A DNA stretch of 64,000 bases, taken from positions 1,553,163 through 1,617,162 of the forward strand of contig NZ_CP006270.1 in the NCBI RefSeq assembly GCF_000737575.1. Reading direction: 5' to 3'. Both the position numbers and the translations under genes were made by a program. Shown in pieces: positions 1-64,000 of this stretch. Under the pieces are notes generated by a model. That model was not told the DNA's origin and ran no database searches. It saw only the letters and a program-made list of their open reading frames with translations. The first letter of the stretch is position 1, and each line of letters begins with the position of its first letter. The DNA comes from Synechococcus sp. KORDI-49. Its GTDB lineage: Bacteria > Cyanobacteriota > Cyanobacteriia > PCC-6307 > Cyanobiaceae.

Positions 1-310
1 TGTCGCCGCCACTCTCCAATCTCACGATGTGGAACGGCTTCTCCCAGGCCAGATTCACGAGATAGAACGTGCGACCGCCACTGGCGGCAAGCAGATTGTC
101 CTCCTGGTGAGGATGAAGATAGAACTGCCAGGCGCCACTGGCCGGATCGTTGGGTGGGCTGGTCGCCGGCCCGGTGTGAATCACCAGGTCACGGGCATTC
201 GATGTTCCCACGGTGACATCGAAGAAGCGAACCGATGGTGTGTCGCGGAAGCGTTCGTAGGCCAGCAGTTCAAACATCAAACCGGGTCGATGAAAACCCG
301 AACACTGCAT
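1..310 (-). CDS. Conserved hypothetical protein, 3' end cut off by the window
   Basis: Reading the reverse strand from the ATG at 310 gives an open frame to the window edge, so the C-terminus is missing. The visible part is about 103 residues, beginning MQCSGFHRPGLMFELLAYER, then RFFDVTVGTSNARDLVIHTG, and WQFYLHPHQEDNLLAASGGR. The alternation of short beta-like stretches, the HPHQEDN segment and the later FHIVRLESGGD look cupin-like, but I cannot confirm a fold. A second in-frame ATG at 277 is possible, and neither has an obvious Shine-Dalgarno. It reads in the same direction as mobA and moaA and follows moaA with a gap of about 47 bp, so it may be the last gene of that operon. Function unknown. 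Confidence 0.6.
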   Translation of the reverse strand, partial: MQCSGFHRPGLMFELLAYERFRDTPSVRFFDVTVGTSNARDLVIHTGPATSPPNDPASGAWQFYLHPHQEDNLLAASGGRTFYLVNLAWEKPFHIVRLESGGD

Positions 311-357
311 GTGTTGTACCGGGAGAAGCCTTGGGAAATGGTCGCGACAGCAACGGT

Positions 358-1401
358 TCACCCCCCCAGATAGGCCATCTCCGCATGTTGGTTTGAATCA
401 GCGTTGCCATGACGCTCCTCGCTGTAGCGATCGCTTCGCCGATGCCAGAGAGCGGCCATGGTCCGCTCGAGCTCTGACTCCACGTCCAGTACCGGGGTCA
501 GATCCGTGCCCTCCGCTGCGAACAGACAGGTGAAGGCACGGCCATCGGCCGTGACGCGCAAACGGTTGCAATCCGAACAGAAGGGCTCACTGATGGAGGC
601 GATCACACCGAGGCAGCCTCCACCGTCGGCGTAACGCCAACTCCGCGCTGTACCGCTCACAGGGCGACCGAGCGGCTGGAGCGGCCACCGCGCACCGATG
701 CGCTTCACCATTTCAGCGGCCGGGAGAACCTGCTGCGGACGCCAGCCGTTGCGATTGCCGACATCCATGAATTCGATCAGACGCAGCTCAAGCCCCCACC
801 GCCGCGCCAGATCCGCCAGGGGAATCAACTGATCGTCATTCACAGTCCGCTGAATCACGGCATTGAGCTTCAGGCCACCGGCAGCAGGATCAAAACCGGC
901 TGACGTGGCAGCCTGCAGCCCGGCAAACACCTGCTGCAGGAGGCGTTCACCGGCCGGAACACCGCCACGGAGGCCGGCCATGCGCGCTGCCACCTCTGGA
1001 TCGACAGCATCGAGACTGACGGTGATCCGATCCAGACCGGACGCACGAAGTGCCGTCGCCCGATCGGACGTCAGCAGCACGCCGTTGCTGGTGAGAGCGA
1101 CCTCGCGCAACCGGTTGAGAGGATCACCGAGCGTCTCCCGTCCGTTGTGAATCTGCTGAAGCAGAGGGAGCAAGCGGTCACTCAGCAGGGGTTCACCCCC
1201 GGTGAGCCGCAGGGTGTGCACGCCGAGACGACAGGCAACCCGAATCAGACGCAACTGCTGCTCCAGACTCAGCAGGCCTGGAGGATCCTCCGCATCGGGG
1301 CAGCAGTACGGGCAGCTCAGATTGCAGCGGGCTGTTAACGACAACCGCAACACACCCAGCGTCCGAGAACGCTGATCAGCAACCGATGGCTCACTGGTCA
1401 T
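358..1401 (-). CDS. moaA: GTP 3',8-cyclase MoaA (molybdenum cofactor step 1)
   Basis: MoaA is a radical SAM enzyme that, with MoaC, converts GTP to cyclic pyranopterin monophosphate, the first step of molybdenum cofactor synthesis needed by NarB. From the ATG at 1401 the protein is 347 aa. The N-terminal 4Fe-4S cysteines are C26, C30 and C33 (ARCNLSCPYC). The C-terminal cluster cysteines are C275, C278 and C292 (FCSDCNR...C). The chain ends in the family's Gly-Gly tail (EMAYLGG). The frame stays open upstream to 1509, but the start at 1401 is preferred because it forms an ATGA overlap with the mobA stop, implying translational coupling. Confidence 0.93.
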   Translation of the reverse strand: MTSEPSVADQRSRTLGVLRLSLTARCNLSCPYCCPDAEDPPGLLSLEQQLRLIRVACRLGVHTLRLTGGEPLLSDRLLPLLQQIHNGRETLGDPLNRLREVALTSNGVLLTSDRATALRASGLDRITVSLDAVDPEVAARMAGLRGGVPAGERLLQQVFAGLQAATSAGFDPAAGGLKLNAVIQRTVNDDQLIPLADLARRWGLELRLIEFMDVGNRNGWRPQQVLPAAEMVKRIGARWPLQPLGRPVSGTARSWRYADGGGCLGVIASISEPFCSDCNRLRVTADGRAFTCLFAAEGTDLTPVLDVESELERTMAALWHRRSDRYSEERHGNADSNQHAEMAYLGG

Positions 1402-1982
1402 GGGGTCAACGCTGCCAGATCCTCGGGTCGGTTCGCATTGAGCAGCACATCGCGCGGCAATCGCACCGTCTGCAGCGGCAGCCGGTCCAACCAGTCCAGC
1501 CAACGCCACTGGCCGGCGGTGAGTTGCTCGATGAGGGCCGTTTGAAACGGTGCCCCCGATGGGATCACCGCCAGAAGTGGCTGCAGACGCTCGCCGTCAT
1601 GCGCAACGGCGATCCGATCCGGCCTGCATTGCCAGGCCATGATCAACTGCCTGAAGGTGTCCGTTCTGAGTCGCGGCATATCCACAGGAAGAACCAGCAC
1701 CGCCTGCCCCGGTGTCGACGGCAACACCCTGGCCAGGGCATTCAGCGGCCCGCTCCAGGGCGGCGGTTCCAGCAGAACACGCACGTCGGAACGATGCGCC
1801 AGTTGATCGGCATGGGTCTGATGACGACTGACGACCTGGACCGGGAGTTCAAGGGGCAGCAACTGATCCACAATCGCCGTGAGCCAGACACCACCATCGG
1901 GATGAGGCAACAACGCCTTATCGCGTCCCATGCGTCGGCTGTCGCCACCACTGAGCAGACACACCTGCAGGAGTGGATTCAC
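1398..1982 (-). CDS. mobA: Molybdenum cofactor guanylyltransferase MobA
   Basis: A 194-aa nucleotidyltransferase of the MobA type, which attaches GMP to molybdopterin to make the guanine dinucleotide form of the cofactor. The signature loop LLSGGDSRRMGRDKALLP spans about residues 9-26, with K22 in the nucleotide-binding segment. The metal-binding DMP motif is at D101 (PVDMPRL). Length is normal for the family (about 190-200 aa). It is divergent from nrtP, sharing a roughly 270-bp intergenic region that contains a perfect NtcA-type palindrome, and it overlaps moaA downstream by 4 bp. Nitrogen control of the mobA-moaA pair from the same site is plausible but inferred. Confidence 0.9.
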   Translation of the reverse strand: MNPLLQVCLLSGGDSRRMGRDKALLPHPDGGVWLTAIVDQLLPLELPVQVVSRHQTHADQLAHRSDVRVLLEPPPWSGPLNALARVLPSTPGQAVLVLPVDMPRLRTDTFRQLIMAWQCRPDRIAVAHDGERLQPLLAVIPSGAPFQTALIEQLTAGQWRWLDWLDRLPLQTVRLPRDVLLNANRPEDLAALTP

Positions 1983-2028
1983 GCCAGCGAATGAAGTTAT
2001 GGAAGATCTAGGACGCCGTGGTCTTGCA

Positions 2029-2042
2029 GTAGTGCTTACTAC
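2029..2042. promoter_or_regulatory. NtcA-type binding site between mobA and nrtP
   Basis: The sequence GTAGTGCTTACTAC is an exact match to the NtcA consensus GTA-N8-TAC. A TAN3T -10-like element (TATCCT, 2062-2067) lies downstream towards nrtP; the gap of 19 nt is a little shorter than the usual 20-24. NtcA activates nitrogen-assimilation genes in cyanobacteria when ammonium is scarce. The site is symmetric and sits between divergent genes, so it could serve either or both; nrtP is the better supported target. Confidence 0.6.
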
Positions 2043-2253
2043 CAGATCGATCCACAGAAAATATCCTGATCAATATCATCAGTCGATTCAATGTGCGGCA
2101 GAGTACAGAAACCAGCCAGTTGGTAACCAATTAAACCAACAGATTCATCGCACATTGGTTGAATGCGCCACTTAACGGATATTTTTCGACCGTTTCGCCA
2201 CCCACGGGCACCCTTTCGTTTTGAAGCCCGCGGTTTCAACATTTCTCCTTTCA

Positions 2254-3795
2254 ATGCTTGGCGACCTTTGGTCGTTCCAGGGCAGGTACCGCACCCTCCA
2301 CCTCACCTGGATCGCCTTCTTCCTGACCTTCGTGGTCTGGTTCAACCTGGCCCCTCTGGCCACCACCGTGAAAGCGGATCTCGGATTGACCGTTGGTCAG
2401 ATCCGCACCGTGGCCATCTGCAACGTGGCCCTCACCATTCCGGCTCGCGTGCTGATCGGCATGCTGCTGGACAAATTCGGTCCTCGGATCACCTACTCCA
2501 GCATCCTGGTTTTTTCGGTGATTCCCTGCCTGCTTTTTGCGTCCGCCCAGGACTTCAACCAGCTGGTGGTGGCGCGTCTGCTGCTCTCCATCGTCGGCGC
2601 CGGCTTCGTGATCGGCATCCGCATGGTGGCCGAATGGTTCCCGCCCAAGGAAATCGGCCTGGCTGAGGGCGTCTATGGCGGCTGGGGCAACTTCGGCTCC
2701 GCCTTCTCGGCCCTCACCATGGTCGCCCTCGCCGGCTTCCTCTCCTTCTCCGGCGGCTTTGAACTGCCCACCGGTGCTGTTCTCAACTGGCGCGGTGCGA
2801 TCGCGCTCACCGGCATCATCTCGGCGCTGTACGGCGTCTTCTACTTCTTCAACGTCACCGACACCCCCCCGGGCAAGACGTACCAGCGTCCGGAACGGAC
2901 CGCTGGTCTGGAAGTGACCTCGATGCGCGATTTCTGGGGCCTGCTGGGCATGAATGTGCCCTTCGCCGCCATCCTTTGCGTGCTCTGCTGGCGCCTGCAG
3001 AAAGTGGGCTTCCTCACGCCGGCCACCTATCCCCTGGCCCTGGGTGCCGTGGCCGTCTGGTTCGCATTCCAGACCTGGGGAATCATCCGCACCAACCGCG
3101 AGCTGATCCTCGGCACCAAGGTCTATCCCAAGGAAGACCGCTATGAATTCCGCCAGGTGGCGATTCTCGAGCTCACCTACATCGTGAACTTCGGGTCCGA
3201 ACTGGCCGTGGTGTCGATGCTGCCCACCTTCTTCGAAACCACCTTCGATCTGCCGAAGGCCACCGCCGGCATCCTGGCCTCCTGCTTCGCTTTTGTGAAC
3301 CTGGTGGCCCGCCCCGCCGGTGGTCTGATCTCTGACAGCGTCGGCAGCCGCAAGAACACCATGGGCTTCCTCACCGCCGGCCTGGGCATCGGCTATCTGG
3401 TAATGAGCATGATCAAGCCGGGCACCTTCTCCGGTTCCACCGGCATCTTTGTGGCCGTGGTGATCACCATGCTCGCCTCCTTCTTCGTGCAGTCCGGTGA
3501 AGGCGCCACCTTCGCGCTGGTGCCCTTGGTCAAGCGCCGCGTCACCGGTCAGGTGGCTGGTCTGGTGGGCGCCTACGGAAACGTCGGTGCTGTGACCTAC
3601 CTCACCATTTTCAGCCTGCTGCCGATGTGGATGGGCGGTGGCGGCGAACCCACCCCCGAGGTGATCGCGGCTTCCAACAGCGCCTTCTTCCAGATCCTGG
3701 GCGTGGCTGGACTGATCGTGGCCTTCTTCTGCTTCTTCTTCCTCAAAGAGCCCAAGGGTTCCTTCGCGGAACTTCACGAAGGCGAAGTGGCCTGA
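2254..3795 (+). CDS. nrtP: Nitrate/nitrite permease NrtP (MFS, NNP family)
   Basis: Integral membrane nitrate/nitrite transporter of the major facilitator superfamily, the type used by marine cyanobacteria (also called napA) in place of the NrtABCD ABC transporter. The 513-aa protein has about 12 hydrophobic segments. A motif-A-like loop is seen (GMLLDKFGPR), and both nitrate signatures are present (YGGWGNFGSA in the first half, VGAYGNVGAV in the second). The ATG at 2254 is preferred to a TTG at 2221 because the residues from MLGDLWSFQGRYRTLHLTW on match the family N-terminus. It is followed by a terminator-like hairpin and then narB, an uptake-plus-reduction pair. Confidence 0.95.
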   Translation: MLGDLWSFQGRYRTLHLTWIAFFLTFVVWFNLAPLATTVKADLGLTVGQIRTVAICNVALTIPARVLIGMLLDKFGPRITYSSILVFSVIPCLLFASAQDFNQLVVARLLLSIVGAGFVIGIRMVAEWFPPKEIGLAEGVYGGWGNFGSAFSALTMVALAGFLSFSGGFELPTGAVLNWRGAIALTGIISALYGVFYFFNVTDTPPGKTYQRPERTAGLEVTSMRDFWGLLGMNVPFAAILCVLCWRLQKVGFLTPATYPLALGAVAVWFAFQTWGIIRTNRELILGTKVYPKEDRYEFRQVAILELTYIVNFGSELAVVSMLPTFFETTFDLPKATAGILASCFAFVNLVARPAGGLISDSVGSRKNTMGFLTAGLGIGYLVMSMIKPGTFSGSTGIFVAVVITMLASFFVQSGEGATFALVPLVKRRVTGQVAGLVGAYGNVGAVTYLTIFSLLPMWMGGGGEPTPEVIAASNSAFFQILGVAGLIVAFFCFFFLKEPKGSFAELHEGEVA

Positions 3796-3833
3796 GCCAC
3801 CTCCATCGGCAGCGATTGATCACTGCCCATCAG

Positions 3834-3860
3834 CCCGGGGCTTCGGCCCCGGGTTTCGTT
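3834..3860 (+). terminator. Hairpin after nrtP
   Basis: Arms CCCGGGGC (3834-3841) and GCCCCGGG (3846-3853) pair perfectly around a TTCG tetraloop and are followed by a T-containing stretch (TTTCGTT). This is a strong intrinsic-terminator or mRNA-stabilising hairpin between nrtP and narB. The imperfect T run suggests partial read-through into narB. Confidence 0.6.
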
Positions 3861-3877
3861 CTTGATCCCTTGTCCAG

Positions 3878-6109
3878 ATGAGCGACGGTCCCCGCAGCGT
3901 CCGCAGTCAGTGCCCGTACTGCGGTGTGGGCTGTGGCCTCGAACTCCTTCCACCGGCTGTGAAGGGCCAGGCGGTGAAGCGGGACGCCGAAGGCAACCCG
4001 ATGTGGACCGCCCGTGGCGACCGGCAGCATCCCTCCAGCCTGGGACAGGTCTGCATCAAGGGGGCAACGGTCGGAGAGACCCTGGCCAGAGGTCGGCTGC
4101 GTCAGCCCCTGTTCCGCAGCAGCCTCGAGGACGACTTCGCCCCGATCAGCTGGGACGATGCTCTCGGTCGGATCACCGACCAGATCCGCAGCAGCGTGTC
4201 GAGGCGCGGCAACGCCGATGCCATCGCCATGTATGGCTCAGGGCAGTTCCACACCGAGGACTACTACCTCGCCCAGAAGCTGTTGAAGGGTGCGCTGGGC
4301 ACCAACAATTTCGACGCGAACTCAAGGCTCTGCATGAGTTCGGCTGTGGCCGGCTACACCCGCAGCCTGGGATCGGACGGCCCTCCGTGCTGCTACGAGG
4401 ATCTGGATCACTGCAGCGTGGCCTTCCTGATCGGCACCAACACGGCCGAATGCCACCCGGTGCTGTTCCAGCGACTGCTGAAACGCAGAAAACGCAATCC
4501 CGGCAGCGTGAAAATCGTGGTGGTGGACCCACGCCGCACCGACACCGCCAAAGCCGCCGACATTCACCTGCCGATCGCACCGGGCAGTGACCTGGCGCTG
4601 CTGCACGGGATCGCCCACCTCGTGCTGCGCGAGAACGGACAGGACGCCACGTTCATCGACGACCACACCGACAACTACGACGCCTTTTTCGACGTGGCTG
4701 CCCGCTGGACTCCGAGGCGGGTGGCCCGCTTCTGCCACATCCCCGAGAAACGTCTGCGGGAGGTGGCCGCTCTGTTTCACCGGCGCGAAACGGTGCTCAG
4801 CCTCTGGTCGATGGGGGTGAACCAGCGGCGGGAAGGCACCGCAGTGGTAGGCGGCCTGATCAACCTGCACCTGCTCACCGGCCAGATCGGCAAGCCGGGA
4901 GCTGGTCCGTTCTCGCTCACAGGCCAGCCGAATGCCATGGGTGGTCGCGAAGCCGGCGGACTGTCTCACCTACTGCCCGGATATCGGCTGGTGACCAACA
5001 CTGACCACCGCTCCGACGTGGAGAAGGCCTGGAACCTGCCGGCTGGCCGTATTTCCGCCAAACCAGGGCTGGCAGCCTGGCAGCAGGTGGAGGCGATGGA
5101 ACGGGGCGAACTGGATCTCTGGTGGGTCGCCGCCACAAATCCACTGGTGAGCATGCCGGACCTGGACCGTGTGAAGGCCGCCATGGGGAACTGCCCCCTG
5201 GTGGTGGTGAGTGAGGCCTATGCCGATTCAGAGACCTCCCATTACGCCCACCTGCTGCTGCCCGCTGCCCAGTGGAGCGAAAAGGCCGGTGCCATGACCA
5301 ATTCCGAACGGCGGGTGACCTACTGCCCGGCCTTCCGACGACCCTTCGGTGAGAGCCGTCCGGACTGGGACGTGTTTGCCGAGGTGGGTCGCCGGCTGGG
5401 CTACGCCGAGCAGTTCGGCTTCGAATCAGCGGCTGAGGTGTATGCGGAATTCACAACGCTCACCGCAGGCCGACTCTGTGATGTGAGTGGCCTCAGCCAT
5501 GCCCTGCTCAACAAGGAGGGACCTCAGCAGTGGCCCTTTCCCAGAGGCTGCAGGCCTGGCACTGAAGCGAAACGGCTGTACTGCGACCAGCATTTCGCCA
5601 CCCCCAGCGGACGCGCTCGCTTCTGCACCGAGCAACCGCTCGGTCTGGCGGAACCGCCCTGCGACACCTACCCGCTGGTGCTCACAGTGGGGCGCTATCT
5701 GGGGCAGTGGCACACGATGACCCGCACCGGCAAGGTGGAACGGCTGCAGTCCATGCACCCGGAGCCGCTGCTGGAGATCCATCCGGAGGACGCGCAGGAG
5801 CTCAAGTTGCGTCACGGGGAGCTTGGAGCGATCAGCTCACGCCGCGGCCATCTCACCGCGACGGTTCACGTGACTGATCGCATCCGACGCGGCACCGTTT
5901 TCCTGCCGATGCACTGGGGCTTCACCCAGGAGAAGGCCTGTGAAGCCAACACCCTGATGCACGACCAGGCCTGTCCTGTGTCGAAGCAGCCGGAATTGAA
6001 GGCCTGCGCGGTGATCGTTGCCCCGGCCGTCTCCGTGGTGAAACCGATGGAGCAGGAGAAAGGACGGCTGGACGGGTTGCGCCGTCTGCTCACCCCAGCA
6101 CTTCGCTGA
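3878..6109 (+). CDS. narB: Ferredoxin-nitrate reductase NarB
   Basis: Cytoplasmic assimilatory nitrate reductase, reducing nitrate to nitrite with ferredoxin electrons. The 743-aa protein begins with the 4Fe-4S motif QCPYCGVGCG (C12, C15, C19) and a fourth cysteine at C59 (GQVCIKG). The likely molybdenum-ligand cysteine is C152 (SRLCMSSAVAGY). The C-terminal molybdopterin-dinucleotide domain is present (TVGRYLGQWHTMTRTGK). Length and order of domains match the cyanobacterial family. Its 3' end overlaps the convergent narM by 20 bp. It depends on the surrounding moa, mob and moe genes for its cofactor. Confidence 0.96.
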   Translation: MSDGPRSVRSQCPYCGVGCGLELLPPAVKGQAVKRDAEGNPMWTARGDRQHPSSLGQVCIKGATVGETLARGRLRQPLFRSSLEDDFAPISWDDALGRITDQIRSSVSRRGNADAIAMYGSGQFHTEDYYLAQKLLKGALGTNNFDANSRLCMSSAVAGYTRSLGSDGPPCCYEDLDHCSVAFLIGTNTAECHPVLFQRLLKRRKRNPGSVKIVVVDPRRTDTAKAADIHLPIAPGSDLALLHGIAHLVLRENGQDATFIDDHTDNYDAFFDVAARWTPRRVARFCHIPEKRLREVAALFHRRETVLSLWSMGVNQRREGTAVVGGLINLHLLTGQIGKPGAGPFSLTGQPNAMGGREAGGLSHLLPGYRLVTNTDHRSDVEKAWNLPAGRISAKPGLAAWQQVEAMERGELDLWWVAATNPLVSMPDLDRVKAAMGNCPLVVVSEAYADSETSHYAHLLLPAAQWSEKAGAMTNSERRVTYCPAFRRPFGESRPDWDVFAEVGRRLGYAEQFGFESAAEVYAEFTTLTAGRLCDVSGLSHALLNKEGPQQWPFPRGCRPGTEAKRLYCDQHFATPSGRARFCTEQPLGLAEPPCDTYPLVLTVGRYLGQWHTMTRTGKVERLQSMHPEPLLEIHPEDAQELKLRHGELGAISSRRGHLTATVHVTDRIRRGTVFLPMHWGFTQEKACEANTLMHDQACPVSKQPELKACAVIVAPAVSVVKPMEQEKGRLDGLRRLLTPALR

Positions 6110-6557
6110 GAGCAGCCTCGAGATTGTGGTGGTCATGCCCGGGCCGCACCAGCTTGCACAGGGCAAAGCGATCCAGCTCACTGATCGCTGCCCACTGCTG
6201 TGGCGTCAGGTCCACGCCCCTTGCCTCAGCAGCGCTGTGAATCTCATCCGGCAGCGCGGTTCCCTGCTGCCAGGGCTCATCGACAGCCGGCGGAAGATCT
6301 CTGACGACGCCATCGGCCATCTCCCGCGAAATGGTTCGCAGGTGCTGGCGCATCTGATCGAGAGCATCGGCGGCGTCTGACCAATCCACAAGGGCCTGGC
6401 GCTGACGCTGCGAAAGAGCGAGCCAATGGCTGAGCTTCAGCTTCACACCGACCAGATCCAGCTTGCGGCGCACGCAGAGAGGAATGCAGCGCCAAGTGCC
6501 GATGAAGTCCTGTTCGAAGGCAAAACAATGGCTGGCGGACATGCTGCTGCGGGCCAT
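6090..6557 (-). CDS. narM: NarM, nitrate reductase maturation/associated protein
   Basis: A 155-aa protein that I recognise as the nitrate-reductase-associated family (NarM), which in Synechococcus elongatus is needed for active nitrate reductase. Visible features are the N-terminal CFAFEQDFIGTWRCIPLCVR segment, LGVKLKL-like text (VGVKLKLSHW), and a long charged C-terminal half (LTPQQWAAISELDRFALCKL). I use the ATG at 6557; the ATG at 6542 (MSASHCFAFEQ) is an equally good start, and a TTG at 6560 is less likely. It is convergent with narB and overlaps its last 20 bp, so simultaneous transcription would produce complementary 3' ends. Confidence 0.85.
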   Translation of the reverse strand: MARSSMSASHCFAFEQDFIGTWRCIPLCVRRKLDLVGVKLKLSHWLALSQRQRQALVDWSDAADALDQMRQHLRTISREMADGVVRDLPPAVDEPWQQGTALPDEIHSAAEARGVDLTPQQWAAISELDRFALCKLVRPGHDHHNLEAALSEVLG

Positions 6558-6807
6558 CAATCAAGCGCTGAACGGTGTCAATGATGACAACGAAGATGCA
6601 AGCGATCAGAGATGTTCAGGTTGTAACAACATTGCATCTGTGCGCTTCGCCATCTCCCTTGGAATGCTGCTCGGCATGTCACACGGTTGGGTGACCGCCG
6701 AAAGCAGAGCGCGGAATGAATCAGCCACCTTTGAAATTGTAAGAACCGTTAAATCCGCTACCAACTTCTCTCCATTCAGTAGCGGGGAACACCAATTGTT
6801 TCCATAC

Positions 6808-6832
6808 TGAAACTCACATCCGTGAGGTTTCA
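6808..6832 (+). repeat. Inverted repeat just upstream of the 99-aa ORF
   Basis: Left arm TGAAACTCAC and right arm GTGAGGTTTCA pair around ATCC with one bulged base. The right arm contains GAGG, the only Shine-Dalgarno-like motif for the TTG start at 6836. The hairpin could therefore mask the ribosome site, or it could act as an operator. Confidence 0.5.
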
Positions 6833-6835
6833 GCC

Positions 6836-7135
6836 TTGACCAACAGTTTTGTCTCCACAGGCCGCAGCCCGATCACGGTGGCCGCCGGTTTCCTCGGAGC
6901 CTTCATCGTCGGTTCCCTGGCCGTTCAACTGGTCCGCAGCCAAACCAGCCTCATCCAGGGTGGTGCAGCAGCTGTTGAGCCTGTGATCGCCAGCCCCGCC
7001 ACCCTCTGGTCCCCCCTCGGTGAACGGGATGCCGTGGCAGGCAGCGTGGCAGCGATCCCGGAAGCACCGACGGTCACCATCAAACCGGTGGTCGGCTCCG
7101 AAGCCACGCTCTGGTCCACTCTCGGCGAACGCTGA
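6836..7135 (+). CDS. Small membrane-anchored protein with two C-terminal repeats, unknown function
   Basis: A 99-aa protein starting at TTG, with GAGG about 9 nt upstream. Residues about 12-33 form one hydrophobic segment (ITVAAGFLGAFIVGSLAVQL), followed by a linker. Two near-identical 15-residue units follow: residues 50-64 (VIASPATLWSPLGER) and residues 85-99 (VVGSEATLWSTLGER), the second being the exact C-terminus. I do not recognise the family. It lies 39 bp upstream of the exported carbonic-anhydrase-like gene and reads into the moaC-moeA operon. The conserved TLWSxLGER unit suggests a docking or assembly peptide. The base composition fits its neighbours. Confidence 0.55.
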   Translation: MTNSFVSTGRSPITVAAGFLGAFIVGSLAVQLVRSQTSLIQGGAAAVEPVIASPATLWSPLGERDAVAGSVAAIPEAPTVTIKPVVGSEATLWSTLGER

Positions 7136-7144
7136 TTGACACCC

Positions 7145-7180
7145 CCGGCATGCCGGCCTGCATAGGGTGCCGGCATGCCG
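7145..7180. repeat. Pair of CCGGCATGCCG palindromes around the start of the carbonic-anhydrase-like gene
   Basis: The palindrome CCGGCATGCCG occurs at 7145-7155 and again at 7170-7180, 25 bp apart centre to centre. Because each copy is a palindrome, the pair is both a direct and an inverted repeat. The second copy contains the ATG at 7175. It could be an operator for a dimeric regulator or an mRNA hairpin hiding the start. Confidence 0.5.
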
Positions 7181-7870
7181 ATGCAACGCCGAGAGCTGCT
7201 GAACGCCTGTGGGGGCCTCAGTGTGGCTGTGCTTGCAGGTGTGCAGGTGGCAGAAGCAGCTGAATCGAGGTTCTGCTCACCGGAGGATCCACTGCAGGCG
7301 CTGATGGAGGGCAACCGGCGCTTCAGCCGGGCCTGGCGGGACGCTGCGGCCAACCCCTCAACAGACCTCAGCGTTCTGCTCCACGGCAACCGCTGCTTCA
7401 ATCCCCCTGGTGATCTGATCGATGGTCAACAGCCTTGGGCAACGGTGTTGACCTGCGCCGATTCGAGGGTCTCCCCCAGCTGGATCTTCGACACCACGCC
7501 CGGGGAACTGTTCGTGATCCGCAATGCAGGCAACACCGCCTTCACGGAAGCGATCGCCTCAGTTGAATACAGCGTCAGTGTCCTCAACACCCCCCTCGTG
7601 ATGGTGATGGGCCACAGCGGCTGCGGTGCGGTGACCTCTGCCATGGGCGGTGATGATCTGTCGCCATCACTGGAACGACTGCTGAACCCGATCCGGGAGC
7701 AGATTTCGGACAGCACGACCCTCGATGAGGCGATCAGACGCAATGCGAGGGGAACCGCGGCAAAGCTTCTGAAACAGAGTGATCTGCTGAGTCAGGCGGA
7801 AGCTGACGGCCGCATGAGACTGGTGGTCAGTTGTTTCGACCTCACCAGCGGTGCGGTGATCCTGATCTGA
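7175..7870 (+). CDS. Beta-carbonic-anhydrase-like protein with signal peptide
   Basis: A 231-aa member of the beta-class carbonic anhydrase family, which interconverts CO2 and bicarbonate. The probable zinc ligands are C94, H147 and C150 (TCADSRVSP and GHSGCGAV), with the D96-R98 pair intact. The N-terminus ([20 protein letters not shown]) has a twin arginine, a hydrophobic core and an Ala-x-Ala-like end, so export through the Tat or Sec route is likely. The start could be ATG 7175 or ATG 7181. Its TGA stop overlaps the moaC ATG (TGATG), placing it in a Moco operon, an unusual location. Activity is inferred. Confidence 0.8.
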
Positions 7871-8346
7871 TGGCCGACGATCTCAGCCACCTCAACGAAC
7901 AGGGCGAGGTGCGCATGGTGGAGGTGGGCGACCGGGCCGCCACCCGCCGCGAAGCGCATGCCAGCGGTGCGATCCGGATGATGGCCTCCACACTGGAGAT
8001 GGTCCGCCGCGGCGAGACCCCCAAGGGAGATCTGCTCGCCGTGGCCAGGGTGGCTGCCATTCAGGCCGCGAAACGCACCTGGGAACTCATCCCTCTGTGC
8101 CATCCCCTGCCCCTGAGCGGCATGGAGGTGACCATCGAAGCCGACGAAGCGCTGCCTGGGCTGACCCTCAGCTGCCGCTGCCGCACGATCGGTCAGACCG
8201 GCGTCGAGATGGAAGCGATGACCGCCGTCTCCGTGGGTCTGCTGACGTTGTACGACATGCTCAAGTCCGTGGATCCAGGCATGACGATCGAAGCCGTCCG
8301 GTTGCAGCACAAGGATGGGGGGCGCAACGGTGCCTGGAGCCGCTGA
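7870..8346 (+). CDS. moaC: Cyclic pyranopterin monophosphate synthase MoaC
   Basis: MoaC converts the MoaA product into cyclic pyranopterin monophosphate. From the ATG at 7870 the protein has 158 aa, normal for the family. Conserved elements are [18 protein letters not shown] (about residues 51-68), [10 protein letters not shown] (H78), [13 protein letters not shown], and the catalytic-region D129 and K132 (YDMLKS). The frame extends upstream, but the ATG that overlaps the preceding TGA by one base (TGATG) gives the correct N-terminus. Translation is probably coupled to the carbonic-anhydrase-like gene. moeA overlaps its 3' end. Confidence 0.94.
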
Positions 8347-9580
8347 GCCGTACGGCCGCGAAGGTCTGGGTCTCGCTGAGGCCCGTCAACGCGTGCTGGA
8401 TGCGATCCGACCGCTGAACCGCAGCGAATCGCTGAAGCTGGCCGAGGCTCGCGGTCGCATCAGCGCTGAGACACTGCTCGCTCGGGAGTCGGTACCGGGC
8501 TTTCGAGCCTCGATCATGGACGGCTACGCCCTGGGGCAATCCAGCCAGCCCCAACCCGGAGAACGCTGGATCTTGAAGGGTCTCTCCGCCGCTGGCCAAC
8601 CGTTCGACGGCAGCCTCGAAACCGGGGAGGCGATCCGGATTCTCACCGGCGCTGCGTTGCCCGATGGCGCCGACTGGGTCCTGCCACAGGAACTGGTCAC
8701 CGTGTGCGGATCCAGCATCGCCCTGAACCAGGACGCCTCGGACAGGCCCTGGATCCGTGGTGTCGATGAAGAATGCGCTCAAGGGGACATCCTGCTGACC
8801 CCAGGGCAGCGCCTGGGACCGGCGGATCTGGGGCGCCTCGCAGGCTGCGGAGTCGCTGAGCTGAAGGTGTGGCAGCAGCCACGGATCGGCCTGCTGATCA
8901 GTGGAGATGAACTGGTGTCACCTGGGCGTGTCCGACCGAACGGCGCCATCTGGGAAAGCAACGGCACGCTGCTGGAGACGATGCTTCAGTCGCTCGGCCA
9001 GACCGTTCACCACCGCCGCGTGGTGCCGGATCAACCCGATGCTCTGCGACAGGCCCTCGGCGACCTTGCGATCACCTGCGATGCCGTCGTCAGCACGGGA
9101 GGTGTCTCTGCCGGCGACAGCGATTGGATCCGCCAACTTGCCGCCGAACTCGGCGAGGTGCACTTCTGGAAACTGTTCCTGCGGCCAGGTCGCCCCTTCG
9201 CCTTCGGCTGCCTGGGAGACGGCGTTCCCTTGTTCGGACTGCCCGGAAACCCTGTGGCAGCCGCGATCACCGCTCTGCAACTGCTGTGGCCAGCGCTCCA
9301 GAAACTGGAGGGACAAAGCGAACCGGAACTGTTTCCTCGTCTGCAGGTTGAACTGGCCGATCCGCTGGCACGTCGACCGGGCCGACCTGAGCTGGCAAGA
9401 GCCCGACTCGAGACCCAAGACGATGGAACCCTTCTGGCAAGGGTGAATGGGTCTCAGGCGTCCTCCCGCATCGGGTCACTCCAACAGGCGGATCTGCTGC
9501 TGGAGATTCCTGCTGATGCAGATCACCTGGAATCCGGCACACGCCTCTGGGCTCAGCTGCTGCGACCCAGGCTGTTCTGA
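8315..9580 (+). CDS. moeA: Molybdopterin molybdenumtransferase MoeA
   Basis: MoeA inserts molybdate into adenylated molybdopterin to finish the basic molybdenum cofactor. The 421-aa protein shows the MoeA landmarks [25 protein letters not shown]-like text ([15 protein letters not shown]) and LPGNPVAA, in the expected order, with a beta-rich C-terminal domain. The ATG at 8315 overlaps moaC by 32 bp. A GTG at 8330, with a G-rich stretch upstream, may be the real start and would give 416 aa. It is the last gene of the operon containing the carbonic-anhydrase-like gene and moaC. Confidence 0.93.
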
Positions 9581-10359
9581 AAACGACGTCGTTCCCAGGT
9601 GATCAGCCGACCATCGGCATCCACCTGAATGCTGATCTGCTGGAACAACTCAGCACTGAGCAGGCCTCCGATCTCGAGCTGAAAAGCGCCTCCCGGAAGC
9701 TCCTCAGGGACGGAGAAGACCAGACCATCCGGCATGACGGCAGAGCAGGAGGAGCGCAGCAGTTGCTCTGGCGCAAACGTCGTTGAACCGAGCAAACGCA
9801 CACGACCGTCGGTTCCCTGCTGAGGCCTGAGTTGTTCCGCAGTCCCCCGCCAACCCCTCAGCGGTTCCAGCAGCGCCGCCGCCGAATCAGGAACGGGTCG
9901 CACCTGTTCCATCTCCATGGACTGGCGGCACCGGAAAGCAACCGCACCAACCGTGTGCAGACACCAATGGCTATCCGTCCACTGCCAGAGCAGCACCAGC
10001 ATCGAGCGGGAACGGCCGCTGAACAGATTGATCTCATGACCAAAGCGAGGCCGCTGCGGGTCCAGCGACAGGCTGGATTGCCCACCGGCCCCCTGAAACT
10101 GCCAGCACCCCCCGCCGGCGTTGTACGACGCCCGGCTAATGGCATAACTGGCGTGGCCACCCTTGGCGAACATCAAACCTGACCCGTCCCATCGTCCGTT
10201 GTCGTCGTCTGGGAATGAGATGCGGTAGCGCGTTGGGTCGATCACACGATTCGGCGAGGCGAGATCCAAGCGTCCCGCTGCATCGCGACCAAACCAGGCG
10301 CCCCGTCCCTGCCAATCGCCCGCGAAATTGAGCCGGTTCAGCGTCCATTGATCAGTCAT
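9553..10359 (-). CDS. DUF3598-like cyanobacterial protein
   Basis: A 268-aa protein with no clear enzymatic motif. Landmarks are NRLNFAGDWQGRGAWFGRD near the N-terminus, RYRISFPDDDNGRWDG, RPRFGHEINLFSGRSRSML, and a C-terminal half rich in short beta-like stretches, resembling the DUF3598 lipocalin-like proteins of cyanobacteria. I chose the ATG at 10359 because its ATGA overlaps the moaE stop, implying coupling to moaD-moaE. It converges on moeA with a 28-bp overlap. A role in Moco metabolism is suggested only by position. Confidence 0.7.
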   Translation of the reverse strand: MTDQWTLNRLNFAGDWQGRGAWFGRDAAGRLDLASPNRVIDPTRYRISFPDDDNGRWDGSGLMFAKGGHASYAISRASYNAGGGCWQFQGAGGQSSLSLDPQRPRFGHEINLFSGRSRSMLVLLWQWTDSHWCLHTVGAVAFRCRQSMEMEQVRPVPDSAAALLEPLRGWRGTAEQLRPQQGTDGRVRLLGSTTFAPEQLLRSSCSAVMPDGLVFSVPEELPGGAFQLEIGGLLSAELFQQISIQVDADGRLITWERRRFQNSLGRSS

Positions 10360-10826
10360 GGCTCTGGCGACAGTCCCCTGGCTCTGGAATCTGAAGCCCA
10401 CAGCGATGTGTTGCTGTTCAGCCAGACCCCCTGATCACCGCACCATTCCCGCTTCCAGAACGGAGCCCGGTGCTTGAGCTCCTCCAACAGATCCGCAGCG
10501 CAGTGCTGAGCTGGACCGCGATGATCCGCCTCCACCGCGACCAACACGATCGGCTCACCCGGCGACAAGCGGCCCACCCGATGCAGCACCAACACCCGGT
10601 CTGCTGCGTGGGTCTGCCGTAACCGCTCCGCCATCGCCTCAAGCAACCGCTCACACAGGCCGGGGTAATGCTCAAGTTCGAGAGCCTGCAGAACGCGACC
10701 ATCCATGGCCGTCGCCCGGACCCGACCGATGAACACCGCACTGGCCGCAGCATGCCCACCCCAGACAGACAGCTCCTCCCAGGGATCGAAGGCGGCCATG
10801 CGGATCTCAACCTGAACGGTGGCCAT
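10356..10826 (-). CDS. moaE: Molybdopterin synthase catalytic subunit MoaE
   Basis: Large subunit of molybdopterin synthase, which transfers sulfur from MoaD to cyclic pyranopterin monophosphate. The 156-aa protein contains ASAVFIGRVRAT, LELEHYPGL, HRVGRLSPGEPIVLVAV and the active-site segment LKHRAPFWKRE with its conserved lysines. The ATG at 10826 is 3 bp after the moaD stop. The stop overlaps the next gene by 4 bp, so moaD, moaE and the DUF3598-like gene form one tightly packed operon. Confidence 0.93.
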   Translation of the reverse strand: MATVQVEIRMAAFDPWEELSVWGGHAAASAVFIGRVRATAMDGRVLQALELEHYPGLCERLLEAMAERLRQTHAADRVLVLHRVGRLSPGEPIVLVAVEADHRGPAQHCAADLLEELKHRAPFWKREWCGDQGVWLNSNTSLWASDSRARGLSPEP

Positions 10827-10829
10827 GGT

Positions 10830-11057
10830 TCACCCCCCCGTGAACGGGGGCAGAAAGGCCAGTTCATCCCCGGCTTTGAGCCGCTGATCGGCATCCACCA
10901 GCTGCTGATTCACGGCAATGCTGATCCCCAGAAGCGGACCCAGGTGCAGACCCTCCCAAACCTGCCGCGCCGTCGGCGACTCCGAGGGCAACGGCAGCGT
11001 CCGCTCCTCCCAACCGGCCCGTTCCCGCAGTGAGGCGAACAGCAACACCCGCAGCAC
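10830..11057 (-). CDS. moaD: Molybdopterin synthase sulfur carrier subunit MoaD
   Basis: Small ubiquitin-like partner of MoaE. The 75-aa protein from the GTG at 11057 begins VLRVLLFASLRERAG, contains GPLLGISIAVNQQLV and DELAFLPPFTGG, and ends in the diglycine that carries the thiocarboxylate. The GTG is supported by an AGAAGG motif about 5 nt upstream and gives the expected family length. The same frame remains open to 11561, but that extension lies antisense to moaB. It is divergent from moaB with 54 bp between starts. Confidence 0.9.
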   Translation of the reverse strand: MLRVLLFASLRERAGWEERTLPLPSESPTARQVWEGLHLGPLLGISIAVNQQLVDADQRLKAGDELAFLPPFTGG

Positions 11058-11111
11058 CCTGGCCTTCTCATCTGATGCGGTTCTAGCGTCCGGGCTCTGC
11101 ACCGCTGTGCC

Positions 11112-11609
11112 TTGGGCCTTTCCATCGCCCTGCTCACCATCTCCGACACGCGTTCCCTCGCCGATGACGCCAGCGGTGATCACCTGCAGAACAGCCTGGA
11201 AGCCGCCGGCCATCGGCTCAAAGAGCGAGCTCTCTGCCCCGATGACCGCTATCGGATCCGAGCAGAACTGAGCCGCTGGATCGCCGATGCCGATGTCGAC
11301 GTGGTGATCAGCAGCGGCGGTACCGGGCTGACCGGCCAAGATGGCACACCGGAGGCCGTCGCCCCCCTGCTGGACAAAACAATCGACGGCTTCGGCGAAC
11401 TGTTCCGGGTGCTGTCCTTCCAGAGCATCGGCACGAGCACATTGCAAAGCCGATGTCTGGCCGGCGTCGCCAACGGCACGTTCGTCTTCGTGCTGCCGGG
11501 ATCTCTGGATGCGGTCACAACAGCCTGGGACCGCTTGATCCGCGCTCAGCTGGATCCGCAAACCCGCCCCTGCAACCTGGCTCAGCTGCGAACCCGTCTG
11601 CGGGAATGA
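11112..11609 (+). CDS. moaB: Molybdopterin adenylyltransferase-type protein MoaB
   Basis: MoaB/Mog-fold protein that adenylates molybdopterin before molybdate insertion by MoeA. The 165-aa protein contains ALLTISDTRSLADD, the nucleotide site SSGGTGLTGQDGTPEA and the LPGSLDAV segment. No ATG or GTG is available; an in-frame TGA lies upstream, so the TTG at 11112 is the only usual start that keeps the first beta strand. It converges with cobA, with 12 bp between stops. Confidence 0.9.
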   Translation: MGLSIALLTISDTRSLADDASGDHLQNSLEAAGHRLKERALCPDDRYRIRAELSRWIADADVDVVISSGGTGLTGQDGTPEAVAPLLDKTIDGFGELFRVLSFQSIGTSTLQSRCLAGVANGTFVFVLPGSLDAVTTAWDRLIRAQLDPQTRPCNLAQLRTRLRE

Positions 11610-11621
11610 AGGCCCAGCGCC

Positions 11622-12410
11622 TCAGAACGGAATCGGCATGGTGACCGCTGCAGGCACTGGCATGCAGGCCTCCACCTGGTGATCAATCATCTCGCCGATC
11701 ACAACGATCGACGGGGATTTGAACTGCTGGGAGCGGGTCTCGGCTGCGACCTGCGCCAGAGGTGCCCTCAGACACCGCTGGCCGGAGACAGTTCCCTGCT
11801 GGATCACAGCCACCGGGGTCTCCGCCGGCAGACCACCGAGCATCAGCTCCTCTGCGATGCGCGGCAGGTTGTGAAGACCCATGTAGATCACCAATCCATC
11901 ACTGGCTGTTGCCAGTGCACGCCAGTTCACCGACGGACGACGCTTATCGATCTCCTCATGGCCGGTGACAAAGGTGACGGAGGAACCTGCCCGACGATGG
12001 GTCACGGGAATTCCGGCATAGGCCGGAGCAGCGATGCCGGCCGTGACCCCTGGAACCACCTGCACAGGAATGCCGCGGTCGGCGAGGTAAGCGGCCTCTT
12101 CCCCACCCCGACCGAACAGAAAGGGGTCGCCTCCCTTGAGCCGGACCACAACAGCGTGCCTCTGGGCCATTTCCAGCAGCACGGCGTTGGTGCTGGGCTG
12201 CGGAACCGAATGGTGGCCACGCCGTTTACCGACGAAACGGCGCTCGCAGCTCTCCGGCACGAGATCAAGCACCTCCTCCGGCACCAGCGAGTCATAGACC
12301 AGCGCATCACAACGGCTCAGAAGACGCTGAGCCTTGACGGTGAGCAGCTCCGGATCACCGGGGCCAGCTCCGACCAGATAAACGGTTCCTGGATGTTCAG
12401 CGGTCGTCAC
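11622..12410 (-). CDS. cobA: Uroporphyrinogen-III C-methyltransferase CobA
   Basis: SAM-dependent enzyme that makes precorrin-2, the precursor of siroheme used by NirA and sulfite reductase. The 262-aa protein shows VYLVGAGPGDPELLTVKA, VVRLKGGDPFLFGRGGEE and VVPGVTAGIAAPAYAGIP, all typical of the family. The start is a GTG that overlaps the upstream stop (GTGA), so it is translationally coupled to the CbiX-like gene. The pair is placed next to nirA, consistent with supplying its cofactor. Confidence 0.94.
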   Translation of the reverse strand: MTTAEHPGTVYLVGAGPGDPELLTVKAQRLLSRCDALVYDSLVPEEVLDLVPESCERRFVGKRRGHHSVPQPSTNAVLLEMAQRHAVVVRLKGGDPFLFGRGGEEAAYLADRGIPVQVVPGVTAGIAAPAYAGIPVTHRRAGSSVTFVTGHEEIDKRRPSVNWRALATASDGLVIYMGLHNLPRIAEELMLGGLPAETPVAVIQQGTVSGQRCLRAPLAQVAAETRSQQFKSPSIVVIGEMIDHQVEACMPVPAAVTMPIPF

Positions 12411-13069
12411 GGCAGAGCAGCTAACAGTTCGATCAGGGCCTGACGAGTCAGGGAATGCTCGAGGAGGGGGGGTAGCCCACCAGCCTCGCGCAGGGCTTCC
12501 GTCATCCGATTCGGAGCCAGTGTCAGAGGCAGAGGCTGAGCCTCGGGATCGGTCTTTCGATGATCCTCCAGGCGGTCAAACGGCAGCAACGGCAACCCGA
12601 GCCGGTCCGTCAACCCGGCCAGGAAACGATCGGCAACTCCAGAACGCAAAGGGTGGTGAACAAGAACAGGCCGCTTGGAGTCAAGTCCAGCCAGCGCAGC
12701 CGCGACTGCATCCCACCAGTGGTGCCAGGCACCGAGGAACGGAAGCATGGTGACCTCCTTCCCTTCAGCCCTCAGACGCTGACGGATGGCAGGAGCATCG
12801 ATGCGGGCATGGGCACCGGGCCAGAGCAGAAGAGGAACCAGCCAGGTGCTCGCGGTCGGACAGGGTTCAGGAGCTTCAGCCGTCAGCACTTCCAACTGAA
12901 CGGGAGAGGATCGTCGCTGCTGAAGCACCGCGACCAGCGTGGTCAGGCAGACAGGCACTTCACCGCCGCTGCGGCCATGCACCACCAGGCGCAGCACGCG
13001 CGAGGAACGGGTCGAAGACTTGTTCCGTAGCAACGGCCACGGATTGATGGCCATGCCGACTGATGTCAT
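12407..13069 (-). CDS. CbiX/SirB-like chelatase domain protein
   Basis: A 220-aa protein with a sirohydrochlorin-chelatase-like layout: an N-terminal LRLVVHGRSGGEVP segment and a metal-site-like LLLWPGAHARIDAPAIRQRL, comparable to the FPGxHxxxDIP motif of CbiX. Downstream of it lie a WHHWWDAVAAAL segment and a second half with LVHHPLRSGVADRFL. If it is an iron chelatase it would complete siroheme after CobA. Coupling to cobA (GTGA overlap) and closeness to nirA support this. The start is either ATG 13069 or ATG 13054; the open frame to 13303 is longer than the family. Function is inferred. Confidence 0.65.
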   Translation of the reverse strand: MTSVGMAINPWPLLRNKSSTRSSRVLRLVVHGRSGGEVPVCLTTLVAVLQQRRSSPVQLEVLTAEAPEPCPTASTWLVPLLLWPGAHARIDAPAIRQRLRAEGKEVTMLPFLGAWHHWWDAVAAALAGLDSKRPVLVHHPLRSGVADRFLAGLTDRLGLPLLPFDRLEDHRKTDPEAQPLPLTLAPNRMTEALREAGGLPPLLEHSLTRQALIELLAALP

Positions 13070-13096
13070 CAGGGTGTTCTGAACTCTGCCGGGTCC

Positions 13097-13309
13097 ATGG
13101 CGCCTCGACGCAACGTCAATCGTGCTGCATTGGAGAGCCGTTCCTATCGGGAACGGCTGGAACGGGGTGACTCCAGGTACAGCCCCAGGAACCGAGACGC
13201 CTTCAGACGCAGCGAACTTGACAGAGATTTCGCCGCGATGAAGCGTGTCTGGCAAATGCTCCGAGCTGGCGCTGTGCGGATGGTTGGCGAAGTCGGACGC
13301 CAATACTGA
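13097..13309 (+). CDS. Small basic protein, unknown function
   Basis: A 70-aa ORF starting at ATG 13097, 27 bp from the divergent CbiX-like gene and upstream of nirA. It is very rich in arginine (MAPRRNVNRAALESRSYRER, then RNRDAFRRSELDRDFAAMKR) and ends with a helical stretch, RVWQMLRAGAVRMVGEVGRQ. It has no membrane segment or cysteine motif. Codon use is like that of neighbouring genes. The family is not recognised; a nucleic-acid- or membrane-surface-binding peptide would fit the charge. It could also be a chance frame. Confidence 0.45.
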   Translation: MAPRRNVNRAALESRSYRERLERGDSRYSPRNRDAFRRSELDRDFAAMKRVWQMLRAGAVRMVGEVGRQY

Positions 13310-13354
13310 CTCACAGGAAGAAAGCCTTTTACGGCTCGACGGGAGTCACAGGAT

Positions 13355-13425
13355 GTAGCGAAAACAACAAATCGAACAGGCAAGGCAGTTTCGATGCTCT
13401 CCGCAAAAACTGTTCGATTCGATAC
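13355..13425 (+). promoter_or_regulatory. Possible degenerate NtcA sites upstream of nirA
   Basis: The 255-bp gap before nirA holds two one-mismatch matches to GTA-N8-TAC: GTA-N8-AAC at 13355-13368 and GTT-N8-TAC at 13412-13425. I find no TAN3T element at the usual distance from either. nirA is normally NtcA-controlled in cyanobacteria, so regulation here is likely but the exact site is uncertain. The rest of the gap shows no gene. Confidence 0.3.
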
Positions 13426-13564
13426 GGACCAAGTCTGGATTACAGGCGTTAATTCCACAGTCCCAGCACTCCCTTCTTTCTGAAGTGCTGCAGGTCTTCG
13501 GGCCATTTCAGCTGATCAGCGCTTTCTATCTGAGCGATCAGTTCGCCCTATCCTTATAAAGCTC

Positions 13565-15106
13565 ATGACCATCAGCTCTCCTTCCAGGCCGTATCTGGAT
13601 GGCAAGAAGCTCAACAAAATCGAGCAGAACAAGGCTGCCAAAGACGGTTTGCTTGTCGGCAGCGAGATTGAAAAATTTGCCGAGCTCGGTTGGGAGCAGG
13701 TTGATGAAACAGATTTGCAATTACGCCTGAAGTGGTTCGGCATGTTCTGGCGTCCGAAGACACCGGGCAAGTTCATGTTGCGCCTGCGGGTTCCGAATGG
13801 AGTTTTATCGGCGCATCAACTGCGGATCGTCGCCTCCATCGTTGAACGCTACGGAGAGCAGGGCAGTTGCGACATCACCACCCGACAGAATCTCCAGCTT
13901 CGAGGTGTGCTGCTGGGGGACCTTCCTGAAATTCTCAAACGACTCAAGGAAGCAGGCCTGAGCACCATTCAATCCGGCTTCGACAATCCCAGAAACGTCA
14001 CCGGAAACCCCATCGCCGGCATCGACCCCAACGAAATCGTCGATACCAGGCCATACACGTCGGAGTTGCAGAATTTTCTCACCAACAACTGCGAGGGAAA
14101 CCCCGAATTCTCCAACCTTCCGCGCAAGTGGAATACAGCTGTTGCCGGTGCCAAAGATAATTTTCTTCTTCACAACGACATTGTTTTTCACCCTGTGGAA
14201 AAGGATGGCGTCATGGGATTCGGAGTCTGGATCGGCGGAGTGCTGTCCTCTCAGATGAATGCCTATGCCATTCCACTGAATGCCTGGGTGAAGCCGGATC
14301 AGATCTGCGCCATGACGGATGCCGTGATCAAAATCTGGCGCGACAACGGTGAACGCGACAAACGTCCGAAAGGACGCTTCCGTCTCTATCTGGATCAGAT
14401 CGGTCTGGAAGCGTTCCGCGTCATGGTCGAGGAACGCTTCGGACCCCTCACGCCCGACCCTGGTTCCGTTTTCGACACCACACCACGGTCCCATTACGGC
14501 ATTCATCCTCAGAAACAGGACGGCCTGTCCTTCGCAGGCGTGCATGTTCCGGTCGGGCGCCTGAAAGCACGGGATCTGCAGGATCTGGCCACAGCAAGCC
14601 TTGATTACGGCAGTGGTGAAGTGCGTCTCACCGAAGACCAGAACGTGATCTTCGTGGGACTTTCCACCGACAGAATCGACGCCTTCAAGGCCGATCCTCT
14701 GCTGCAGCGGTTCCCGCTTCAGCCCGGCACGATCGCCGCCGGAACGGTGTCCTGCACCGGCAGCACCTACTGCGGATTCGCCCTCACGAACACCAAGGAC
14801 CAGGCACTTGCAGCCGCTCAGGAACTTGACCAGGAACTGGATCTTCCCGAAGAGCTGAAGATCCACTGGACGGGATGCCCGAACACCTGCGGCCAGGCCT
14901 ACATGGGTGCCATCGGTCTCACCGGCACCAAGGCCAAGAACAGCGACGGAGAGATGGGAGAGGGCTACACCCTGACGCTCGGTGGCTCTCAGGGTCCGAA
15001 CCCTGCCATCGGAGAAATCCACCGAAAAGCAATTCCAGCCGATGAGGTCAAAGCCGTCCTGAAGGAGGTGCTGATCGAACAGTTCGGTGCCACGCCACGG
15101 AACTGA
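13565..15106 (+). CDS. nirA: Ferredoxin-nitrite reductase NirA
   Basis: Reduces nitrite to ammonium with six ferredoxin electrons, using siroheme and a 4Fe-4S cluster. The 513-aa protein carries the cofactor cysteines C397 and C403 (CTGSTYCGFALTN) and C438 and C442 (WTGCPNTCGQAY), in the family spacing C-x5-C-x34-C-x3-C. Other landmarks are EQGSCDITTRQNLQLRG and HWTGCPN. The ATG at 13565 gives the standard N-terminus. It is followed by a 44-aa ORF and the nitrite/formate channel, with cobA and the CbiX-like gene upstream on the other strand. Confidence 0.97.
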   Translation: MTISSPSRPYLDGKKLNKIEQNKAAKDGLLVGSEIEKFAELGWEQVDETDLQLRLKWFGMFWRPKTPGKFMLRLRVPNGVLSAHQLRIVASIVERYGEQGSCDITTRQNLQLRGVLLGDLPEILKRLKEAGLSTIQSGFDNPRNVTGNPIAGIDPNEIVDTRPYTSELQNFLTNNCEGNPEFSNLPRKWNTAVAGAKDNFLLHNDIVFHPVEKDGVMGFGVWIGGVLSSQMNAYAIPLNAWVKPDQICAMTDAVIKIWRDNGERDKRPKGRFRLYLDQIGLEAFRVMVEERFGPLTPDPGSVFDTTPRSHYGIHPQKQDGLSFAGVHVPVGRLKARDLQDLATASLDYGSGEVRLTEDQNVIFVGLSTDRIDAFKADPLLQRFPLQPGTIAAGTVSCTGSTYCGFALTNTKDQALAAAQELDQELDLPEELKIHWTGCPNTCGQAYMGAIGLTGTKAKNSDGEMGEGYTLTLGGSQGPNPAIGEIHRKAIPADEVKAVLKEVLIEQFGATPRN

Positions 15107-15119
15107 TCGATGCCTCAAC

Positions 15120-15148
15120 GCCGTGGCGCTTCCTTTTGAAGCCACGGC
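15120..15148 (+). repeat. Hairpin downstream of nirA
   Basis: Perfect 8-bp arms GCCGTGGC (15120-15127) and GCCACGGC (15141-15148) flank a 13-nt loop. No T run follows, so it is more likely an mRNA-stability or processing element between nirA and the genes behind it than a terminator. Confidence 0.5.
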
Positions 15149-15177
15149 TCAACCTCTCGACCACTCTCCCCTCTTCC

Positions 15178-15312
15178 ATGGCTAACCGCAGCGATTTTTT
15201 CTCTCGTTTCGTCAACTGGCTGAGCGCCAGCGGTCGGGACGGAGCCTCCATCAATCGTCAGGGCGGCAGCTCTGATCCGTTCTCCCGCCTGATGAATCAC
15301 ATCAGCGGCTGA
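15178..15312 (+). CDS. 44-aa small protein between nirA and the nitrite channel
   Basis: ATG 15178 to TGA 15312 encodes MANRSDFFSRFVNWLSASGR, then DGASINRQGGSSDPFSRLMN and HISG. An amphipathic N-terminal helix (FFSRFVNWL) is followed by a polar, flexible part with a second FSRL motif. There is no membrane segment. It fills most of the nirA-focA gap and reads in the same direction, so it would be co-transcribed. I do not recognise the family; the repeated aromatic-Ser-Arg motif suggests a peptide that docks on a partner, perhaps the channel or NirA. No strong ribosome site is visible. Confidence 0.45.
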   Translation: MANRSDFFSRFVNWLSASGRDGASINRQGGSSDPFSRLMNHISG

Positions 15313-15347
15313 ATCCAAACCTTTCAATCACCTTCCACACTGATTCG

Positions 15348-16235
15348 ATGGACTACGTCCTTCCCAATGAGCTCGTTGACGGCATGATCGCCGCCGGCGG
15401 CAAGAAATCAACGGTCAGCATCAAGAACCTGCTGATCCGTGGCTTCTACTCCGGAGCCATTCTTGGACTGGCTGTGATCCTTGCTCTCACAGTCGGCATC
15501 CTCACCAAGCTTCCTTTCGTCGGCTCTCTGTTGTTCCCCTTCGGGTTCGCCAGCATTGTTCTGTTCGGAATGGAACTGGTCACCGGCAACTTCGCCCTAC
15601 TTCCCATGGCGACATGGGCAGGGAAAAGTTCCTGGCCCGCCACGTTCCGCAACTGGATCTGGGTGTGGATCGGCAACTGGATCGGCACCGCTGTTGTGGC
15701 ACTGATCATGGCCATCAGCCTGACCAGCGGCACCATGGACGGCGCGGCAGACAACGTCGGACCACCGATCTGGGACGCCGTGGCTCAGAAAATCATTGCT
15801 CTCAACCAGATCAACGTCGAAAAGAAATACGAGGCTCTCGGCAGCATGGGCTTCTTCCTTGCCTTTCTCAGGGGGGTCGTGGCCAACTGGCTGGTCTGCC
15901 TCGGCGTCACCATGGCCCTGGTGAGCAAGAGCGTCCCCGGCAAAATCCTGGCCTGCTGGCTTCCGATCACAGCGTTCCAATCGATGGGCATGGAGCACAT
16001 CGTTGTGAACCAGTTCCTTCATACCGCAGGTCCGATTCTTGGATCGGGAGTGCCATTCACCAAGGTGATCTTCTGGAATTTCCTTCCGGTCACCATCGGA
16101 AACATCGTTGGCGGCATGGTGTTCATCGGCATGCTCTTCTACAGCACGCACCGCACCACCATGGAGAACGTGCTTCCCACAGAGCACGATGACAAACTCG
16201 AACGCGAACTGGCTGCTGAGCTGGGAGCTCGCTGA
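15348..16235 (+). CDS. Formate/nitrite transporter family protein (FocA/NirC type)
   Basis: A 295-aa FNT-family channel, expected to form a pentamer in the plasma membrane and pass nitrite or formate. Six hydrophobic segments are visible. Family landmarks are the N-terminal LIRGFYSGAILGLAV, ELVTGNFALLPMATWAG (the region around the first pore constriction), RGVVANWLVCLGVTMA, and MEHIVVNQFLHTAG. The ATG at 15348 follows the 44-aa ORF by 35 bp. Position behind nirA argues for nitrite as substrate, so nitrite uptake can proceed without nitrate reduction. Confidence 0.93.
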   Translation: MDYVLPNELVDGMIAAGGKKSTVSIKNLLIRGFYSGAILGLAVILALTVGILTKLPFVGSLLFPFGFASIVLFGMELVTGNFALLPMATWAGKSSWPATFRNWIWVWIGNWIGTAVVALIMAISLTSGTMDGAADNVGPPIWDAVAQKIIALNQINVEKKYEALGSMGFFLAFLRGVVANWLVCLGVTMALVSKSVPGKILACWLPITAFQSMGMEHIVVNQFLHTAGPILGSGVPFTKVIFWNFLPVTIGNIVGGMVFIGMLFYSTHRTTMENVLPTEHDDKLERELAAELGAR

Positions 16236-16243
16236 ATCAACTG

Positions 16244-16969
16244 ATGAGCTTGGACGAAGCCGCTCTTTGGGAGCGACTCGCGCAATCACGACGGGCTCCT
16301 CTGGAGCCTGACTGGCTGGGGGGGGTGTACTCCCCCAGCCTTTCTGCTGAGCTGCGCTGGGCCCTCTGCGAAAAACTTGGAATGCTGGCGGAACGTGGCT
16401 GGCCGGAGATCGAGCAGCTTCTGCAGAGCCACGGGGCTCAGAAAGAGCTGGTGATGGCAGCTGGTCTTTGCCACCAGACCCAAGCACGGGATTGGCTGCT
16501 CACCATGCTGGACAACGCATCGGATGACGACGATGACAACTTGGTTGTCGTTCAGGCACTGGGATGCTGGGGATCTGAGATTCCAGGCTCGGTGATCAGC
16601 CGTTGCCTGAACCATCCCGGCCAGCAGCAACGCCTTGCCGGTTTGCAACTGTTGAGCTTTCGGGCACACCGTCTCAGCGACAGCGAACTGTTGACGTTCT
16701 GCGACGGTGCGATCAGGGATTTTCGAGATCCCGTGGTGGTGGCGGCCATCCGCGTTCTTCAGCGCCGTGATGGTGAATCGATCAGCGCCCGCCTGGCAGA
16801 AATCTGCCAATACGGATCCATCACTGGAGCAGATGCAGCCTTCCGCGCTCTTGGTTGCATCGCCACTCCGGCGAGTCGGCACCACTTGATGGAGTTAAGC
16901 CAGACCCTTGAAGATGATGAACGTCGTGAACTCGCAAGTCGCGAGCTGAAGCAGCAATTCCGGCAATAA
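16244..16969 (+). CDS. HEAT-repeat-like protein next to the nitrite genes
   Basis: A 241-aa soluble protein composed of repeated helix pairs: AELRWALCEKLGMLAERGWP, AQKELVMAAGLCHQTQARDW, VVVQALGCWGSEIPGSV, QRLAGLQLLSFRAHRLSDS, DPVVVAAIRVLQRRDGES, and DAAFRALGCIATPASRHHLM. These resemble HEAT or phycobilin-lyase-type repeats. It follows the FNT channel by 8 bp, so it is in the nirA operon. It may correspond to the gene called nirX in picocyanobacterial nitrite clusters, but I cannot verify that. A scaffold role for NirA or the channel is an inference. Confidence 0.7.
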   Translation: MSLDEAALWERLAQSRRAPLEPDWLGGVYSPSLSAELRWALCEKLGMLAERGWPEIEQLLQSHGAQKELVMAAGLCHQTQARDWLLTMLDNASDDDDDNLVVVQALGCWGSEIPGSVISRCLNHPGQQQRLAGLQLLSFRAHRLSDSELLTFCDGAIRDFRDPVVVAAIRVLQRRDGESISARLAEICQYGSITGADAAFRALGCIATPASRHHLMELSQTLEDDERRELASRELKQQFRQ

Positions 16970-16993
16970 AAAAGGGCTCAGCGATGCTGAGCC
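16967..16993. terminator. Intrinsic terminator shared by the HEAT-repeat gene and cynS
   Basis: Arms GGGCTCAGC and GCTGAGCCC (16973-16993) pair perfectly around GAT. On the minus strand the hairpin is followed by TTTTTT, so it is a good terminator for cynS. On the plus strand it lies just after the stop of the HEAT-repeat gene but lacks a T run. Confidence 0.8.
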
Positions 16994-17025
16994 CTGGTCG
17001 ATAAACCCCCTCAATCAACCGTTGA

Positions 17026-17493
17026 TCACCACTTCTTATAAGGCAGGAACTTCCCGCACATGGTGATCTCCACGCGATCACCCTTGGGATCTTCGACTTT
17101 TTCCACATCCAAGGTGAAATCAATAGCACTCATGATGCCATCACCGAACTTTTCCTGAATCACATCTTTCAAAGGCATTCCATAAACCTGCATGATTTCA
17201 TAAAAGCGATAAATCAGCGGGTCAGTCGGAATCACCGGTTCGAGACTTCCCTTGGTGGGGAACTCCTGGATCGCAGCAGTCATTGCCGGGTCGAGAGAGA
17301 GCAGTTCTGCCAGCTTCTCAGCCTCTTCTTTCGATGCAGTCGCTTGTCCATAAAACAGAGAGGCCACCCAAACCTCATCGAGACCCATGGCCGCCTCGAG
17401 ATCAGCGAAGCTGAGACCCTTGGCTTTCTTGGCAGCCATCAGAGTGGCCGTCACCGTGGCCTGCGTGGGCGCGGCCAGCGACGGAGTAGACAT
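17026..17493 (-). CDS. cynS: Cyanate hydratase (cyanase) CynS
   Basis: Decomposes cyanate with bicarbonate to ammonia and CO2, giving an extra nitrogen source and detoxification. From the ATG at 17493 the protein has 155 aa, and the catalytic residues fall at R96, E99 and S122 (IYRFYEI and [10 protein letters not shown]), the same numbers as in E. coli CynS; this supports that start over ATG 17508. The N-terminal helix-turn-helix-like domain and the C-terminal catalytic domain ([15 protein letters not shown]) are intact. It is separated from the nirA operon by a terminator. A near-match to an NtcA site (GTA-N8-TGC on the minus strand, 17606-17619) lies about 115 bp upstream. Confidence 0.95.
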
Positions 17494-17705
17494 GGCGGAA
17501 ACAGTCATGCTTAAGAGAAACAACAGTGCACTGCTTCAATGCAGCATTCCAAGGTGGAATGTCTCAGCAGCGGCTTGACTGTTGCGTCATCATTGATCCC
17601 AAAATGCAGCAATAACTACCAAAAACAGAGTTCGATTCCGAAACATCCGTCACATCCGTGAGCCCTTGAAAACTGGTGAAATGGTCGAGTGATGCTTGTA
17701 GGGCG

Positions 17706-17876
17706 ATGAGTGAACTGTTCCGATCCATCTCCTCTCTGTTTCTCAGCCAACACCTCCAAACACAACCGGCGACCAATCTCGTTCTGGAACGCCTCTACTA
17801 CGCGGATGGCCGTCACAACCCCAGCCATCCACGCCATGGCAGTTTTGATGGATTGAGTGTCTTACCCACGGGTTGA
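17706..17876 (+). CDS. 56-aa hypothetical protein
   Basis: From ATG 17706 the frame encodes MSELFRSISSLFLSQHLQTQ, then PATNLVLERLYYADGRHNPS, and HPRHGSFDGLSVLPTG. An N-terminal amphipathic helix is followed by a His/Pro-rich tail. The open frame goes back to 17676, but the inner ATG is preferred. It lies alone between cynS and the TrpD-like gene. The composition is plausible for a gene, but the family is not recognised. The remaining 196 bp up to cynS and 73 bp to the next gene contain no other ORF that I can support. Confidence 0.45.
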   Translation: MSELFRSISSLFLSQHLQTQPATNLVLERLYYADGRHNPSHPRHGSFDGLSVLPTG

Positions 17877-17949
17877 ATCGATTGGTAACAACCACTACCT
17901 CCAAAGGCCCAGGCGCTCCTGAACACTGCCGTCAGAGACTTGCCCGCGG

Positions 17950-19020
17950 GTGACCAGCACAGTGTTGAGCGGTCGCGAGCGGTTCAAGCAACACCTGCGC
18001 AAGGTCGGCAGCGGCGAGCACACCAGCAAGGGCATGAGCCGTGAGGAGGCCGCTGACGCTCTCAACCTCATGCTGGAGGGTGAGGCGACACCGGCACAGA
18101 TCGGTGCTTTTCTGATCGCCCACCGCATCCGACGGCCAGAGCCTCAGGAACTGACCGGCATGCTCGACACCTACCGGATCCATGGCCCGGTGGTGAGAAG
18201 CAAGGCCGATCAGAGGTCTCCGCTGTGCTTCGGCATGCCGTTCGACGGTCGGACGAGAACCGCACCGATCTACCCGCTCACAGCGCTGGTGCTGCTGGCC
18301 TGCGGCCAACCGGTTGTTCTGCAGGGCGGCAACCGCATGCCGATCAAGTACGGCGTCACGGCGATCGACCTGTTCCGAGCCCTCGATCTCGAGCTCGGTG
18401 GTCTACCCCTCACAGCTGTGCAGGACGGATTCGACCGCAACGGTTTTGCACTGATCCATCAGCCGGATCACTTCCCGATCGCCGAAAGCCTCATCAGTTA
18501 CAGAGAGGAGCTGGGAAAACGCCCCCCCGTCGCCAGCCTTGAACTGCTGTGGACCCCTCATGAGGGTGAGCATCTTCTGGTGAGCGGCTTCGTGCATCCC
18601 CCCACGGAAAGCCGAGCCTGGGAAGCCCTGAAACTCGCCGGAGAAACCGATCTGCTCACGGTGAAAGGACTGGAAGGCGGAACGGATCTTCCGATCGGCC
18701 GGGCCTGCATCACCGCTCGGGTCAGAAACGGTGCGGCGGAACGCCTGATCCTCCACCCCCGCGATCACGGCTGCCACGACGCCGATGTCGAATGGTCCGA
18801 CGAAACCACCTGGAAGACCCAGGCCCTGGACGCCCTTGGAAACAGCGGCCCCCTCCGGGATGCCGTGCGCTGGAATGCCGGTGCCTACCTGTGGTTCTCA
18901 GGGATCAGTGAAACGCTGGATGCAGGGGTGTCGCGCGCCGAGGCCTCGCTGCAGGACGGCAACGCCATGGACTGTCTGGATCAACTGCAGGGCTGGCGGA
19001 GCAACCTTTCCATCCGGTAG
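17950..19020 (+). CDS. Anthranilate phosphoribosyltransferase-like protein (TrpD paralogue)
   Basis: A 356-aa protein from GTG 17950 with the TrpD/nucleoside phosphorylase fold: an N-terminal helical bundle (MSREEAADALNLMLEGEATP, AQIGAFLIAHRIRRPEPQEL), then an alpha/beta domain. The glycine-rich PRPP loop of true TrpD is replaced here by MPFDGRTRTAPIYP, and the later GGNRMPIKYGVT region also departs from TrpD. It is therefore likely a divergent paralogue (TrpD2/YbiB-like), not the tryptophan enzyme. It sits at the end of the nitrogen cluster and overlaps the convergent acetyltransferase by 40 bp. Confidence 0.75.
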   Translation: MTSTVLSGRERFKQHLRKVGSGEHTSKGMSREEAADALNLMLEGEATPAQIGAFLIAHRIRRPEPQELTGMLDTYRIHGPVVRSKADQRSPLCFGMPFDGRTRTAPIYPLTALVLLACGQPVVLQGGNRMPIKYGVTAIDLFRALDLELGGLPLTAVQDGFDRNGFALIHQPDHFPIAESLISYREELGKRPPVASLELLWTPHEGEHLLVSGFVHPPTESRAWEALKLAGETDLLTVKGLEGGTDLPIGRACITARVRNGAAERLILHPRDHGCHDADVEWSDETTWKTQALDALGNSGPLRDAVRWNAGAYLWFSGISETLDAGVSRAEASLQDGNAMDCLDQLQGWRSNLSIR

Positions 19021-19448
19021 CGCTCGAAGGGCACCCCGCCGATCGTGATCGATTCGGAGGCCAGGACCAGCCAACCTCGCCGCTCCAACAGAGGTCGGCT
19101 CAGCTGGCTCGCCTCCGTTCGAAGCCGTTCCAGGCCATCCGATCTGGCATCGTCCTCAATCTGCGCCAGCAGGGCACTGCCATGGCCCCGACGGGCCTCC
19201 CGACCGCGGCAATACAACAACGACAAGCGATCTCTGGGATCGCGGATGGCGAACGCGGCATCCGTCCCGCTGATCCAGCCGTGCCCCTCCCTCAGCGTCC
19301 GATCCAGGACGCCCGGCAACCAGGCCAGAGCAGCCCAGGCCCTCACCTGCTCAGGGGTATAAAGCAGCGCTGCCTGGGTTTCGATCGCATCCGCGTAGAT
19401 CTCCCGCAGCAGCTGGTGGTCGCCGGAGTGGATCGGTCGCAGGGCCAT
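18981..19448 (-). CDS. GNAT-family N-acetyltransferase
   Basis: A 155-aa protein with the GNAT fold, transferring an acyl group from CoA to an unknown amine. The CoA-binding motif A is LLYCRGREARRGHGSALL (R/Q-x-x-G-x-G/A type). The N-terminal part is MALRPIHSGDHQLLREIYAD, and the C-terminal motif B region is SRPLLERRGWLVLAS. ATG 19448 was chosen because residues upstream of it do not look coding. It is divergent from the MFS gene (45 bp between starts) and its 3' end overlaps the TrpD-like gene by 40 bp on the opposite strand. Confidence 0.85.
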   Translation of the reverse strand: MALRPIHSGDHQLLREIYADAIETQAALLYTPEQVRAWAALAWLPGVLDRTLREGHGWISGTDAAFAIRDPRDRLSLLYCRGREARRGHGSALLAQIEDDARSDGLERLRTEASQLSRPLLERRGWLVLASESITIGGVPFERYRMERLLRQPCS

Positions 19449-19493
19449 GCCGTTGGCCTGTGGGAATGTGAGTCTCCTCGACTCACAGCCCCC

Positions 19494-20735
19494 TTGCAGC
19501 GTCTCCGCATTCCCACCCTGCTGAGCGCCTTTCTGACGCTGCTGAACGATCGACTCAGCGAAAGCATCGTGTTTCCGTTGTTGCCGTTCCTGCTGGCTCG
19601 TTTTGCGCCGGACGGCCGCACCCTCGGACTGTTGGCCGGCAGTTATGCCCTGGCTCAGTTTCTCGTCACACCGCTGATCGGTGCACTCAGCGACCGCCAT
19701 GGGCGCCGCCCGGTGATCGCCATCTGCGTCGCCGGTTCGGTGGTCGGCCTGGGACTGTTCGCACTCACGATCAGCCTGCCCTGGTCTGAGGGGGCATCCA
19801 TTCCACTGCTGCTGCTGTTCGCTGCACGAATCATCGATGGCATCAGCGGGGGAACCGCAGCCACAGCAGGCGCCGTGCTGGCGGATATCAGTCCTCCGGA
19901 GCGACGGGCCCGTGCCTTCGGACTGATCGGTGTGGCCTTCGGCCTCGGGTTCATCGCCGGACCGTTCCTCGGGGGTCGCCTGGCAGGCATCAACGTCTCG
20001 CTGCCGGTCTGGGTGGCGACGGGCTTCGCCCTGCTGAATCTGGCTGTGGTGCTGAGCCTGCTGCCGGAAACCCATCCGCTGGAAGCGCGGCGGACCCTTC
20101 CCGACCGGCGTGCCCTGAACCCCTTCGCGCGGATCGGCACCGTGATGAGCCAGGTCAGCGTCGGCCGGCTGTGCACCAGCTTCTTCCTGTTCTTTCTGGC
20201 CTTCAACGGCTTCACAGCGATCCTTGTTCTGTATTTCAAGCAGCGCTTCAACTGGGGGCCTGAACTGGCCACCACAGCATTTCTGGTGGTCGGCGTCGTC
20301 GCAACGGTTGTACAGGGAGGCCTGATCGGCCCTCTGGTGAAGCGGTTTGGAGAATGGCGATTGACCCTGCTCGGCCTGGGACTGGTGATCGCCGGTTGTC
20401 TGATGATTCCGGCTCTGGGTTCGGCGGATCAGCCCGGAACGATTTTTCTTGCTGTCGGCATCCTGGCCTTCGGAACTGGCCTGGTGACACCGAGCCTGCG
20501 CAGCCTTGTGTCCAGACGGCTGGGGGAGGAGGGGCAGGGTGCCGCTCTCGGAAGTCTCCAGGCCTTGCAGAGCCTCGGCAGTTTTCTCGGACCGCCTCTG
20601 GCAGGTCTGAGCTACGACCTGATCGGCCCTGCCAGTCCCTTCGCAGGCGCCGGCCTGCTGCTGCTGATCGTGATCGCTCTGGTCGCAGGAAGTCCTCTGC
20701 CGATGCGTCAGGAGAACAGTGTCAGCAGCTCATGA
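19494..20735 (+). CDS. MFS transporter, TetA-like drug/metabolite exporter
   Basis: A 413-aa membrane protein with 12 predicted helices. MFS motif A is clear (GALSDRHGRRPVIAI, residues about 62-76) and motif C-like text is in helix 5 (LGFIAGPFLGG), which points to a drug:H+ antiporter of the TetA type. The open frame runs far upstream, but those residues are antisense to the acetyltransferase. The TTG at 19494 is the nearest usual codon in frame and precedes the first helix (LLSAFLTLLNDRLSESIVFP). Substrate unknown. ppk follows 45 bp later. Confidence 0.88.
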   Translation: MQRLRIPTLLSAFLTLLNDRLSESIVFPLLPFLLARFAPDGRTLGLLAGSYALAQFLVTPLIGALSDRHGRRPVIAICVAGSVVGLGLFALTISLPWSEGASIPLLLLFAARIIDGISGGTAATAGAVLADISPPERRARAFGLIGVAFGLGFIAGPFLGGRLAGINVSLPVWVATGFALLNLAVVLSLLPETHPLEARRTLPDRRALNPFARIGTVMSQVSVGRLCTSFFLFFLAFNGFTAILVLYFKQRFNWGPELATTAFLVVGVVATVVQGGLIGPLVKRFGEWRLTLLGLGLVIAGCLMIPALGSADQPGTIFLAVGILAFGTGLVTPSLRSLVSRRLGEEGQGAALGSLQALQSLGSFLGPPLAGLSYDLIGPASPFAGAGLLLLIVIALVAGSPLPMRQENSVSSS

Positions 20736-20780
20736 TTGCTACGTTTCGCGGGACGGCGCGTTGCGACCAACAACCCCACC

Positions 20781-22919
20781 ATGAGTGCAGCTGTCCTCCC
20801 CAAGAATGCCTACATCAACCGGGAACTGAGCTGGATCGCCTTCAACCAGCGTGTGCTGGCTCAGGCACTGGATGAACGCACACCACTGCTGGATCAGGCC
20901 AAGTTCAGCGCCATCTTCAGCAACAATCTCGACGAATTTTTCATGGTGAGGGTGGCCTCCCTGAAATCCCAGGTGGAGGCAGGCATCACCAGCCCCAGTG
21001 AAGACGGCAAAACGCCGCTGGAGCAGCTACTCACGATCCGCGAACACCTGATCCCCCTGCTGCAGCAACAGCAGGATCACTACCGGCTGCATCTGAAGAG
21101 CGAGCTGCTCAAACACAAGGTGCACCTACTGGATTACGTCCAGCTGAACGATGCCCAGAAGAGCTGGGTTGACGACACCTTCCATACCTCGGTGTTCCCC
21201 TTGCTGACGCCCCTGGGAGTGGATCCGGCCCACCCCTTCCCGTTCGTCAGCAACCTCAGCCTGAACGTCGCAGCGATCATCCACGATCCTGAAACCGGAG
21301 AACGTCAGTTCGCGCGGGTCAAGGTGCCCCAGAAGAATCTGCCCCGATTCGTCGCGATCCCATCGGAACTAAGCGATGCCGAACCGGCACCGATTCACAC
21401 GGCGATTCCCCTTGAACAGGTGATCGCCTTCAACCTGGAGCTGCTGTTTCCCGGGATGACCGTTGAAGGGCATTACTTCTTCCGGGTCACCCGCGATGCC
21501 GACCTCGAACTGCGTGACCTTGAAGCCGACGATCTGATGCTGGCTCTGGAGCAGGGGCTGCGCAAACGCCGCATGGGAGGAGAGGTGGTGCGGCTTGAGG
21601 TTCCCAACGAGATGCCGGAAGACGTGGTGGAGATGCTGATCACCGGTCTCGCCGTCGAGGAAGAGGACCTTTACAGAATCGATGGCCCCCTGGGACTGGA
21701 TGATCTGTTCGGACTGACGAGCCTGCCGCTGCCTCAACTGAAGAACAAATCACACACCGGATTGACCCCGGCAATGCTCGCCAGATCACAGCAGCACCTG
21801 ATCGAGGAGGGTGCCATCAAGCCGGAGGAATTCGAGAACATCTTCGCGGTGATGCGTCAGCAGGACATCCTTCTCCACCACCCATACGAACTCTTCTCCA
21901 CCACCGTCGAAGAATTCATCAACCAGGCAGCCGACGATCCCCAGGTGATGGGGATCAAGATGACGCTGTATCGCACCTCAAAGGATTCACCGATCATCGC
22001 GGCTCTGATCCGCGCCGCTGAGAACGGCAAACAGGTGATGGCCCTCGTGGAACTGAAAGCCCGCTTCGACGAAGACAACAACATCCAGTGGGCACGCCAT
22101 CTGGAACGTTCCGGAGTCCATGTCATCTACGGAGTGCTTGGCCTCAAAACTCATACAAAGATTGTTCTCGTTGTTCGTAAGGAGCAAGACAAGCTACGTA
22201 GTTACGTCCATATCGGAACAGGTAATTACAATTCAAAGACGTCAAAGCTCTACACAGACCTGGGTCTTCTCTCAACCAGAACCGAGCTCGGTCAGGACCT
22301 TGTGGAGCTGTTCAACTACCTGACAGGATTCTCAAAACAACAGAGCTTCCGTCGCCTGCTGGTGGCACCGGTCACCCTGAGGAAGGGGATGGAGTCGCTG
22401 ATCCGCCGTGAGATCGAACATTCCCGGGAGGGCCGGCAAGGGCATATCAAAGCCAAGATGAACTCCTTGGTGGACTCCGAAATCATCAATCTGCTGTATG
22501 AAGCCTCTCAAGCAGGGGTGACGATCGAACTGATCATTCGGGGGATGTGCAGCTTGTACCCGGGTCGCGAAGGAATGAGTGAAACAATCAGCGTTGTGAG
22601 CATCATCGGTCAATTTCTCGAGCACTCACGCATCTTCTGGTTTGCCAACGGTGGCGCGCCGGAGGCCTACATCGGCAGTGCCGACTGGATGTCGCGGAAC
22701 CTCGACCGCCGCGTCGAAGCGGTGACACCGGTGGAAGAACCTGAACTGCGCCTGAAGCTGGAACGGCTGCTGGAGCTGTATCTGAGAGACAACCGAGGGG
22801 CCTGGGACATGCAGAGCGACGGAAGCTTTGTGCAACGACGACCGAACCAAGGAGAGGACGAGCGTAATTCCCAGTTGCAGCTGATCGAGCAGTGGAGCCG
22901 GGGCATCGAGCTGTCTTGA
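20781..22919 (+). CDS. ppk1: Polyphosphate kinase PPK1
   Basis: Makes polyphosphate from ATP reversibly. From the ATG at 20781 the protein has 712 aa, with the N domain beginning INRELSWIAFNQRVL and the catalytic domains containing the autophosphorylated histidine H458 (LKTHTKIVLVV) and H477 (YVHIGTGNYN). Upstream residues in the longer frame do not match the family. The segment around 22143-22271, which encodes both histidines, is about 42% GC with codon choice unlike the rest of the gene (see findings). Confidence 0.96.
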   Translation: MSAAVLPKNAYINRELSWIAFNQRVLAQALDERTPLLDQAKFSAIFSNNLDEFFMVRVASLKSQVEAGITSPSEDGKTPLEQLLTIREHLIPLLQQQQDHYRLHLKSELLKHKVHLLDYVQLNDAQKSWVDDTFHTSVFPLLTPLGVDPAHPFPFVSNLSLNVAAIIHDPETGERQFARVKVPQKNLPRFVAIPSELSDAEPAPIHTAIPLEQVIAFNLELLFPGMTVEGHYFFRVTRDADLELRDLEADDLMLALEQGLRKRRMGGEVVRLEVPNEMPEDVVEMLITGLAVEEEDLYRIDGPLGLDDLFGLTSLPLPQLKNKSHTGLTPAMLARSQQHLIEEGAIKPEEFENIFAVMRQQDILLHHPYELFSTTVEEFINQAADDPQVMGIKMTLYRTSKDSPIIAALIRAAENGKQVMALVELKARFDEDNNIQWARHLERSGVHVIYGVLGLKTHTKIVLVVRKEQDKLRSYVHIGTGNYNSKTSKLYTDLGLLSTRTELGQDLVELFNYLTGFSKQQSFRRLLVAPVTLRKGMESLIRREIEHSREGRQGHIKAKMNSLVDSEIINLLYEASQAGVTIELIIRGMCSLYPGREGMSETISVVSIIGQFLEHSRIFWFANGGAPEAYIGSADWMSRNLDRRVEAVTPVEEPELRLKLERLLELYLRDNRGAWDMQSDGSFVQRRPNQGEDERNSQLQLIEQWSRGIELS

Positions 22920-23124
22920 TCGGATGACATGAAGAAGCGCAAAGTTACTGTGCCTGGTGTTACTGGATTGCACGAGACATCCCTCATCACCTGAGGAAAA
23001 TTGCAACCCGATCAACAAAAAGGGGGGATTGATGGGCGACTGCTGAAAATCTTCGGATTCGAAGGAGTTGATCGGCAGTATGAGTGCTAAATTCAGCGCA
23101 AATCTATTTCAGGAGACCAGGGTG
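22920..23124. other. Intergenic region before the sigma factor gene
   Basis: This 205-bp gap holds no ORF I can support; a 21-codon frame at 22928-22993 is too short to judge. A short hairpin (CTTCG-GATT-CGAAG, 23051-23064) directly precedes a GGAG. The sequence GGAGACCAGGGTG precedes the chosen sigma-factor start at 23125. It probably contains the sigma-factor promoter and leader. Confidence 0.4.
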
Positions 23125-24111
23125 ATGGGGATCCCTCTGGAATCTTCCGATACGACTGAAAAGTCGAAACGGAAGGAACCTGCATTGCCGTCCGCAGGAC
23201 GGCGATCATCTACGCGTCAGGGTGGTCGTCTGGCCACTGATTCCATCGGTTTTTATCTCAGCAGCATCGGGCGTATCCCATTGCTGACTGCAGCCGAGGA
23301 AATTGAGCTTGCTCACCATGTCCAGGACATGAAGCAGCTTCAAGAGCTTGCTGAAGACGAACTGACAGCTCGACAGCGCCATCGCATCCGAATGGGCAAA
23401 CGTGCCCGAGACCGCATGATGGCTGCCAATCTCAGGCTCGTCGTGAGCGTCGCCAAGAAATACCAGAATCAGGGCCTGGAGCTTCTGGACCTGGTTCAGG
23501 AGGGAGCCATCGGCCTGGAGCGCGCGGTCGACAAGTTCGATCCGGCCATGGGTTACAAATTTTCCACCTACGCCTACTGGTGGATCCGTCAGGGAATGAC
23601 CCGGGCCATCGACAACAGTGCCCGCACCATTCGTCTGCCGATTCACATCAGCGAGAAGCTTTCCAAAATGCGGCGCATCTCCCGTGAGCTGTCGCATCGC
23701 TTCGGTCGTCAACCGAACCGTCTGGAGCTGGCTCACGCCATGGGAATCGAACCTCGGGAGCTCGAGGATCTCATTTCCCAGAGTGCTCCGTGCGCCTCTC
23801 TCGATGCCCATGCCCGCGGGGAAGAGGATCGCAGCACCCTTGGCGAACTGATCGCAGATCCGAACGGTGATGAGCCGATGGAAGGAATGGATCGGAGCAT
23901 TCAAAAGGAACATCTGGGCGGTTGGCTATCCCAGCTCAATGAGCGCGAACAGAAGATCCTGCGCCTGAGGTTCGGCCTCGGTGGTGAAGAGCCACTCACC
24001 CTTGCGGAGATCGGTCGACAGATCAATGTTTCCCGGGAAAGAGTGCGTCAGCTGGAAGCCAAAGCGATTCTCAAACTGAGAACCATGACCAACCACCAGC
24101 AAGCAGCCTGA
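23125..24111 (+). CDS. Group 2 (non-essential) RNA polymerase sigma factor, RpoD-like
   Basis: A 328-aa sigma-70 protein lacking region 1.1. Region 1.2 is DSIGFYLSSIGRIPLL, region 2 has NLRLVVSVAKKYQNQGLELL and YKFSTYAYWWIRQGMTRAI, and region 4.2 has TLAEIGRQINVSRERVRQLE. I chose ATG 23125 (MGIPLES...) because an AGGAG motif lies 9 nt upstream and this N-terminus is common in marine Synechococcus group 2 factors. ATG 23080 and TTG 23068 extend it by 15-19 residues. It probably adjusts transcription under stress or light change; the regulon cannot be seen. Confidence 0.9.
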   Translation: MGIPLESSDTTEKSKRKEPALPSAGRRSSTRQGGRLATDSIGFYLSSIGRIPLLTAAEEIELAHHVQDMKQLQELAEDELTARQRHRIRMGKRARDRMMAANLRLVVSVAKKYQNQGLELLDLVQEGAIGLERAVDKFDPAMGYKFSTYAYWWIRQGMTRAIDNSARTIRLPIHISEKLSKMRRISRELSHRFGRQPNRLELAHAMGIEPRELEDLISQSAPCASLDAHARGEEDRSTLGELIADPNGDEPMEGMDRSIQKEHLGGWLSQLNEREQKILRLRFGLGGEEPLTLAEIGRQINVSRERVRQLEAKAILKLRTMTNHQQAA

Positions 24112-24117
24112 CAACCA

Positions 24118-25155
24118 TCAGCTCAATTCAAAACGAGTGGATCTCAGTTGTGTGCGATAACGGTGTTGCAATTCAGGTTGTCTATCGATCAACTTTTCAA
24201 GTATTCGATAGCGACGCATTGTGAATGACTGACCTTCACTGATCAGCTTTTTCAAGCCAAGGCGTCTGACAAACCAAGAATACGACCACTGATAATAGAT
24301 TTGATGCCACCAATTGATTCGGTATTCTATCGGATCTCCATGGAAACGTCCCAGATCTTCTCCATCAACCTCAATGCAATATCCGTAACGATTATCTTTG
24401 ATGGGCTGACGATTATTTCGATGCAAGCGCCCTTTCACGAGAGAAGCGCAATATTCATCATGGCTTCTGAACACTCTATGGTAAACAAACCATGGTTCAA
24501 ATTTACCCGACAACCTCTCAAGATCTGAACTGGAAACTCGTTTGCGCGTAGCGTTGAGCTTTGGAGAACTACCATCACTCAATCGGAAATCAGCCTGGTG
24601 TGATTTTTTCTGATAAACATTAAAAGTATGAATTTTAGAGCCCTTAACAGCACCATTAAGTCGACACATCGATTTCATCTGGCACATTTTCTTCATCCAC
24701 AGTGATCTGCTCAAAACAGGTGAAAATGAAGGGCGCTGCAAAGAAGGAAGATCCGAATGCCATAGAAAAGAAACAACATCTGCTCTTTGATTTTGGCGCA
24801 ATAAACTGCGAATACCCGTCCCAAACTCAGCTGGCATCAGATACTCGTCGATATCCAGAAACAGAAGGTGCGAGAATTTGCGAGATGCCTTTTCATTCTT
24901 GATTGCGTGATCGTACATGGCTACTTGAAAAGATTTCTTTGCCTTCATTGATAACCGCAGCAATTCATCAGCCTGGACAAATTTAACGCGATCCGAAGAT
25001 GCAGAAATTCGGCGAATAATGCGATAACTATTGTCTGTAATGCCATTCATATAGATCTCAATTTCATCAACACCAAGATAAAGATGGTGAAAAATCCATT
25101 CCGCGAGATAGGGGGCTTCGTCTTTGGCAATGGCAACCAACTTGAGAGAGAGCAT
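24118..25155 (-). CDS. Glycosyltransferase (family 2/92-like), low-GC
   Basis: A 345-aa protein starting MLSLKLVAIAKDEAPYLAEW, the typical N-terminus of DUF23/GT92-like or Glyco_tranf_2_4 transferases, with the acceptor metal motif LLFLDIDEYLMP. Later positive-charge clusters and FVYHRVFRSHDEY are consistent with a sugar-nucleotide enzyme. GC content is near 42%, well below its neighbours, suggesting acquisition. An upstream ATG at 25170 is possible. It is divergent from the sulfotransferase-like gene; together they could build and sulfate a surface polysaccharide. Specific donor and acceptor unknown. Confidence 0.8.
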   Translation of the reverse strand: MLSLKLVAIAKDEAPYLAEWIFHHLYLGVDEIEIYMNGITDNSYRIIRRISASSDRVKFVQADELLRLSMKAKKSFQVAMYDHAIKNEKASRKFSHLLFLDIDEYLMPAEFGTGIRSLLRQNQRADVVSFLWHSDLPSLQRPSFSPVLSRSLWMKKMCQMKSMCRLNGAVKGSKIHTFNVYQKKSHQADFRLSDGSSPKLNATRKRVSSSDLERLSGKFEPWFVYHRVFRSHDEYCASLVKGRLHRNNRQPIKDNRYGYCIEVDGEDLGRFHGDPIEYRINWWHQIYYQWSYSWFVRRLGLKKLISEGQSFTMRRYRILEKLIDRQPELQHRYRTQLRSTRFELS

Positions 25156-25238
25156 CGCCACCAAAAGCATTGTTTTTATGTTAACACAAACAAAGAGACA
25201 TTGATTGTGGTAAAATACATATAACAAAAAGCTTGATC

Positions 25239-25901
25239 ATGTTACCTGAAAAGCCGCCTAAAATTTTTGTCATCGGACATCATAAAATCGCGACACGCAG
25301 CATTGATCGGTTATTCCGCTGGGACGGGTATCCAACAATGCATTGCCGGAAGGGAAAAATTGCTCGAACAATGCTCACCAACCTTCGCCTGTTCAGACCA
25401 CTTCTGCATGGCCTGGAAGATATACAAGTCTTCAGCGATATGGAATATGTCAGCTCTGATGGTGAATTGTTTTTTGGATACCGCCTTTTTCCCCAGCTGG
25501 ATTATCACTACCCTGGCTCGTATTTTATTTACAATTACCGCAAGGTTGATGATTGGATTAAATCTCAATTTACCCACAGAAACAAGGCACTTGGCTCCTA
25601 TACACGCCGATACAAAAAGGCACTCAAGAAGCTTCTCAATGTCAACTCAATAAGCGATCAACAGCTGGAGCAGCACTATCTTGATTGCTGGTCCCAGCAT
25701 GAAAAAGATGTGAACCAATACTTCAGCGACCGCAACAACCTCATCCGGCTCGACATCACCAATGCTGACAGTAAGTCAGAATTCATTGATGCCATTCGTA
25801 AACTGAATTATCAGATTTCTCGAGACGATCTTCCTTATGTCGGAAAGACCAAAAAGAAAGCAACCTCTACCAGCACCAACTCAGACCCGCAGCAACCTTG
25901 A
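25239..25901 (+). CDS. Sulfotransferase-like protein, low-GC
   Basis: A 220-aa protein from ATG 25239 (a TTG at 25233 is less likely). The N-terminal KIFVIGHHKIATRSIDRLF resembles the PAPS-binding loop (GxxKTGTxSL) of sulfotransferases but with Ile-Ala in place of Thr-Gly. The middle YFIYNYRKVDDWIKSQFTHR resembles the 3'-phosphate-binding R...S segment. GC is low, like the divergent glycosyltransferase. An extended -10-like TGGTAAAAT is seen at about 25208-25216. Its TGA overlaps the next gene's TTG start (TTGA). Function as a carbohydrate sulfotransferase is inferred. Confidence 0.7.
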   Translation: MLPEKPPKIFVIGHHKIATRSIDRLFRWDGYPTMHCRKGKIARTMLTNLRLFRPLLHGLEDIQVFSDMEYVSSDGELFFGYRLFPQLDYHYPGSYFIYNYRKVDDWIKSQFTHRNKALGSYTRRYKKALKKLLNVNSISDQQLEQHYLDCWSQHEKDVNQYFSDRNNLIRLDITNADSKSEFIDAIRKLNYQISRDDLPYVGKTKKKATSTSTNSDPQQP

Positions 25902-26563
25902 ACCCTGCAGAACTAAGCATCATCCTCAAGTTGCTGATCATTGGCAGCTGGATCGTATCGCTGCTCTGCATCGCTGACCTGGTCAGGCGACTCGGCGACA
26001 ATGATGGTGAGCTGAGTCGCAAGATTGTCCACATCGGAACAGCCGCCATCATTCCGATGGCATGGACTTTTGAACTATCAAAAATCCTGATTGTGAGTTG
26101 TGGAATTGTCGTGACAACGCTCACTCTGATCAACCATCGTTGGCGACTGCTCAAGAGCATCGAAGACATTGGTCGACGAAGTTTTGGAACCAGCGCCTAT
26201 GGACTTTCGATCACACTTCTGGTGGCTCTGCTCTGGCCTGAACGAGCAGACGCCGTCACCGCCGGAATTCTTGTGATGGGCATCGGCGATGGATGTGCCG
26301 GCCTGATCGGTCGTCGACTGAACAGCCCTCGCTGGACGTTGTTCGGCCAGACGAAGTCCCTTGCAGGCACAGTGACCATGGCACTCGCTTCAGGCCTGTG
26401 CCTGATCGTTCTCGCTCTCAGCACCCAGGCTGCGATTTCAGTTCCGACTCTGCTGCTCATCAGCGGCAGTGCCGTTGTTCTGGAACAGTTCAGCTTCGCG
26501 GGGATCGACAACCTTTCGGTGCCGATCGGCGTTGCACTGCTCTGGCAACAGCTGATCCGATGA
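25898..26563 (+). CDS. Phytol/dolichol-kinase-like membrane protein
   Basis: A 221-aa protein with about six membrane segments and the CTP-dependent polyprenol kinase landmarks SRKIVHIGTA and GIGDGCAGLIGRRL. In cyanobacteria and plastids such enzymes (VTE5/FOLK-like) rescue phytol from chlorophyll for tocopherol or membrane lipids. The start is a TTG overlapping the previous TGA (TTGA), coupling it to the sulfotransferase-like gene. Its GC content is higher than that of the sulfotransferase, so it is likely native. It is convergent with the DAHP synthase gene, with 6 bp between. Confidence 0.8.
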   Translation: MNPAELSIILKLLIIGSWIVSLLCIADLVRRLGDNDGELSRKIVHIGTAAIIPMAWTFELSKILIVSCGIVVTTLTLINHRWRLLKSIEDIGRRSFGTSAYGLSITLLVALLWPERADAVTAGILVMGIGDGCAGLIGRRLNSPRWTLFGQTKSLAGTVTMALASGLCLIVLALSTQAAISVPTLLLISGSAVVLEQFSFAGIDNLSVPIGVALLWQQLIR

Positions 26564-26569
26564 GATCGA

Positions 26570-27637
26570 TCAGACCATCACCGTTGAGCGGCGAGTCGCC
26601 ACAGCCTCTGCAAGACAACCAAGCAACTGCTGGGTGGTCTCGATGCTGATGCAGGCATCCGTGATGCTCTGGCCGTAAGTGAGCTCTGACAGATCACCGG
26701 AGAGCTTCTGATTTCCCTCAACCAGATGACTCTCGATCATGACGCCCATCAGATTGGAGGAGCCTTCACGAACCTGATCGGCAACCGATTGCAGCACCTC
26801 GCCCTGGCGCCGGAAATCCTTGTTGGAGTTGCCATGGCTGCAATCCACCATGAGGCGATCTGAGAGTCCGGCACCCGCCAGTTCGGCTGCCGCATCCTGA
26901 ACGGCTTCGAGGTGATAGTTGGTGCCGCGGTTGCCGCCGCGCAGCACCAGGTGACCATCTGGATTCCCGGTGGTGCTCACGATCGAAGCGTGACCATCCC
27001 GGTTGATGCCGAGAAAATGATGGGGCTTCGATGCCGCCCGCATCGCATTGATGGCGATGGTGGCACTGCCATCGGTGCTGTTCTTGTAGCCGATCGGCAT
27101 GGACAGGCCGGATGCCATTTCACGGTGCGTCTGACTTTCCGTGGTGCGGGCCCCGATCGCCGTCCAGCTGATCAGGTCAGCGATGTACTGCGGCACCACC
27201 GGATCGAGAAGTTCGGTGGCGGCGGGCATCCCCTCCCGCGCCAGATCCAACAGCAGCCCGCGGGCCCGACGCAATCCGCTGTTGATGTCATAGGAGCCGT
27301 CGAGGTGGGGGTCGTTGATCAAGCCCTTCCAGCCCACGGTTGTTCTCGGCTTCTCGAAGTAGACCCGCATGACCACTTCCAGCTCTGCAGCATGGGTCTG
27401 ACGCAGAGGCGCCAGACGGCGGGCGTACTCGCGGGCCGCTTCCACGTCATGGACCGAACAGGGCCCGACGATGACCAGAAGCCGCTGATCCTCCCCCCGC
27501 AGAATCGCCTGAATGCGTTGTCGAGCGGATGCAACGGTCTCGGTTGCGCTGGCGTCGATCGACAGTTCTGCGTGAAGAAGAGCCGGTGCCACCAGCGGAC
27601 GCGTCTCCACCACATGCAGATCGGAGGTGGCGGCCAT
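26570..27637 (-). CDS. 3-deoxy-7-phosphoheptulonate synthase (class I DAHP synthase)
   Basis: First enzyme of the shikimate pathway, joining phosphoenolpyruvate and erythrose 4-phosphate. The 355-aa protein has class I landmarks LLVIVGPCSVHDVEAAREYA, MRVYFEKPRTTVGWKGLIND, LLDPVVPQYIADLISWTAIGAR, GYKNSTDGS and VDCSHGNSNKD. Length is typical of the AroG/F/H type. It is divergent from acnB with 98 bp between starts; nothing like a TRAP or leader is visible. Confidence 0.95.
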   Translation of the reverse strand: MAATSDLHVVETRPLVAPALLHAELSIDASATETVASARQRIQAILRGEDQRLLVIVGPCSVHDVEAAREYARRLAPLRQTHAAELEVVMRVYFEKPRTTVGWKGLINDPHLDGSYDINSGLRRARGLLLDLAREGMPAATELLDPVVPQYIADLISWTAIGARTTESQTHREMASGLSMPIGYKNSTDGSATIAINAMRAASKPHHFLGINRDGHASIVSTTGNPDGHLVLRGGNRGTNYHLEAVQDAAAELAGAGLSDRLMVDCSHGNSNKDFRRQGEVLQSVADQVREGSSNLMGVMIESHLVEGNQKLSGDLSELTYGQSITDACISIETTQQLLGCLAEAVATRRSTVMV

Positions 27638-27735
27638 CGAGCAGCTTCAAACCGGTCCAAGGCTACGCACCTCTGAACCGAAGGACAGACCCGTCTCCAT
27701 GAAGAATGGACTTCCGCATCGTCTCGTCCCTTCGC

Positions 27736-30318
27736 ATGCTGAGCACCTACCGCGCGCTTGCCGCTGAACGCGAAGCCCAGGGTGTTCCGCCGCTCCCCAT
27801 GACGGCTGAACAGACCAGTGCGCTCACCGAGCTGTTGCAGGACCCTCCGGCTGGGGAAGAGACGACCCTGCGAGAGCTGCTCGTGGATCGCATCCCCCCC
27901 GGGGTGGACGAGGCGGCCTATGTGAAAGCCACCTGGCTCAGCGCCGTGGCCCAGGGGGAGGCCACCAGTCCCCTGGTCTCGCCGCTGGAGGCCACGCGCC
28001 TGCTTGGAACGATGGTGGGGGGCTACAACGTGTCGGCCCTGATCGAGCTGCTCCAGCACAGCGATGAGCAGCTGGCCGGCTGCGCCGCTGAAGGCCTCAG
28101 CCGAACCCTGCTGGTGTACGACGCCTTCAACGAGGTGATGGAACTGGCAGCCAGCAACCGCTTCGCCAAGCAGGTGGTTGACAGCTGGGCGGCGGCCGAA
28201 TGGTTCACCTCAAGGCCGGAACTTGCCGAAACGATCACCGTGACGGTGTTCAAGGTGGAGGGAGAAACCAACACCGACGACCTCTCCCCGGCCACCCACG
28301 CCACCACACGCCCTGATATCCCCCTTCACGCTCTGGCGATGCTGGAGACTCGGGACCCCGATGGCCTGAAGACCATCGCCTCTCTCAAAGAGAACGGTCA
28401 CCCCGTGGCCTACGTGGGCGATGTGGTGGGCACCGGCAGCTCCCGCAAGAGCGCCATCAACTCCGTGCTGTGGCACACCGGCGATGACATCCCGCATGTG
28501 CCCAACAAACGGGCGGGTGGGGTGATCCTCGGAAGCAAGATCGCACCGATCTTCTTCAACACCGCTGAAGACTCCGGGGCTCTGCCGATCGAATGTGACG
28601 TCACAAGCCTGAACACCGGTGATGTGATCACCATCCGTCCCCATGCCGGCACGATCGAAAAAGACGGCGCGGTGGTCAGCCGGTTCGAACTGAAGCCCAG
28701 CACCATCAGCGATGAGGTTCGTGCAGGCGGCCGCATTCCCCTGATGATCGGCCGCGCCCTCACCGACAAAGTGCGCGCCAAGCTCGGCCTGGCACCCTCC
28801 GATCTGTTCATCCGTCCCAGTGCACCAGCGGACACCGGAAAGGGCTTCACCCTGGCCCAGAAGATGGTGGGCAAAGCCTGCGGTCTCACCGGCGTGCGTC
28901 CCGGTACCAGCTGCGAACCACTGATGACCACCGTCGGCTCCCAGGACACCACCGGGCCGATGACCCGGGACGAGATGAAGGAGCTGGCCTGTCTGGGATT
29001 CTCCTCCGACCTGGTGATGCAGAGCTTCTGCCATACCGCCGCCTATCCCAAGCCGGTGGACCTGCAGACGCAGAAGGATCTGCCCGACTTCTTCGCTCAG
29101 CGCGGCGGCGTCGCCCTTCGCCCCGGCGACGGAATCATCCACAGCTGGCTCAACCGGATGCTGCTGCCCGACACGGTGGGCACCGGTGGCGACAGCCACA
29201 CCCGCTTCCCCCTGGGCATCTCCTTCCCAGCCGGTTCCGGCCTGGTGGCCTTCGCCGCGGCCATCGGTGCCATGCCTCTGGACATGCCCGAGTCGGTGCT
29301 GGTGCGGTTCAGCGGCTCGCTGCAGCCTGGCGTCACCCTGCGGGATGTGGTGAATGCGATCCCATGGGTGGCCATTCAACGCGGGCTGCTCACCGTGGAG
29401 AAGGCCAACAAAAAGAACCTGTTCAATGGCCGGATCATGGAGATCGAAGGTCTCCCCGACCTCAAGCTCGAGCAGGCGTTCGAACTCACCGACGCCAGTG
29501 CCGAGCGCTCCTGCGCCGGCTGCACGATCAAGCTCTCCGAGCAGACGGTCAGCGAATACCTGCGCAGCAACGTGGCGTTGCTCAAGAACATGATCGCCCG
29601 CGGTTACAGCGATGCCCGCACCCTGGCCCGCCGGATCAAGGAGATGGAAGCCTGGCTGGCCAACCCCCAGCTGCTGAGTGCCGATTCCGATGCGGAGTAC
29701 GCCGAAGTGCTGGACATCAACCTGGATGAACTGACCGAACCGGTGCTGGCCTGTCCCAACGATCCGGACAACGTGAAGCTGCTCAGTGAGGTGGCCGGTG
29801 ATCCGGTGCAGGAGGTGTTCATCGGCTCCTGCATGACCAACATCGGCCACTACCGTGCTGCGGCCAAAGTGCTGGAAGGCGCCGGCAGCAACAAGGCCCG
29901 TCTCTGGGTCTGCCCCCCGACCCGCATGGATGAGGAGACCCTCAAGGCCGAGGGCTACTACGCCACCTTCGAGGCAGCGGGCTCACGCATGGAGATGCCC
30001 GGATGCTCCCTGTGCATGGGCAATCAGGCACGGGTGGAGGACAACACCACCGTCTTCTCCACCAGCACCCGCAACTTCAACAACCGTCTCGGCAAGGGTG
30101 CCCAGGTGTATCTGGGAAGCGCTGAGCTGGCGGCGGTATGCGCCCTGCTGGGACGCATCCCCACAGCTGAGGAATACCGCACGATCGCGGCCGAAAAGAT
30201 CGACCCCCTCTCCGGTGAGCTCTACCGCTACCTGAACTTCGACCAGATCGACGGATTCGCAGATCAGGGACGGGTGGTCAGCTCGGATGCGGAAGCAGCA
30301 GTGCTTGCAAACGCCTGA
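27736..30318 (+). CDS. acnB: Aconitate hydratase B (AcnB)
   Basis: Interconverts citrate and isocitrate in the TCA cycle and can also act as a 2-methylisocitrate dehydratase. The 860-aa protein begins [20 protein letters not shown], like other AcnB proteins; ATG 27736 is preferred over ATG 27706. The N-terminal HEAT-like domain (residues to about 160) and swivel domain come first, as expected for AcnB. The 4Fe-4S cysteines are in [11 protein letters not shown] and [11 protein letters not shown]. It is followed 15 bp later by the chloride-channel gene. Confidence 0.95.
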
Positions 30319-30332
30319 ACAACCCCCAACAC

Positions 30333-31778
30333 GTGCCTTCCCCGAGCGAACCGAAACAGCGACGTCACCACCTGGGCTCCAGCCGCAGCATTCGCACACT
30401 GCTCGAGCGGCGCTGGCTGGTGGTGGTGCTGGCCCTCTCGCTCACGGGCCTCGGCGCTGCGATCACAGGACTGCTGTTCAAAGGAGGCATCAACCTGCTC
30501 CGGGACTGGCGCCTGGAACTGCTGAACGAACTGCCCGCCTGGGTGGTCCTGCCAGCGCTGGGGGGTGTCGGCGGCATGGTTTCCGGCTGGCTGGTGACCA
30601 ATTTCGCTCCAGCCGCCGGTGGCGCCGGCATCACTCACATCATGGGGTTTCTTCGCCACAAGTCAGTGCCCATGGGCCTGAGGGTGGGCCTTGTGAAACT
30701 GATCGCCGGCATCATCGCCATCGGCAGCGGCTTCCCACTCGGTCCTGAGGGACCTGCCGTGCAGATGGGTGGTTCCGTGGCCTGGCAGATGTCGCGTTGG
30801 TTGAAGGCTCCGGTCGCCTTCCGGCGCGTCATCGTCGCCGCCGGCGGTGGGGCCGGGATCGCAGCAGTGTTCAGCGCACCCATCGGCGGCTTCATCTACG
30901 CCATCGAGGAACTGCTTCACTCGGCCAGGCCGGTGGTGCTGCTGCTGGTGATCATCACCACCTTCTCCGCCGACACCTGGGCTGACGTTCTGGGGTACCT
31001 CGGTCTCAGTCCAGGCTCTGGAGGACTGGATGGAACGGTCGGATTTCAGGTGGAGCGCGAATTCTCTCCCCTCCTGAAATTTCTGCCGATCGATTTTCTG
31101 TATCTGATCGCTCTCGGTGCTGTGATCGGACTGCTTGCAGAGCTCTACTGCCGCTACGTGCTGACCCTGCAGCGCCATGGCAACAACTGGTTCGGCAGTC
31201 GTCTGATCCTGCGCATGTCCCTCAGCGGTCTGTTGCTGGGCGGGGTCTATGCCGCTCTCCCACAGACGTTCCACAACCCTGCGGAACTGCACCATCTGAT
31301 CGGGGAGGGAACCGCGGACGTGAGGCTGGCGCTCACCAGTTTCGTTGTGCTGTTCTTCAGCACAGGCCTGGCCGCGGCCTCGGGAGCCCCGGGGGGATTG
31401 TTCATGCCGATGCTGACCCTGGGTGGTGCGATCGGACTCGCCTGCGGTGGCGGCGTGGAAGCCCTGACGGGTCATGTCCCCACCACGTACGTGTTCGCCG
31501 GGATGGGGGCTTTCGTGGCGGGCTGTTCCCGCACACCGATCTCGGCGATGTTTCTGGCCTTCGCCCTCACCAAGGATCTGCTCATCCTCAGGCCGATCAT
31601 GGTGGCCTGCCTGATGAGCTTTCTCGTGGCCAGGCTCTTTGACCACCGCTCGATCTATGAGCGTCAGATGGGCATGGAACTGGATGCGGAGAACCGGATG
31701 CAGACCCGCCTGGATCGGCAACGACGGCCGTTCACCGCGCCACCGAGACCGGCATCCAACTCTGGAGACGAACGCTGA
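30333..31778 (+). CDS. CLC-type chloride channel/transporter
   Basis: A 481-aa membrane protein of the ClC family. Selectivity motifs are GSGFPLGPEGPAVQMG (with the gating glutamate in GPEGP), APIGGFIYAIEE and GGLFMPMLTLGGAIGLACGG. About 10-12 hydrophobic segments are visible. The cytoplasmic tail is short, with no CBS domains. It starts at GTG 30333. Its stop overlaps the proposed CTG start of the next gene (CTGA). It may serve Cl-/H+ exchange or acid tolerance; the substrate anion is inferred. Confidence 0.92.
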   Translation: MPSPSEPKQRRHHLGSSRSIRTLLERRWLVVVLALSLTGLGAAITGLLFKGGINLLRDWRLELLNELPAWVVLPALGGVGGMVSGWLVTNFAPAAGGAGITHIMGFLRHKSVPMGLRVGLVKLIAGIIAIGSGFPLGPEGPAVQMGGSVAWQMSRWLKAPVAFRRVIVAAGGGAGIAAVFSAPIGGFIYAIEELLHSARPVVLLLVIITTFSADTWADVLGYLGLSPGSGGLDGTVGFQVEREFSPLLKFLPIDFLYLIALGAVIGLLAELYCRYVLTLQRHGNNWFGSRLILRMSLSGLLLGGVYAALPQTFHNPAELHHLIGEGTADVRLALTSFVVLFFSTGLAAASGAPGGLFMPMLTLGGAIGLACGGGVEALTGHVPTTYVFAGMGAFVAGCSRTPISAMFLAFALTKDLLILRPIMVACLMSFLVARLFDHRSIYERQMGMELDAENRMQTRLDRQRRPFTAPPRPASNSGDER

Positions 31779-33418
31779 ACCAGGAAACGCTGCTGTTTGA
31801 GCGGGCAGTCCCGGACAGCGATGCCCTCAAGGCGGTGCTGGCCTTCCCGAGCACCTATTCGGTGGGCATCACAAGCCTCGGCTACCAGATCGTCTGGGCA
31901 ACCCTCGCCCAGCGTGCGGATGTGGACGTACGCCGGCTGTTCACGGACCAGTCGGATCCGTTGCATCGACACATCGATCTGTTCGGTCTGTCCCTCAGCT
32001 GGGAACTGGATGGACCCGTTCTGCCGGAGCTGCTGCGGAACCAGCGCATTCCGATCTGGGCTGTCGATCGAAGCGACGCCGACCCGATCGTGTTCGGCGG
32101 GGGGCCGGTGCTGACCGCCAACCCCGAACCCCTTGCACCGTTCTTCGATGCCGTGCTTCTGGGAGATGGCGAACTGCTGTTGCCCGCCTTCATCGATGCC
32201 CTGCAGAGCTGCCGGCAGGCTCCCAGAGCCGAACGACTGCGACGGCTGGCCGGAGTTCCGGGGGTCTACGTCCCGAGCTTGTATGCCCCGCGGTACCACC
32301 CGGATGGAACGCTGCTGAGCGTGGAGCCCATCGATCCGGATCTGCCATCGGTGATCGAGAAGCAGACCTGGCGAGGCAACACCCTGAGCCATTCCACGGT
32401 GATCACACCGGAAGCCGCCTGGCCGGACATCCACATGGTGGAGGTGGTGCGCAGTTGTCCGGAACTCTGCCGCTTCTGTCTGGCCAGCTACCTCACCCTG
32501 CCGTTCCGCAGCGCATCACTCGATGACGGACTCATCCCGGCGGTCGAGAAAGGCCTGGCGGCGACCCGGCGGCTTGGGCTGCTGGGAGCCTCGGTGACGC
32601 AGCACCCGCAGTTCGATGATCTGCTGACCTGGCTGGACCGGGACCGGTTCGATGACACCCGCGTCAGCGTCAGTTCCGTGCGGGCCGCCACGGTGACTCC
32701 GGAGCTGGCACGGATTCTGACGAAGCGGGGCAGTCGCTCCCTCACCATCGCCATCGAAAGCGGCAGCGAACGCATGCGGCAGGTGGTGAACAAGAAACTG
32801 AGCACCGAAGAGATCCATGCGGCCGCCAGTCACGCCAAACAAGGAGGGCTCCGTGGACTCAAGCTGTATGGAATGGTCGGACTGCCGACGGAGACGGACG
32901 ATGACGTGGACGCCACGGCCGACCTGCTGCTGACCCTGAAGAAGAACACGGCAGGGCTGCGCTTCACCCTCGGTGTCAGCACCTTCGTGCCCAAGGCCCA
33001 GACGCCGTTCCAGTGGCAGGGCGTCAGACCGGAAGCGGACAAACGACTGAAACGACTGGCGAAACGGTTGAAGCCGAAGGGAGTGGAGTTGCGACCGGAA
33101 AGTTACGGCTGGAGCGTGATCCAGGCCCTGCTGTCGCGCAGCGACCGGCGTCTTGCCCCGGTGATCGCCGCGGTTGGCGAAGCCAGGGAAAGCATGGGTG
33201 GCTGGAAAAAGGCCTACCGCGCCGCTCTCAATGGCGAACTGGAGCCCATGCCGGGCCACGCTTCACCGCCACCACCCCCCTGGCGGGATGTGATCGAGGA
33301 GAACTGGGACGCCTCACGAACCTTGCCCTGGACGCATCTCCGGAGTGCGATCACCCCGGAGCGTCTGCGGGAGCATCACGATCTGGCGCTGCCTCCAGAT
33401 CACCGTGCTCCCGGATGA
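31775..33418 (+). CDS. B12-binding-type radical SAM protein (TIGR03960-like), proposed CTG start
   Basis: A 547-aa protein. An N-terminal cobalamin-like domain (SVGITSLGYQIVWATLA, PIVFGGGPVLTANPEPLAPF) is followed by the radical SAM core with C-x3-C-x2-C in VRSCPELCRFCLASYL. Residues after 440 end in a Pro-rich tail. Conserved residues continue upstream of the first standard start (GTG 31835), as LNQETLLFERAVPDSDALKA. No ATG, GTG or TTG exists there. A CTG at 31775 overlaps the previous stop (CTGA) and has GGAG 7 nt upstream. I therefore place the start at 31775; 31835 is the conservative alternative. Substrate unknown. Confidence 0.8.
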   Translation: MNQETLLFERAVPDSDALKAVLAFPSTYSVGITSLGYQIVWATLAQRADVDVRRLFTDQSDPLHRHIDLFGLSLSWELDGPVLPELLRNQRIPIWAVDRSDADPIVFGGGPVLTANPEPLAPFFDAVLLGDGELLLPAFIDALQSCRQAPRAERLRRLAGVPGVYVPSLYAPRYHPDGTLLSVEPIDPDLPSVIEKQTWRGNTLSHSTVITPEAAWPDIHMVEVVRSCPELCRFCLASYLTLPFRSASLDDGLIPAVEKGLAATRRLGLLGASVTQHPQFDDLLTWLDRDRFDDTRVSVSSVRAATVTPELARILTKRGSRSLTIAIESGSERMRQVVNKKLSTEEIHAAASHAKQGGLRGLKLYGMVGLPTETDDDVDATADLLLTLKKNTAGLRFTLGVSTFVPKAQTPFQWQGVRPEADKRLKRLAKRLKPKGVELRPESYGWSVIQALLSRSDRRLAPVIAAVGEARESMGGWKKAYRAALNGELEPMPGHASPPPPPWRDVIEENWDASRTLPWTHLRSAITPERLREHHDLALPPDHRAPG

Positions 33419-34634
33419 AGCCGTGCAGGCCTGACAGCAGCACCCAGCCGAGGATGTTGAGCCGGCTGTCGAAGAAGGGCAGATCCGTGGCGTGCATCGC
33501 CACCAGAACCAGCACGGCGGTCCACCAGCCCCGTTCCATCGGACCCCGGCGAAGCATGCCCCGTTTCAGCGCCACCACGATCAGCGCCAGAACGGTGCCC
33601 ACCAGCAGCACCGCCACCGGGAGACCGTGGCTGACCGCCAGCTCCAGGGGGAGGTTGTGGGAATGCCCGTGCCATTTCCTTTGGGCATGGATCGGATACA
33701 GAACGCTGAAGGCCGCCGCACCCCAGCCCAGCCACGGCCGCTGAGCGATGAGCTCAACCCCGTAACGCCACTGGGCCACACGGGTGAGGCTGTCCGTGGA
33801 CTGCCCCTCCACCAGGCGCTGTCTCAGGCCGGAGGGCAGCAGACCCTTTGCCCACTGCTGAAGAGCGTCGGGAACACCCGGAAGCACCGCCAACGCCAGA
33901 GGCATCGCGGCCAGAAGCAGCAGAGGCAACAGCCACCACCACTGCATCGGACCCAGGACCCAGGGAAGCGCCAACGGCAACGCCCCCATGGCATTACGGG
34001 AACGGGTGAGCACCACGGCAGCCACCAGGGCTGATGCCAGAAGCATCGCGATGGCACGACACCAGAGTGGATCCCGACGACGCAGCACAGCCGCCAGTGA
34101 GAGCGGCCAGATCACAGCGAGCCAGGCGCCCGCGACATTGGCGTAATCAAACAGACCGGAGAGCCGGCCTTCGGGATGGCCTCCGGGAGCCACAAACCAG
34201 ACGATCCCACCACCGAGAAGCTGCCACGGGCCGGACCAGCCCAGCAACATCTGACCGAAACCCGTGATCAGCACGGGAACGGTTCCGGCCAGAAGCACAC
34301 GCGCAGCCAGGCGACGCTGGTCGGCGGAGCGCACATAAGGCTGAAATGCCCAGAAGCCCCAGATGAATGGAAGCCAGTTGCCCAGGCCAGCCCAGGCAAG
34401 AGCCCCGGTCTGCGAAACCAGGCAGCCGATCAGCATCAGCATGCCGGCCAGCAGCAACGGCAGGATCCAGGGATCCCGCCAGATCGGCTGATCGCGACCA
34501 CGACTGCCGCTCAGGCAAGCCACGAACAGGAACAGTGCCGCCAGCAGAGCGCTGGAGGGCAGCAGAAACAGTCCGAGAAGAAAGCAGCGACCTGCGAAAC
34601 CGGTGAGGTCCTTTCCGAGAAAACGCTCTTTCAC
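33351..34634 (-). CDS. O-antigen ligase/polymerase-like (Wzy_C) membrane protein
   Basis: A 427-aa protein with about ten membrane segments and the Wzy_C periplasmic loop region RPWLGWGAAAFSVLYP followed by HGHSHNLPLELAVSHGLPVA, typical of O-antigen ligases and related IctB-like proteins. The GTG at 34634 is chosen because it overlaps the purU stop (GTGA). Its 3' end overlaps the convergent radical SAM gene by 68 bp. Possible roles are capsule or lipopolysaccharide ligation; inorganic carbon roles proposed for IctB are not supported by the sequence alone. Confidence 0.85.
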   Translation of the reverse strand: MKERFLGKDLTGFAGRCFLLGLFLLPSSALLAALFLFVACLSGSRGRDQPIWRDPWILPLLLAGMLMLIGCLVSQTGALAWAGLGNWLPFIWGFWAFQPYVRSADQRRLAARVLLAGTVPVLITGFGQMLLGWSGPWQLLGGGIVWFVAPGGHPEGRLSGLFDYANVAGAWLAVIWPLSLAAVLRRRDPLWCRAIAMLLASALVAAVVLTRSRNAMGALPLALPWVLGPMQWWWLLPLLLLAAMPLALAVLPGVPDALQQWAKGLLPSGLRQRLVEGQSTDSLTRVAQWRYGVELIAQRPWLGWGAAAFSVLYPIHAQRKWHGHSHNLPLELAVSHGLPVAVLLVGTVLALIVVALKRGMLRRGPMERGWWTAVLVLVAMHATDLPFFDSRLNILGWVLLSGLHGFIREHGDLEAAPDRDAPADAPG

Positions 34635-35485
34635 GCAAAAACGGCCGTGCGCCCCCGATAGACCATCACCTGGCGGCACAGGTGCAGTCGCAAGGCACGG
34701 GCGAGAGCCAGTCGCTCGGTATCACGACCCTTGCGGATCAGATCGTCCACTTCGTCGCGGTGACTCACATGGGCAATGGTCTGTTCAATGATCGGGCCAG
34801 CATCAAGGTCTTCGGTGACGTAATGGGCCGTGGCACCGATCAGCTTCACACCGCGCTCCCAGGCACGGTGATACGGCTGCGCTCCCTTGAAAGCCGGCAG
34901 GAAGGAGTGGTGAATGTTGATCACCTCGGAAAAGCGGCTGAGAAAGTCACCGCTCAGCACCTGCATGTACTTCGCCAGCACGGCCAGGTCGATGGCGTGA
35001 TCCTGGAGCAGCTGCAGCATGCGCTGTTCCGCCTCCGGCTTTGTCTCCCGGGTGACAGGCACCCACTCGAAATGAACACCGAAACCGGTGCACAACGCCT
35101 CGAGGTCGGGATGATTGGCGATCACCAGGGGGACCCGCATGGGCAATTCACCGCTCTGCACCCTCCAGAGCAGATCCTGAACACAATGGCTTTGCCGGCT
35201 CGCGAAGATCGCCACCCGAGGCAGCTCATCCGAGAAATGCAGCTGAGCCTGTCCATGCAGTCGTTCCGCCAGAGCAGCCGCAGACTCCGGCAGTGCCTGA
35301 CGGGAAATGCCGAAACCGTTGAGCATCCACTCGATCCGGCTGAGGAACAAACCTGCACCGGCATCCGTGTGATGGTCGGCATGACGGATGTTTCCTCCGT
35401 TAGCGGCCACCCACCCGGCCAGCTCGCTGACCAGCCCTGGACGATCCGGACAGATCAGCTGAAGGATGACCGTAGGCTCGCTCAC
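34631..35485 (-). CDS. purU: Formyltetrahydrofolate deformylase PurU
   Basis: Hydrolyses 10-formyltetrahydrofolate to formate and tetrahydrofolate, balancing one-carbon pools for purine synthesis. The 284-aa protein has an N-terminal ACT domain (ICPDRPGLVSELAGWVAANG) and a formyltransferase-like domain with INIHHSFLPAFKGAQPYHRA and TAHYVTEDLDAGPIIEQT. The GTG at 35485 (VSEPTVILQ...) gives the usual family length. The frame is open to 36070 but overlaps psbQ there. The stop overlaps the O-antigen-ligase-like start. PurT and PurL lie in the same window. Confidence 0.95.
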   Translation of the reverse strand: MSEPTVILQLICPDRPGLVSELAGWVAANGGNIRHADHHTDAGAGLFLSRIEWMLNGFGISRQALPESAAALAERLHGQAQLHFSDELPRVAIFASRQSHCVQDLLWRVQSGELPMRVPLVIANHPDLEALCTGFGVHFEWVPVTRETKPEAEQRMLQLLQDHAIDLAVLAKYMQVLSGDFLSRFSEVINIHHSFLPAFKGAQPYHRAWERGVKLIGATAHYVTEDLDAGPIIEQTIAHVSHRDEVDDLIRKGRDTERLALARALRLHLCRQVMVYRGRTAVFA

Positions 35486-35557
35486 GACTACAGACTGAAA
35501 AGCAAATTCTCCCGCGCTGAAACCGCTGGTTAAAGTCTCAAAGGTTTTTTCCTGACC

Positions 35558-36007
35558 ATGCTGAAGGCCCTGCGACGCCTGGCCGTCATCTGCCTCTGCG
35601 TCACGTTGAGCCTGGGTCTGTTGGCCCCGGCTTCTGTCAACGCCGCCGGCATCAAACCTGACGATCTGGCGGTGATCCGCCGTCAGGCCGCTGCGTTCGA
35701 AGCCACCAAGTCGCGTCTTCCGGATCTGGCCCGGTTGGTGAGCGCCGAGGACTGGGTCTTCACCCGCAACCTTCTGCATGGACCGATGCAGGAGGTGGGC
35801 CGCGAAATGCTCTACATCAATCAGCGTCTGGATCGGTCTGAGCGCAAGGATGCAGACAAGATCGCCCGCAAGCTGAAGGAAGCCCTGGCTGATCTTGATG
35901 AAGCGGCACGTCTGCAGGATGGATCCCGCCTTCAGCGCTCTTACAGCGCCCTGGCAGCCAGCTTCGACGCCTACTCCGATGTGATCCCGGCCGAGGCCTT
36001 CAGCTGA
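35558..36007 (+). CDS. psbQ: Photosystem II extrinsic protein Q (CyanoQ)
   Basis: A 149-aa lumenal protein that stabilises the oxygen-evolving side of photosystem II. Residues 1-29 form a signal peptide (MLKALRRLAVICLCVTLSLG), with likely cleavage after ASVNA. The mature part is an acidic-basic four-helix bundle (DDLAVIRRQAAAFEATKSRL, LADLDEAARLQDGSRLQRSY). No Cys follows the signal peptide at the expected lipobox position, so it may be soluble in the lumen and not a lipoprotein as in Synechocystis. Its stop is overlapped by the proposed CTG start of the FAD gene. Confidence 0.88.
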   Translation: MLKALRRLAVICLCVTLSLGLLAPASVNAAGIKPDDLAVIRRQAAAFEATKSRLPDLARLVSAEDWVFTRNLLHGPMQEVGREMLYINQRLDRSERKDADKIARKLKEALADLDEAARLQDGSRLQRSYSALAASFDAYSDVIPAEAFS

Positions 36008-37110
36008 ACCGAACGATTGCCGTTGTCGGTGCCGGCGTTGTCGGCGCCGGCGTGGCCTGGCACCTGGCACGACAAGGCCACCGGATCACACTGATCGATC
36101 CAGGCCTTGAAGAACCGCTCGAACGCACCAGCGGTGACGGGAACCATCTGACGGGAACCCGTGCATCGCTGGGCGTTCTCATGGGAAACGTGTTCCGGCG
36201 TTCGAGTGGTCGCGGTTGGCGGCTCCGGCAAAGAAGCATGGCGCTCTGGCCCTCGTGGGTCTGCGCACTGCAGCGGCAGGAACCGGAACTGATCCTGGAG
36301 ACACCGCTGCTGCAGCTCGCAGACGGTGATGAAACGCTCGGCCGCATGCGGAAGCTTGCCGACACCAGGTCAGCCTGCGGACTCTCCCTGCTTGAGCGGC
36401 ACCAGCTGCAGGCCGTCTGGCCAGGCGTCACCCATGGGGGACTGCTCTCGGAACGGGATGGACGCATCAACCCGCTGGTGCTGCTGAAAGCTCTGCGAAA
36501 GGCCCTCGCCGATCTGCCGGTGACTGGGGTGGCCGCTGCTGTGGAGACGATCCGTCGCGCCAAGCCCGGACAAGGAGGTGGCTGGCGGCTGGGCTGCCAT
36601 GACGGGAGTTGCCTGCATCAGGACACCGTCGTGATCTGCGCGGCGCTGAACAGTCCTGCTCTCCTGGAGCCACTGGGCCATCCACGCCCGATGCAGCCGG
36701 TGCTCGGACAGGCTCTGAGACTGGAGATCACATCCGGGCCGACGGACTGGATGAGCTGGCCAGCCGTCCTGGTGCATCGGGGATACAACCTGATTCCCGA
36801 TGGACACGGTCATGTGCTGCTCGGCGCCACCGTGGAACCCGGCGAGCGATCAGAGCCGGAACCGCTGCAACTGATGCGCCATCTCGAAGACTCAGCACCC
36901 GAGTGGCTGCGAAACGCCAAGGTGCTGGAACACTGGAGCGGACTGCGGGCCAGACCGGTGGAGCGACCGGCACCCTTGCTGGAACGGCTGGAACCAGGGC
37001 TGCTGCTGGCGACCGGCCACTACAGAAACGGTGTTCTGCTGACACCTGCCACCGCGGAATGGGTCGAACAGCACCTGGAAGATTCGGTATCAATGATTAC
37101 CAGGTCTTAA
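36004..37110 (+). CDS. FAD-dependent amino-acid/glycine oxidase-like oxidoreductase, proposed CTG start
   Basis: A 368-aa DAO-fold flavoprotein. The FAD-binding GxGxxG motif lies in residues 6-16 of the extended frame (AVVGAGVVGAG), upstream of the first standard start (GTG 36052), which would remove it. The only in-frame codons upstream are CTG 36004, overlapping the psbQ TGA, and ATT 36016. GAGG sits exactly 7 nt before the CTG. The C-terminal segment LLLATGHYRNGVLLTPATAE is typical of glycine/sarcosine oxidase-like enzymes (ThiO-like). Substrate unknown. Confidence 0.8.
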   Translation: MNRTIAVVGAGVVGAGVAWHLARQGHRITLIDPGLEEPLERTSGDGNHLTGTRASLGVLMGNVFRRSSGRGWRLRQRSMALWPSWVCALQRQEPELILETPLLQLADGDETLGRMRKLADTRSACGLSLLERHQLQAVWPGVTHGGLLSERDGRINPLVLLKALRKALADLPVTGVAAAVETIRRAKPGQGGGWRLGCHDGSCLHQDTVVICAALNSPALLEPLGHPRPMQPVLGQALRLEITSGPTDWMSWPAVLVHRGYNLIPDGHGHVLLGATVEPGERSEPEPLQLMRHLEDSAPEWLRNAKVLEHWSGLRARPVERPAPLLERLEPGLLLATGHYRNGVLLTPATAEWVEQHLEDSVSMITRS

Positions 37111-37124
37111 ATCAGCCTTGGACT
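37106..37124 (+). promoter_or_regulatory. Possible Pho box upstream of pstS
   Basis: CTTAAATC (37106-37113) and CTTGGACT (37117-37124) form two 8-mers separated by 3 bp, loosely matching the cyanobacterial PhoB-type direct repeat CTTAACCT-N3-CTTAACCT. They overlap the stop of the preceding gene, and pstS starts about 50 bp downstream. Several mismatches make this tentative; control of pstS by phosphate is expected from the family. Confidence 0.35.
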
Positions 37125-37173
37125 CGCCTGCATAGCTTCCGGAAGGTTCAACCTCTGTACCCACATCGGATTC

Positions 37174-38184
37174 ATGCGTCGTTCCAACATCTTCAAAAGT
37201 CTTGCGGCCACTGCCGGCATCACCGCCACCGTGACGCTCGCCGGCTGTGGCGGCGGCACCGGTGGAGGAGGGGGTGACCAGGTCACAGGCAAGCTCAATG
37301 GCGCCGGTGCCTCGTTCCCCGCGGCCATTTATCAGCGCTGGTTCCAGGAGCTCCAGCCCGAGGGCGTGGCGGTCAACTACCAGTCGGTTGGCTCCGGCGC
37401 CGGAGTGCGGCAGTTCACGGCCGGAACCGTGGATTTCGGTGCATCCGACAAGCCGATGAAAAAGGATGAGATCGCCAAGGTGAGCCGTGGTGTGCTGCAG
37501 ATCCCGATGACGGCCGGAGCCATCGCAGTCGCTTACAACCTCGACGGATGCGATCTGAAACTGAGCCAGGACCAGCTGGCCGGAATCTTCCTCGGCAAGG
37601 TCAAGAACTTCAACGAGCTGGGCTGCGCTGATCAGGCGATCACCGTGGTCCGTCGCTCCGACGGTTCCGGCACCACGTACAACTTCACCAAGCATCTCTC
37701 CGCCATCAACGAGGAGTGGAAGACCAAGATCGGTGCTGCGAAGGCCGTCAAATGGCCCACGGGCGTCGGCTCGAAAGGCAATGAAGGCGTTGCCGCCCAG
37801 CTGAATCAGATCAAGGGTGGAGTGGGTTATGTGGAAGCCGCCTATGTGAAGGGCAAGCTTCAGGCCGCCGCCGTCACCAATGCCTCCGGTGAGCAGGTGA
37901 AGCCCACCAATGAAACGGAAAGCGCCGCTCTCGACTCCATCGACATCGGCCCGGAGCTCATCGGTGGCAACCCGAATCCACCTCAGGGTTACCCGATCGT
38001 TACCTTCACCTGGGTGCTGGCGTACGAAACGGGCAACGGCGGCAAGACCGCCGCTCTGAAGAAGGCCTTCGAGTTCATGCTGTCCGAGAAAGCTCAGGCA
38101 CAGGCCCCTGATCTCGGCTACGTCACCCTGCCCAAGGGTGTGGTGGAGAAGTCCCTGGCTGCGGTCGAGAAAATCACTGAGTGA
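37174..38184 (+). CDS. pstS: Phosphate-binding lipoprotein PstS
   Basis: Periplasmic phosphate receptor for the Pst ABC transporter. The 336-aa protein has a lipoprotein signal (LAATAGITATVTLAGC, lipobox LAGC at C25), a Gly-rich linker, and the ligand-binding segments GAGASFPAAIYQRWF, VGSGAGVRQF and RRSDGSGTTYNFTKHL. The transporter genes are not in the window, so pstS is a stand-alone copy, as is common in marine Synechococcus, which often carries several. A possible Pho box precedes it. It converges on dnaK through a shared terminator. Confidence 0.94.
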   Translation: MRRSNIFKSLAATAGITATVTLAGCGGGTGGGGGDQVTGKLNGAGASFPAAIYQRWFQELQPEGVAVNYQSVGSGAGVRQFTAGTVDFGASDKPMKKDEIAKVSRGVLQIPMTAGAIAVAYNLDGCDLKLSQDQLAGIFLGKVKNFNELGCADQAITVVRRSDGSGTTYNFTKHLSAINEEWKTKIGAAKAVKWPTGVGSKGNEGVAAQLNQIKGGVGYVEAAYVKGKLQAAAVTNASGEQVKPTNETESAALDSIDIGPELIGGNPNPPQGYPIVTFTWVLAYETGNGGKTAALKKAFEFMLSEKAQAQAPDLGYVTLPKGVVEKSLAAVEKITE

Positions 38185-38214
38185 TCACAACCGTCAAGCG
38201 ATTGCGGGCAACAA

Positions 38215-38240
38215 AAAAGGGGGCCGATCGGCCCCCTTTT
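38215..38240. terminator. Bidirectional terminator between pstS and dnaK
   Basis: A perfect palindrome with arms AAAAGGGGGCC and GGCCCCCTTTT around GATC. It has a T run on both strands and lies between the stops of the convergent genes, so it can end transcripts from both sides. Confidence 0.9.
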
Positions 38241-38261
38241 CAATGGTCACGGCTCAGCCGA

Positions 38262-40175
38262 TCACTTGGATTCCGTGAATTCAGCGTCGATCACATCATC
38301 ACTGGCACCGGTGCTGCCGGCGGCACCATTGCCTGGGTCAGCCTCACCATCGGGAGATGCGCCCGCTTCAGCACCAGCCTGCTGATAGACGGAGGCTCCA
38401 ACGGTGTAGAGCTCCTGCTGCAGTTCCTCCAGCAGGGTCTTCATCGCGTCGTAATCCTCGGCATTGACAGCGTCCTGAAGCTTGGTGCGCTTCTCCTCCA
38501 CCTTGGTCTTGGCGTCGGCATCGACCTTGTCACCAAGCTCACTGAGCTGCTTCTCGGCCTGATAGACGAGGGTCTCGGCCTGGTTCTTGAGGTCGATCTT
38601 TTCGCGCTTCTCCTTGTCAGCGCTGGCGTTGGCCTCGGCGTCCTTCACCATCTTGTCCACCTCGGAATCCGAGAGGGTCGAGGCGCCGGTGATCGAGATG
38701 GATTGCTCCTTGCCGCTGCCCTTGTCCTTGGCGGTGACGCTGAGGATGCCGTTGGCGTCGATGTCGAAGGTGACCTCGATCTGAGGGACACCACGGGGAG
38801 CCGGAGGGATGCCGTCGAGGCGGAAGGTTCCGAGCGACTTGTTGTCAGACGCCATCTCGCGCTCACCCTGGAGCACGTGAATTTCCACGTTGGTCTGACC
38901 ATCGACCGCTGTGGAATAGGTCTCGGTCTTCTTGGTGGGAACCGTGGTGTTGCGGGTGATCATCTTGGTCATCACACCACCGAGGGTTTCCACACCCAGA
39001 GACAGAGGCGTGACATCCAGCAGCAGGATGTCTTTCACCTCACCGGCGAGCACACCTCCCTGAATGGCGGCGCCGACGGCCACCACCTCATCGGGGTTCA
39101 CCGTCTGGTTGGGATCCTTGCTGGTGGTGCGCTTCACCAGTTCAAGAACAGCCGGAATGCGGGTGGAACCACCCACCATCACGATCTCGTCGAGCTCGCT
39201 GGAGGACAGCTTGGCGTCCTTGAGCGCCTGCTCCACAGGAATGCGGCAGCGGTCGATCAGGTTTGAGGCGAGCTCCTCGAACTTGGCCCGGGTGAGGGTG
39301 AGATCCAGGTGCTTCGGGCCTTCCGGGGTGGCCGTGATGAACGGCAGGTTGATCTCGCTCTGGGTGGCGTTGGACAGCTCGATCTTGGCTTTTTCAGCTG
39401 CCTCGGTGAGGCGCTGCAGAGCCTGTTTGTCCTGACGGAGGTCGATGCCTTCGTTGGATTTGAAGGTCTCGGCCAGATGATCAACAATCACCTTGTCGAA
39501 GTCATCACCGCCCAGATGCGTGTCTCCGGAGGTGGACAACACCTCAAAGACACCGTCACCAACTTCGAGCACAGACACATCGAAGGTGCCGCCGCCAAGG
39601 TCGAACACCAGGATCCGCTCGTTGCTCTTCTTGTCGAGTCCGTAGGCCAGAGCGGCAGCAGTGGGCTCGTTGATGATCCGCAGCACCTCGAGGCCGGCGA
39701 TCTTGCCGGCATCCTTGGTGGCCTGGCGCTGGGAGTCGTTGAAGTAAGCGGGAACGGTGATCACCGCCTGGGTGACCGTTTCCCCGAGATACTTGCCGGC
39801 GTCCTCCGCCAGCTTGCGCAGCACCTGGGCACTCACCTCCTCAGGGGCAAACTGCTTGTCGAGAATTGGGCACTTCACCTTCACATTGGAGCCGGCCTTC
39901 TCGACGCCGTAGCTCACTTCCTTGGATTCCTCATTGACCTCATCGACGCGTCGGCCGATGAATCGCTTGACGGAATAAAAGGTGTTGTCTGGGTTCATCA
40001 CCGCCTGACGTTTGGCGATCTGACCGACAAGCTGATCCTGGTTCTTGGTGTAAGCGACCACGGAGGGCGTTGTGCGGAAGCCCTCGGCGTTGGCGATGAC
40101 GGTGGGCTTGCCACCCTCCATCACAGACACGCAGCTGTTCGTAGTGCCAAGGTCAATGCCGACAACCTTGCCCAT
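38262..40175 (-). CDS. dnaK: Chaperone DnaK (Hsp70)
   Basis: A 637-aa Hsp70 with the ATPase signatures [29 protein letters not shown]-like text ([17 protein letters not shown]) and [10 protein letters not shown], the substrate-binding domain ([15 protein letters not shown]) and the C-terminal lid. The tail ends [12 protein letters not shown], the DnaK-type end. A strong Shine-Dalgarno (AGGAGGTGA) precedes ATG 40175. It is one of several DnaK paralogues expected in cyanobacteria; which one cannot be settled from the sequence alone. No CIRCE element is visible in the 116-bp gap to aroE. Confidence 0.95.
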
Positions 40176-40291
40176 CGGTGGTCACCTCCTGAAAATGCGG
40201 TTCTGAACCACGTCATCTTCTTCAGCAGAGCCCTGGACAGGCGAGGTGTGGTTCCCGAACAGGCAGGCTGGATGGGCGATCCCGCAGCACG

Positions 40292-41161
40292 ATGATCAAC
40301 GGCGGCACAGCCCTGGTGGGACTGCTCGGCAACCCGGTGCGGCATTCCCTCTCACCAGCGATGCACAACGCGGCCCTGGCTGAGCTCGGGCTGAACTGGC
40401 GCTATCTCGCTCTGCCCTGTGAACAACACCATCTCCGGGATGTGCTCGACGGACTCCACGCCGTGGGCTGCCGCGGCCTCAACGTCACCATTCCCCACAA
40501 GCAGTCCGTTGCCGGCCTGTGCCGGAAGCTGAGCCCACTGGCATGCCGTCTAGGGGCCGTGAACACCCTGATTCCTGACAGCGGAAGCAGCTGGACAGGC
40601 AGCAACACCGATGTGAACGGTTTCCTCGCCCCCCTTGAAACCCACATCGACTGGACGGGACGCCGGGCGGTGGTGGTCGGCTGCGGTGGGTCGGCCAGGG
40701 CGGTGGTGGCAGGCCTGCAGACTCTCCATCTGGCTGCGATCAGCGTGATCGGGCGGCAAACCACGACCCTTCAACCGTTTGTGGAGGATCTGAACCTGGA
40801 GGAAGCACCCCTGGACCCTCTGCTCGATTCGGACCCATCCATCGCGGACGTGGTCGCAGCCAGCGACCTGATCGTCAACACAACCCCTGTCGGCATGGCT
40901 CAGCACGGCGAAGCCGGCGCCATGCCACTGGGAGAGAGCCTCTGGAGCGGAATCAAAACCGAAGCAACGCTCTATGACCTGATCTACACCCCGCGCCCCA
41001 CCGCCTGGCTGCAATGGGGCCGAAAGCGCCAGCTGCACTGCATCGATGGCCTGGAGATGCTGGTGCAGCAGGGGGCCGCTTCCCTGAGGCTCTGGAGCGG
41101 CCATGACGATGTGCCGGTGGATGCCATGCGCTCGGCAGCTGAAACCGCGCTGAAGACCTAG
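40292..41161 (+). CDS. aroE: Shikimate dehydrogenase AroE
   Basis: NADPH-dependent reduction of 3-dehydroshikimate, the fourth step of the shikimate pathway. The 289-aa protein has the substrate-binding GNPVRHSLSPAMHNAAL, the catalytic lysine in LNVTIPHKQSV, the SNTDVNGF aspartate region, and the nucleotide-binding VVVGCGGSARAV. ATG 40292 gives a normal N-terminus. It is followed after 24 bp by the Tic20-like gene. Confidence 0.95.
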   Translation: MINGGTALVGLLGNPVRHSLSPAMHNAALAELGLNWRYLALPCEQHHLRDVLDGLHAVGCRGLNVTIPHKQSVAGLCRKLSPLACRLGAVNTLIPDSGSSWTGSNTDVNGFLAPLETHIDWTGRRAVVVGCGGSARAVVAGLQTLHLAAISVIGRQTTTLQPFVEDLNLEEAPLDPLLDSDPSIADVVAASDLIVNTTPVGMAQHGEAGAMPLGESLWSGIKTEATLYDLIYTPRPTAWLQWGRKRQLHCIDGLEMLVQQGAASLRLWSGHDDVPVDAMRSAAETALKT

Positions 41162-41185
41162 CGTCAATTCAGTTCTCTTGGTGGT

Positions 41186-41659
41186 GTGGAGATTCCTGTC
41201 TGGCAGCGGGTGGTGGCCCCTTTGGTTTATCTGCTGCCCTGGAGCGACGCCATTCCTTTTGGAGGCCCGCTGTTCCAGCAGTACCCATGGATGCAGTGGT
41301 TCACGCTTCCCGTTCTGCCCCTGGCACTGCTCGAACAGAGCGTTCCCTTCGGACTCGGGGGCCTGCTGCTGTTCTTCGTGCTGTTTCTGGCGGTTGTTCG
41401 CAACCCGAACGTTCCCTACTTCGTACGTTTCAACACGCTCCAGGCGCTGCTCACCGACATCATTCTCGTCGTGCTGGGCTTCGCCTTCACGATCCTGCTC
41501 CAACCCCTCGGCGGAAGCGGACTGTTGATGCGGACGCTGTCCAGCACCGTGGTGATCGCCACGTTGGCGATCCTGCTGTTCGCCCTGGCGGAGTGCCTGC
41601 GCGGCCGCGAGCCGGACCTGCCGGGCATCAGCCAGGCTGTCCGCATGCAGTTGTACTGA
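41186..41659 (+). CDS. Tic20-like membrane protein
   Basis: A 157-aa protein with four hydrophobic segments ([71 protein letters not shown] and a last one near residue 125) and the conserved [12 protein letters not shown] segment of the Tic20 family. In chloroplasts Tic20 is a protein-import channel component; the cyanobacterial role is not settled. The start is GTG 41186. It is upstream of rpsF, 76 bp between. Confidence 0.85.
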
Positions 41660-41735
41660 GAAGGACACCCCGGGGGATAAGGTGTTGGATCCGTCGCTCA
41701 CCGAAGTGAGCCGTCCGTCCCAGTCGGAACAGCCC

Positions 41736-42128
41736 ATGACGCACGATCCCTATTACGAGACCATGTACATCCTCCGCCCGGACATTCCGGAGGAGGAAGT
41801 GGAGAGCCACCTCACCAAATACCGCGACATGCTCGTGGAGACGGGAGCGGAAGTGCTGGACAATCAGATGCGCGGCAAGCGCCGTCTGGCCTACCCGATC
41901 AACAAGCACAAAGAAGGGATCTATGTGCAACTGAGCCACAACGGTGACGGTCAGCAGGTGGCTGTGCTCGAGAAGGCGATGCGCCTCAGTGAGGATGTGA
42001 TCCGCTATCTCACCGTGAAGCAGGAAGGCCCGTTGCCGGCACCGCGTGTCATGCCGGGCAGCGAAGCGCCTGCTCAGCCGCAGGAACAACAGCAGGCATC
42101 GGAAGCACCTGCGGGAACAGCCGGCTGA
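41736..42128 (+). CDS. rpsF: 30S ribosomal protein S6
   Basis: A 130-aa S6 protein with [20 protein letters not shown] at the N-terminus and [20 protein letters not shown] (the 16S rRNA/S18 interface) in the middle. It has an acidic Gln/Pro/Ala-rich C-terminal tail common in cyanobacteria. ATG 41736 ([11 protein letters not shown]) is chosen; the longer open frame from 41682 lacks similarity. The stop is followed by an inverted repeat that overlaps the next start. Confidence 0.93.
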
Positions 42129-42141
42129 GCGGTTGTGCGGT

Positions 42142-42171
42142 CCATGGGCGAGCGATAGCGTCCGCCCATGG
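42142..42171 (+). repeat. Inverted repeat covering the next gene's start codon
   Basis: Perfect 9-bp arms CCATGGGCG (42142-42150) and CGCCCATGG (42163-42171) with a 12-nt loop. The right arm contains the ATG at 42168. The stem would hide the initiation site of the 113-aa protein; it may also terminate rpsF weakly, but no T run is present. Confidence 0.55.
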
Positions 42172-42509
42172 ACTCTTCAGATGACCAGCATCAGGCTCCC
42201 GAGCCGCGATGGATCGCCTCGGTCTCGGACGTCAACGAGCGCGATGTGAACACACTTCAGCGTCGAGTCTCTGAACTTGAGGAACAGGTGCGCACCTACG
42301 AAGCGCTTCTGGAGGATTTACCTGATCTGTTCGAACGCAAATTCCAGCAGCGGCTGGAGCCACTGCTGGAGCGCTATCGATTGCTGGCCAGTGAGGGTTC
42401 GGAGCTGAGGGCTGGTCAGCCCCCCCTGGTACAGGCGGAGAGCCCCAACATTCTTCGCTTCCCAATGCTGCGAATTCCTGCCCTGCTGCAACGACGGAAA
42501 TCAGCTTGA
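42168..42509 (+). CDS. Coiled-coil hypothetical protein
   Basis: A 113-aa protein with a central coiled coil, [20 protein letters not shown], followed by [20 protein letters not shown] and a basic C-terminal tail ([13 protein letters not shown]). Conserved family unknown to me, but codon use and the defined start argue that it is a gene. Its 3' end overlaps the convergent argG by 9 bp. Expression is probably limited by the inverted repeat over its start codon. Confidence 0.7.
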
Positions 42510-43712
42510 TCTGCGCTGCGAGGCCGCCCAGAGACGGGTTGGCAGTCCCCAGACGTAGATGAACCCCTCCGCAGCTCGATGATCAAAACGATCCTCACTG
42601 CCGTAGGAGGCCATCTCCGGCACATAGAGGCTGGACTCCGTTGAGCCACGGCCGATCACCGTGGCCGTGCCCTTGAGCAGCCGCAGCCGCACCACACCAT
42701 TGACGTGGGTCTGCGTGCGATCCATGAACCCATCGAGAGCATCCTTCAGCGGACCGAACCAGAGACCCTGGTAAACGAGATCAGCCCACTGACTTTCCAG
42801 CTGTCGCTTGCTGCGCAGCACATCCGCCGCCAGCGTCAGGCTCTCCAGCTCCTGATGAGCCTGGATCAGCAGCAGCAAGCCCGGAGTTTCATAGATCTCC
42901 CTGGATTTGATCCCGACCACCCGGTTCTCGATCATGTCCAGTCGACCGATGCCGTGGCGGCCTGCCAGGCGATTGGCTTCGCGGATCATGGCCACTGGAT
43001 CGAGGCTCGTTCCATTGATCGCCACGGGATCGCCGGCTTCAAAACGGATCTCGATCTCCTCGGCCACATCCGGAGCATCAGCGACGGATACCGTCATCGC
43101 GAACACCTCTTCCGGAGGGGCGACCATCGGATCTTCCAGAGGACCAGCCTCGATGCTGCGGCCCAGCAGGTTCAGATCGATGGAATAGGGCGATTTCTTG
43201 CTCACTGGTGAGGGAATGCCGCAGCGCTCGCCGTAGGCGATCGTCTCCTCCCGACTCATGCCCCACTCCCTGGCCGGAGTCAGGACCTTCAGATCCGGTG
43301 CCAGAGCAGCGATGGCCACATCAAATCGCACCTGGTCGTTGCCCTTGCCCGTGCATCCATGAGCGACGGCATCGGCACCGACTTCCCTGGCAACCTCAAC
43401 GAGGCGTCGGGCGATCAAAGGCCTTGCCAGCGCTGTGGACAACGGATAACGCCCTTCGTAGAGAGCATTGGCCCGGATGGCAGGAAACGCGAATTCCTCG
43501 ATGAACGGCTGGATCAGATCACCGACGAAGGACTGACTGGCGCCGGCATCGAGAGCCTTGAGGCGGATCGGCTCCAGTTCATCGCCCTGTCCGAGATCAG
43601 CGGCAAAGGTGATCACCTCCTCGACACCCCATTCCCGCTTCAGATATGGAATGCAGACACTGGTATCGACACCGCCTGAGTAGGCGAGCACCACCTTGTT
43701 CGCGCGGCCCAT
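42501..43712 (-). CDS. argG: Argininosuccinate synthase ArgG
   Basis: ATP-dependent joining of citrulline and aspartate in arginine synthesis. The 403-aa protein has the P-loop-like [13 protein letters not shown] (residues about 8-19), [13 protein letters not shown], and [16 protein letters not shown], typical of the family. The ATG at 43712 (MGRANKVVL) is chosen; it has an AGGAG motif 8 nt upstream and overlaps the TGA of the 76-aa membrane gene (TGATG). Length is normal. Confidence 0.96.
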
Positions 43713-43942
43713 CAATGGGTCTCCTGATCACAATCGACTGATTCTCCCCTCCCGTCGATCAGCAGCCACATCCCCAGAACCAGAGCCGGTGCGAACACAA
43801 CCGCCAGAACCACTCCGGATGGCGCCTGGAGAGGCTCTGGATGGGATTCACCCCAACGGCGCAGGGCATAGCTCAAAGCGGCCGCGGCGCCCCAGCAGAT
43901 GGTCATCACCAGAGGTTTGTTCACGGTGATCAGCAGGGTCAT
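43712..43942 (-). CDS. Small two-helix membrane protein coupled to argG
   Basis: A 76-aa protein with two hydrophobic segments: [20 protein letters not shown] and [20 protein letters not shown], followed by a short acidic end ([14 protein letters not shown]). I do not recognise the family. Its stop codon overlaps the argG start (TGATG), so the two genes are probably co-translated. A membrane role near arginine synthesis is only suggested by position. Confidence 0.65.
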
Positions 43943-43978
43943 GACGTATGTTGACTGATTGGACTGTGTCCTTCACTG

Positions 43979-44230
43979 ATGAGTGCTCTCGACAGCATCA
44001 ACCCTTCCCTGACCCGCTACGGGCGCAGGGATCCGGCACCGGTGCTGCCGCTGCGAGAAGAGCCGGATCTGCTCACCTGGCTCGAAGCCAGTGGTCGTCT
44101 GGTGGCTGATGAGGAATCGAGCTCTCCTGAAGTGAGCACCGTGGAGGAGGAGGAGCTCTCCGCCCTGATGGGTGAGAAGGAGGATTACAACAACGCCGAC
44201 GAACAGAACGAGGAGCAGTGGGAGGACTGA
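43979..44230 (+). CDS. DUF3134 family protein
   Basis: An 83-aa protein that I recognise as DUF3134-like: MSALDSINPSLTRYGRRDPA, PVLPLREEPDLLTWLEASGR and LVADEESSSP, followed by an acidic Glu/Asp/Asn-rich tail. It occurs widely in cyanobacteria with no known function. It is 36 bp away from the divergent 76-aa membrane gene and 76 bp from mraY. Confidence 0.8.
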   Translation: MSALDSINPSLTRYGRRDPAPVLPLREEPDLLTWLEASGRLVADEESSSPEVSTVEEEELSALMGEKEDYNNADEQNEEQWED

Positions 44231-44306
44231 GCCGGGGGCTCTGAAGACCGGAGTGGTCGACTCCCGATCGTTCGTTTAAGGTCCCTGCGCCTGCTCAGAT
44301 CGAGCC

Positions 44307-45416
44307 GTGTCCGCCAGCCAGGAGAACCGTTCCCATCGCTGGTGGGAGAACGGATCGCTCAGTGCGTCCCTTCTGATCGGGGTTGTTCTGGCCGCCAGCG
44401 TCGCCACCGACAAGTGGATCGCGAACGCTCAGCTGAGCCTGCCGCTGCTGATCAGCATGACCACTGCCGCACTGGTGGCAGCTGCGGGCATTCCACGGCT
44501 GCGGGCACTGAAGATGGGGCAGGTGATCCGGGAGGAGGGCCCAAAGGCCCACCTCAGCAAATCCGGCACACCCACGATGGGCGGCTTGCTGGTCGTGCCC
44601 GTGGGAGTGATCATCGGCGGCCTGATCAGTCCGGAAGGAGAGGCTTCCCAACAGCTGCTGGCCGTAGCTGCCGTGACACTCGCCTACATGGTGATCGGCG
44701 GATTCGACGACTGGCGCAGCCTCACACGACGCACCAACACCGGTCTGACGCCACGTGGAAAACTGTTTCTGCAGATGGTGGCGGCGGTCGCCTTCCTCAG
44801 CGTCGCTGCATGGCACGGCTGGATCGACAGCACGATCTCCCTGCCCCTTGGCGTGACACTTCCGCTGGGACTGCTGATCTGGCCCCTGGGGCTGTTCGTG
44901 TTCCTGGCTGAGAGCAACGCGACCAACCTGACCGATGGCCTCGATGGACTGGCCAGTGGCTGTGGTGCCCTGGTGTTCGCCGGTCTGGCCATCCAGTTGA
45001 TGCTCCGAGGTCACAGCGGAGATCCCGCCATGGCGGGTTTCTGCATGGCGATGGCCGGGGCCTGGCTCGGTTTTCTGATGCACAACCGCAACCCGGCCCG
45101 AGCTTTCATGGGTGACACCGGTTCCCTTGCCATGGGAGCCGCTCTCAGCGCCGTTGCCCTGCTCACCGACAGTCTCTGGCCGCTGCTGGTGATGGGAGGA
45201 GTCTTTCTCGCCGAGTCCGTGTCCGTGATCGTGCAGGTCTGGGTGTTCAAAGCCACCAAGGGACCCGATGGCCAGGGGCGTCGCATCTTCCGGATGGCAC
45301 CACTGCACCACCACTTCGAACTGGGTGGCACCAGCGAACGCACGGTGGTGCCATGCTTCTGGCTGATGACAGCGGGACTGGTGCTGCTGGGCCTGCTGTT
45401 GCGCCCCATCGGCTGA
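44307..45416 (+). CDS. mraY: Phospho-N-acetylmuramoyl-pentapeptide transferase MraY
   Basis: Transfers phospho-MurNAc-pentapeptide from UDP to undecaprenyl phosphate, the first membrane step of peptidoglycan synthesis. The 369-aa protein has about ten membrane segments and the catalytic loops [44 protein letters not shown] and [11 protein letters not shown]. The start is GTG 44307. It opens a short operon of four genes ending in purT. Confidence 0.94.
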
Positions 45417-45422
45417 ACCCTG

Positions 45423-45671
45423 ATGCGTTATTTCACCTGGCGGGAAACAGGACTGACCACCGACTGCCCAAGCCTCGAAGCGATGGCAGCGCGCTTTGAG
45501 GAATCCGCCAGCCTGATGCGACGCATGGCAGCGGACGGTTTTCAGCTGGAACGTCATGGCTCGGAACAGCGCATCACCCATTCCGATGCCTCTGTGTTTG
45601 ATGCCTGGGGATTCGTGAGTGAAGAGCCGCCGGTCCGCCAGCTCACCCTGATTCCTGATCTCGAGACCTGA
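45423..45671 (+). CDS. 82-aa cyanobacterial hypothetical protein
   Basis: A short protein beginning MRYFTWRETGLTTDCPSLEA, with a helical stretch (MAARFEESASLMRRMAADGF) and a C-terminal FVSEEPPVRQLTLIPDLE. No membrane segment. It starts 7 bp after mraY, and its TGA overlaps the next ATG (TGATG). The family is not recognised by me. Confidence 0.7.
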   Translation: MRYFTWRETGLTTDCPSLEAMAARFEESASLMRRMAADGFQLERHGSEQRITHSDASVFDAWGFVSEEPPVRQLTLIPDLET

Positions 45672-45829
45672 TGGAGAGCCTGCTCAGCACAACCGCGGAA
45701 CTGCTCAGCCAGGCCGCTGCTGATCCTGACCGTGTCCTGAAGTGGGTGCTGATTTATTTCGGGATCTCCTCCCTGGGGTTCATCGCGGTCTGGTTGATTG
45801 GTGAGATCCGCAGAAACAGCAGCTCATGA
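45671..45829 (+). CDS. 52-aa single-helix membrane protein (easily missed)
   Basis: ATG 45671 to TGA 45829 encodes MESLLSTTAELLSQAAADPD, RVLKWVLIYFGISSLGFIAV and WLIGEIRRNSSS. One membrane segment (VLIYFGISSLGFIAVWLIG) has an amphipathic N-terminal part and a basic C-terminal end. It overlaps the preceding stop (TGATG) and the purT start (ATGA), so it is embedded between two coupled genes, strong evidence that it is real. Function unknown; it may modulate or anchor MraY or PurT. Confidence 0.75.
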   Translation: MESLLSTTAELLSQAAADPDRVLKWVLIYFGISSLGFIAVWLIGEIRRNSSS

Positions 45830-47001
45830 GCCGATTCCCTCGCACCGTTCTGCTGCTTGGAAGCGGAGAGCTTGGGAAGGAGGTTGCGATCGCGGCCCAG
45901 CGACTCGGTTGTCGGGTGATCGCCTGCGACCGCTATGCCGATGCTCCGGCGATGCAGGTGTCGGATGTGGCCGAAGTGCTGACGATGACGGATGCGGACA
46001 ATCTGCTGAAGGTGGTCCGCAGACATCGACCGGATGTGGTGATCCCGGAGATCGAAGCCCTGGCCGTGGCGGCCCTGGCTGAGCTGGAACAGGAGGGCAC
46101 CACGGTGATCCCCACGGCCAGAGCCACCGCTGTGACGATGAACCGGGACAGAATCCGTGATCTCGCCGCTGGAGAACTGGCTTTGCGGACAGCGCGATTC
46201 GCCTACGCGTCCAGCGCCGAAGAGCTGGTGCAGGTCTCGGAGCCACTGGGCTGGCCCGTGGTCGTGAAGCCCGTGATGAGCTCCTCCGGGAAAGGTCAGA
46301 GCGTGGTGAGCAGCGCCGATGGGCTGCAGGAGGCGTGGAACGCGGCCCTCAGCGGTGCCCGGGGCACCTCGACCCGGGTGATCGTCGAGGAGTTCCTGCA
46401 GTTTGATCTGGAGATCACCCTGCTGACCGTGCGTCAGCAGAACGGAGACACGCTCTTCTGTGCACCGATCGGCCATGAACAGAAGAACGGGGACTATCAG
46501 TGCAGCTGGCAACCGGCTGAACTGAATGACCGACAGCTGCAGCAGGCCCAGGCCATGGCCCGCACCGTGACCGACAACCTCGGTGGAGTGGGGCTGTTCG
46601 GCGTCGAATTCTTTCTGTGCGGCGATGAAGTGATCTTCTCCGAACTGTCACCTCGACCCCACGACACCGGACTGGTGACTCTGATCAGCCAGAACATGAG
46701 TGAATTCGAGCTGCATCTGCGCGCTGTGCTGAATCTGCCGATCCCTGCCCTGAGAACGGCGGATGCCGCGGCCAGCCGCGTGATCCTTGCCGATCAACCG
46801 TTGGAATCCGTGAGTTACGACGGCATCAACGAAGCACTCCGGGAGGACGACACCCAGGTGTTGCTGTTCGGCAAACCGGATGCACGGGCCGGACGCCGGA
46901 TGGGGGTGGCGCTGGCACGCGGGGAACATCTCGCCGAGGCTCGCAGCAAGGCTGATCGAGCCGCAGGCTGCGTGAAGGTGCTACCGGGAGTCAACAGCTG
47001 A
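45826..47001 (+). CDS. purT: Formate-dependent GAR transformylase PurT
   Basis: ATP-grasp enzyme that formylates glycinamide ribonucleotide with formate in purine synthesis. The 391-aa protein begins with VLLLGSGELGKEVAIAAQRL and has the ATP-grasp segments WPVVVKPVMSSSGKGQSVVS and GVGLFGVEFFLCGDEVIFSE, with RPHDTGLVTL near the active site. Formate could be supplied by PurU, also in this window. Its 3' end overlaps the convergent glycosyltransferase by 11 bp. Confidence 0.95.
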   Translation: MSRFPRTVLLLGSGELGKEVAIAAQRLGCRVIACDRYADAPAMQVSDVAEVLTMTDADNLLKVVRRHRPDVVIPEIEALAVAALAELEQEGTTVIPTARATAVTMNRDRIRDLAAGELALRTARFAYASSAEELVQVSEPLGWPVVVKPVMSSSGKGQSVVSSADGLQEAWNAALSGARGTSTRVIVEEFLQFDLEITLLTVRQQNGDTLFCAPIGHEQKNGDYQCSWQPAELNDRQLQQAQAMARTVTDNLGGVGLFGVEFFLCGDEVIFSELSPRPHDTGLVTLISQNMSEFELHLRAVLNLPIPALRTADAAASRVILADQPLESVSYDGINEALREDDTQVLLFGKPDARAGRRMGVALARGEHLAEARSKADRAAGCVKVLPGVNS

Positions 47002-48406
47002 TCAGAGGTCGCGCAGGCGTTGTCCGACTCCTTCGTGGAGCTCGCCGGACCCTTGGAACCCGGTCGGCTGTGGCGTCCATCAGAGCCAGATAGTGACGGA
47101 CATGGGCGCCCCAGCTGAAGTGCCGATTGACTGCCTCCACACCGTTGTCGCTCCAGCGTCTCCAGAGATCACCGGCTCTGGCCGCCTGCTCCAATCCCCT
47201 TCGGAGACCCCCGGGCTCGGTCACATCCACCAGAAGCCCGTTGCCGCAACGGGCCTGAATGTCCTGGGGTCCCCCATCATCCGTCGCCACCATGGGCAAC
47301 CCACAGGCAGCGGCCTCGAGCAACGTGAGTCCGAAGGGTTCCGTGAGAGCCGGGTTGACGAACAGGCCCTGACGGCGGGCCGCCCAGCGGTACATCGCAG
47401 GAATGTGGTCACGCCGATGCTGTTTCGGGTAGGCGATCGTGCCGTAGAGATTGTGATGATCCACCAGCTCGAACACCTGCTGGAACACCTCGCGTTGCTG
47501 TTCGGCCAACTGGCGAGGGTCATCCCGGCATCCGAGCACCAGCACAAGATTGAACTGCTGACGCAGAGCGGCTGACTGACCGAACGCATCAACAAGAGCG
47601 GGGATGTTCTTGCGACGGACCGCCCGTGAAATGGCCAGCAGAGGAGGTTTGGAGGGATCCCGCAGGAAGGGATGCAGCAGCTGATTCAGCTCGGCCTTTT
47701 CCGAGAACGTGGCGGAGGGATGAAAACGACTCGAATCCACACCCGGTGGAACCACATGGGCACGCTGCAGCTGGAAACTGCTGTACCGGGAGTACTGCTT
47801 CTCCGCTTCCTGGCGGGTGCTAGTGATGATCAGATCTGCCTGTGCGAGTGCCCGCTCCTCAGCGTCGATGCGGGCACTCATGGAATAGGAACGTTCCATC
47901 TGCAGCAGGTCGCCCCCGGCAGCCAGAAGTCTCCGCTGCTTTTCGCGACCGAGGGAATGACCTGTGAAAACGAGGGGGATGCCCAACCGCTCGCTGACCA
48001 GGGAACCCACAAGGCCGGCATCGGCGTAATGAGCGTGAATCCAGTCGACCATCTGACCGGGCTGACGCAGATGATCGACAAGCCGATCAACCAGCTGCAT
48101 CAGATGCGGCCAGAGCCGTTCCTTTCGCAGGTATCGATCTGGACCGAAACGGAAACGCAGAATGCGGGCCCCGGAAGCAATGGGTTCCTCAGGAACGGCA
48201 TAGTCACTCGAAACCTGGGGGTCCTTGATCAGCCGGGTGACCACATCGACCTGATCGACATCCGTTTGCCGCGCCAGATGCTTGACAAGCTCGAGGACGT
48301 ACAGGGTCTGCCCGCCTGTGTCGGCATCACGCCCAAGCTCCAGCTCATGGGAACGGAACAGGCCATGCAGGTGCAGATGCAACAGACGCAGACCCATTCG
48401 TGGCAT
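46991..48406 (-). CDS. Sucrose-phosphate synthase-type glycosyltransferase lacking the phosphatase domain
   Basis: A 471-aa GT4 protein: the N-terminal LHLHGLFRSHELELGRDADT and GGQTLYVLEL, FTGHSLGREKQRRLLAAG, and the C-terminal nucleotide-sugar-binding EPFGLTLLEAAACGLPMVAT match SPS. Most marine Synechococcus SPS proteins continue into a C-terminal sucrose-phosphatase-like domain (about 700 aa in all). Here the chain stops soon after RHYLALMDATADRV, and the last 24 residues (Arg-rich) lie largely antisense to the purT end. Sucrose-6-phosphate would then need a separate phosphatase. ATG 48406 is used; ATG 48397 is possible. Confidence 0.82.
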   Translation of the reverse strand: MPRMGLRLLHLHLHGLFRSHELELGRDADTGGQTLYVLELVKHLARQTDVDQVDVVTRLIKDPQVSSDYAVPEEPIASGARILRFRFGPDRYLRKERLWPHLMQLVDRLVDHLRQPGQMVDWIHAHYADAGLVGSLVSERLGIPLVFTGHSLGREKQRRLLAAGGDLLQMERSYSMSARIDAEERALAQADLIITSTRQEAEKQYSRYSSFQLQRAHVVPPGVDSSRFHPSATFSEKAELNQLLHPFLRDPSKPPLLAISRAVRRKNIPALVDAFGQSAALRQQFNLVLVLGCRDDPRQLAEQQREVFQQVFELVDHHNLYGTIAYPKQHRRDHIPAMYRWAARRQGLFVNPALTEPFGLTLLEAAACGLPMVATDDGGPQDIQARCGNGLLVDVTEPGGLRRGLEQAARAGDLWRRWSDNGVEAVNRHFSWGAHVRHYLALMDATADRVPRVRRAPRRSRTTPARPLISC

Positions 48407-48594
48407 CAACAGACAGCAAAAGCCTGGAAGGGCTTCTTTTTTGTTTAGAGAAACAAAGAGCCTGAGAAGATGAAAAAAAGATTAGAAAACAAGTACTGCT
48501 GCCGGGTCAGACCCACAGATGGTTGACCTGGACAGAGATGTCGCCCCTTTCGAGACATCCCTGGATGCGACGAATTTGTAAACAGACAGCAATC

Positions 48595-50100
48595 TCAGAG
48601 ACGGTCACTGACATCAACCAGACGCTGCTCCGGATCACCCCAACCACCACCGGAGAATGTGACGGAACCGGACACATCGAGCTGCTCGTTGAGCCAGGCG
48701 AGCAGAAGGGCACCGATCGCCGCCGGTTGCGGATCACCCCTGAAACTGCGGGGCGTGAAGTGATTGGCCCGTTCGTACAGCACCAGACGATGTCCATGGC
48801 GTGCTGCCTTCGTCTCTCGCATCGGCGAGATCGCCTCCGGACCGGATGGAACGACCCAGTCAGCGGTGCCGCTGATCAGAAGCACCTTTCCGCTGAGGCT
48901 CCTGGAACTGGCGGGATCGAACAGCAGACGCAACGGGGGACTGACGGACACCACAGCACGCACACGCGGATCGGCTGCTCCCGCCTCTCGGATGGTGGAC
49001 AACCAGCTGCACTGCAGCACCCAGCTCATGTTCCCCTCTGGATCCTCCAGATCACTGCAGCGGGAAAGCATCTTTCGATCGGTTGGATCGGCACCGGCAA
49101 GCTGAAGAACCGTGGTGCCGCCCCAGGAATGTCCGATCGCAGCCACCGCGTCGGTGTTGAGCGACTGATTGCGCAGGATGCGACCTGAAGCCACGGCATC
49201 GATCAGAGCGGAGACATCGCGGGGACGTCTGGTCAACTCCTCCGGATCCGGGGGGGGGCGGTCCCCAGACAGCATCGCCTTCTGCTGCTCGAAATCACTG
49301 CCTGGATGATCGGGAAGAAGCACGGTGTAACCGGCCGAAGCAAGCACCTCCCCCCAGCCTTCAAACGATTCGGGATCATCCCAGAGTCCGTGGGAGATCA
49401 CAGCCAGGCGTCCATTCGAATTCCGCTGCGGCTCCAGAACCAGCGTTCGCAGCGGTTCCTGCCGATGGGGCACCGACACCTGTATCTCCCGACGGGACCA
49501 GGCGCCCCTCAGCCGGGCCTGCAACGAAGAATTGAACGGCTCGACCGGTGCGGCCTTCACCAGACTGCGACCCTGTTCCGTGTTACGGATCAGTCGGGAG
49601 GCGATGAAAGCGACCCTCGAGATGTCGATGGTGGCCGTTTCCCCTGGCATTTCACGCAGCAGCCCGAGCACAGTCGCCTCCCCATTGCGTTCCGCCCGGA
49701 TCAGCGCATCGGTGAGCATCCGTCCGGAGGTGTCTGCCTCGACCCCTTCGAGCTGCACCAGAGCAACGGCGGACTGGAGGACCTGCTCAAGCAGTGGCTG
49801 ACCGGTTGATCCCTCCAGAAACGAACGCGTCTCAGGGGGAAGCGGTGCAAGAAAAATCCCCTCCAGCAGGTTGGACAGCCTGTCGCCGCTCGCAGCCCTC
49901 AGATCCTCAAGATCCGGACTGGACCGCAACAGTTGATCGACCGTCTCGGCTTCCCCCAGATTGATCGTGATGCTGGTTTCCAGGAACGGCATCCGCAGAA
50001 CCAACCGCTCGAGGGCGGACGCAGGAGTTCCGACACCCGTCAGGGCAAGTCCCGCCATCAGGGACACCAGACGCGATCGCGGGCATCGGAACCTGAACAT
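48595..50100 (-). CDS. Exported alpha/beta hydrolase with N-terminal DUF1400 domain
   Basis: A 501-aa protein with a signal peptide (LVSLMAGLALTGVGTPASAL, cleavage near residue 30). A DUF1400-like helical domain covers about residues 30-190. An alpha/beta hydrolase domain follows, with oxyanion HGLWD (about 238-242), nucleophile S325 (AIGHSWGG) and a putative histidine in ERANHFTPRS. Substrate unknown, probably an ester in the periplasm. The ATG overlaps the uvrA stop (TGATG), so it is coupled to uvrA. A stand-alone DUF1400-like gene lies at 56764. Confidence 0.85.
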   Translation of the reverse strand: MFRFRCPRSRLVSLMAGLALTGVGTPASALERLVLRMPFLETSITINLGEAETVDQLLRSSPDLEDLRAASGDRLSNLLEGIFLAPLPPETRSFLEGSTGQPLLEQVLQSAVALVQLEGVEADTSGRMLTDALIRAERNGEATVLGLLREMPGETATIDISRVAFIASRLIRNTEQGRSLVKAAPVEPFNSSLQARLRGAWSRREIQVSVPHRQEPLRTLVLEPQRNSNGRLAVISHGLWDDPESFEGWGEVLASAGYTVLLPDHPGSDFEQQKAMLSGDRPPPDPEELTRRPRDVSALIDAVASGRILRNQSLNTDAVAAIGHSWGGTTVLQLAGADPTDRKMLSRCSDLEDPEGNMSWVLQCSWLSTIREAGAADPRVRAVVSVSPPLRLLFDPASSRSLSGKVLLISGTADWVVPSGPEAISPMRETKAARHGHRLVLYERANHFTPRSFRGDPQPAAIGALLLAWLNEQLDVSGSVTFSGGGWGDPEQRLVDVSDRL

Positions 50101-53072
50101 CAGGCGGCGAGAGAAGGAATCTCTGCTGGATGCTGATCGAGAACACGACGCAGATAACGCCCCGTGTGACTGGTCGGATGCTGGGCCACCTCTTCCGGTG
50201 TGCCGGTCACCAGCAATTCCCCGCCACGGTCACCACCCTCGGGGCCAAGGTCGATGATCCAGTCGCTGCAACGGATCACATCGAGATTGTGCTCGATGCA
50301 GATGATCGAATTGCCCTTGTCGACAAGACGCTGCATCACCTCCATCAACTTGTGGACGTCGTAGAAGCTGAGGCCTGTTGTCGGCTCATCAATCAGATAG
50401 AGCGTCTTACCCGTGGCCCTGCGGGACAGTTCGGTGGCGAGCTTCACTCGCTGCGCCTCACCGCCGGACAGTGTCGGGGCCGGCTGTCCGAGCTTCACGT
50501 AACCGAGGCCGACGTCCACCAGCGTCCGCAGTCGGTCCGCTGCCTGAGGAATCGCCTCGAACACCTCCGCAGCCTGCTCAACCGTCATCTGCAGGACATC
50601 AGCAATGGTGTAGCCCTTGTATTTCACCTGCAGGGTTTCACGGTTGAACCGAGCTCCCTTGCACACATCGCACTGCACGTAGACATCGGGGAGGAAATTC
50701 ATCTCGATCACGTTCACGCCCTGTCCGCGGCAGGCTTCACAACGTCCGCCCTTGACGTTGAAGCTGAACTGACCGACCTGATAACCGCGCGCCTTGGCCT
50801 CAACGGTGGCGGCAAAGACCTGGCGGATCGGATCGAAAGCACCGGTGTAAGTGGCCGGATTGGAACGGGGCGTACGGCCGATCGGGGATTGATCGATGAC
50901 AATCACCTTGTCGATCGACTTGATTCCACGCAGCTCACCCAGACCGCTGGGGAACGGCACCTTCAGTCCGAGGCCGTTTTCCAGAGCTGGGTGAAGCAGC
51001 TCGTTCACCAAGGTGCTCTTGCCGCTTCCGCTGACGCCGGTCACCGCCACGAGTCGACCGAGCGGAAATTCAACGGTGAGATTGCGCAGGTTGTTGCGAT
51101 TGCAGTCGATCAGCTGCAGACGACGGTTGCCACCTGTGCGGCGTTCAGCAGGCGTGGGAATGGAACAGCGTCCGCTGAGATAGGCACCTGTCAGGGACTC
51201 TTCACTGGACAGAAGGTTCTCCAGGGAGCCTTCCGCCACGATGTGGCCGCCATGCACTCCGGCACCGGGCCCGATGTCCACGACATGATCCGCTGCCCGG
51301 ATGGTGTCTTCGTCGTGCTCGACGACCACCAGAGTGTTGCCGAGATCGCGAAGGCGCCTGAGCGTGTCCAGAAGCCGATCGTTGTCCCGTTGATGCAGGC
51401 CGATGCTGGGCTCATCCAGGACGTAGAGCACTCCGGTGAGCCCCGCACCGATCTGGGTGGCGAGACGGATGCGCTGAGCCTCTCCCCCTGACAGCGTCAT
51501 CGCCGGACGGTCGAGGCTGAGGTAATCAAGCCCCACATCCAGAAGGAAGCGCAACCGCAGACGGATCTCCCGCAGCACCAGATCGCCGATCTGGATCTGA
51601 CGCGGCGTCAGCAGCGGCTCGGAACCTTCATGGATCCCGACGCCCATCAACTGCTCGATCCTCTCCAGGGTTTCAGCGACGCTGACGGCCGTGAGCTCTG
51701 GAATCCGGAAGGGACCCACCTTCACCGCCAGGGCTTCCGGCCTCAGCCGCTGCCCATGACAGGCCTCACATGGCACCAGCGCCAGGAACTTCTCCAGCTT
51801 CTGGCGCTGAGCCTCACCGCTGGCATCGCGCAACTGGCGTTCCAGGATCGGAAGAATTCCCTCAAACGGACGCGTGTACGCGCCCTTGCCCTTGCGGTAA
51901 CGACTGTCGGCCTGGATCAGGATCGGTTCACGACTGCCATTCAGCAGCACATCCCTCTGCTCATCGGTGAGCTCGTTCCAAGGGGTTTTGATCTCGAATC
52001 CGAAGGCTTCACCGACGGAATAGAGCAGCGAGAAGTAATAGGTGTTGTCCTTTTCAGCCCAGGGAGCAACCGCCGCGTAGACCGGCTGGCTGGGATCGGG
52101 GATGACCCGTTCCACCGTGAACTTGCGGAGGTGGCCGATGCCATGACAAGCCTCACAGGCGCCGTAAGGACTGTTGAACGAGAAGAGTCGAGGTGAGAGT
52201 TCCTCGATCACCGCTCCGTGCACCGGACAGGCGAAATTCTCGGAATAGAGACGCTCGCGATCGACGCCCTCCGGAACCTCCTCTCCTGCCTTGGGAACCA
52301 CTTCCACAAGAGCGAGACCATCACCACGTTTCAGAGCAGTGCGCAGGGAATCGGTGAGCCTCTCCTGCACACCCTCCCTGGCCACCAGACGATCCACCAC
52401 CACCTCGATGTTGTGGCTGTGGTTCTTGTCGAGCTCGATGTTGTCTGACAGCTCACGCACCTCGCCATCGATCCGGACCCGTGCGAACCCCTCCGCTGCC
52501 AGACCGCTGATCAGCTTGGTGTGGGTTCCCTTCTTGCCCCGGACCACCGGTGCCAACAATTGATATCGGGTTCCCTCAGGCAGCAGCAGGATGTGATCGA
52601 CCATCTCGTCGATGCTCTGAGGCCGGATCGAACGCCCGCACTTGGGACAGTGGGGTTCACCGGCACGCCCGAACAGAAGCCGCAGATAGTCCTGAATCTC
52701 GGTGACGGTGCCGACGGTCGAACGGGGGTTGTGACTTGTCGATTTCTGATCGATCGAGATGGCCGGTGACAGACCCTCGATGGCGTCGACATCGGGCTTG
52801 TCCACCTGGCCGAGAAACTGCCTGGCATAGGCGGAAAGACTCTCGACGTAGCGGCGCTGACCCTCCGCAAAGATCGTGTCGAACGCCAGGGAACTCTTGC
52901 CGCTGCCGCTTACACCGGTGAAGACCACCAGTTTGTTGCGGGGGATCGTGACGTCGACGTTTTTGAGGTTGTGCTGTCTGGCCCCCCGTACCCGGATCTC
53001 ATCGTCCTGATCCGTACGGGCGAGGTCCACAGCAGCAGGGCGATTCGCGTTGTTGGCAGCAGATCGCCCCAT
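50100..53072 (-). CDS. uvrA: Excinuclease ABC subunit UvrA
   Basis: Damage-recognition ATPase of nucleotide excision repair. The 990-aa protein has two ABC ATPase halves: Walker A in FTGVSGSGKSSL (about residues 51-62) and again in VTGVSGSGKSTL, with the ABC signatures TLSGGEAQRIRLA and TLSGGEAQRVKLA. Zinc-finger cysteines include CPKCG, CEACHG and the C-terminal CEACRGQG...CDVCKG. It starts at ATG 53072. Upstream of it, in the same direction, lies recN, a second DNA-repair gene. Confidence 0.97.
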   Translation of the reverse strand: MGRSAANNANRPAAVDLARTDQDDEIRVRGARQHNLKNVDVTIPRNKLVVFTGVSGSGKSSLAFDTIFAEGQRRYVESLSAYARQFLGQVDKPDVDAIEGLSPAISIDQKSTSHNPRSTVGTVTEIQDYLRLLFGRAGEPHCPKCGRSIRPQSIDEMVDHILLLPEGTRYQLLAPVVRGKKGTHTKLISGLAAEGFARVRIDGEVRELSDNIELDKNHSHNIEVVVDRLVAREGVQERLTDSLRTALKRGDGLALVEVVPKAGEEVPEGVDRERLYSENFACPVHGAVIEELSPRLFSFNSPYGACEACHGIGHLRKFTVERVIPDPSQPVYAAVAPWAEKDNTYYFSLLYSVGEAFGFEIKTPWNELTDEQRDVLLNGSREPILIQADSRYRKGKGAYTRPFEGILPILERQLRDASGEAQRQKLEKFLALVPCEACHGQRLRPEALAVKVGPFRIPELTAVSVAETLERIEQLMGVGIHEGSEPLLTPRQIQIGDLVLREIRLRLRFLLDVGLDYLSLDRPAMTLSGGEAQRIRLATQIGAGLTGVLYVLDEPSIGLHQRDNDRLLDTLRRLRDLGNTLVVVEHDEDTIRAADHVVDIGPGAGVHGGHIVAEGSLENLLSSEESLTGAYLSGRCSIPTPAERRTGGNRRLQLIDCNRNNLRNLTVEFPLGRLVAVTGVSGSGKSTLVNELLHPALENGLGLKVPFPSGLGELRGIKSIDKVIVIDQSPIGRTPRSNPATYTGAFDPIRQVFAATVEAKARGYQVGQFSFNVKGGRCEACRGQGVNVIEMNFLPDVYVQCDVCKGARFNRETLQVKYKGYTIADVLQMTVEQAAEVFEAIPQAADRLRTLVDVGLGYVKLGQPAPTLSGGEAQRVKLATELSRRATGKTLYLIDEPTTGLSFYDVHKLMEVMQRLVDKGNSIICIEHNLDVIRCSDWIIDLGPEGGDRGGELLVTGTPEEVAQHPTSHTGRYLRRVLDQHPAEIPSLAA

Positions 53073-53117
53073 GACGCCCCGGTGGTAAGCACGAAATCTT
53101 AAGAAGAATTCGAAACT

Positions 53118-54806
53118 TCAGGCAGATTTCTGGTCCAGCAGGCTGGCTGCATAGGCACGGGCCTGATCACCACCGGCCAACTCAGCGAGTTCCAGTTGTC
53201 GCTGCTGAGTGTCCCGCAGGTGGGACACCCGTGAACGGGTGATGCCGTCCTGCACGTCCTTGCTGACGCGGAAATGGTGATCAGCCCCTGCCGCAACCAG
53301 GGGCTGATGGGTCACACAGAACACCTGCCGATGCCGCGCCAGGGAACGGAGCAGCTCCGCCATCGCACCGCTGACCCGGCCACTCACGCCGGAATCGATC
53401 TCATCAAACAACAACGTGCTGGACCCATCCACCGCGGCGAGAGCTGTCTTCAGTGCCAGCAGAAACCGCGACATCTCCCCTCCGGATGCCACCTCTATCA
53501 GCGGTGCGAGGGGCTGTCCGGGATTGGCGGAGAACAGAAAGCGCACGGCATCCGACCCGTGTTCCGTGGGATCGATGGGTAGGAGTTCCACTTCGAAGCG
53601 CACATTCGCCAGTCCCATGGGCGGCAGCAGATCAAGAAGCGAGTTCTGCAGAGACTCGGCAGCCTCCAGCCTCGCCGCACGCAGCAAGGCATTGGCTTGA
53701 TCAAGAGCCAATCGACACCGCTGTTCCCTCTGACGCCATCGCTCCAGATCGGCAGACACCCCCCCCTCCATGAGCTGCTCCCGCAGCTCATCCCGACGGG
53801 TGATCAGGCCAGCCAGATCCAGCCCATGACGCCGCTGCAGCCGCTTGAGCTGTTCGAGCCGCTCCTGAATGCAATCGAGCTGCTCAGGATCACTCTCAAG
53901 AGCCACCCCGTACTGATCCAGAGACCGCAAAAGATCCTCGACCCCTGTCTGGAGATCGAGAGCCCGATCGTGCAGGGGAATCAGCGAGGCATCCATCTGG
54001 CTCATGGCCTGCAGCTCCTGATTCACCGCTGCGAAGTGATCCTGGAGAGACGGAGCCTGATCCGCTCCATCGCGTAGACGGCCGAACACCTCAGCCAGGC
54101 CCTGCTGAAGATGAACCCCGTGAACCAGCCGATCCTGCTCGCGCTGCAGCCGGTCCCACTCATCCGGATCCTCCAGGCAGGCCTGCTCGAGCTGATCCAG
54201 CAGCTGTTCCTGCTCGGCCCGATCCCGTTCCAGGCCCTCCTGCTTGTCTTCAAGGGCCAGCAGGGAAGCCGCAGCCTCACGCCAGAGCTGCCAAGCCGTA
54301 CGAACCTCCTGAAAGCATTCGGCGAGACCAGCCCCACCGAGACGATCAAGCCAACGACGCTGCTGACCGGACCGGGACAGCTGCTGTGTCTGACCCTGAA
54401 CGGTGAGATCGATGAGCAAGGGCCGCAGATCCTGCAACTGCTGCCGGTTGACCGCGACGCCATTCAGGCGTGATCGACTGGTGACCCGCTCGGGCTGCTG
54501 TCGTCGCCATTCCCTGCTGACGATCAGTTCGTCCTGTCCATCGTCAGCGAGTCCTTCGCGGCTCAGCCAGCGACCCACCGGCTCGGTGATTTCAAAACTG
54601 GCTTCGATACGGGAAAGATCACAGCCTGGACGCAGCAATCGCAGACCTGCTGCGCCCTGAGCACCACCAAGAACGGCATCGAGAGCATCGAGAAGAATCG
54701 ATTTACCGGCACCCGTTTCACCTGTGAGCACAGTGAAACCGGCTTGAAAGACAAGCTCGAGGCTGTCGATCAGAGCGATGTTCCGCAGCTGAAGACCGGT
54801 GAGCAC
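53118..54806 (-). CDS. recN: DNA repair protein RecN
   Basis: SMC-like ATPase in double-strand break repair. The 562-aa protein starts at GTG 54806 with AGGAG 6 nt upstream. It has Walker A in LTGETGAGKSIL (about residues 27-38), a long coiled coil in the middle (LEDKQEGLERDRAEQEQLLD), and the C-terminal signature VASGGEMSRFLLALK with Walker B LLFDEIDSGVSG. The frame remains open far upstream to 55217, but that is antisense to the ABC1 kinase. It is divergent from that kinase with 75 bp between. Confidence 0.95.
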   Translation of the reverse strand: MLTGLQLRNIALIDSLELVFQAGFTVLTGETGAGKSILLDALDAVLGGAQGAAGLRLLRPGCDLSRIEASFEITEPVGRWLSREGLADDGQDELIVSREWRRQQPERVTSRSRLNGVAVNRQQLQDLRPLLIDLTVQGQTQQLSRSGQQRRWLDRLGGAGLAECFQEVRTAWQLWREAAASLLALEDKQEGLERDRAEQEQLLDQLEQACLEDPDEWDRLQREQDRLVHGVHLQQGLAEVFGRLRDGADQAPSLQDHFAAVNQELQAMSQMDASLIPLHDRALDLQTGVEDLLRSLDQYGVALESDPEQLDCIQERLEQLKRLQRRHGLDLAGLITRRDELREQLMEGGVSADLERWRQREQRCRLALDQANALLRAARLEAAESLQNSLLDLLPPMGLANVRFEVELLPIDPTEHGSDAVRFLFSANPGQPLAPLIEVASGGEMSRFLLALKTALAAVDGSSTLLFDEIDSGVSGRVSGAMAELLRSLARHRQVFCVTHQPLVAAGADHHFRVSKDVQDGITRSRVSHLRDTQQRQLELAELAGGDQARAYAASLLDQKSA

Positions 54807-54881
54807 AGTCAGCTCCTGTGGTCGTGCTGACCGTAGCGGCGACACGGTTCGTTTAGAAGGGAGTCCCTTCAGACCGGAACC

Positions 54882-56741
54882 ATGGCGCAGGAGCTCGGTG
54901 ACTTCATCGAAGCCGCTGGACTGCTGGAGTACGACCCTGCGGCCATCACACGGATCTATGCAGGCCATCCACAACGGCTGATCCGACGCCTGTGGCAGAC
55001 CCTGGTGCCGATCGGTCTTTTTCTGATCGGAGTGGGCTGGGACTGGTTGTTCCGACGCTTGCAGGACCCTCGGCAGGCCCGTTCCCGCGCCCGGGAGTGC
55101 GCAGCCCTGCTTGTGGATCTGGGACCGGCATTCATCAAGGCAGGACAAGCCCTGTCCACCCGACCGGACATCGTTCCACCCGTTCTGCTGGAGGAGCTCG
55201 CTCAACTGCAGGACCAACTGCCCGGCTTCGACAGTGATCTGGCCATGGCCTGCATCGAGGAGGACCTACAGGCTCCGATCGATGAACTGTTCCTGGAACT
55301 GGAACGGGAACCGATCTCGGCCGCATCCCTCGGACAGGTCCACAGAGGCGTTCTGAACAACGGAGAACGGGTCGCTGTGAAAGTTCAGCGCCCCGGCTTG
55401 CGCGAGCAGATCACACTCGATCTCTACATCGTCCGAAACATCGCCTCCTGGTTGAACAGCAACATCGGACTGATCCGGAGTGATCTGGTCGCCTTGATTG
55501 ATGAGCTCGGCAAGCGGGTGTTTGAGGAAATGGATTACCTCAACGAAGCAGCGAATGCTGAACAGTTCCGTGAACTTCACAGCCACAACCCTCGCATCGC
55601 CGTTCCCCGGATTCATCAGGAGGCAACCAGCCGTCGCGTGCTGACCATGGAATGGATCGACGGAGTCAAGCTCACCAACCTCGAAGCCGTTCGCGACATG
55701 GGTGTCAACCCTGACGACATGGTCGAAGTTGGGGTGAACTGCAGTCTTCAGCAACTGCTGGAGCATGGTTTCTTCCATGCTGATCCCCATCCTGGAAACC
55801 TTCTGGCGCTCGAAGACGGACGACTCTGTTATCTGGACTTCGGGATGATGAGTGAAGTCAGTCGTGAATCAAGAACAGGCTTGATCCAAGCAGTGGTGCA
55901 TCTTGTTAATAGGAATTTCAACAAACTTTCGAAAGATTTTGTTACCCTTGGATTTCTTGCTGAAGATGTCAATCTCGAGCCAATTGTACCCGCCTTTGAA
56001 TCGGTTTTCAGTCAAGCAATAGAGATGGGTGTCAACAGAATGGATTTTAAAAGCGTGACAGACGATATGTCCGGTGTGATGTACAAATTCCCCTTCCGAG
56101 TTCCCCCCTATTACGCGCTGATCATCCGTTCACTCGTCACTCTTGAAGGGATCGCTCTGAGCGTGGACCCCGACTTCAAGATCCTCGGCGCCGCCTATCC
56201 CTACTTCGCTCGCAGGTTGATGGAAGATCCGGATCCTCAGCTGCGACAGAGCCTCAAGGAAATGCTCTTCGATGGAGAGATCTTCCGCTGGACACGCCTC
56301 GAAAACCTGGTCTCCAGTGCTGCCAGTCAGACCGACCTCGACCTGGACACACTCCTCGACCAACTTCTCGACTTCCTGTTCTCGTCGAAGGGTGGTCTGC
56401 TGCGAGAGCAGCTGGTGGATGCCACGGTGCAACGTCTTGACGACTTCGGGTGGCTCACGATGCAGCGCCTGGGCCAACGGCTGCCAAAACGTCTGCAGCC
56501 TCCTGGAATGTCGGCCAACAGGTCGATCCAGAACGATCCGTTGCTCCAGCTCGAACCGATCCGTCAACTGATCGGCGTTCTGCAATCTCTACCGGGGTTC
56601 AGCCCTGATCTGCTGATGAAACGCCTTCCCAGAATCATCAATGAGCCCGACGCACGCCGGATGGGCCTACAGGTGGCGCAGGGTCTGGCCGAACGGGGAG
56701 TTGTCCGCCTCGTGCGAGTCGCCGCTGGAGTTCCCGCTTAG
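54882..56741 (+). CDS. ABC1/AarF-family (UbiB-like) protein kinase
   Basis: A 619-aa atypical kinase associated with quinone metabolism or photosynthetic stress. It has the KxGQ motif (FIKAGQALSTRPD, K86), the Ala-rich ASLGQVH loop, the VAVKVQRPG lysine (K167), catalytic HADPHPGN, and DFG in CYLDFGMM. A C-terminal extension of about 200 residues follows. The section encoding about residues 327-396 (55861-56070) is near 40% GC, with codons unlike the rest of the gene (see findings). Confidence 0.92.
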   Translation: MAQELGDFIEAAGLLEYDPAAITRIYAGHPQRLIRRLWQTLVPIGLFLIGVGWDWLFRRLQDPRQARSRARECAALLVDLGPAFIKAGQALSTRPDIVPPVLLEELAQLQDQLPGFDSDLAMACIEEDLQAPIDELFLELEREPISAASLGQVHRGVLNNGERVAVKVQRPGLREQITLDLYIVRNIASWLNSNIGLIRSDLVALIDELGKRVFEEMDYLNEAANAEQFRELHSHNPRIAVPRIHQEATSRRVLTMEWIDGVKLTNLEAVRDMGVNPDDMVEVGVNCSLQQLLEHGFFHADPHPGNLLALEDGRLCYLDFGMMSEVSRESRTGLIQAVVHLVNRNFNKLSKDFVTLGFLAEDVNLEPIVPAFESVFSQAIEMGVNRMDFKSVTDDMSGVMYKFPFRVPPYYALIIRSLVTLEGIALSVDPDFKILGAAYPYFARRLMEDPDPQLRQSLKEMLFDGEIFRWTRLENLVSSAASQTDLDLDTLLDQLLDFLFSSKGGLLREQLVDATVQRLDDFGWLTMQRLGQRLPKRLQPPGMSANRSIQNDPLLQLEPIRQLIGVLQSLPGFSPDLLMKRLPRIINEPDARRMGLQVAQGLAERGVVRLVRVAAGVPA

Positions 56742-56763
56742 GTTTCGTCAAAACAAAGCAGTG

Positions 56764-57345
56764 ATGGTCAGCCTCCGGAGATGCCGTCGATCCGTGTTCG
56801 GGTTTGTCGCAGCAACCGGTCTCGCAATCGGTTGTCCAACGCCAAAGGCGATGGCCGCAGTGGACATTGCTCTTGTTTCCGGAGGATTCCGACGCTCGAT
56901 TCCCGTGAAGGAAGTCGAGCATCTTGCCGAAACCGGTGAAGCCATCGGTCTGCTGGACGATCTGCTGACGATCTCCGGACAGAAACCCGAGGACGTCGCG
57001 AAATTACTCAATCAGAAACTGGAGCTTCCACTTGTCTTGACCAGCCGGCTGATCAACACCCGGATCGGAGATGCCATCGTCCGTCGTGTCGGCAAGATCA
57101 TTTATCCGATCTATTCGCCGTCTCCTGATGTCAGCGTCCCTGCCATCCGTGCCGGTGTGATCAATGGATTGCAGGAAGACGGCGGCCTGACAGCTGTCAA
57201 TTTCCTGAAGTCGTATCCCAACGAGGTGATGGCTGTGAATCTTCCGGCACTGTTTGCAGTCATTGAGAAAGCACAGTCCATCGCTGGCCTCGTGCAGTTC
57301 TTCTCAGACTCACCGCTGGACGGTCTGAAGGATGGAAAACCCTGA
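56764..57345 (+). CDS. Stand-alone DUF1400-like exported protein
   Basis: A 193-aa protein from ATG 56764. The N-terminal segment FGFVAATGLAIGCPTPKAMA is a signal peptide, with a possible lipobox (LAIGC). The mature part resembles the DUF1400 domain at the N-terminus of the alpha/beta hydrolase at 48595, with comparable helices around EHLAETGEAIGLLDDLLT, KPEDVAKLLNQKLELPLVLT and SRLINTRIGDAIVRRVGKII. No hydrolase domain follows. The longer frame from 56641 overlaps the kinase. It may be a partner or regulator; function unknown. Confidence 0.75.
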   Translation: MVSLRRCRRSVFGFVAATGLAIGCPTPKAMAAVDIALVSGGFRRSIPVKEVEHLAETGEAIGLLDDLLTISGQKPEDVAKLLNQKLELPLVLTSRLINTRIGDAIVRRVGKIIYPIYSPSPDVSVPAIRAGVINGLQEDGGLTAVNFLKSYPNEVMAVNLPALFAVIEKAQSIAGLVQFFSDSPLDGLKDGKP

Positions 57346-57395
57346 GGTCTCTGAGCCCTGACACTTAGATTCCGGCTCAGGTAATCAGCGATCCG

Positions 57396-58502
57396 GTGAC
57401 CTTCGTTCAGAACCTCCGTCGACGATTCGCCGATACGCCGGTGATGCAGGACTGGCCTGGGCTGATCGAGGCTTACCGGGCCTGGTTGCCGGTCAGCAGG
57501 TCGACACCGGTGATCACACTGCGGGAGGGCGCCACACCGCTGATTCCGGTGCCGTCCGTTGCCGAACGCATCGGCAGGGGTGTGACCGTCCATGTCAAGT
57601 ACGACGGCCTGAATCCAACCGGCTCCTTCAAAGACCGCGGCATGACCATGGCCATCAGCAAGGCCAAGGAAGCCGGCTGTGAAGCCGTGATCTGCGCCAG
57701 CACCGGAAATACATCGGCGGCCGCAGCGGCCTATGCCCGTCGGGGAGGCATGCGCGCATTCGTCTTGATTCCTGACGGCTACGTCGCCCAGGGAAAGCTG
57801 GCCCAGGCTCTTGTGTACGGAGCAGAAGTACTGGCGATCCGCGGCAACTTCGACAGAGCCCTCGACATCGTTCGGGAAGCGGCGGAGAAGTACCCCGTGA
57901 CCCTGGTGAATTCCGTCAATCCCTACCGGCTGCAGGGTCAGAAGACCGCTGCTTTCGAGATCGTCGATGCCCTCGGGGAAGCACCCGACTGGTTGTGCAT
58001 CCCGATGGGTAATGCAGGGAACATCACCGCGTACTGGATGGGATTTCAGGAATACCAGCAGGCAGGCCACAGCCGGAAGCTGCCGAGAATGATGGGTTTT
58101 CAGGCCAGTGGATCAGCCCCTCTTGTGCATGGGACAACCGTGAAAGAGCCCGAAACACTCGCCACGGCGATCCGGATCGGAAATCCCGTGAACCGCGACA
58201 AGGCCATCGCAGCCCGTCAGGCGAGCAACGGGGCCTTTCTGGACGTCACCGATGCGGAAATCATTGATGCCTACAAGCTGCTGGGTGGAGAGGAAGGAAT
58301 CTTCTGCGAACCGGCGAGCGCCGCTTCAGTGGCAGGTCTGCTGAAACGACGCGATGAAGTCCCGACAGGAGCCAATGTCGTCTGCGTTCTGACCGGCAAC
58401 GGCCTCAAGGATCCCGACTGCGCGATCAACAACAACGACGCTGCCTTCCACACGGATCTGGATCCTGATCTGGCCACGGTTGCCGACGTGATGGGGTTCT
58501 GA
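57396..58502 (+). CDS. thrC: Threonine synthase ThrC
   Basis: PLP enzyme converting O-phosphohomoserine to threonine. The 368-aa protein has the PLP lysine K79 ([11 protein letters not shown]), [17 protein letters not shown] and the C-terminal [14 protein letters not shown]. The start is GTG 57396. It is of the short bacterial/cyanobacterial type. Followed by a strong terminator and the proposed origin. Confidence 0.95.
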
Positions 58503-58571
58503 AGCGGTAGACAATCGCCAAAGCGCCTGAGGACAACCGCCGAAAACACTCTTCAGAACCTGGGGAAAGAG

Positions 58572-58608
58572 AACCTCTGTTGGAGCGTCCGCTCAACGGA
58601 GGTTTTTT
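58572..58608 (+). terminator. Intrinsic terminator after thrC
   Basis: Arms AACCTCTGTTGGAGCG (58572-58587) and CGCTCAACGGAGGTT (58590-58604) form a long stem with one mismatch and one bulge, followed by TTTTTT. This cleanly ends thrC transcription before the proposed origin. Confidence 0.9.
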
Positions 58609-58880
58609 CACGGCCTGTGAACAAGTGGAAAACCGCTGTTCATCCCACAGGCGTCGAATTGTTCTCACCAGCCATTGAGCTCCAAAACCCCAGACGAAGA
58701 CTGCGATCAATCCGAGATTTCCCCATTCCCACAGCCCCTACGACGGCTGTTTTTCATTTGTTCTTCTTCTTTTTTGAATAGAACAGCCGAAGAGGACGCG
58801 GATGGAATCACGGCATTGCACTTCCCTCAACGCTGTGAAACGGTGGGGCACCTCCACGACACGTTCAGGCCTGCAGCACG
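58605..58880. other. Proposed replication origin (oriC) between thrC and dnaN
   Basis: This gap has no gene I can support. It holds DnaA-box-like 9-mers: TGTGAACAA (58616-58624; its complement TTGTTCACA fits TTNTNCACA) and AGTGGAAAA (58624-58632; complement TTTTCCACT, one mismatch). A T-rich tract (58751-58775) is flanked by GGCTGTT (58745-58751) and AACAGCC (58782-58788), a possible unwinding element. The + strand composition turns G/T-rich to the right of here. dnaN follows directly. The exact origin is inferred. Confidence 0.55.
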
Positions 58881-60038
58881 ATGAAAGTGGTCTGTTCCCA
58901 GTCCGAGCTGAATGCCGCTCTTCAGCTGGTCAGCCGTGCGGTCGCCACGCGACCGACGCATCCGGTGCTGGCCAATGTGCTGCTGACAGCCGATGCCGGC
59001 AGCAATCGCCTCAGCCTCACAGGTTTTGATCTCAACCTCGGCATTCAGACCTCTCTGGCAGCGAGCATCGACAGCAGCGGCGCGATCACCCTTCCGGCCC
59101 GGCTTCTGGGAGAGATCGTCTCCCGCCTCTCAAGCGACAGTCCGATCACCCTGGCCACGGATGACGCCGGGGAACAGGTGGAACTCACCAGCCTGAGTGG
59201 CTCGTATCAGATGCGGGGAATGCCGGCAGACGACTATCCCGATCTGCCGATGGTCGAAAGCGGACAGCCGCTGAAACTGCAGGCATCCGGTCTGGTTCAG
59301 GCCCTCAAAGGCACCCTGTTCGCAAGCAGTGCCGATGAAGCCAAGCAGCTGCTGACAGGAGTCCATCTCCGATTCACCCAAAAGTCCCTCGAGGCGGCGG
59401 CAACCGATGGGCATCGGCTCGCCGTTCTGGAGGTGGACGATGCCCTTCATGATGCTGCTCCCTCTGATGACCCCGAGTCGGAAGGTTTCGCCGTCACTCT
59501 TCCCGCCCGCTCTCTGCGGGAGGTGGAGCGACTGATGGCAGGCTGGCGATCAGAGGAGCCGGTGAGTCTGTTCTGCGATCGCGGGCAGGTGGTGTTCCTG
59601 GCTGCTGATCAGATGGTCACCAGCCGCACGCTGGAAGGCACATATCCCAATTACCGGCAGCTGATTCCGGATGGATTCACGCGGACCATCAGTCTTGATC
59701 GCCGTGCTCTGATCGCCGCCCTGGAGCGGATCGCTGTTCTGGCGGATCAGCACAACAATGTCGTCAAATTCAGTACCCAACCTGATGATGGAGTGGTCCA
59801 GCTCAGTGCTGATGCTCAGGATGTGGGCAGGGGATCCGAGTCGCTTCCAGCCACGTTGACCGGTGATGCCATGCAGATCGCCTTCAACGTTCGCTATCTG
59901 CTGGATGGTCTCAAGGCTCTCGGCACTGATCAGGTGGTTCTTCACTGCAATGCACCGACAACTCCTGCGGTGCTCAAGCCGGAAGGTGAAACTGAGAGCT
60001 TCACCTATCTGGTGATGCCCGTTCAGATCCGTTCCTGA
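58881..60038 (+). CDS. dnaN: DNA polymerase III beta sliding clamp DnaN
   Basis: Ring-shaped processivity clamp. The 385-aa protein has the three-domain layout, beginning MKVVCSQSELNAALQLVSRA, with GVHLRFTQKSLEAAATDGHR in the middle and the C-terminal LVMPVQIRS that ends the clamp's hydrophobic pocket. ATG 58881 gives a normal N-terminus. It lies just downstream of the proposed origin and 1 bp before the PRC-barrel gene. Confidence 0.96.
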   Translation: MKVVCSQSELNAALQLVSRAVATRPTHPVLANVLLTADAGSNRLSLTGFDLNLGIQTSLAASIDSSGAITLPARLLGEIVSRLSSDSPITLATDDAGEQVELTSLSGSYQMRGMPADDYPDLPMVESGQPLKLQASGLVQALKGTLFASSADEAKQLLTGVHLRFTQKSLEAAATDGHRLAVLEVDDALHDAAPSDDPESEGFAVTLPARSLREVERLMAGWRSEEPVSLFCDRGQVVFLAADQMVTSRTLEGTYPNYRQLIPDGFTRTISLDRRALIAALERIAVLADQHNNVVKFSTQPDDGVVQLSADAQDVGRGSESLPATLTGDAMQIAFNVRYLLDGLKALGTDQVVLHCNAPTTPAVLKPEGETESFTYLVMPVQIRS

Positions 60039-60039
60039 C

Positions 60040-60789
60040 TTGAGTCTTCCCGACCAGCTTCTGCTCAGCGATCTTCTGAATCACACCGTCCGCTGTGATC
60101 GTGGGCTTGATCACGGCCCCGGTGTGATGGTGTGGATGCATCCACCGGTGCATCGTCTGCTCGGCTGGGTCAGCCGGCCATCGGCGTTACGGCTCAGCCG
60201 TGATGTCTGGAGGCTTGATCAATGCTGTGGATTCACAGATCAGCAGGTGTTCGTGCGGGGGGATCCTTCCGTCAGTGATCAGGCCACCCTTGATCGGCTT
60301 CCGACGCTGATCGATGCGGATCTGATCAACCGTCATGGTGATCGGCTGGGCACTCTGGTGGATCTCAGTTTCTCAACGGCAACCGGAGCGATCCGCGAGT
60401 ACCTCGTTGCCCGCAGTGATCCACGCCTGCCTGGCAGCTCCCGCTGGCGGCTGACTCCGGATCGCATTCTTGATCAGCGTCCCGGTGTGGTTTCCACAGG
60501 GCTCACCACATTGGAGGATCTGCCTCTGCATCGGGCCAGTCTTCGCCAGGACCTGCTGCAACGCACGCAGCGATGGCGTGATCAACTGCGTCAGATGGGA
60601 GATCGGGCCGGCGACAGGCTTGAGGGTTGGCTTGATGAGCCTCCCTGGCAGGACGAGGGTTCACCGGCATCAGCACCATCCAGGTCCCGCCTGGACGACG
60701 CCGATCCTCTCGAGGATTGGGAGGATGAACTCTGGAATCAACCTCAGCCGTCGCGTCGCAAGGACCGGGATGAGGATCCCTGGGTCTGA
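60040..60789 (+). CDS. PRC-barrel domain protein
   Basis: A 249-aa protein with a PRC-barrel-like central region (LIDADLINRHGDRLGTLVDL, TATGAIREYLVARSD, and SSRWRLTPDRIL), a helical segment, and an acidic-basic C-terminal tail (DPLEDWEDELWNQPQPSRRK). PRC-barrel proteins bind RNA or proteins; I cannot say which here. The start is a TTG placed 1 bp after the dnaN stop, so it is probably coupled to dnaN. The neighbourhood matches what I recall for marine Synechococcus genomes. Confidence 0.75.
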   Translation: MSLPDQLLLSDLLNHTVRCDRGLDHGPGVMVWMHPPVHRLLGWVSRPSALRLSRDVWRLDQCCGFTDQQVFVRGDPSVSDQATLDRLPTLIDADLINRHGDRLGTLVDLSFSTATGAIREYLVARSDPRLPGSSRWRLTPDRILDQRPGVVSTGLTTLEDLPLHRASLRQDLLQRTQRWRDQLRQMGDRAGDRLEGWLDEPPWQDEGSPASAPSRSRLDDADPLEDWEDELWNQPQPSRRKDRDEDPWV

Positions 60790-60816
60790 GCGGCTGACGC
60801 ATGGTCGGCAACACTG

Positions 60817-63171
60817 GTGCAAGGTGCTCTCAGACTGGTGGTCGCTGCTCCCGATGCCCCTGGATACGACATTGCTGAAGCGGTGCGGGCCGAGGGACTG
60901 AAGCCCAGAGACTGGGAGGAGATCTGCAAACGTCTGGGGCGAGCTCCGAACCGAGCCGAACTGGGCATGTTCGGCGTGATGTGGTCGGAGCACTGTTGCT
61001 ATCGCAATTCCAGATCCCTGCTCCGCGGGTTTCCCACCGATGGACCGCGCATTCTCGTCGGGCCAGGTGAGAACGCTGGTGTGGTGGATCTCGGCGACGG
61101 GCATCGCCTTGCCTTCAAGATCGAAAGTCACAACCATCCCTCGGCTGTTGAACCCTTCCAGGGGGCGGCCACCGGTGTCGGCGGCATCCTGCGGGACATT
61201 TTCACGATGGGAGCCCGACCCATTGCCTTGCTTAATGCGCTGCGGTTCGGACCTCTGGAGGATCCCGCCAATGTCGGCCTGATGGAGGGTGTCGTCGCCG
61301 GGATCGCTCATTACGGCAATTGTGTCGGCGTTCCCACCGTCGGCGGCGAGGTTGCCTTTGATCCCTCCTATGCCGGCAATCCCCTGGTCAATGCGATGGC
61401 GCTCGGTCTGATGGAGACCGGTGAGATCGTGAAGTCCGGTGCGGCCGGCATCGGGAACCCCGTCGTCTACGTCGGCAGCACCACCGGTCGTGATGGCATG
61501 GGGGGGGCCAGCTTCGCCAGTGCGGAACTCAGTGCGGATTCCCTGGACGACCGTCCGGCGGTGCAGGTGGGGGATCCTTTCCTGGAGAAAGGTCTGATCG
61601 AGGCCTGTCTGGAGGCCTTCGCCAGCGGAGATGTGGTGGCTGCTCAGGACATGGGAGCGGCCGGCCTCACCTGCAGTTGCTCCGAAATGGCTGCCAAGGG
61701 TGGTCTTGGTGTGGAACTGGACCTTGATCGTGTGCCGGCCCGGGAGAGCGGCATGACGCCGTACGAGTTCCTGTTGTCGGAATCGCAGGAGCGGATGTTG
61801 TTCGTGGTCAAGAGCGGTTGCGAGGAACGGCTGATGCAGCGTTTTCATCGCTGGGGCCTTCAGGCTGCCGTGGTCGGACGGGTGCTGGATGAGCCACTGG
61901 TGCGGGTTCTGCATCAGGGCGGTGTGGCTGCGGAGGTGCCTGCAGCTGCCCTGGCGGATGACACACCGGTTGAACAGCACGATCTGCTGGAGGAGGCTCC
62001 TGCGGATCTGCAGCTGCTCTGGCAGTGGCAGGAACGGGATCTTCCAGAGCTGAACGATCCGGGCTCCGTTCTGCTGGCTCTCCTCGATGACCCCACGATC
62101 GCCAGCAAGCGCTGGGTCTATCGCCAGTACGACCAGCAGGTGCTCGCCAACACCGTGGTGTCGTCCGGTGCGGCGGATGCCGCGGTGGTGCGTCTGCGGC
62201 CTCAGCAGGGAGAGCGATCCCTTCAGGCTGTTCAGCGAGGCGTCGCGGCCACCGTCGATTGCCCCAACCGCTGGGTCGCGCTTGATCCTGAGCGGGGTGC
62301 GATGGCCGCCGTCGCCGAAGCGGCGCGCAATCTCAGTTGTGTCGGTGCCGAACCGCTGGCGGTCACCGACAACCTGAATTTCCCATCTCCTGAAACACCT
62401 GTTGGCTACTGGCAGTTGGCCATGGCCTGCCGCGGGATCTCAGAGGCCTGCCGGGCATTGGAAACGCCCGTTACGGGGGGGAATGTCTCCCTCTACAACG
62501 AAACCCGGGGGGATGACGGGTCGGCACGGCCGATCCATCCCACGCCTGTGGTGGGCATGGTCGGGCTGGTTGAGGACATCCGTCGGGTGGTGGGTCTCGG
62601 TTGGTGTGAAGTCGGGGACTCCGTTGTTCTTCTGGGGGTTCCACCGGAGGAGCGTGAGGATGAACGGGTCGGCCTGGCTGGCAGCAGTTATCAGCAGCTC
62701 GTCAACGGCACCCTGGCCGGACGTCCGCCACGGGTTGATCTCGCGTTGGAGCGGTCTGTTCAGACTCTGTTGCGACAGGCGATCCGTCAGGGTCTGATCG
62801 CGTCAGCGCATGACAGCAGTGATGGTGGTCTGGCCGTGGCGGTGGCGGAGTGCTGCATCGCTTCGGGGCTTGGTGTTGCCCTGGATCTCTCGCCGTTCAG
62901 CGGTTCAGTGCAGCGGCTGCTGTTCGGTGAAGGCGGTGCGCGTGTAGTGGTGTCCGTCAAACAGGCCTCTCTCGAGGCCTGGGAGCGTCTGGTTCTCTCG
63001 TCGCCGGCCTGTCCGGTCACCCCTCTGGGTTTTGTTCAGCAGGATGCTCGCCTGCACTGGCGTCTCGCGGATCGGGATGTCCTGGATCATTCGGTCGAGA
63101 GCCTGCGCCGAATCCATGAGGATGCGTTGCCTCGTCGTTTGGGGGCGGCAGGGCGTGGGGCAGAATTGTGA
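60817..63171 (+). CDS. purL: Phosphoribosylformylglycinamidine synthase PurL
   Basis: Purine synthesis enzyme that makes formylglycinamidine ribonucleotide with glutamine amide nitrogen supplied by PurQ. The 784-aa single-domain type has [40 protein letters not shown], and [13 protein letters not shown]-like text ([13 protein letters not shown]). Both PurL halves (metal/ATP and substrate sites) are visible. The start is a GTG at 60817; a GTG at 60838 would give 777 aa and may be correct. PurS and PurQ are outside the window. It is followed by purF. Confidence 0.96.
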
Positions 63172-63196
63172 AGGATTTCTGAAGTCGAGGCGCCCT

Positions 63197-64000
63197 GTGC
63201 AGCAGCTCGTGGGGGAGCGTCCCGATCGGATGGAGGAGGCCTGCGGAGTCTTTGCCGTTCTCGCGGTGGAGCAGCCTGTGGCCAACCTGGCCTACTTCGG
63301 CCTCTATGCGCTTCAGCATCGAGGCCAGGAGTCGGCTGGCATTGCCGTGTTCAATCAGGACAAGGTCCGTCTGCATAAAGACATGGGCCTGGTCAGCCAG
63401 GTGTTTGACCAGGAGGTGCTTGCCCGGATGCCAGGGGATCTGGCGATCGGTCATAACCGTTATTCGACCACCGGCAGCAGTCGGGTCTGCAATGCGCAGC
63501 CGGTGGTGCTGATGACCCGCCTGGGGGCGTTCGCCCTTGCCCACAACGGCAACCTGGTCAATGCGGCGGAGCTTCGGCAGGCGGTCGATGACGGACAGGC
63601 CGAGTTCACATCCACCACCGATTCGGAACTGATCGCATTCGCCGTTCAGCAGGCGGTTGATCGCGGTCTCGACTGGCCCGAAGCCATCCGTTCAGCGCTC
63701 AAGCTCTGCCAGGGAGCTTTCAGCCTGGTGATCGGCACCTCGCAGGGGCTGTTCGCCATCCGCGACGGGTACGGCATTCGTCCGCTTGTCTTCGGTCATC
63801 TCGGCGAGCCTGAGTCCGGGCACTGGGTGGTGAGCAGTGAGACCTGTGGGCTTGAGATCATCGGAGCCCGCTACGTCGATGATGTTCAACCCGGCGAACT
63901 GGTGCGCTTTCGTGCTGGAGACATCGTTCCGGAACGCCAGAGCTGGAGTGTTGAGCCGAATCGGCTCTGCGTGTTCGAAATGATCTATTTCGCTCGTCCG
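63197..64000 (+). CDS. purF: Amidophosphoribosyltransferase PurF, N-terminal part
   Basis: First committed enzyme of purine synthesis. The window ends inside the gene after about 268 residues. The nucleophile C16 sits in RMEEACGVFAVLA, after a 15-residue propeptide; ATG 63230 would give a 4-residue propeptide. The Ntn-hydrolase glutaminase domain is visible: YALQHRGQESAGI, GHNRYSTTGSS, LAHNGNLVN and TSTTDSELIA. The C-terminal phosphoribosyltransferase domain is beyond the window. Confidence 0.95.
   Translation, partial: MQQLVGERPDRMEEACGVFAVLAVEQPVANLAYFGLYALQHRGQESAGIAVFNQDKVRLHKDMGLVSQVFDQEVLARMPGDLAIGHNRYSTTGSSRVCNAQPVVLMTRLGAFALAHNGNLVNAAELRQAVDDGQAEFTSTTDSELIAFAVQQAVDRGLDWPEAIRSALKLCQGAFSLVIGTSQGLFAIRDGYGIRPLVFGHLGEPESGHWVVSSETCGLEIIGARYVDDVQPGELVRFRAGDIVPERQSWSVEPNRLCVFEMIYFARP

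Follow-up and report, generated by a model that had tools for sequence, protein, structure and literature searches.

Poor start codons can be conserved where they hold expression low, as in infC and pcnB, whose AUU starts are read out through IF3. CTG starts are likewise known in bacteria, and the CTG-started plasmid gene of E. coli is RepFIB repA. CUG is reported to make up 0.024% of bacterial initiation codons and to reach 0.86% of the efficiency of AUG, compared with 58.4% for GUG and 29.8% for UUG (PMC11497404), and 2 of 61,358 ancestral AUG starts in 36 genome triplets had switched to CUG (PMC5622118). Zero reporter activity from CUG in chloroplasts or E. coli (PMC9845219) counts against a CTG start. 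The bacterial genes cited as CTG-started in PMC5960689 are the E. coli plasmid gene and Deinococcus deserti rpsL. A further relevant system is termination–reinitiation at ATGA junctions, for which PMC6728339 describes a 4-nt stop/start overlap and a Shine–Dalgarno (SD) sequence inside the upstream gene.

The junction examined here, between psbQ and a flavoenzyme gene, lies in a 64,000-nt stretch (the window) of the 2.59-Mb, one-contig genome of Synechococcus sp. KORDI-49, and it resembles each of these systems in part. It shares the 4-nt overlap and the SD sequence in the upstream gene with the ATGA junctions, but its start would be CTG, which is absent from the accessible part of that text, and the codon outlasts the overlap. 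With infC and pcnB it has in common a conserved poor start codon that would go with low expression, but the codon is CUG, and the infC frame of this genome opens with ATG. The E. coli plasmid gene and D. deserti rpsL are also bacterial CTG starts, but they are single genes, whereas CTG is retained here in three, at the level of a genus or family, and the codon is apparently selected. We recognised no prior description of conserved CTG starts in picocyanobacteria in the open-licence literature, outside which most subscription papers lie; the new part is the retention of CTG across many species, CTG starts singly being already known. Because CTG is retained in three genes, in one of them family-wide, the question of whether a poor start codon can be selected for becomes testable in culturable cyanobacteria.

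A sequence-only reading of the window had proposed that the oxidoreductase gene starts at a CTG that overlaps the psbQ stop as CTGA, with GAGG 7 nt upstream, and this layout is present in the sequence. The psbQ stop (TGA, 36005–36007) has two bases in common with the CTG at 36004, which lies in the oxidoreductase frame, whose own stop is at 37110 (Table 1). The statement that the GxGxxG motif lies 5′ of the first standard start also held, as no ATG, GTG or TTG occurs in this frame from the nearest upstream in-frame stop, 105 nt before the CTG, to GTG 36052. The same layout, as had been noted, recurs at 31775, where the CTG of a radical-SAM gene follows GGAG by 7 nt and overlaps TGA 31776–31778, the stop of a chloride-channel-type ORF.

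Table 1. Features of the psbQ–oxidoreductase junction and of the other genes with a putative CTG start (window positions unless prefixed G000, this genome).
Feature	Position	Strand	Basis or remark
psbQ (photosystem II PsbQ)	35558–36007	+	TIGR03042, 179.4 bits, cut-off 106.9; PF05757
GAGG, Shine–Dalgarno-like, inside psbQ, 7 nt 5′ of CTG	35993–35996	+	sequence; SD-like 4-mer in 30/30 genus loci
CTG, very likely start codon of the FAD oxidoreductase	36004–36006	+	CTGA in 30/30 genus loci; codon-column test
FAD-dependent oxidoreductase, DAO family, ThiO/glycine-oxidase-like, 368 aa	36004–37110	+	PF01266; TIGR02352; PDB glycine oxidases
ATT, alternative start proposed earlier, rejected	36016–36018	+	ATT in 9/30 loci, ATC in 3, GTT/GTC in 18
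GxGxxG (GAGVVG) dinucleotide-binding motif of the oxidoreductase	36028–36045	+	translation
GTG, first standard start of the oxidoreductase	36052–36054	+	3′ of GxGxxG; would cost beta-1 and GxGxxG
Tryptic peptide TIAVVGAGVVGAGVAWHLAR, this genome			expected of the CTG-started oxidoreductase; would discriminate against a GTG 36052 start
GGAG, 7 nt 5′ of CTG 31775	31764–31767	+	sequence
Radical-SAM protein (TIGR03960-like, under its cut-off), putative CTG start	31775–33418	+	95/97 distinct orthologs CTG
Chorismate-lyase-like gene (PF01947), third putative CTG start	G000:1463939		GGAGG 6 nt before CTGA

The CTG-started oxidoreductase matches the DAO profile (PF01266) with an E value of 3e-53, residues 5–354 aligning with profile positions 2–350 of 353, and its score of 182 bits against a curated cut-off of 27.9 places it in that family. 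Since profile position 2 aligns at residue 5, the CTG-started N-terminus has about the length that the family needs. The protein is like the ThiO glycine oxidases (TIGR02352; PDB 1ryi, 1ng3 and 4ysh) in having the DAO fold with an N-terminal GxGxxG, but differs from them in scoring 137.1 bits, under the curated cut-off of 250.8 for TIGR02352 membership. Among 78 genomes searched, including our own, 77 gave a match, and junction DNA was read for the best 30 of these 77, all of which belong to the genus and include the genome under study. The 4-nt CTGA overlap was found in all 30 loci and an in-frame standard start upstream in none, leaving no usable ATG, GTG or TTG for the conserved N-terminus. 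A sequencing error that hides an ATG, which had been named as a possible refutation, is not credible given that 30 genomes agree on CTG. Judging from these comparisons, CTG 36004 is very likely the start of the oxidoreductase, as the sequence-only reading had it. Two further members of the genus have CTG (L064, from genome G008) and TTG without the overlap (L110).

Outside the genus, the start of the oxidoreductase is less uniform than that of the radical-SAM gene. Twenty further loci were fetched, 14 of them from the family, and in these 14 the start position holds CTG in six (L064, L065, L067, L069, L071 and L072), ATG in two (L068 and L074), and CTA, CTC and TTA in L063, L070 and L066, respectively, codons that are not expected to initiate; L076 has an ATG 9 nt upstream of the site, and L073 and L075 have longer N-termini. 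Among the best 80 of 100 named loci, ATG was found at the oxidoreductase start also in L170 and L177, and many of the records named as Cyanobium, Vulcanococcus or lake bins have a longer N-terminus, in a group that lacks a clear start. As the named loci and the loci from the genome search probably include the same genomes, counts from the separate sets are not additive. In L063 (genome G035) the psbQ stop is TAA, giving a CTAA overlap, and the oxidoreductase frame reads CTA, ATC right after an in-frame TAG; this junction is either a natural start variant or an artefact of assembly, the genome being fragmented. In L139, L146, L147 and L151 the psbQ stop and the oxidoreductase are in different frames (CCTGAA), and standard starts occur only within 12 nt of GxGxxG. 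A record titled Bifidobacterium breve (L148, CALPNT020000020.1) holds a cyanobacterial radical-SAM/psbQ/oxidoreductase locus and is probably a mislabelled or contaminated bin.

The radical-SAM gene is the stronger case of a CTG start. In 30 loci, comprising 29 from the genus with our own and one from another genus (L058), the codon is CTG in 29 and TTG in L058, and it is CTG in all of 13 further family loci. The best 80 of the 100 named loci gave 79 CTG and one ATG at the same codon (L134); one of the two scan patterns used for L103–L182 spans residues 2–9 and favours conserved N-termini, with codon 1 outside the pattern. After removal of duplicates, 97 distinct orthologs comprised 95 with CTG, one with ATG and one with TTG. 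In L126, L133, L141 and L142 an in-frame stop ends immediately 5′ of the CTG, so initiation is not possible upstream in these four. In all seven class-level outgroup loci the N-terminus differs, and a standard start lies a few codons 5′ of the site. In this genome the next standard start of the radical-SAM gene, as of the chorismate-lyase-like gene described below, is at about codons 21–22, and the Pfam domains begin at residues 51 and 39, respectively; because a later standard start would keep these domains, the case for CTG in both genes is one of conservation alone.

Coupling to the upstream gene was compared across the three genes. At the oxidoreductase, the overlap is accompanied by an SD-like 4-mer inside psbQ in every one of the 30 genus loci; in the radical-SAM gene the genus shows the overlap in 25 of 29 loci, with an SD sequence in 24 of those 25; and in the chorismate-lyase-like gene the overlap was found in 22 of 25 and the SD sequence in 25 of 25. 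These arrangements suggest that the CTG starts are probably coupled to the upstream gene within the genus. Coupling is not needed for the radical-SAM gene, since no ORF of 100 or more codons shares the stop in 55 of the 78 named loci for which upstream DNA was available (the other 23 show the overlap), and these 55 carry CTG without exception, with an SD-like 4-mer present in 2 and absent in 53. CTG is kept where the overlap is lost, indicating that the codon outlives coupling in this gene. For the oxidoreductase, 64 adjacent pairs with psbQ include 16 CTGA and one CTAA at the 23-nt distance seen in the genus. The other 47 pairs are in frame in 20 cases (18 CTGA, 1 TTGA and 1 GTGA) and out of frame in 27, and 5 of these 18 CTGA pairs also have a later standard start. 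Since 20 of 47 is little more than the one third expected by chance, the position of the psbQ stop hardly supports coupling outside the 23-nt class, and the longer N-termini were dropped as evidence for it. In L065, L067, L069, L071 and L072 the CTG is kept and psbQ was not found in 1.9 kb of the locus. Beyond the genus and some relatives of lower GC, the oxidoreductase shows no clear coupling pattern. Of the proposal that this lineage tolerates CTG starts in coupled genes, the lineage property stands; "tolerance" does not fit a codon that seems to be retained rather than drifting, and "coupled" does not fit the 55 radical-SAM loci without an overlap.

CTGA at a junction is in itself unremarkable. 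A comparison between 864 kb of this genome and about 800 kb from a single relative gave 556 coding ortholog pairs, and among the in-frame overlaps of these genes with a downstream gene CTGA was the commonest (53, against 33 ATGA, 15 GTGA and 7 TTGA); of these 53, 35 are followed by a standard start within five codons, and 19 are preceded by one in the same frame. The CTGA count by itself was rejected as evidence, and what exceeds chance is the conservation in 30 of 30 genus loci together with the codon-column test described below. A simple screen for conserved N-termini was swamped by shadow frames, and a codon-position mismatch filter was used instead. Screening in this way for genes whose N-terminal conservation extends 5′ of the first standard start gave 34 candidates, of which three, ranking 4th, 18th and 21st, were accepted by eye; the remaining 31 were dismissed by eye alone, as shadow frames or untranslated leaders. 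CTG starts with an in-frame standard start upstream are invisible to this screen, which is weak, has low power and may miss cases, so that 3 of 556 gives an order of magnitude only. The third accepted gene, the chorismate-lyase-like one, has CTG in all 25 strong matches from 30 genus genomes, our own included, and it disposes of the objection that no other CTGA junctions might exist. Widespread use of CTG starts does not follow from three acceptances among 556 pairs.

Other candidates were rejected. In a citrate-transporter-like gene (G000:1229496; Pfam), an ATG lies 9 nt 5′ of the CTGA and the Leu codon varies, being CTG in 19 sequences, TTG in 6 and TTA in 1; on account of this drift and of the ATG it was taken as a control for an internal CTG. 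In a 4HBT thioesterase-like gene (G000:1366980, L193:13818), this genome has a conserved motif with no standard start before it and CTG candidates there, but most of the relatives shown have ATG or GTG at the site; the copy in L299 may have a CTG start too. A 981-aa ORF (G000:1455436) has CTGA, with poor conservation after it.

For each gene, codon 1 was set against every other invariant Leu column in its own alignment, so that one tree underlies both, in a test that yields no formal probability because the orthologs are related and not independent. In the radical-SAM gene the CTG fraction at codon 1 was 0.99, and 0 of 57 other invariant Leu columns were as fixed for CTG; in the chorismate-lyase-like gene it was 1.00, matched by 0 of 26 columns. 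In the oxidoreductase, for which 40 of 81 distinct orthologs had Leu as the aligned first codon and were used (41 with another N-terminus being dropped), it was 0.95 (38 CTG, 1 TTG and 1 CTC), matched by 0 of 23 columns; a set of hand-picked CTG-starting named loci, from which the TTG of L110 was left out, gave 1.00 and 0 of 29. The internal-CTG control behaved normally, with 22 of 98 Leu columns reaching the value of its CTG column. Nine relatives with a locus GC of 0.36–0.51 all have CTG at codon 1 of the radical-SAM gene, and have CTG at Leu-6, Leu-7, Leu-18 and Leu-22 in 2, 1, 1 and 3 cases, respectively. Standard starts replace CTG at the site in L134 (ATG, radical-SAM), L058 (TTG, radical-SAM) and L110 (TTG, oxidoreductase). 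The codon is accordingly kept in the manner of a start rather than of a Leu codon, the contrary cases being the CTA, CTC and TTA of L063, L070 and L066.

The comparisons show conservation of the codon and its position, the lack of a usable upstream standard start and, in some radical-SAM orthologs, stops directly before CTG; initiation on the CUG, its amino acid, its coupling to the upstream gene and a benefit of low output are inferred. Translation of the oxidoreductase would begin at CUG 36004, where initiator fMet-tRNA is presumably used. In the genus, a ribosome that has terminated on the psbQ UGA, or a new 30S subunit held by GAGG, would reinitiate one base back on the CUG, a step suggested by the CTGA overlap and the SD sequence. 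As CUG is a very weak start, the output of the enzyme would be a small fraction of that of its photosystem II neighbour. Purifying selection would stop CTG from becoming TTG, GTG or ATG in the oxidoreductase, radical-SAM and chorismate-lyase-like genes, whose CTG starts seem old, genuine and retained rather than drifting. Selection for low output is the simplest reading of this retention, and we consider it fairly probable that these CTG starts are genuine and old and that selection maintains them for their weakness. A more tentative possibility, to which we give less than even credence, is that picocyanobacteria have a small set of CUG starts in which the weak codon itself is a regulatory element that throttles initiation, perhaps sensing initiation-factor level or growth state, and that it has persisted in the radical-SAM gene, whether or not the overlap is present, since Synechococcus, Cyanobium and Prochlorococcus last shared an ancestor.

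Alternatively, CTG could be the start but a frozen accident that coupled genes tolerate, its weakness not being under selection. Escape from CTG is indeed limited in overlapping pairs, where A or G at the base concerned alters the C-terminal residue of the upstream gene product. TTG, however, is silent for both products: a change of the last psbQ codon from AGC to AGT or from AAC to AAT leaves PsbQ unchanged and would give the oxidoreductase TTG, a better start. Yet TTG is found among the start-aligned loci only in L058 and L110, and in the 30 genus loci the last psbQ codon is AGC in 24, AAC in 6 and never AGT or AAT; elsewhere in these psbQ genes AGC:AGT is 156:38 and AAC:AAT is 75:45. The persistence of CTG in the radical-SAM loci without overlap and in the nine lower-GC relatives also argues against an accident, and we regard this explanation as unlikely, although it is the best placed of the alternatives.

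Much less probable is a true start at GTG 36052 or at some other standard codon inside the frame, the upstream conservation then being an RNA constraint. Gene callers restricted to ATG, GTG and TTG would choose GTG 36052, and would truncate the three CTG-started proteins; the flavoenzyme would thereby lose its FAD-binding motif. Later standard starts in the other two genes would spare their Pfam domains, and 12 of the 30 genus loci have a GTG six bases 5′ of GxGxxG. In the oxidoreductase, however, the DAO profile begins well before GTG 36052; a standard codon occurs at that position in 1 of 30 loci, namely this genome only; 9 of 30 lack any such codon within 120 nt of the CTG; and the residues between the CTG and the GTG lie 3′ of the psbQ stop, so that psbQ coding cannot explain their conservation. 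ATT is a known rare start codon, and a start at ATT 36016 (M-A-V-V-G-A-G), which had been put forward for checking, would leave the motif intact, but it has next to no likelihood, since the position varies where CTG is invariant (Table 1) and lies 19 nt from GAGG. Equally remote is a −1 ribosomal frameshift near the psbQ stop, yielding a PsbQ–oxidoreductase fusion in which CTG is an ordinary Leu codon: the frame is open for 105 nt 5′ of the CTG in this genome, but 22 of 30 genus loci have an in-frame stop 12 nt before it, no slippery heptamer was noticed by eye at the junction, five family loci keep CTG with no psbQ found nearby, and codon 1 lacks the drift of a Leu codon.

With a very likely start at CTG 36004, the initiation machinery of this genome is of interest. 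A GGG/CCC anticodon stem marks initiator tRNAs, and one Met tRNA (L379) with this stem was present among the 33 of 43 tRNA matches looked at, so a normal initiator seems to be present. The infC gene has no rare start, its ATG lying directly after an upstream stop, and we know of no autoregulation of the CUG-start genes described here. No special CUG machinery was found among these 33 tRNA matches and in the infC frame.

Two minor features of the region were noted. A hairpin was predicted at window positions 36027–36055, over the GxGxxG codons and starting about 23 nt 3′ of the CTG, from a consensus of 14 of the 30 orthologs; it was rejected as a recoding signal, because double changes occurred in just 2 of 24 pairs. 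The flavoenzyme gene is followed in the window by a solute-binding-protein gene (37174–38184, PBP superfamily), and a second stretch of this genome (G000:518603–518796) is 72% identical to part of that gene.
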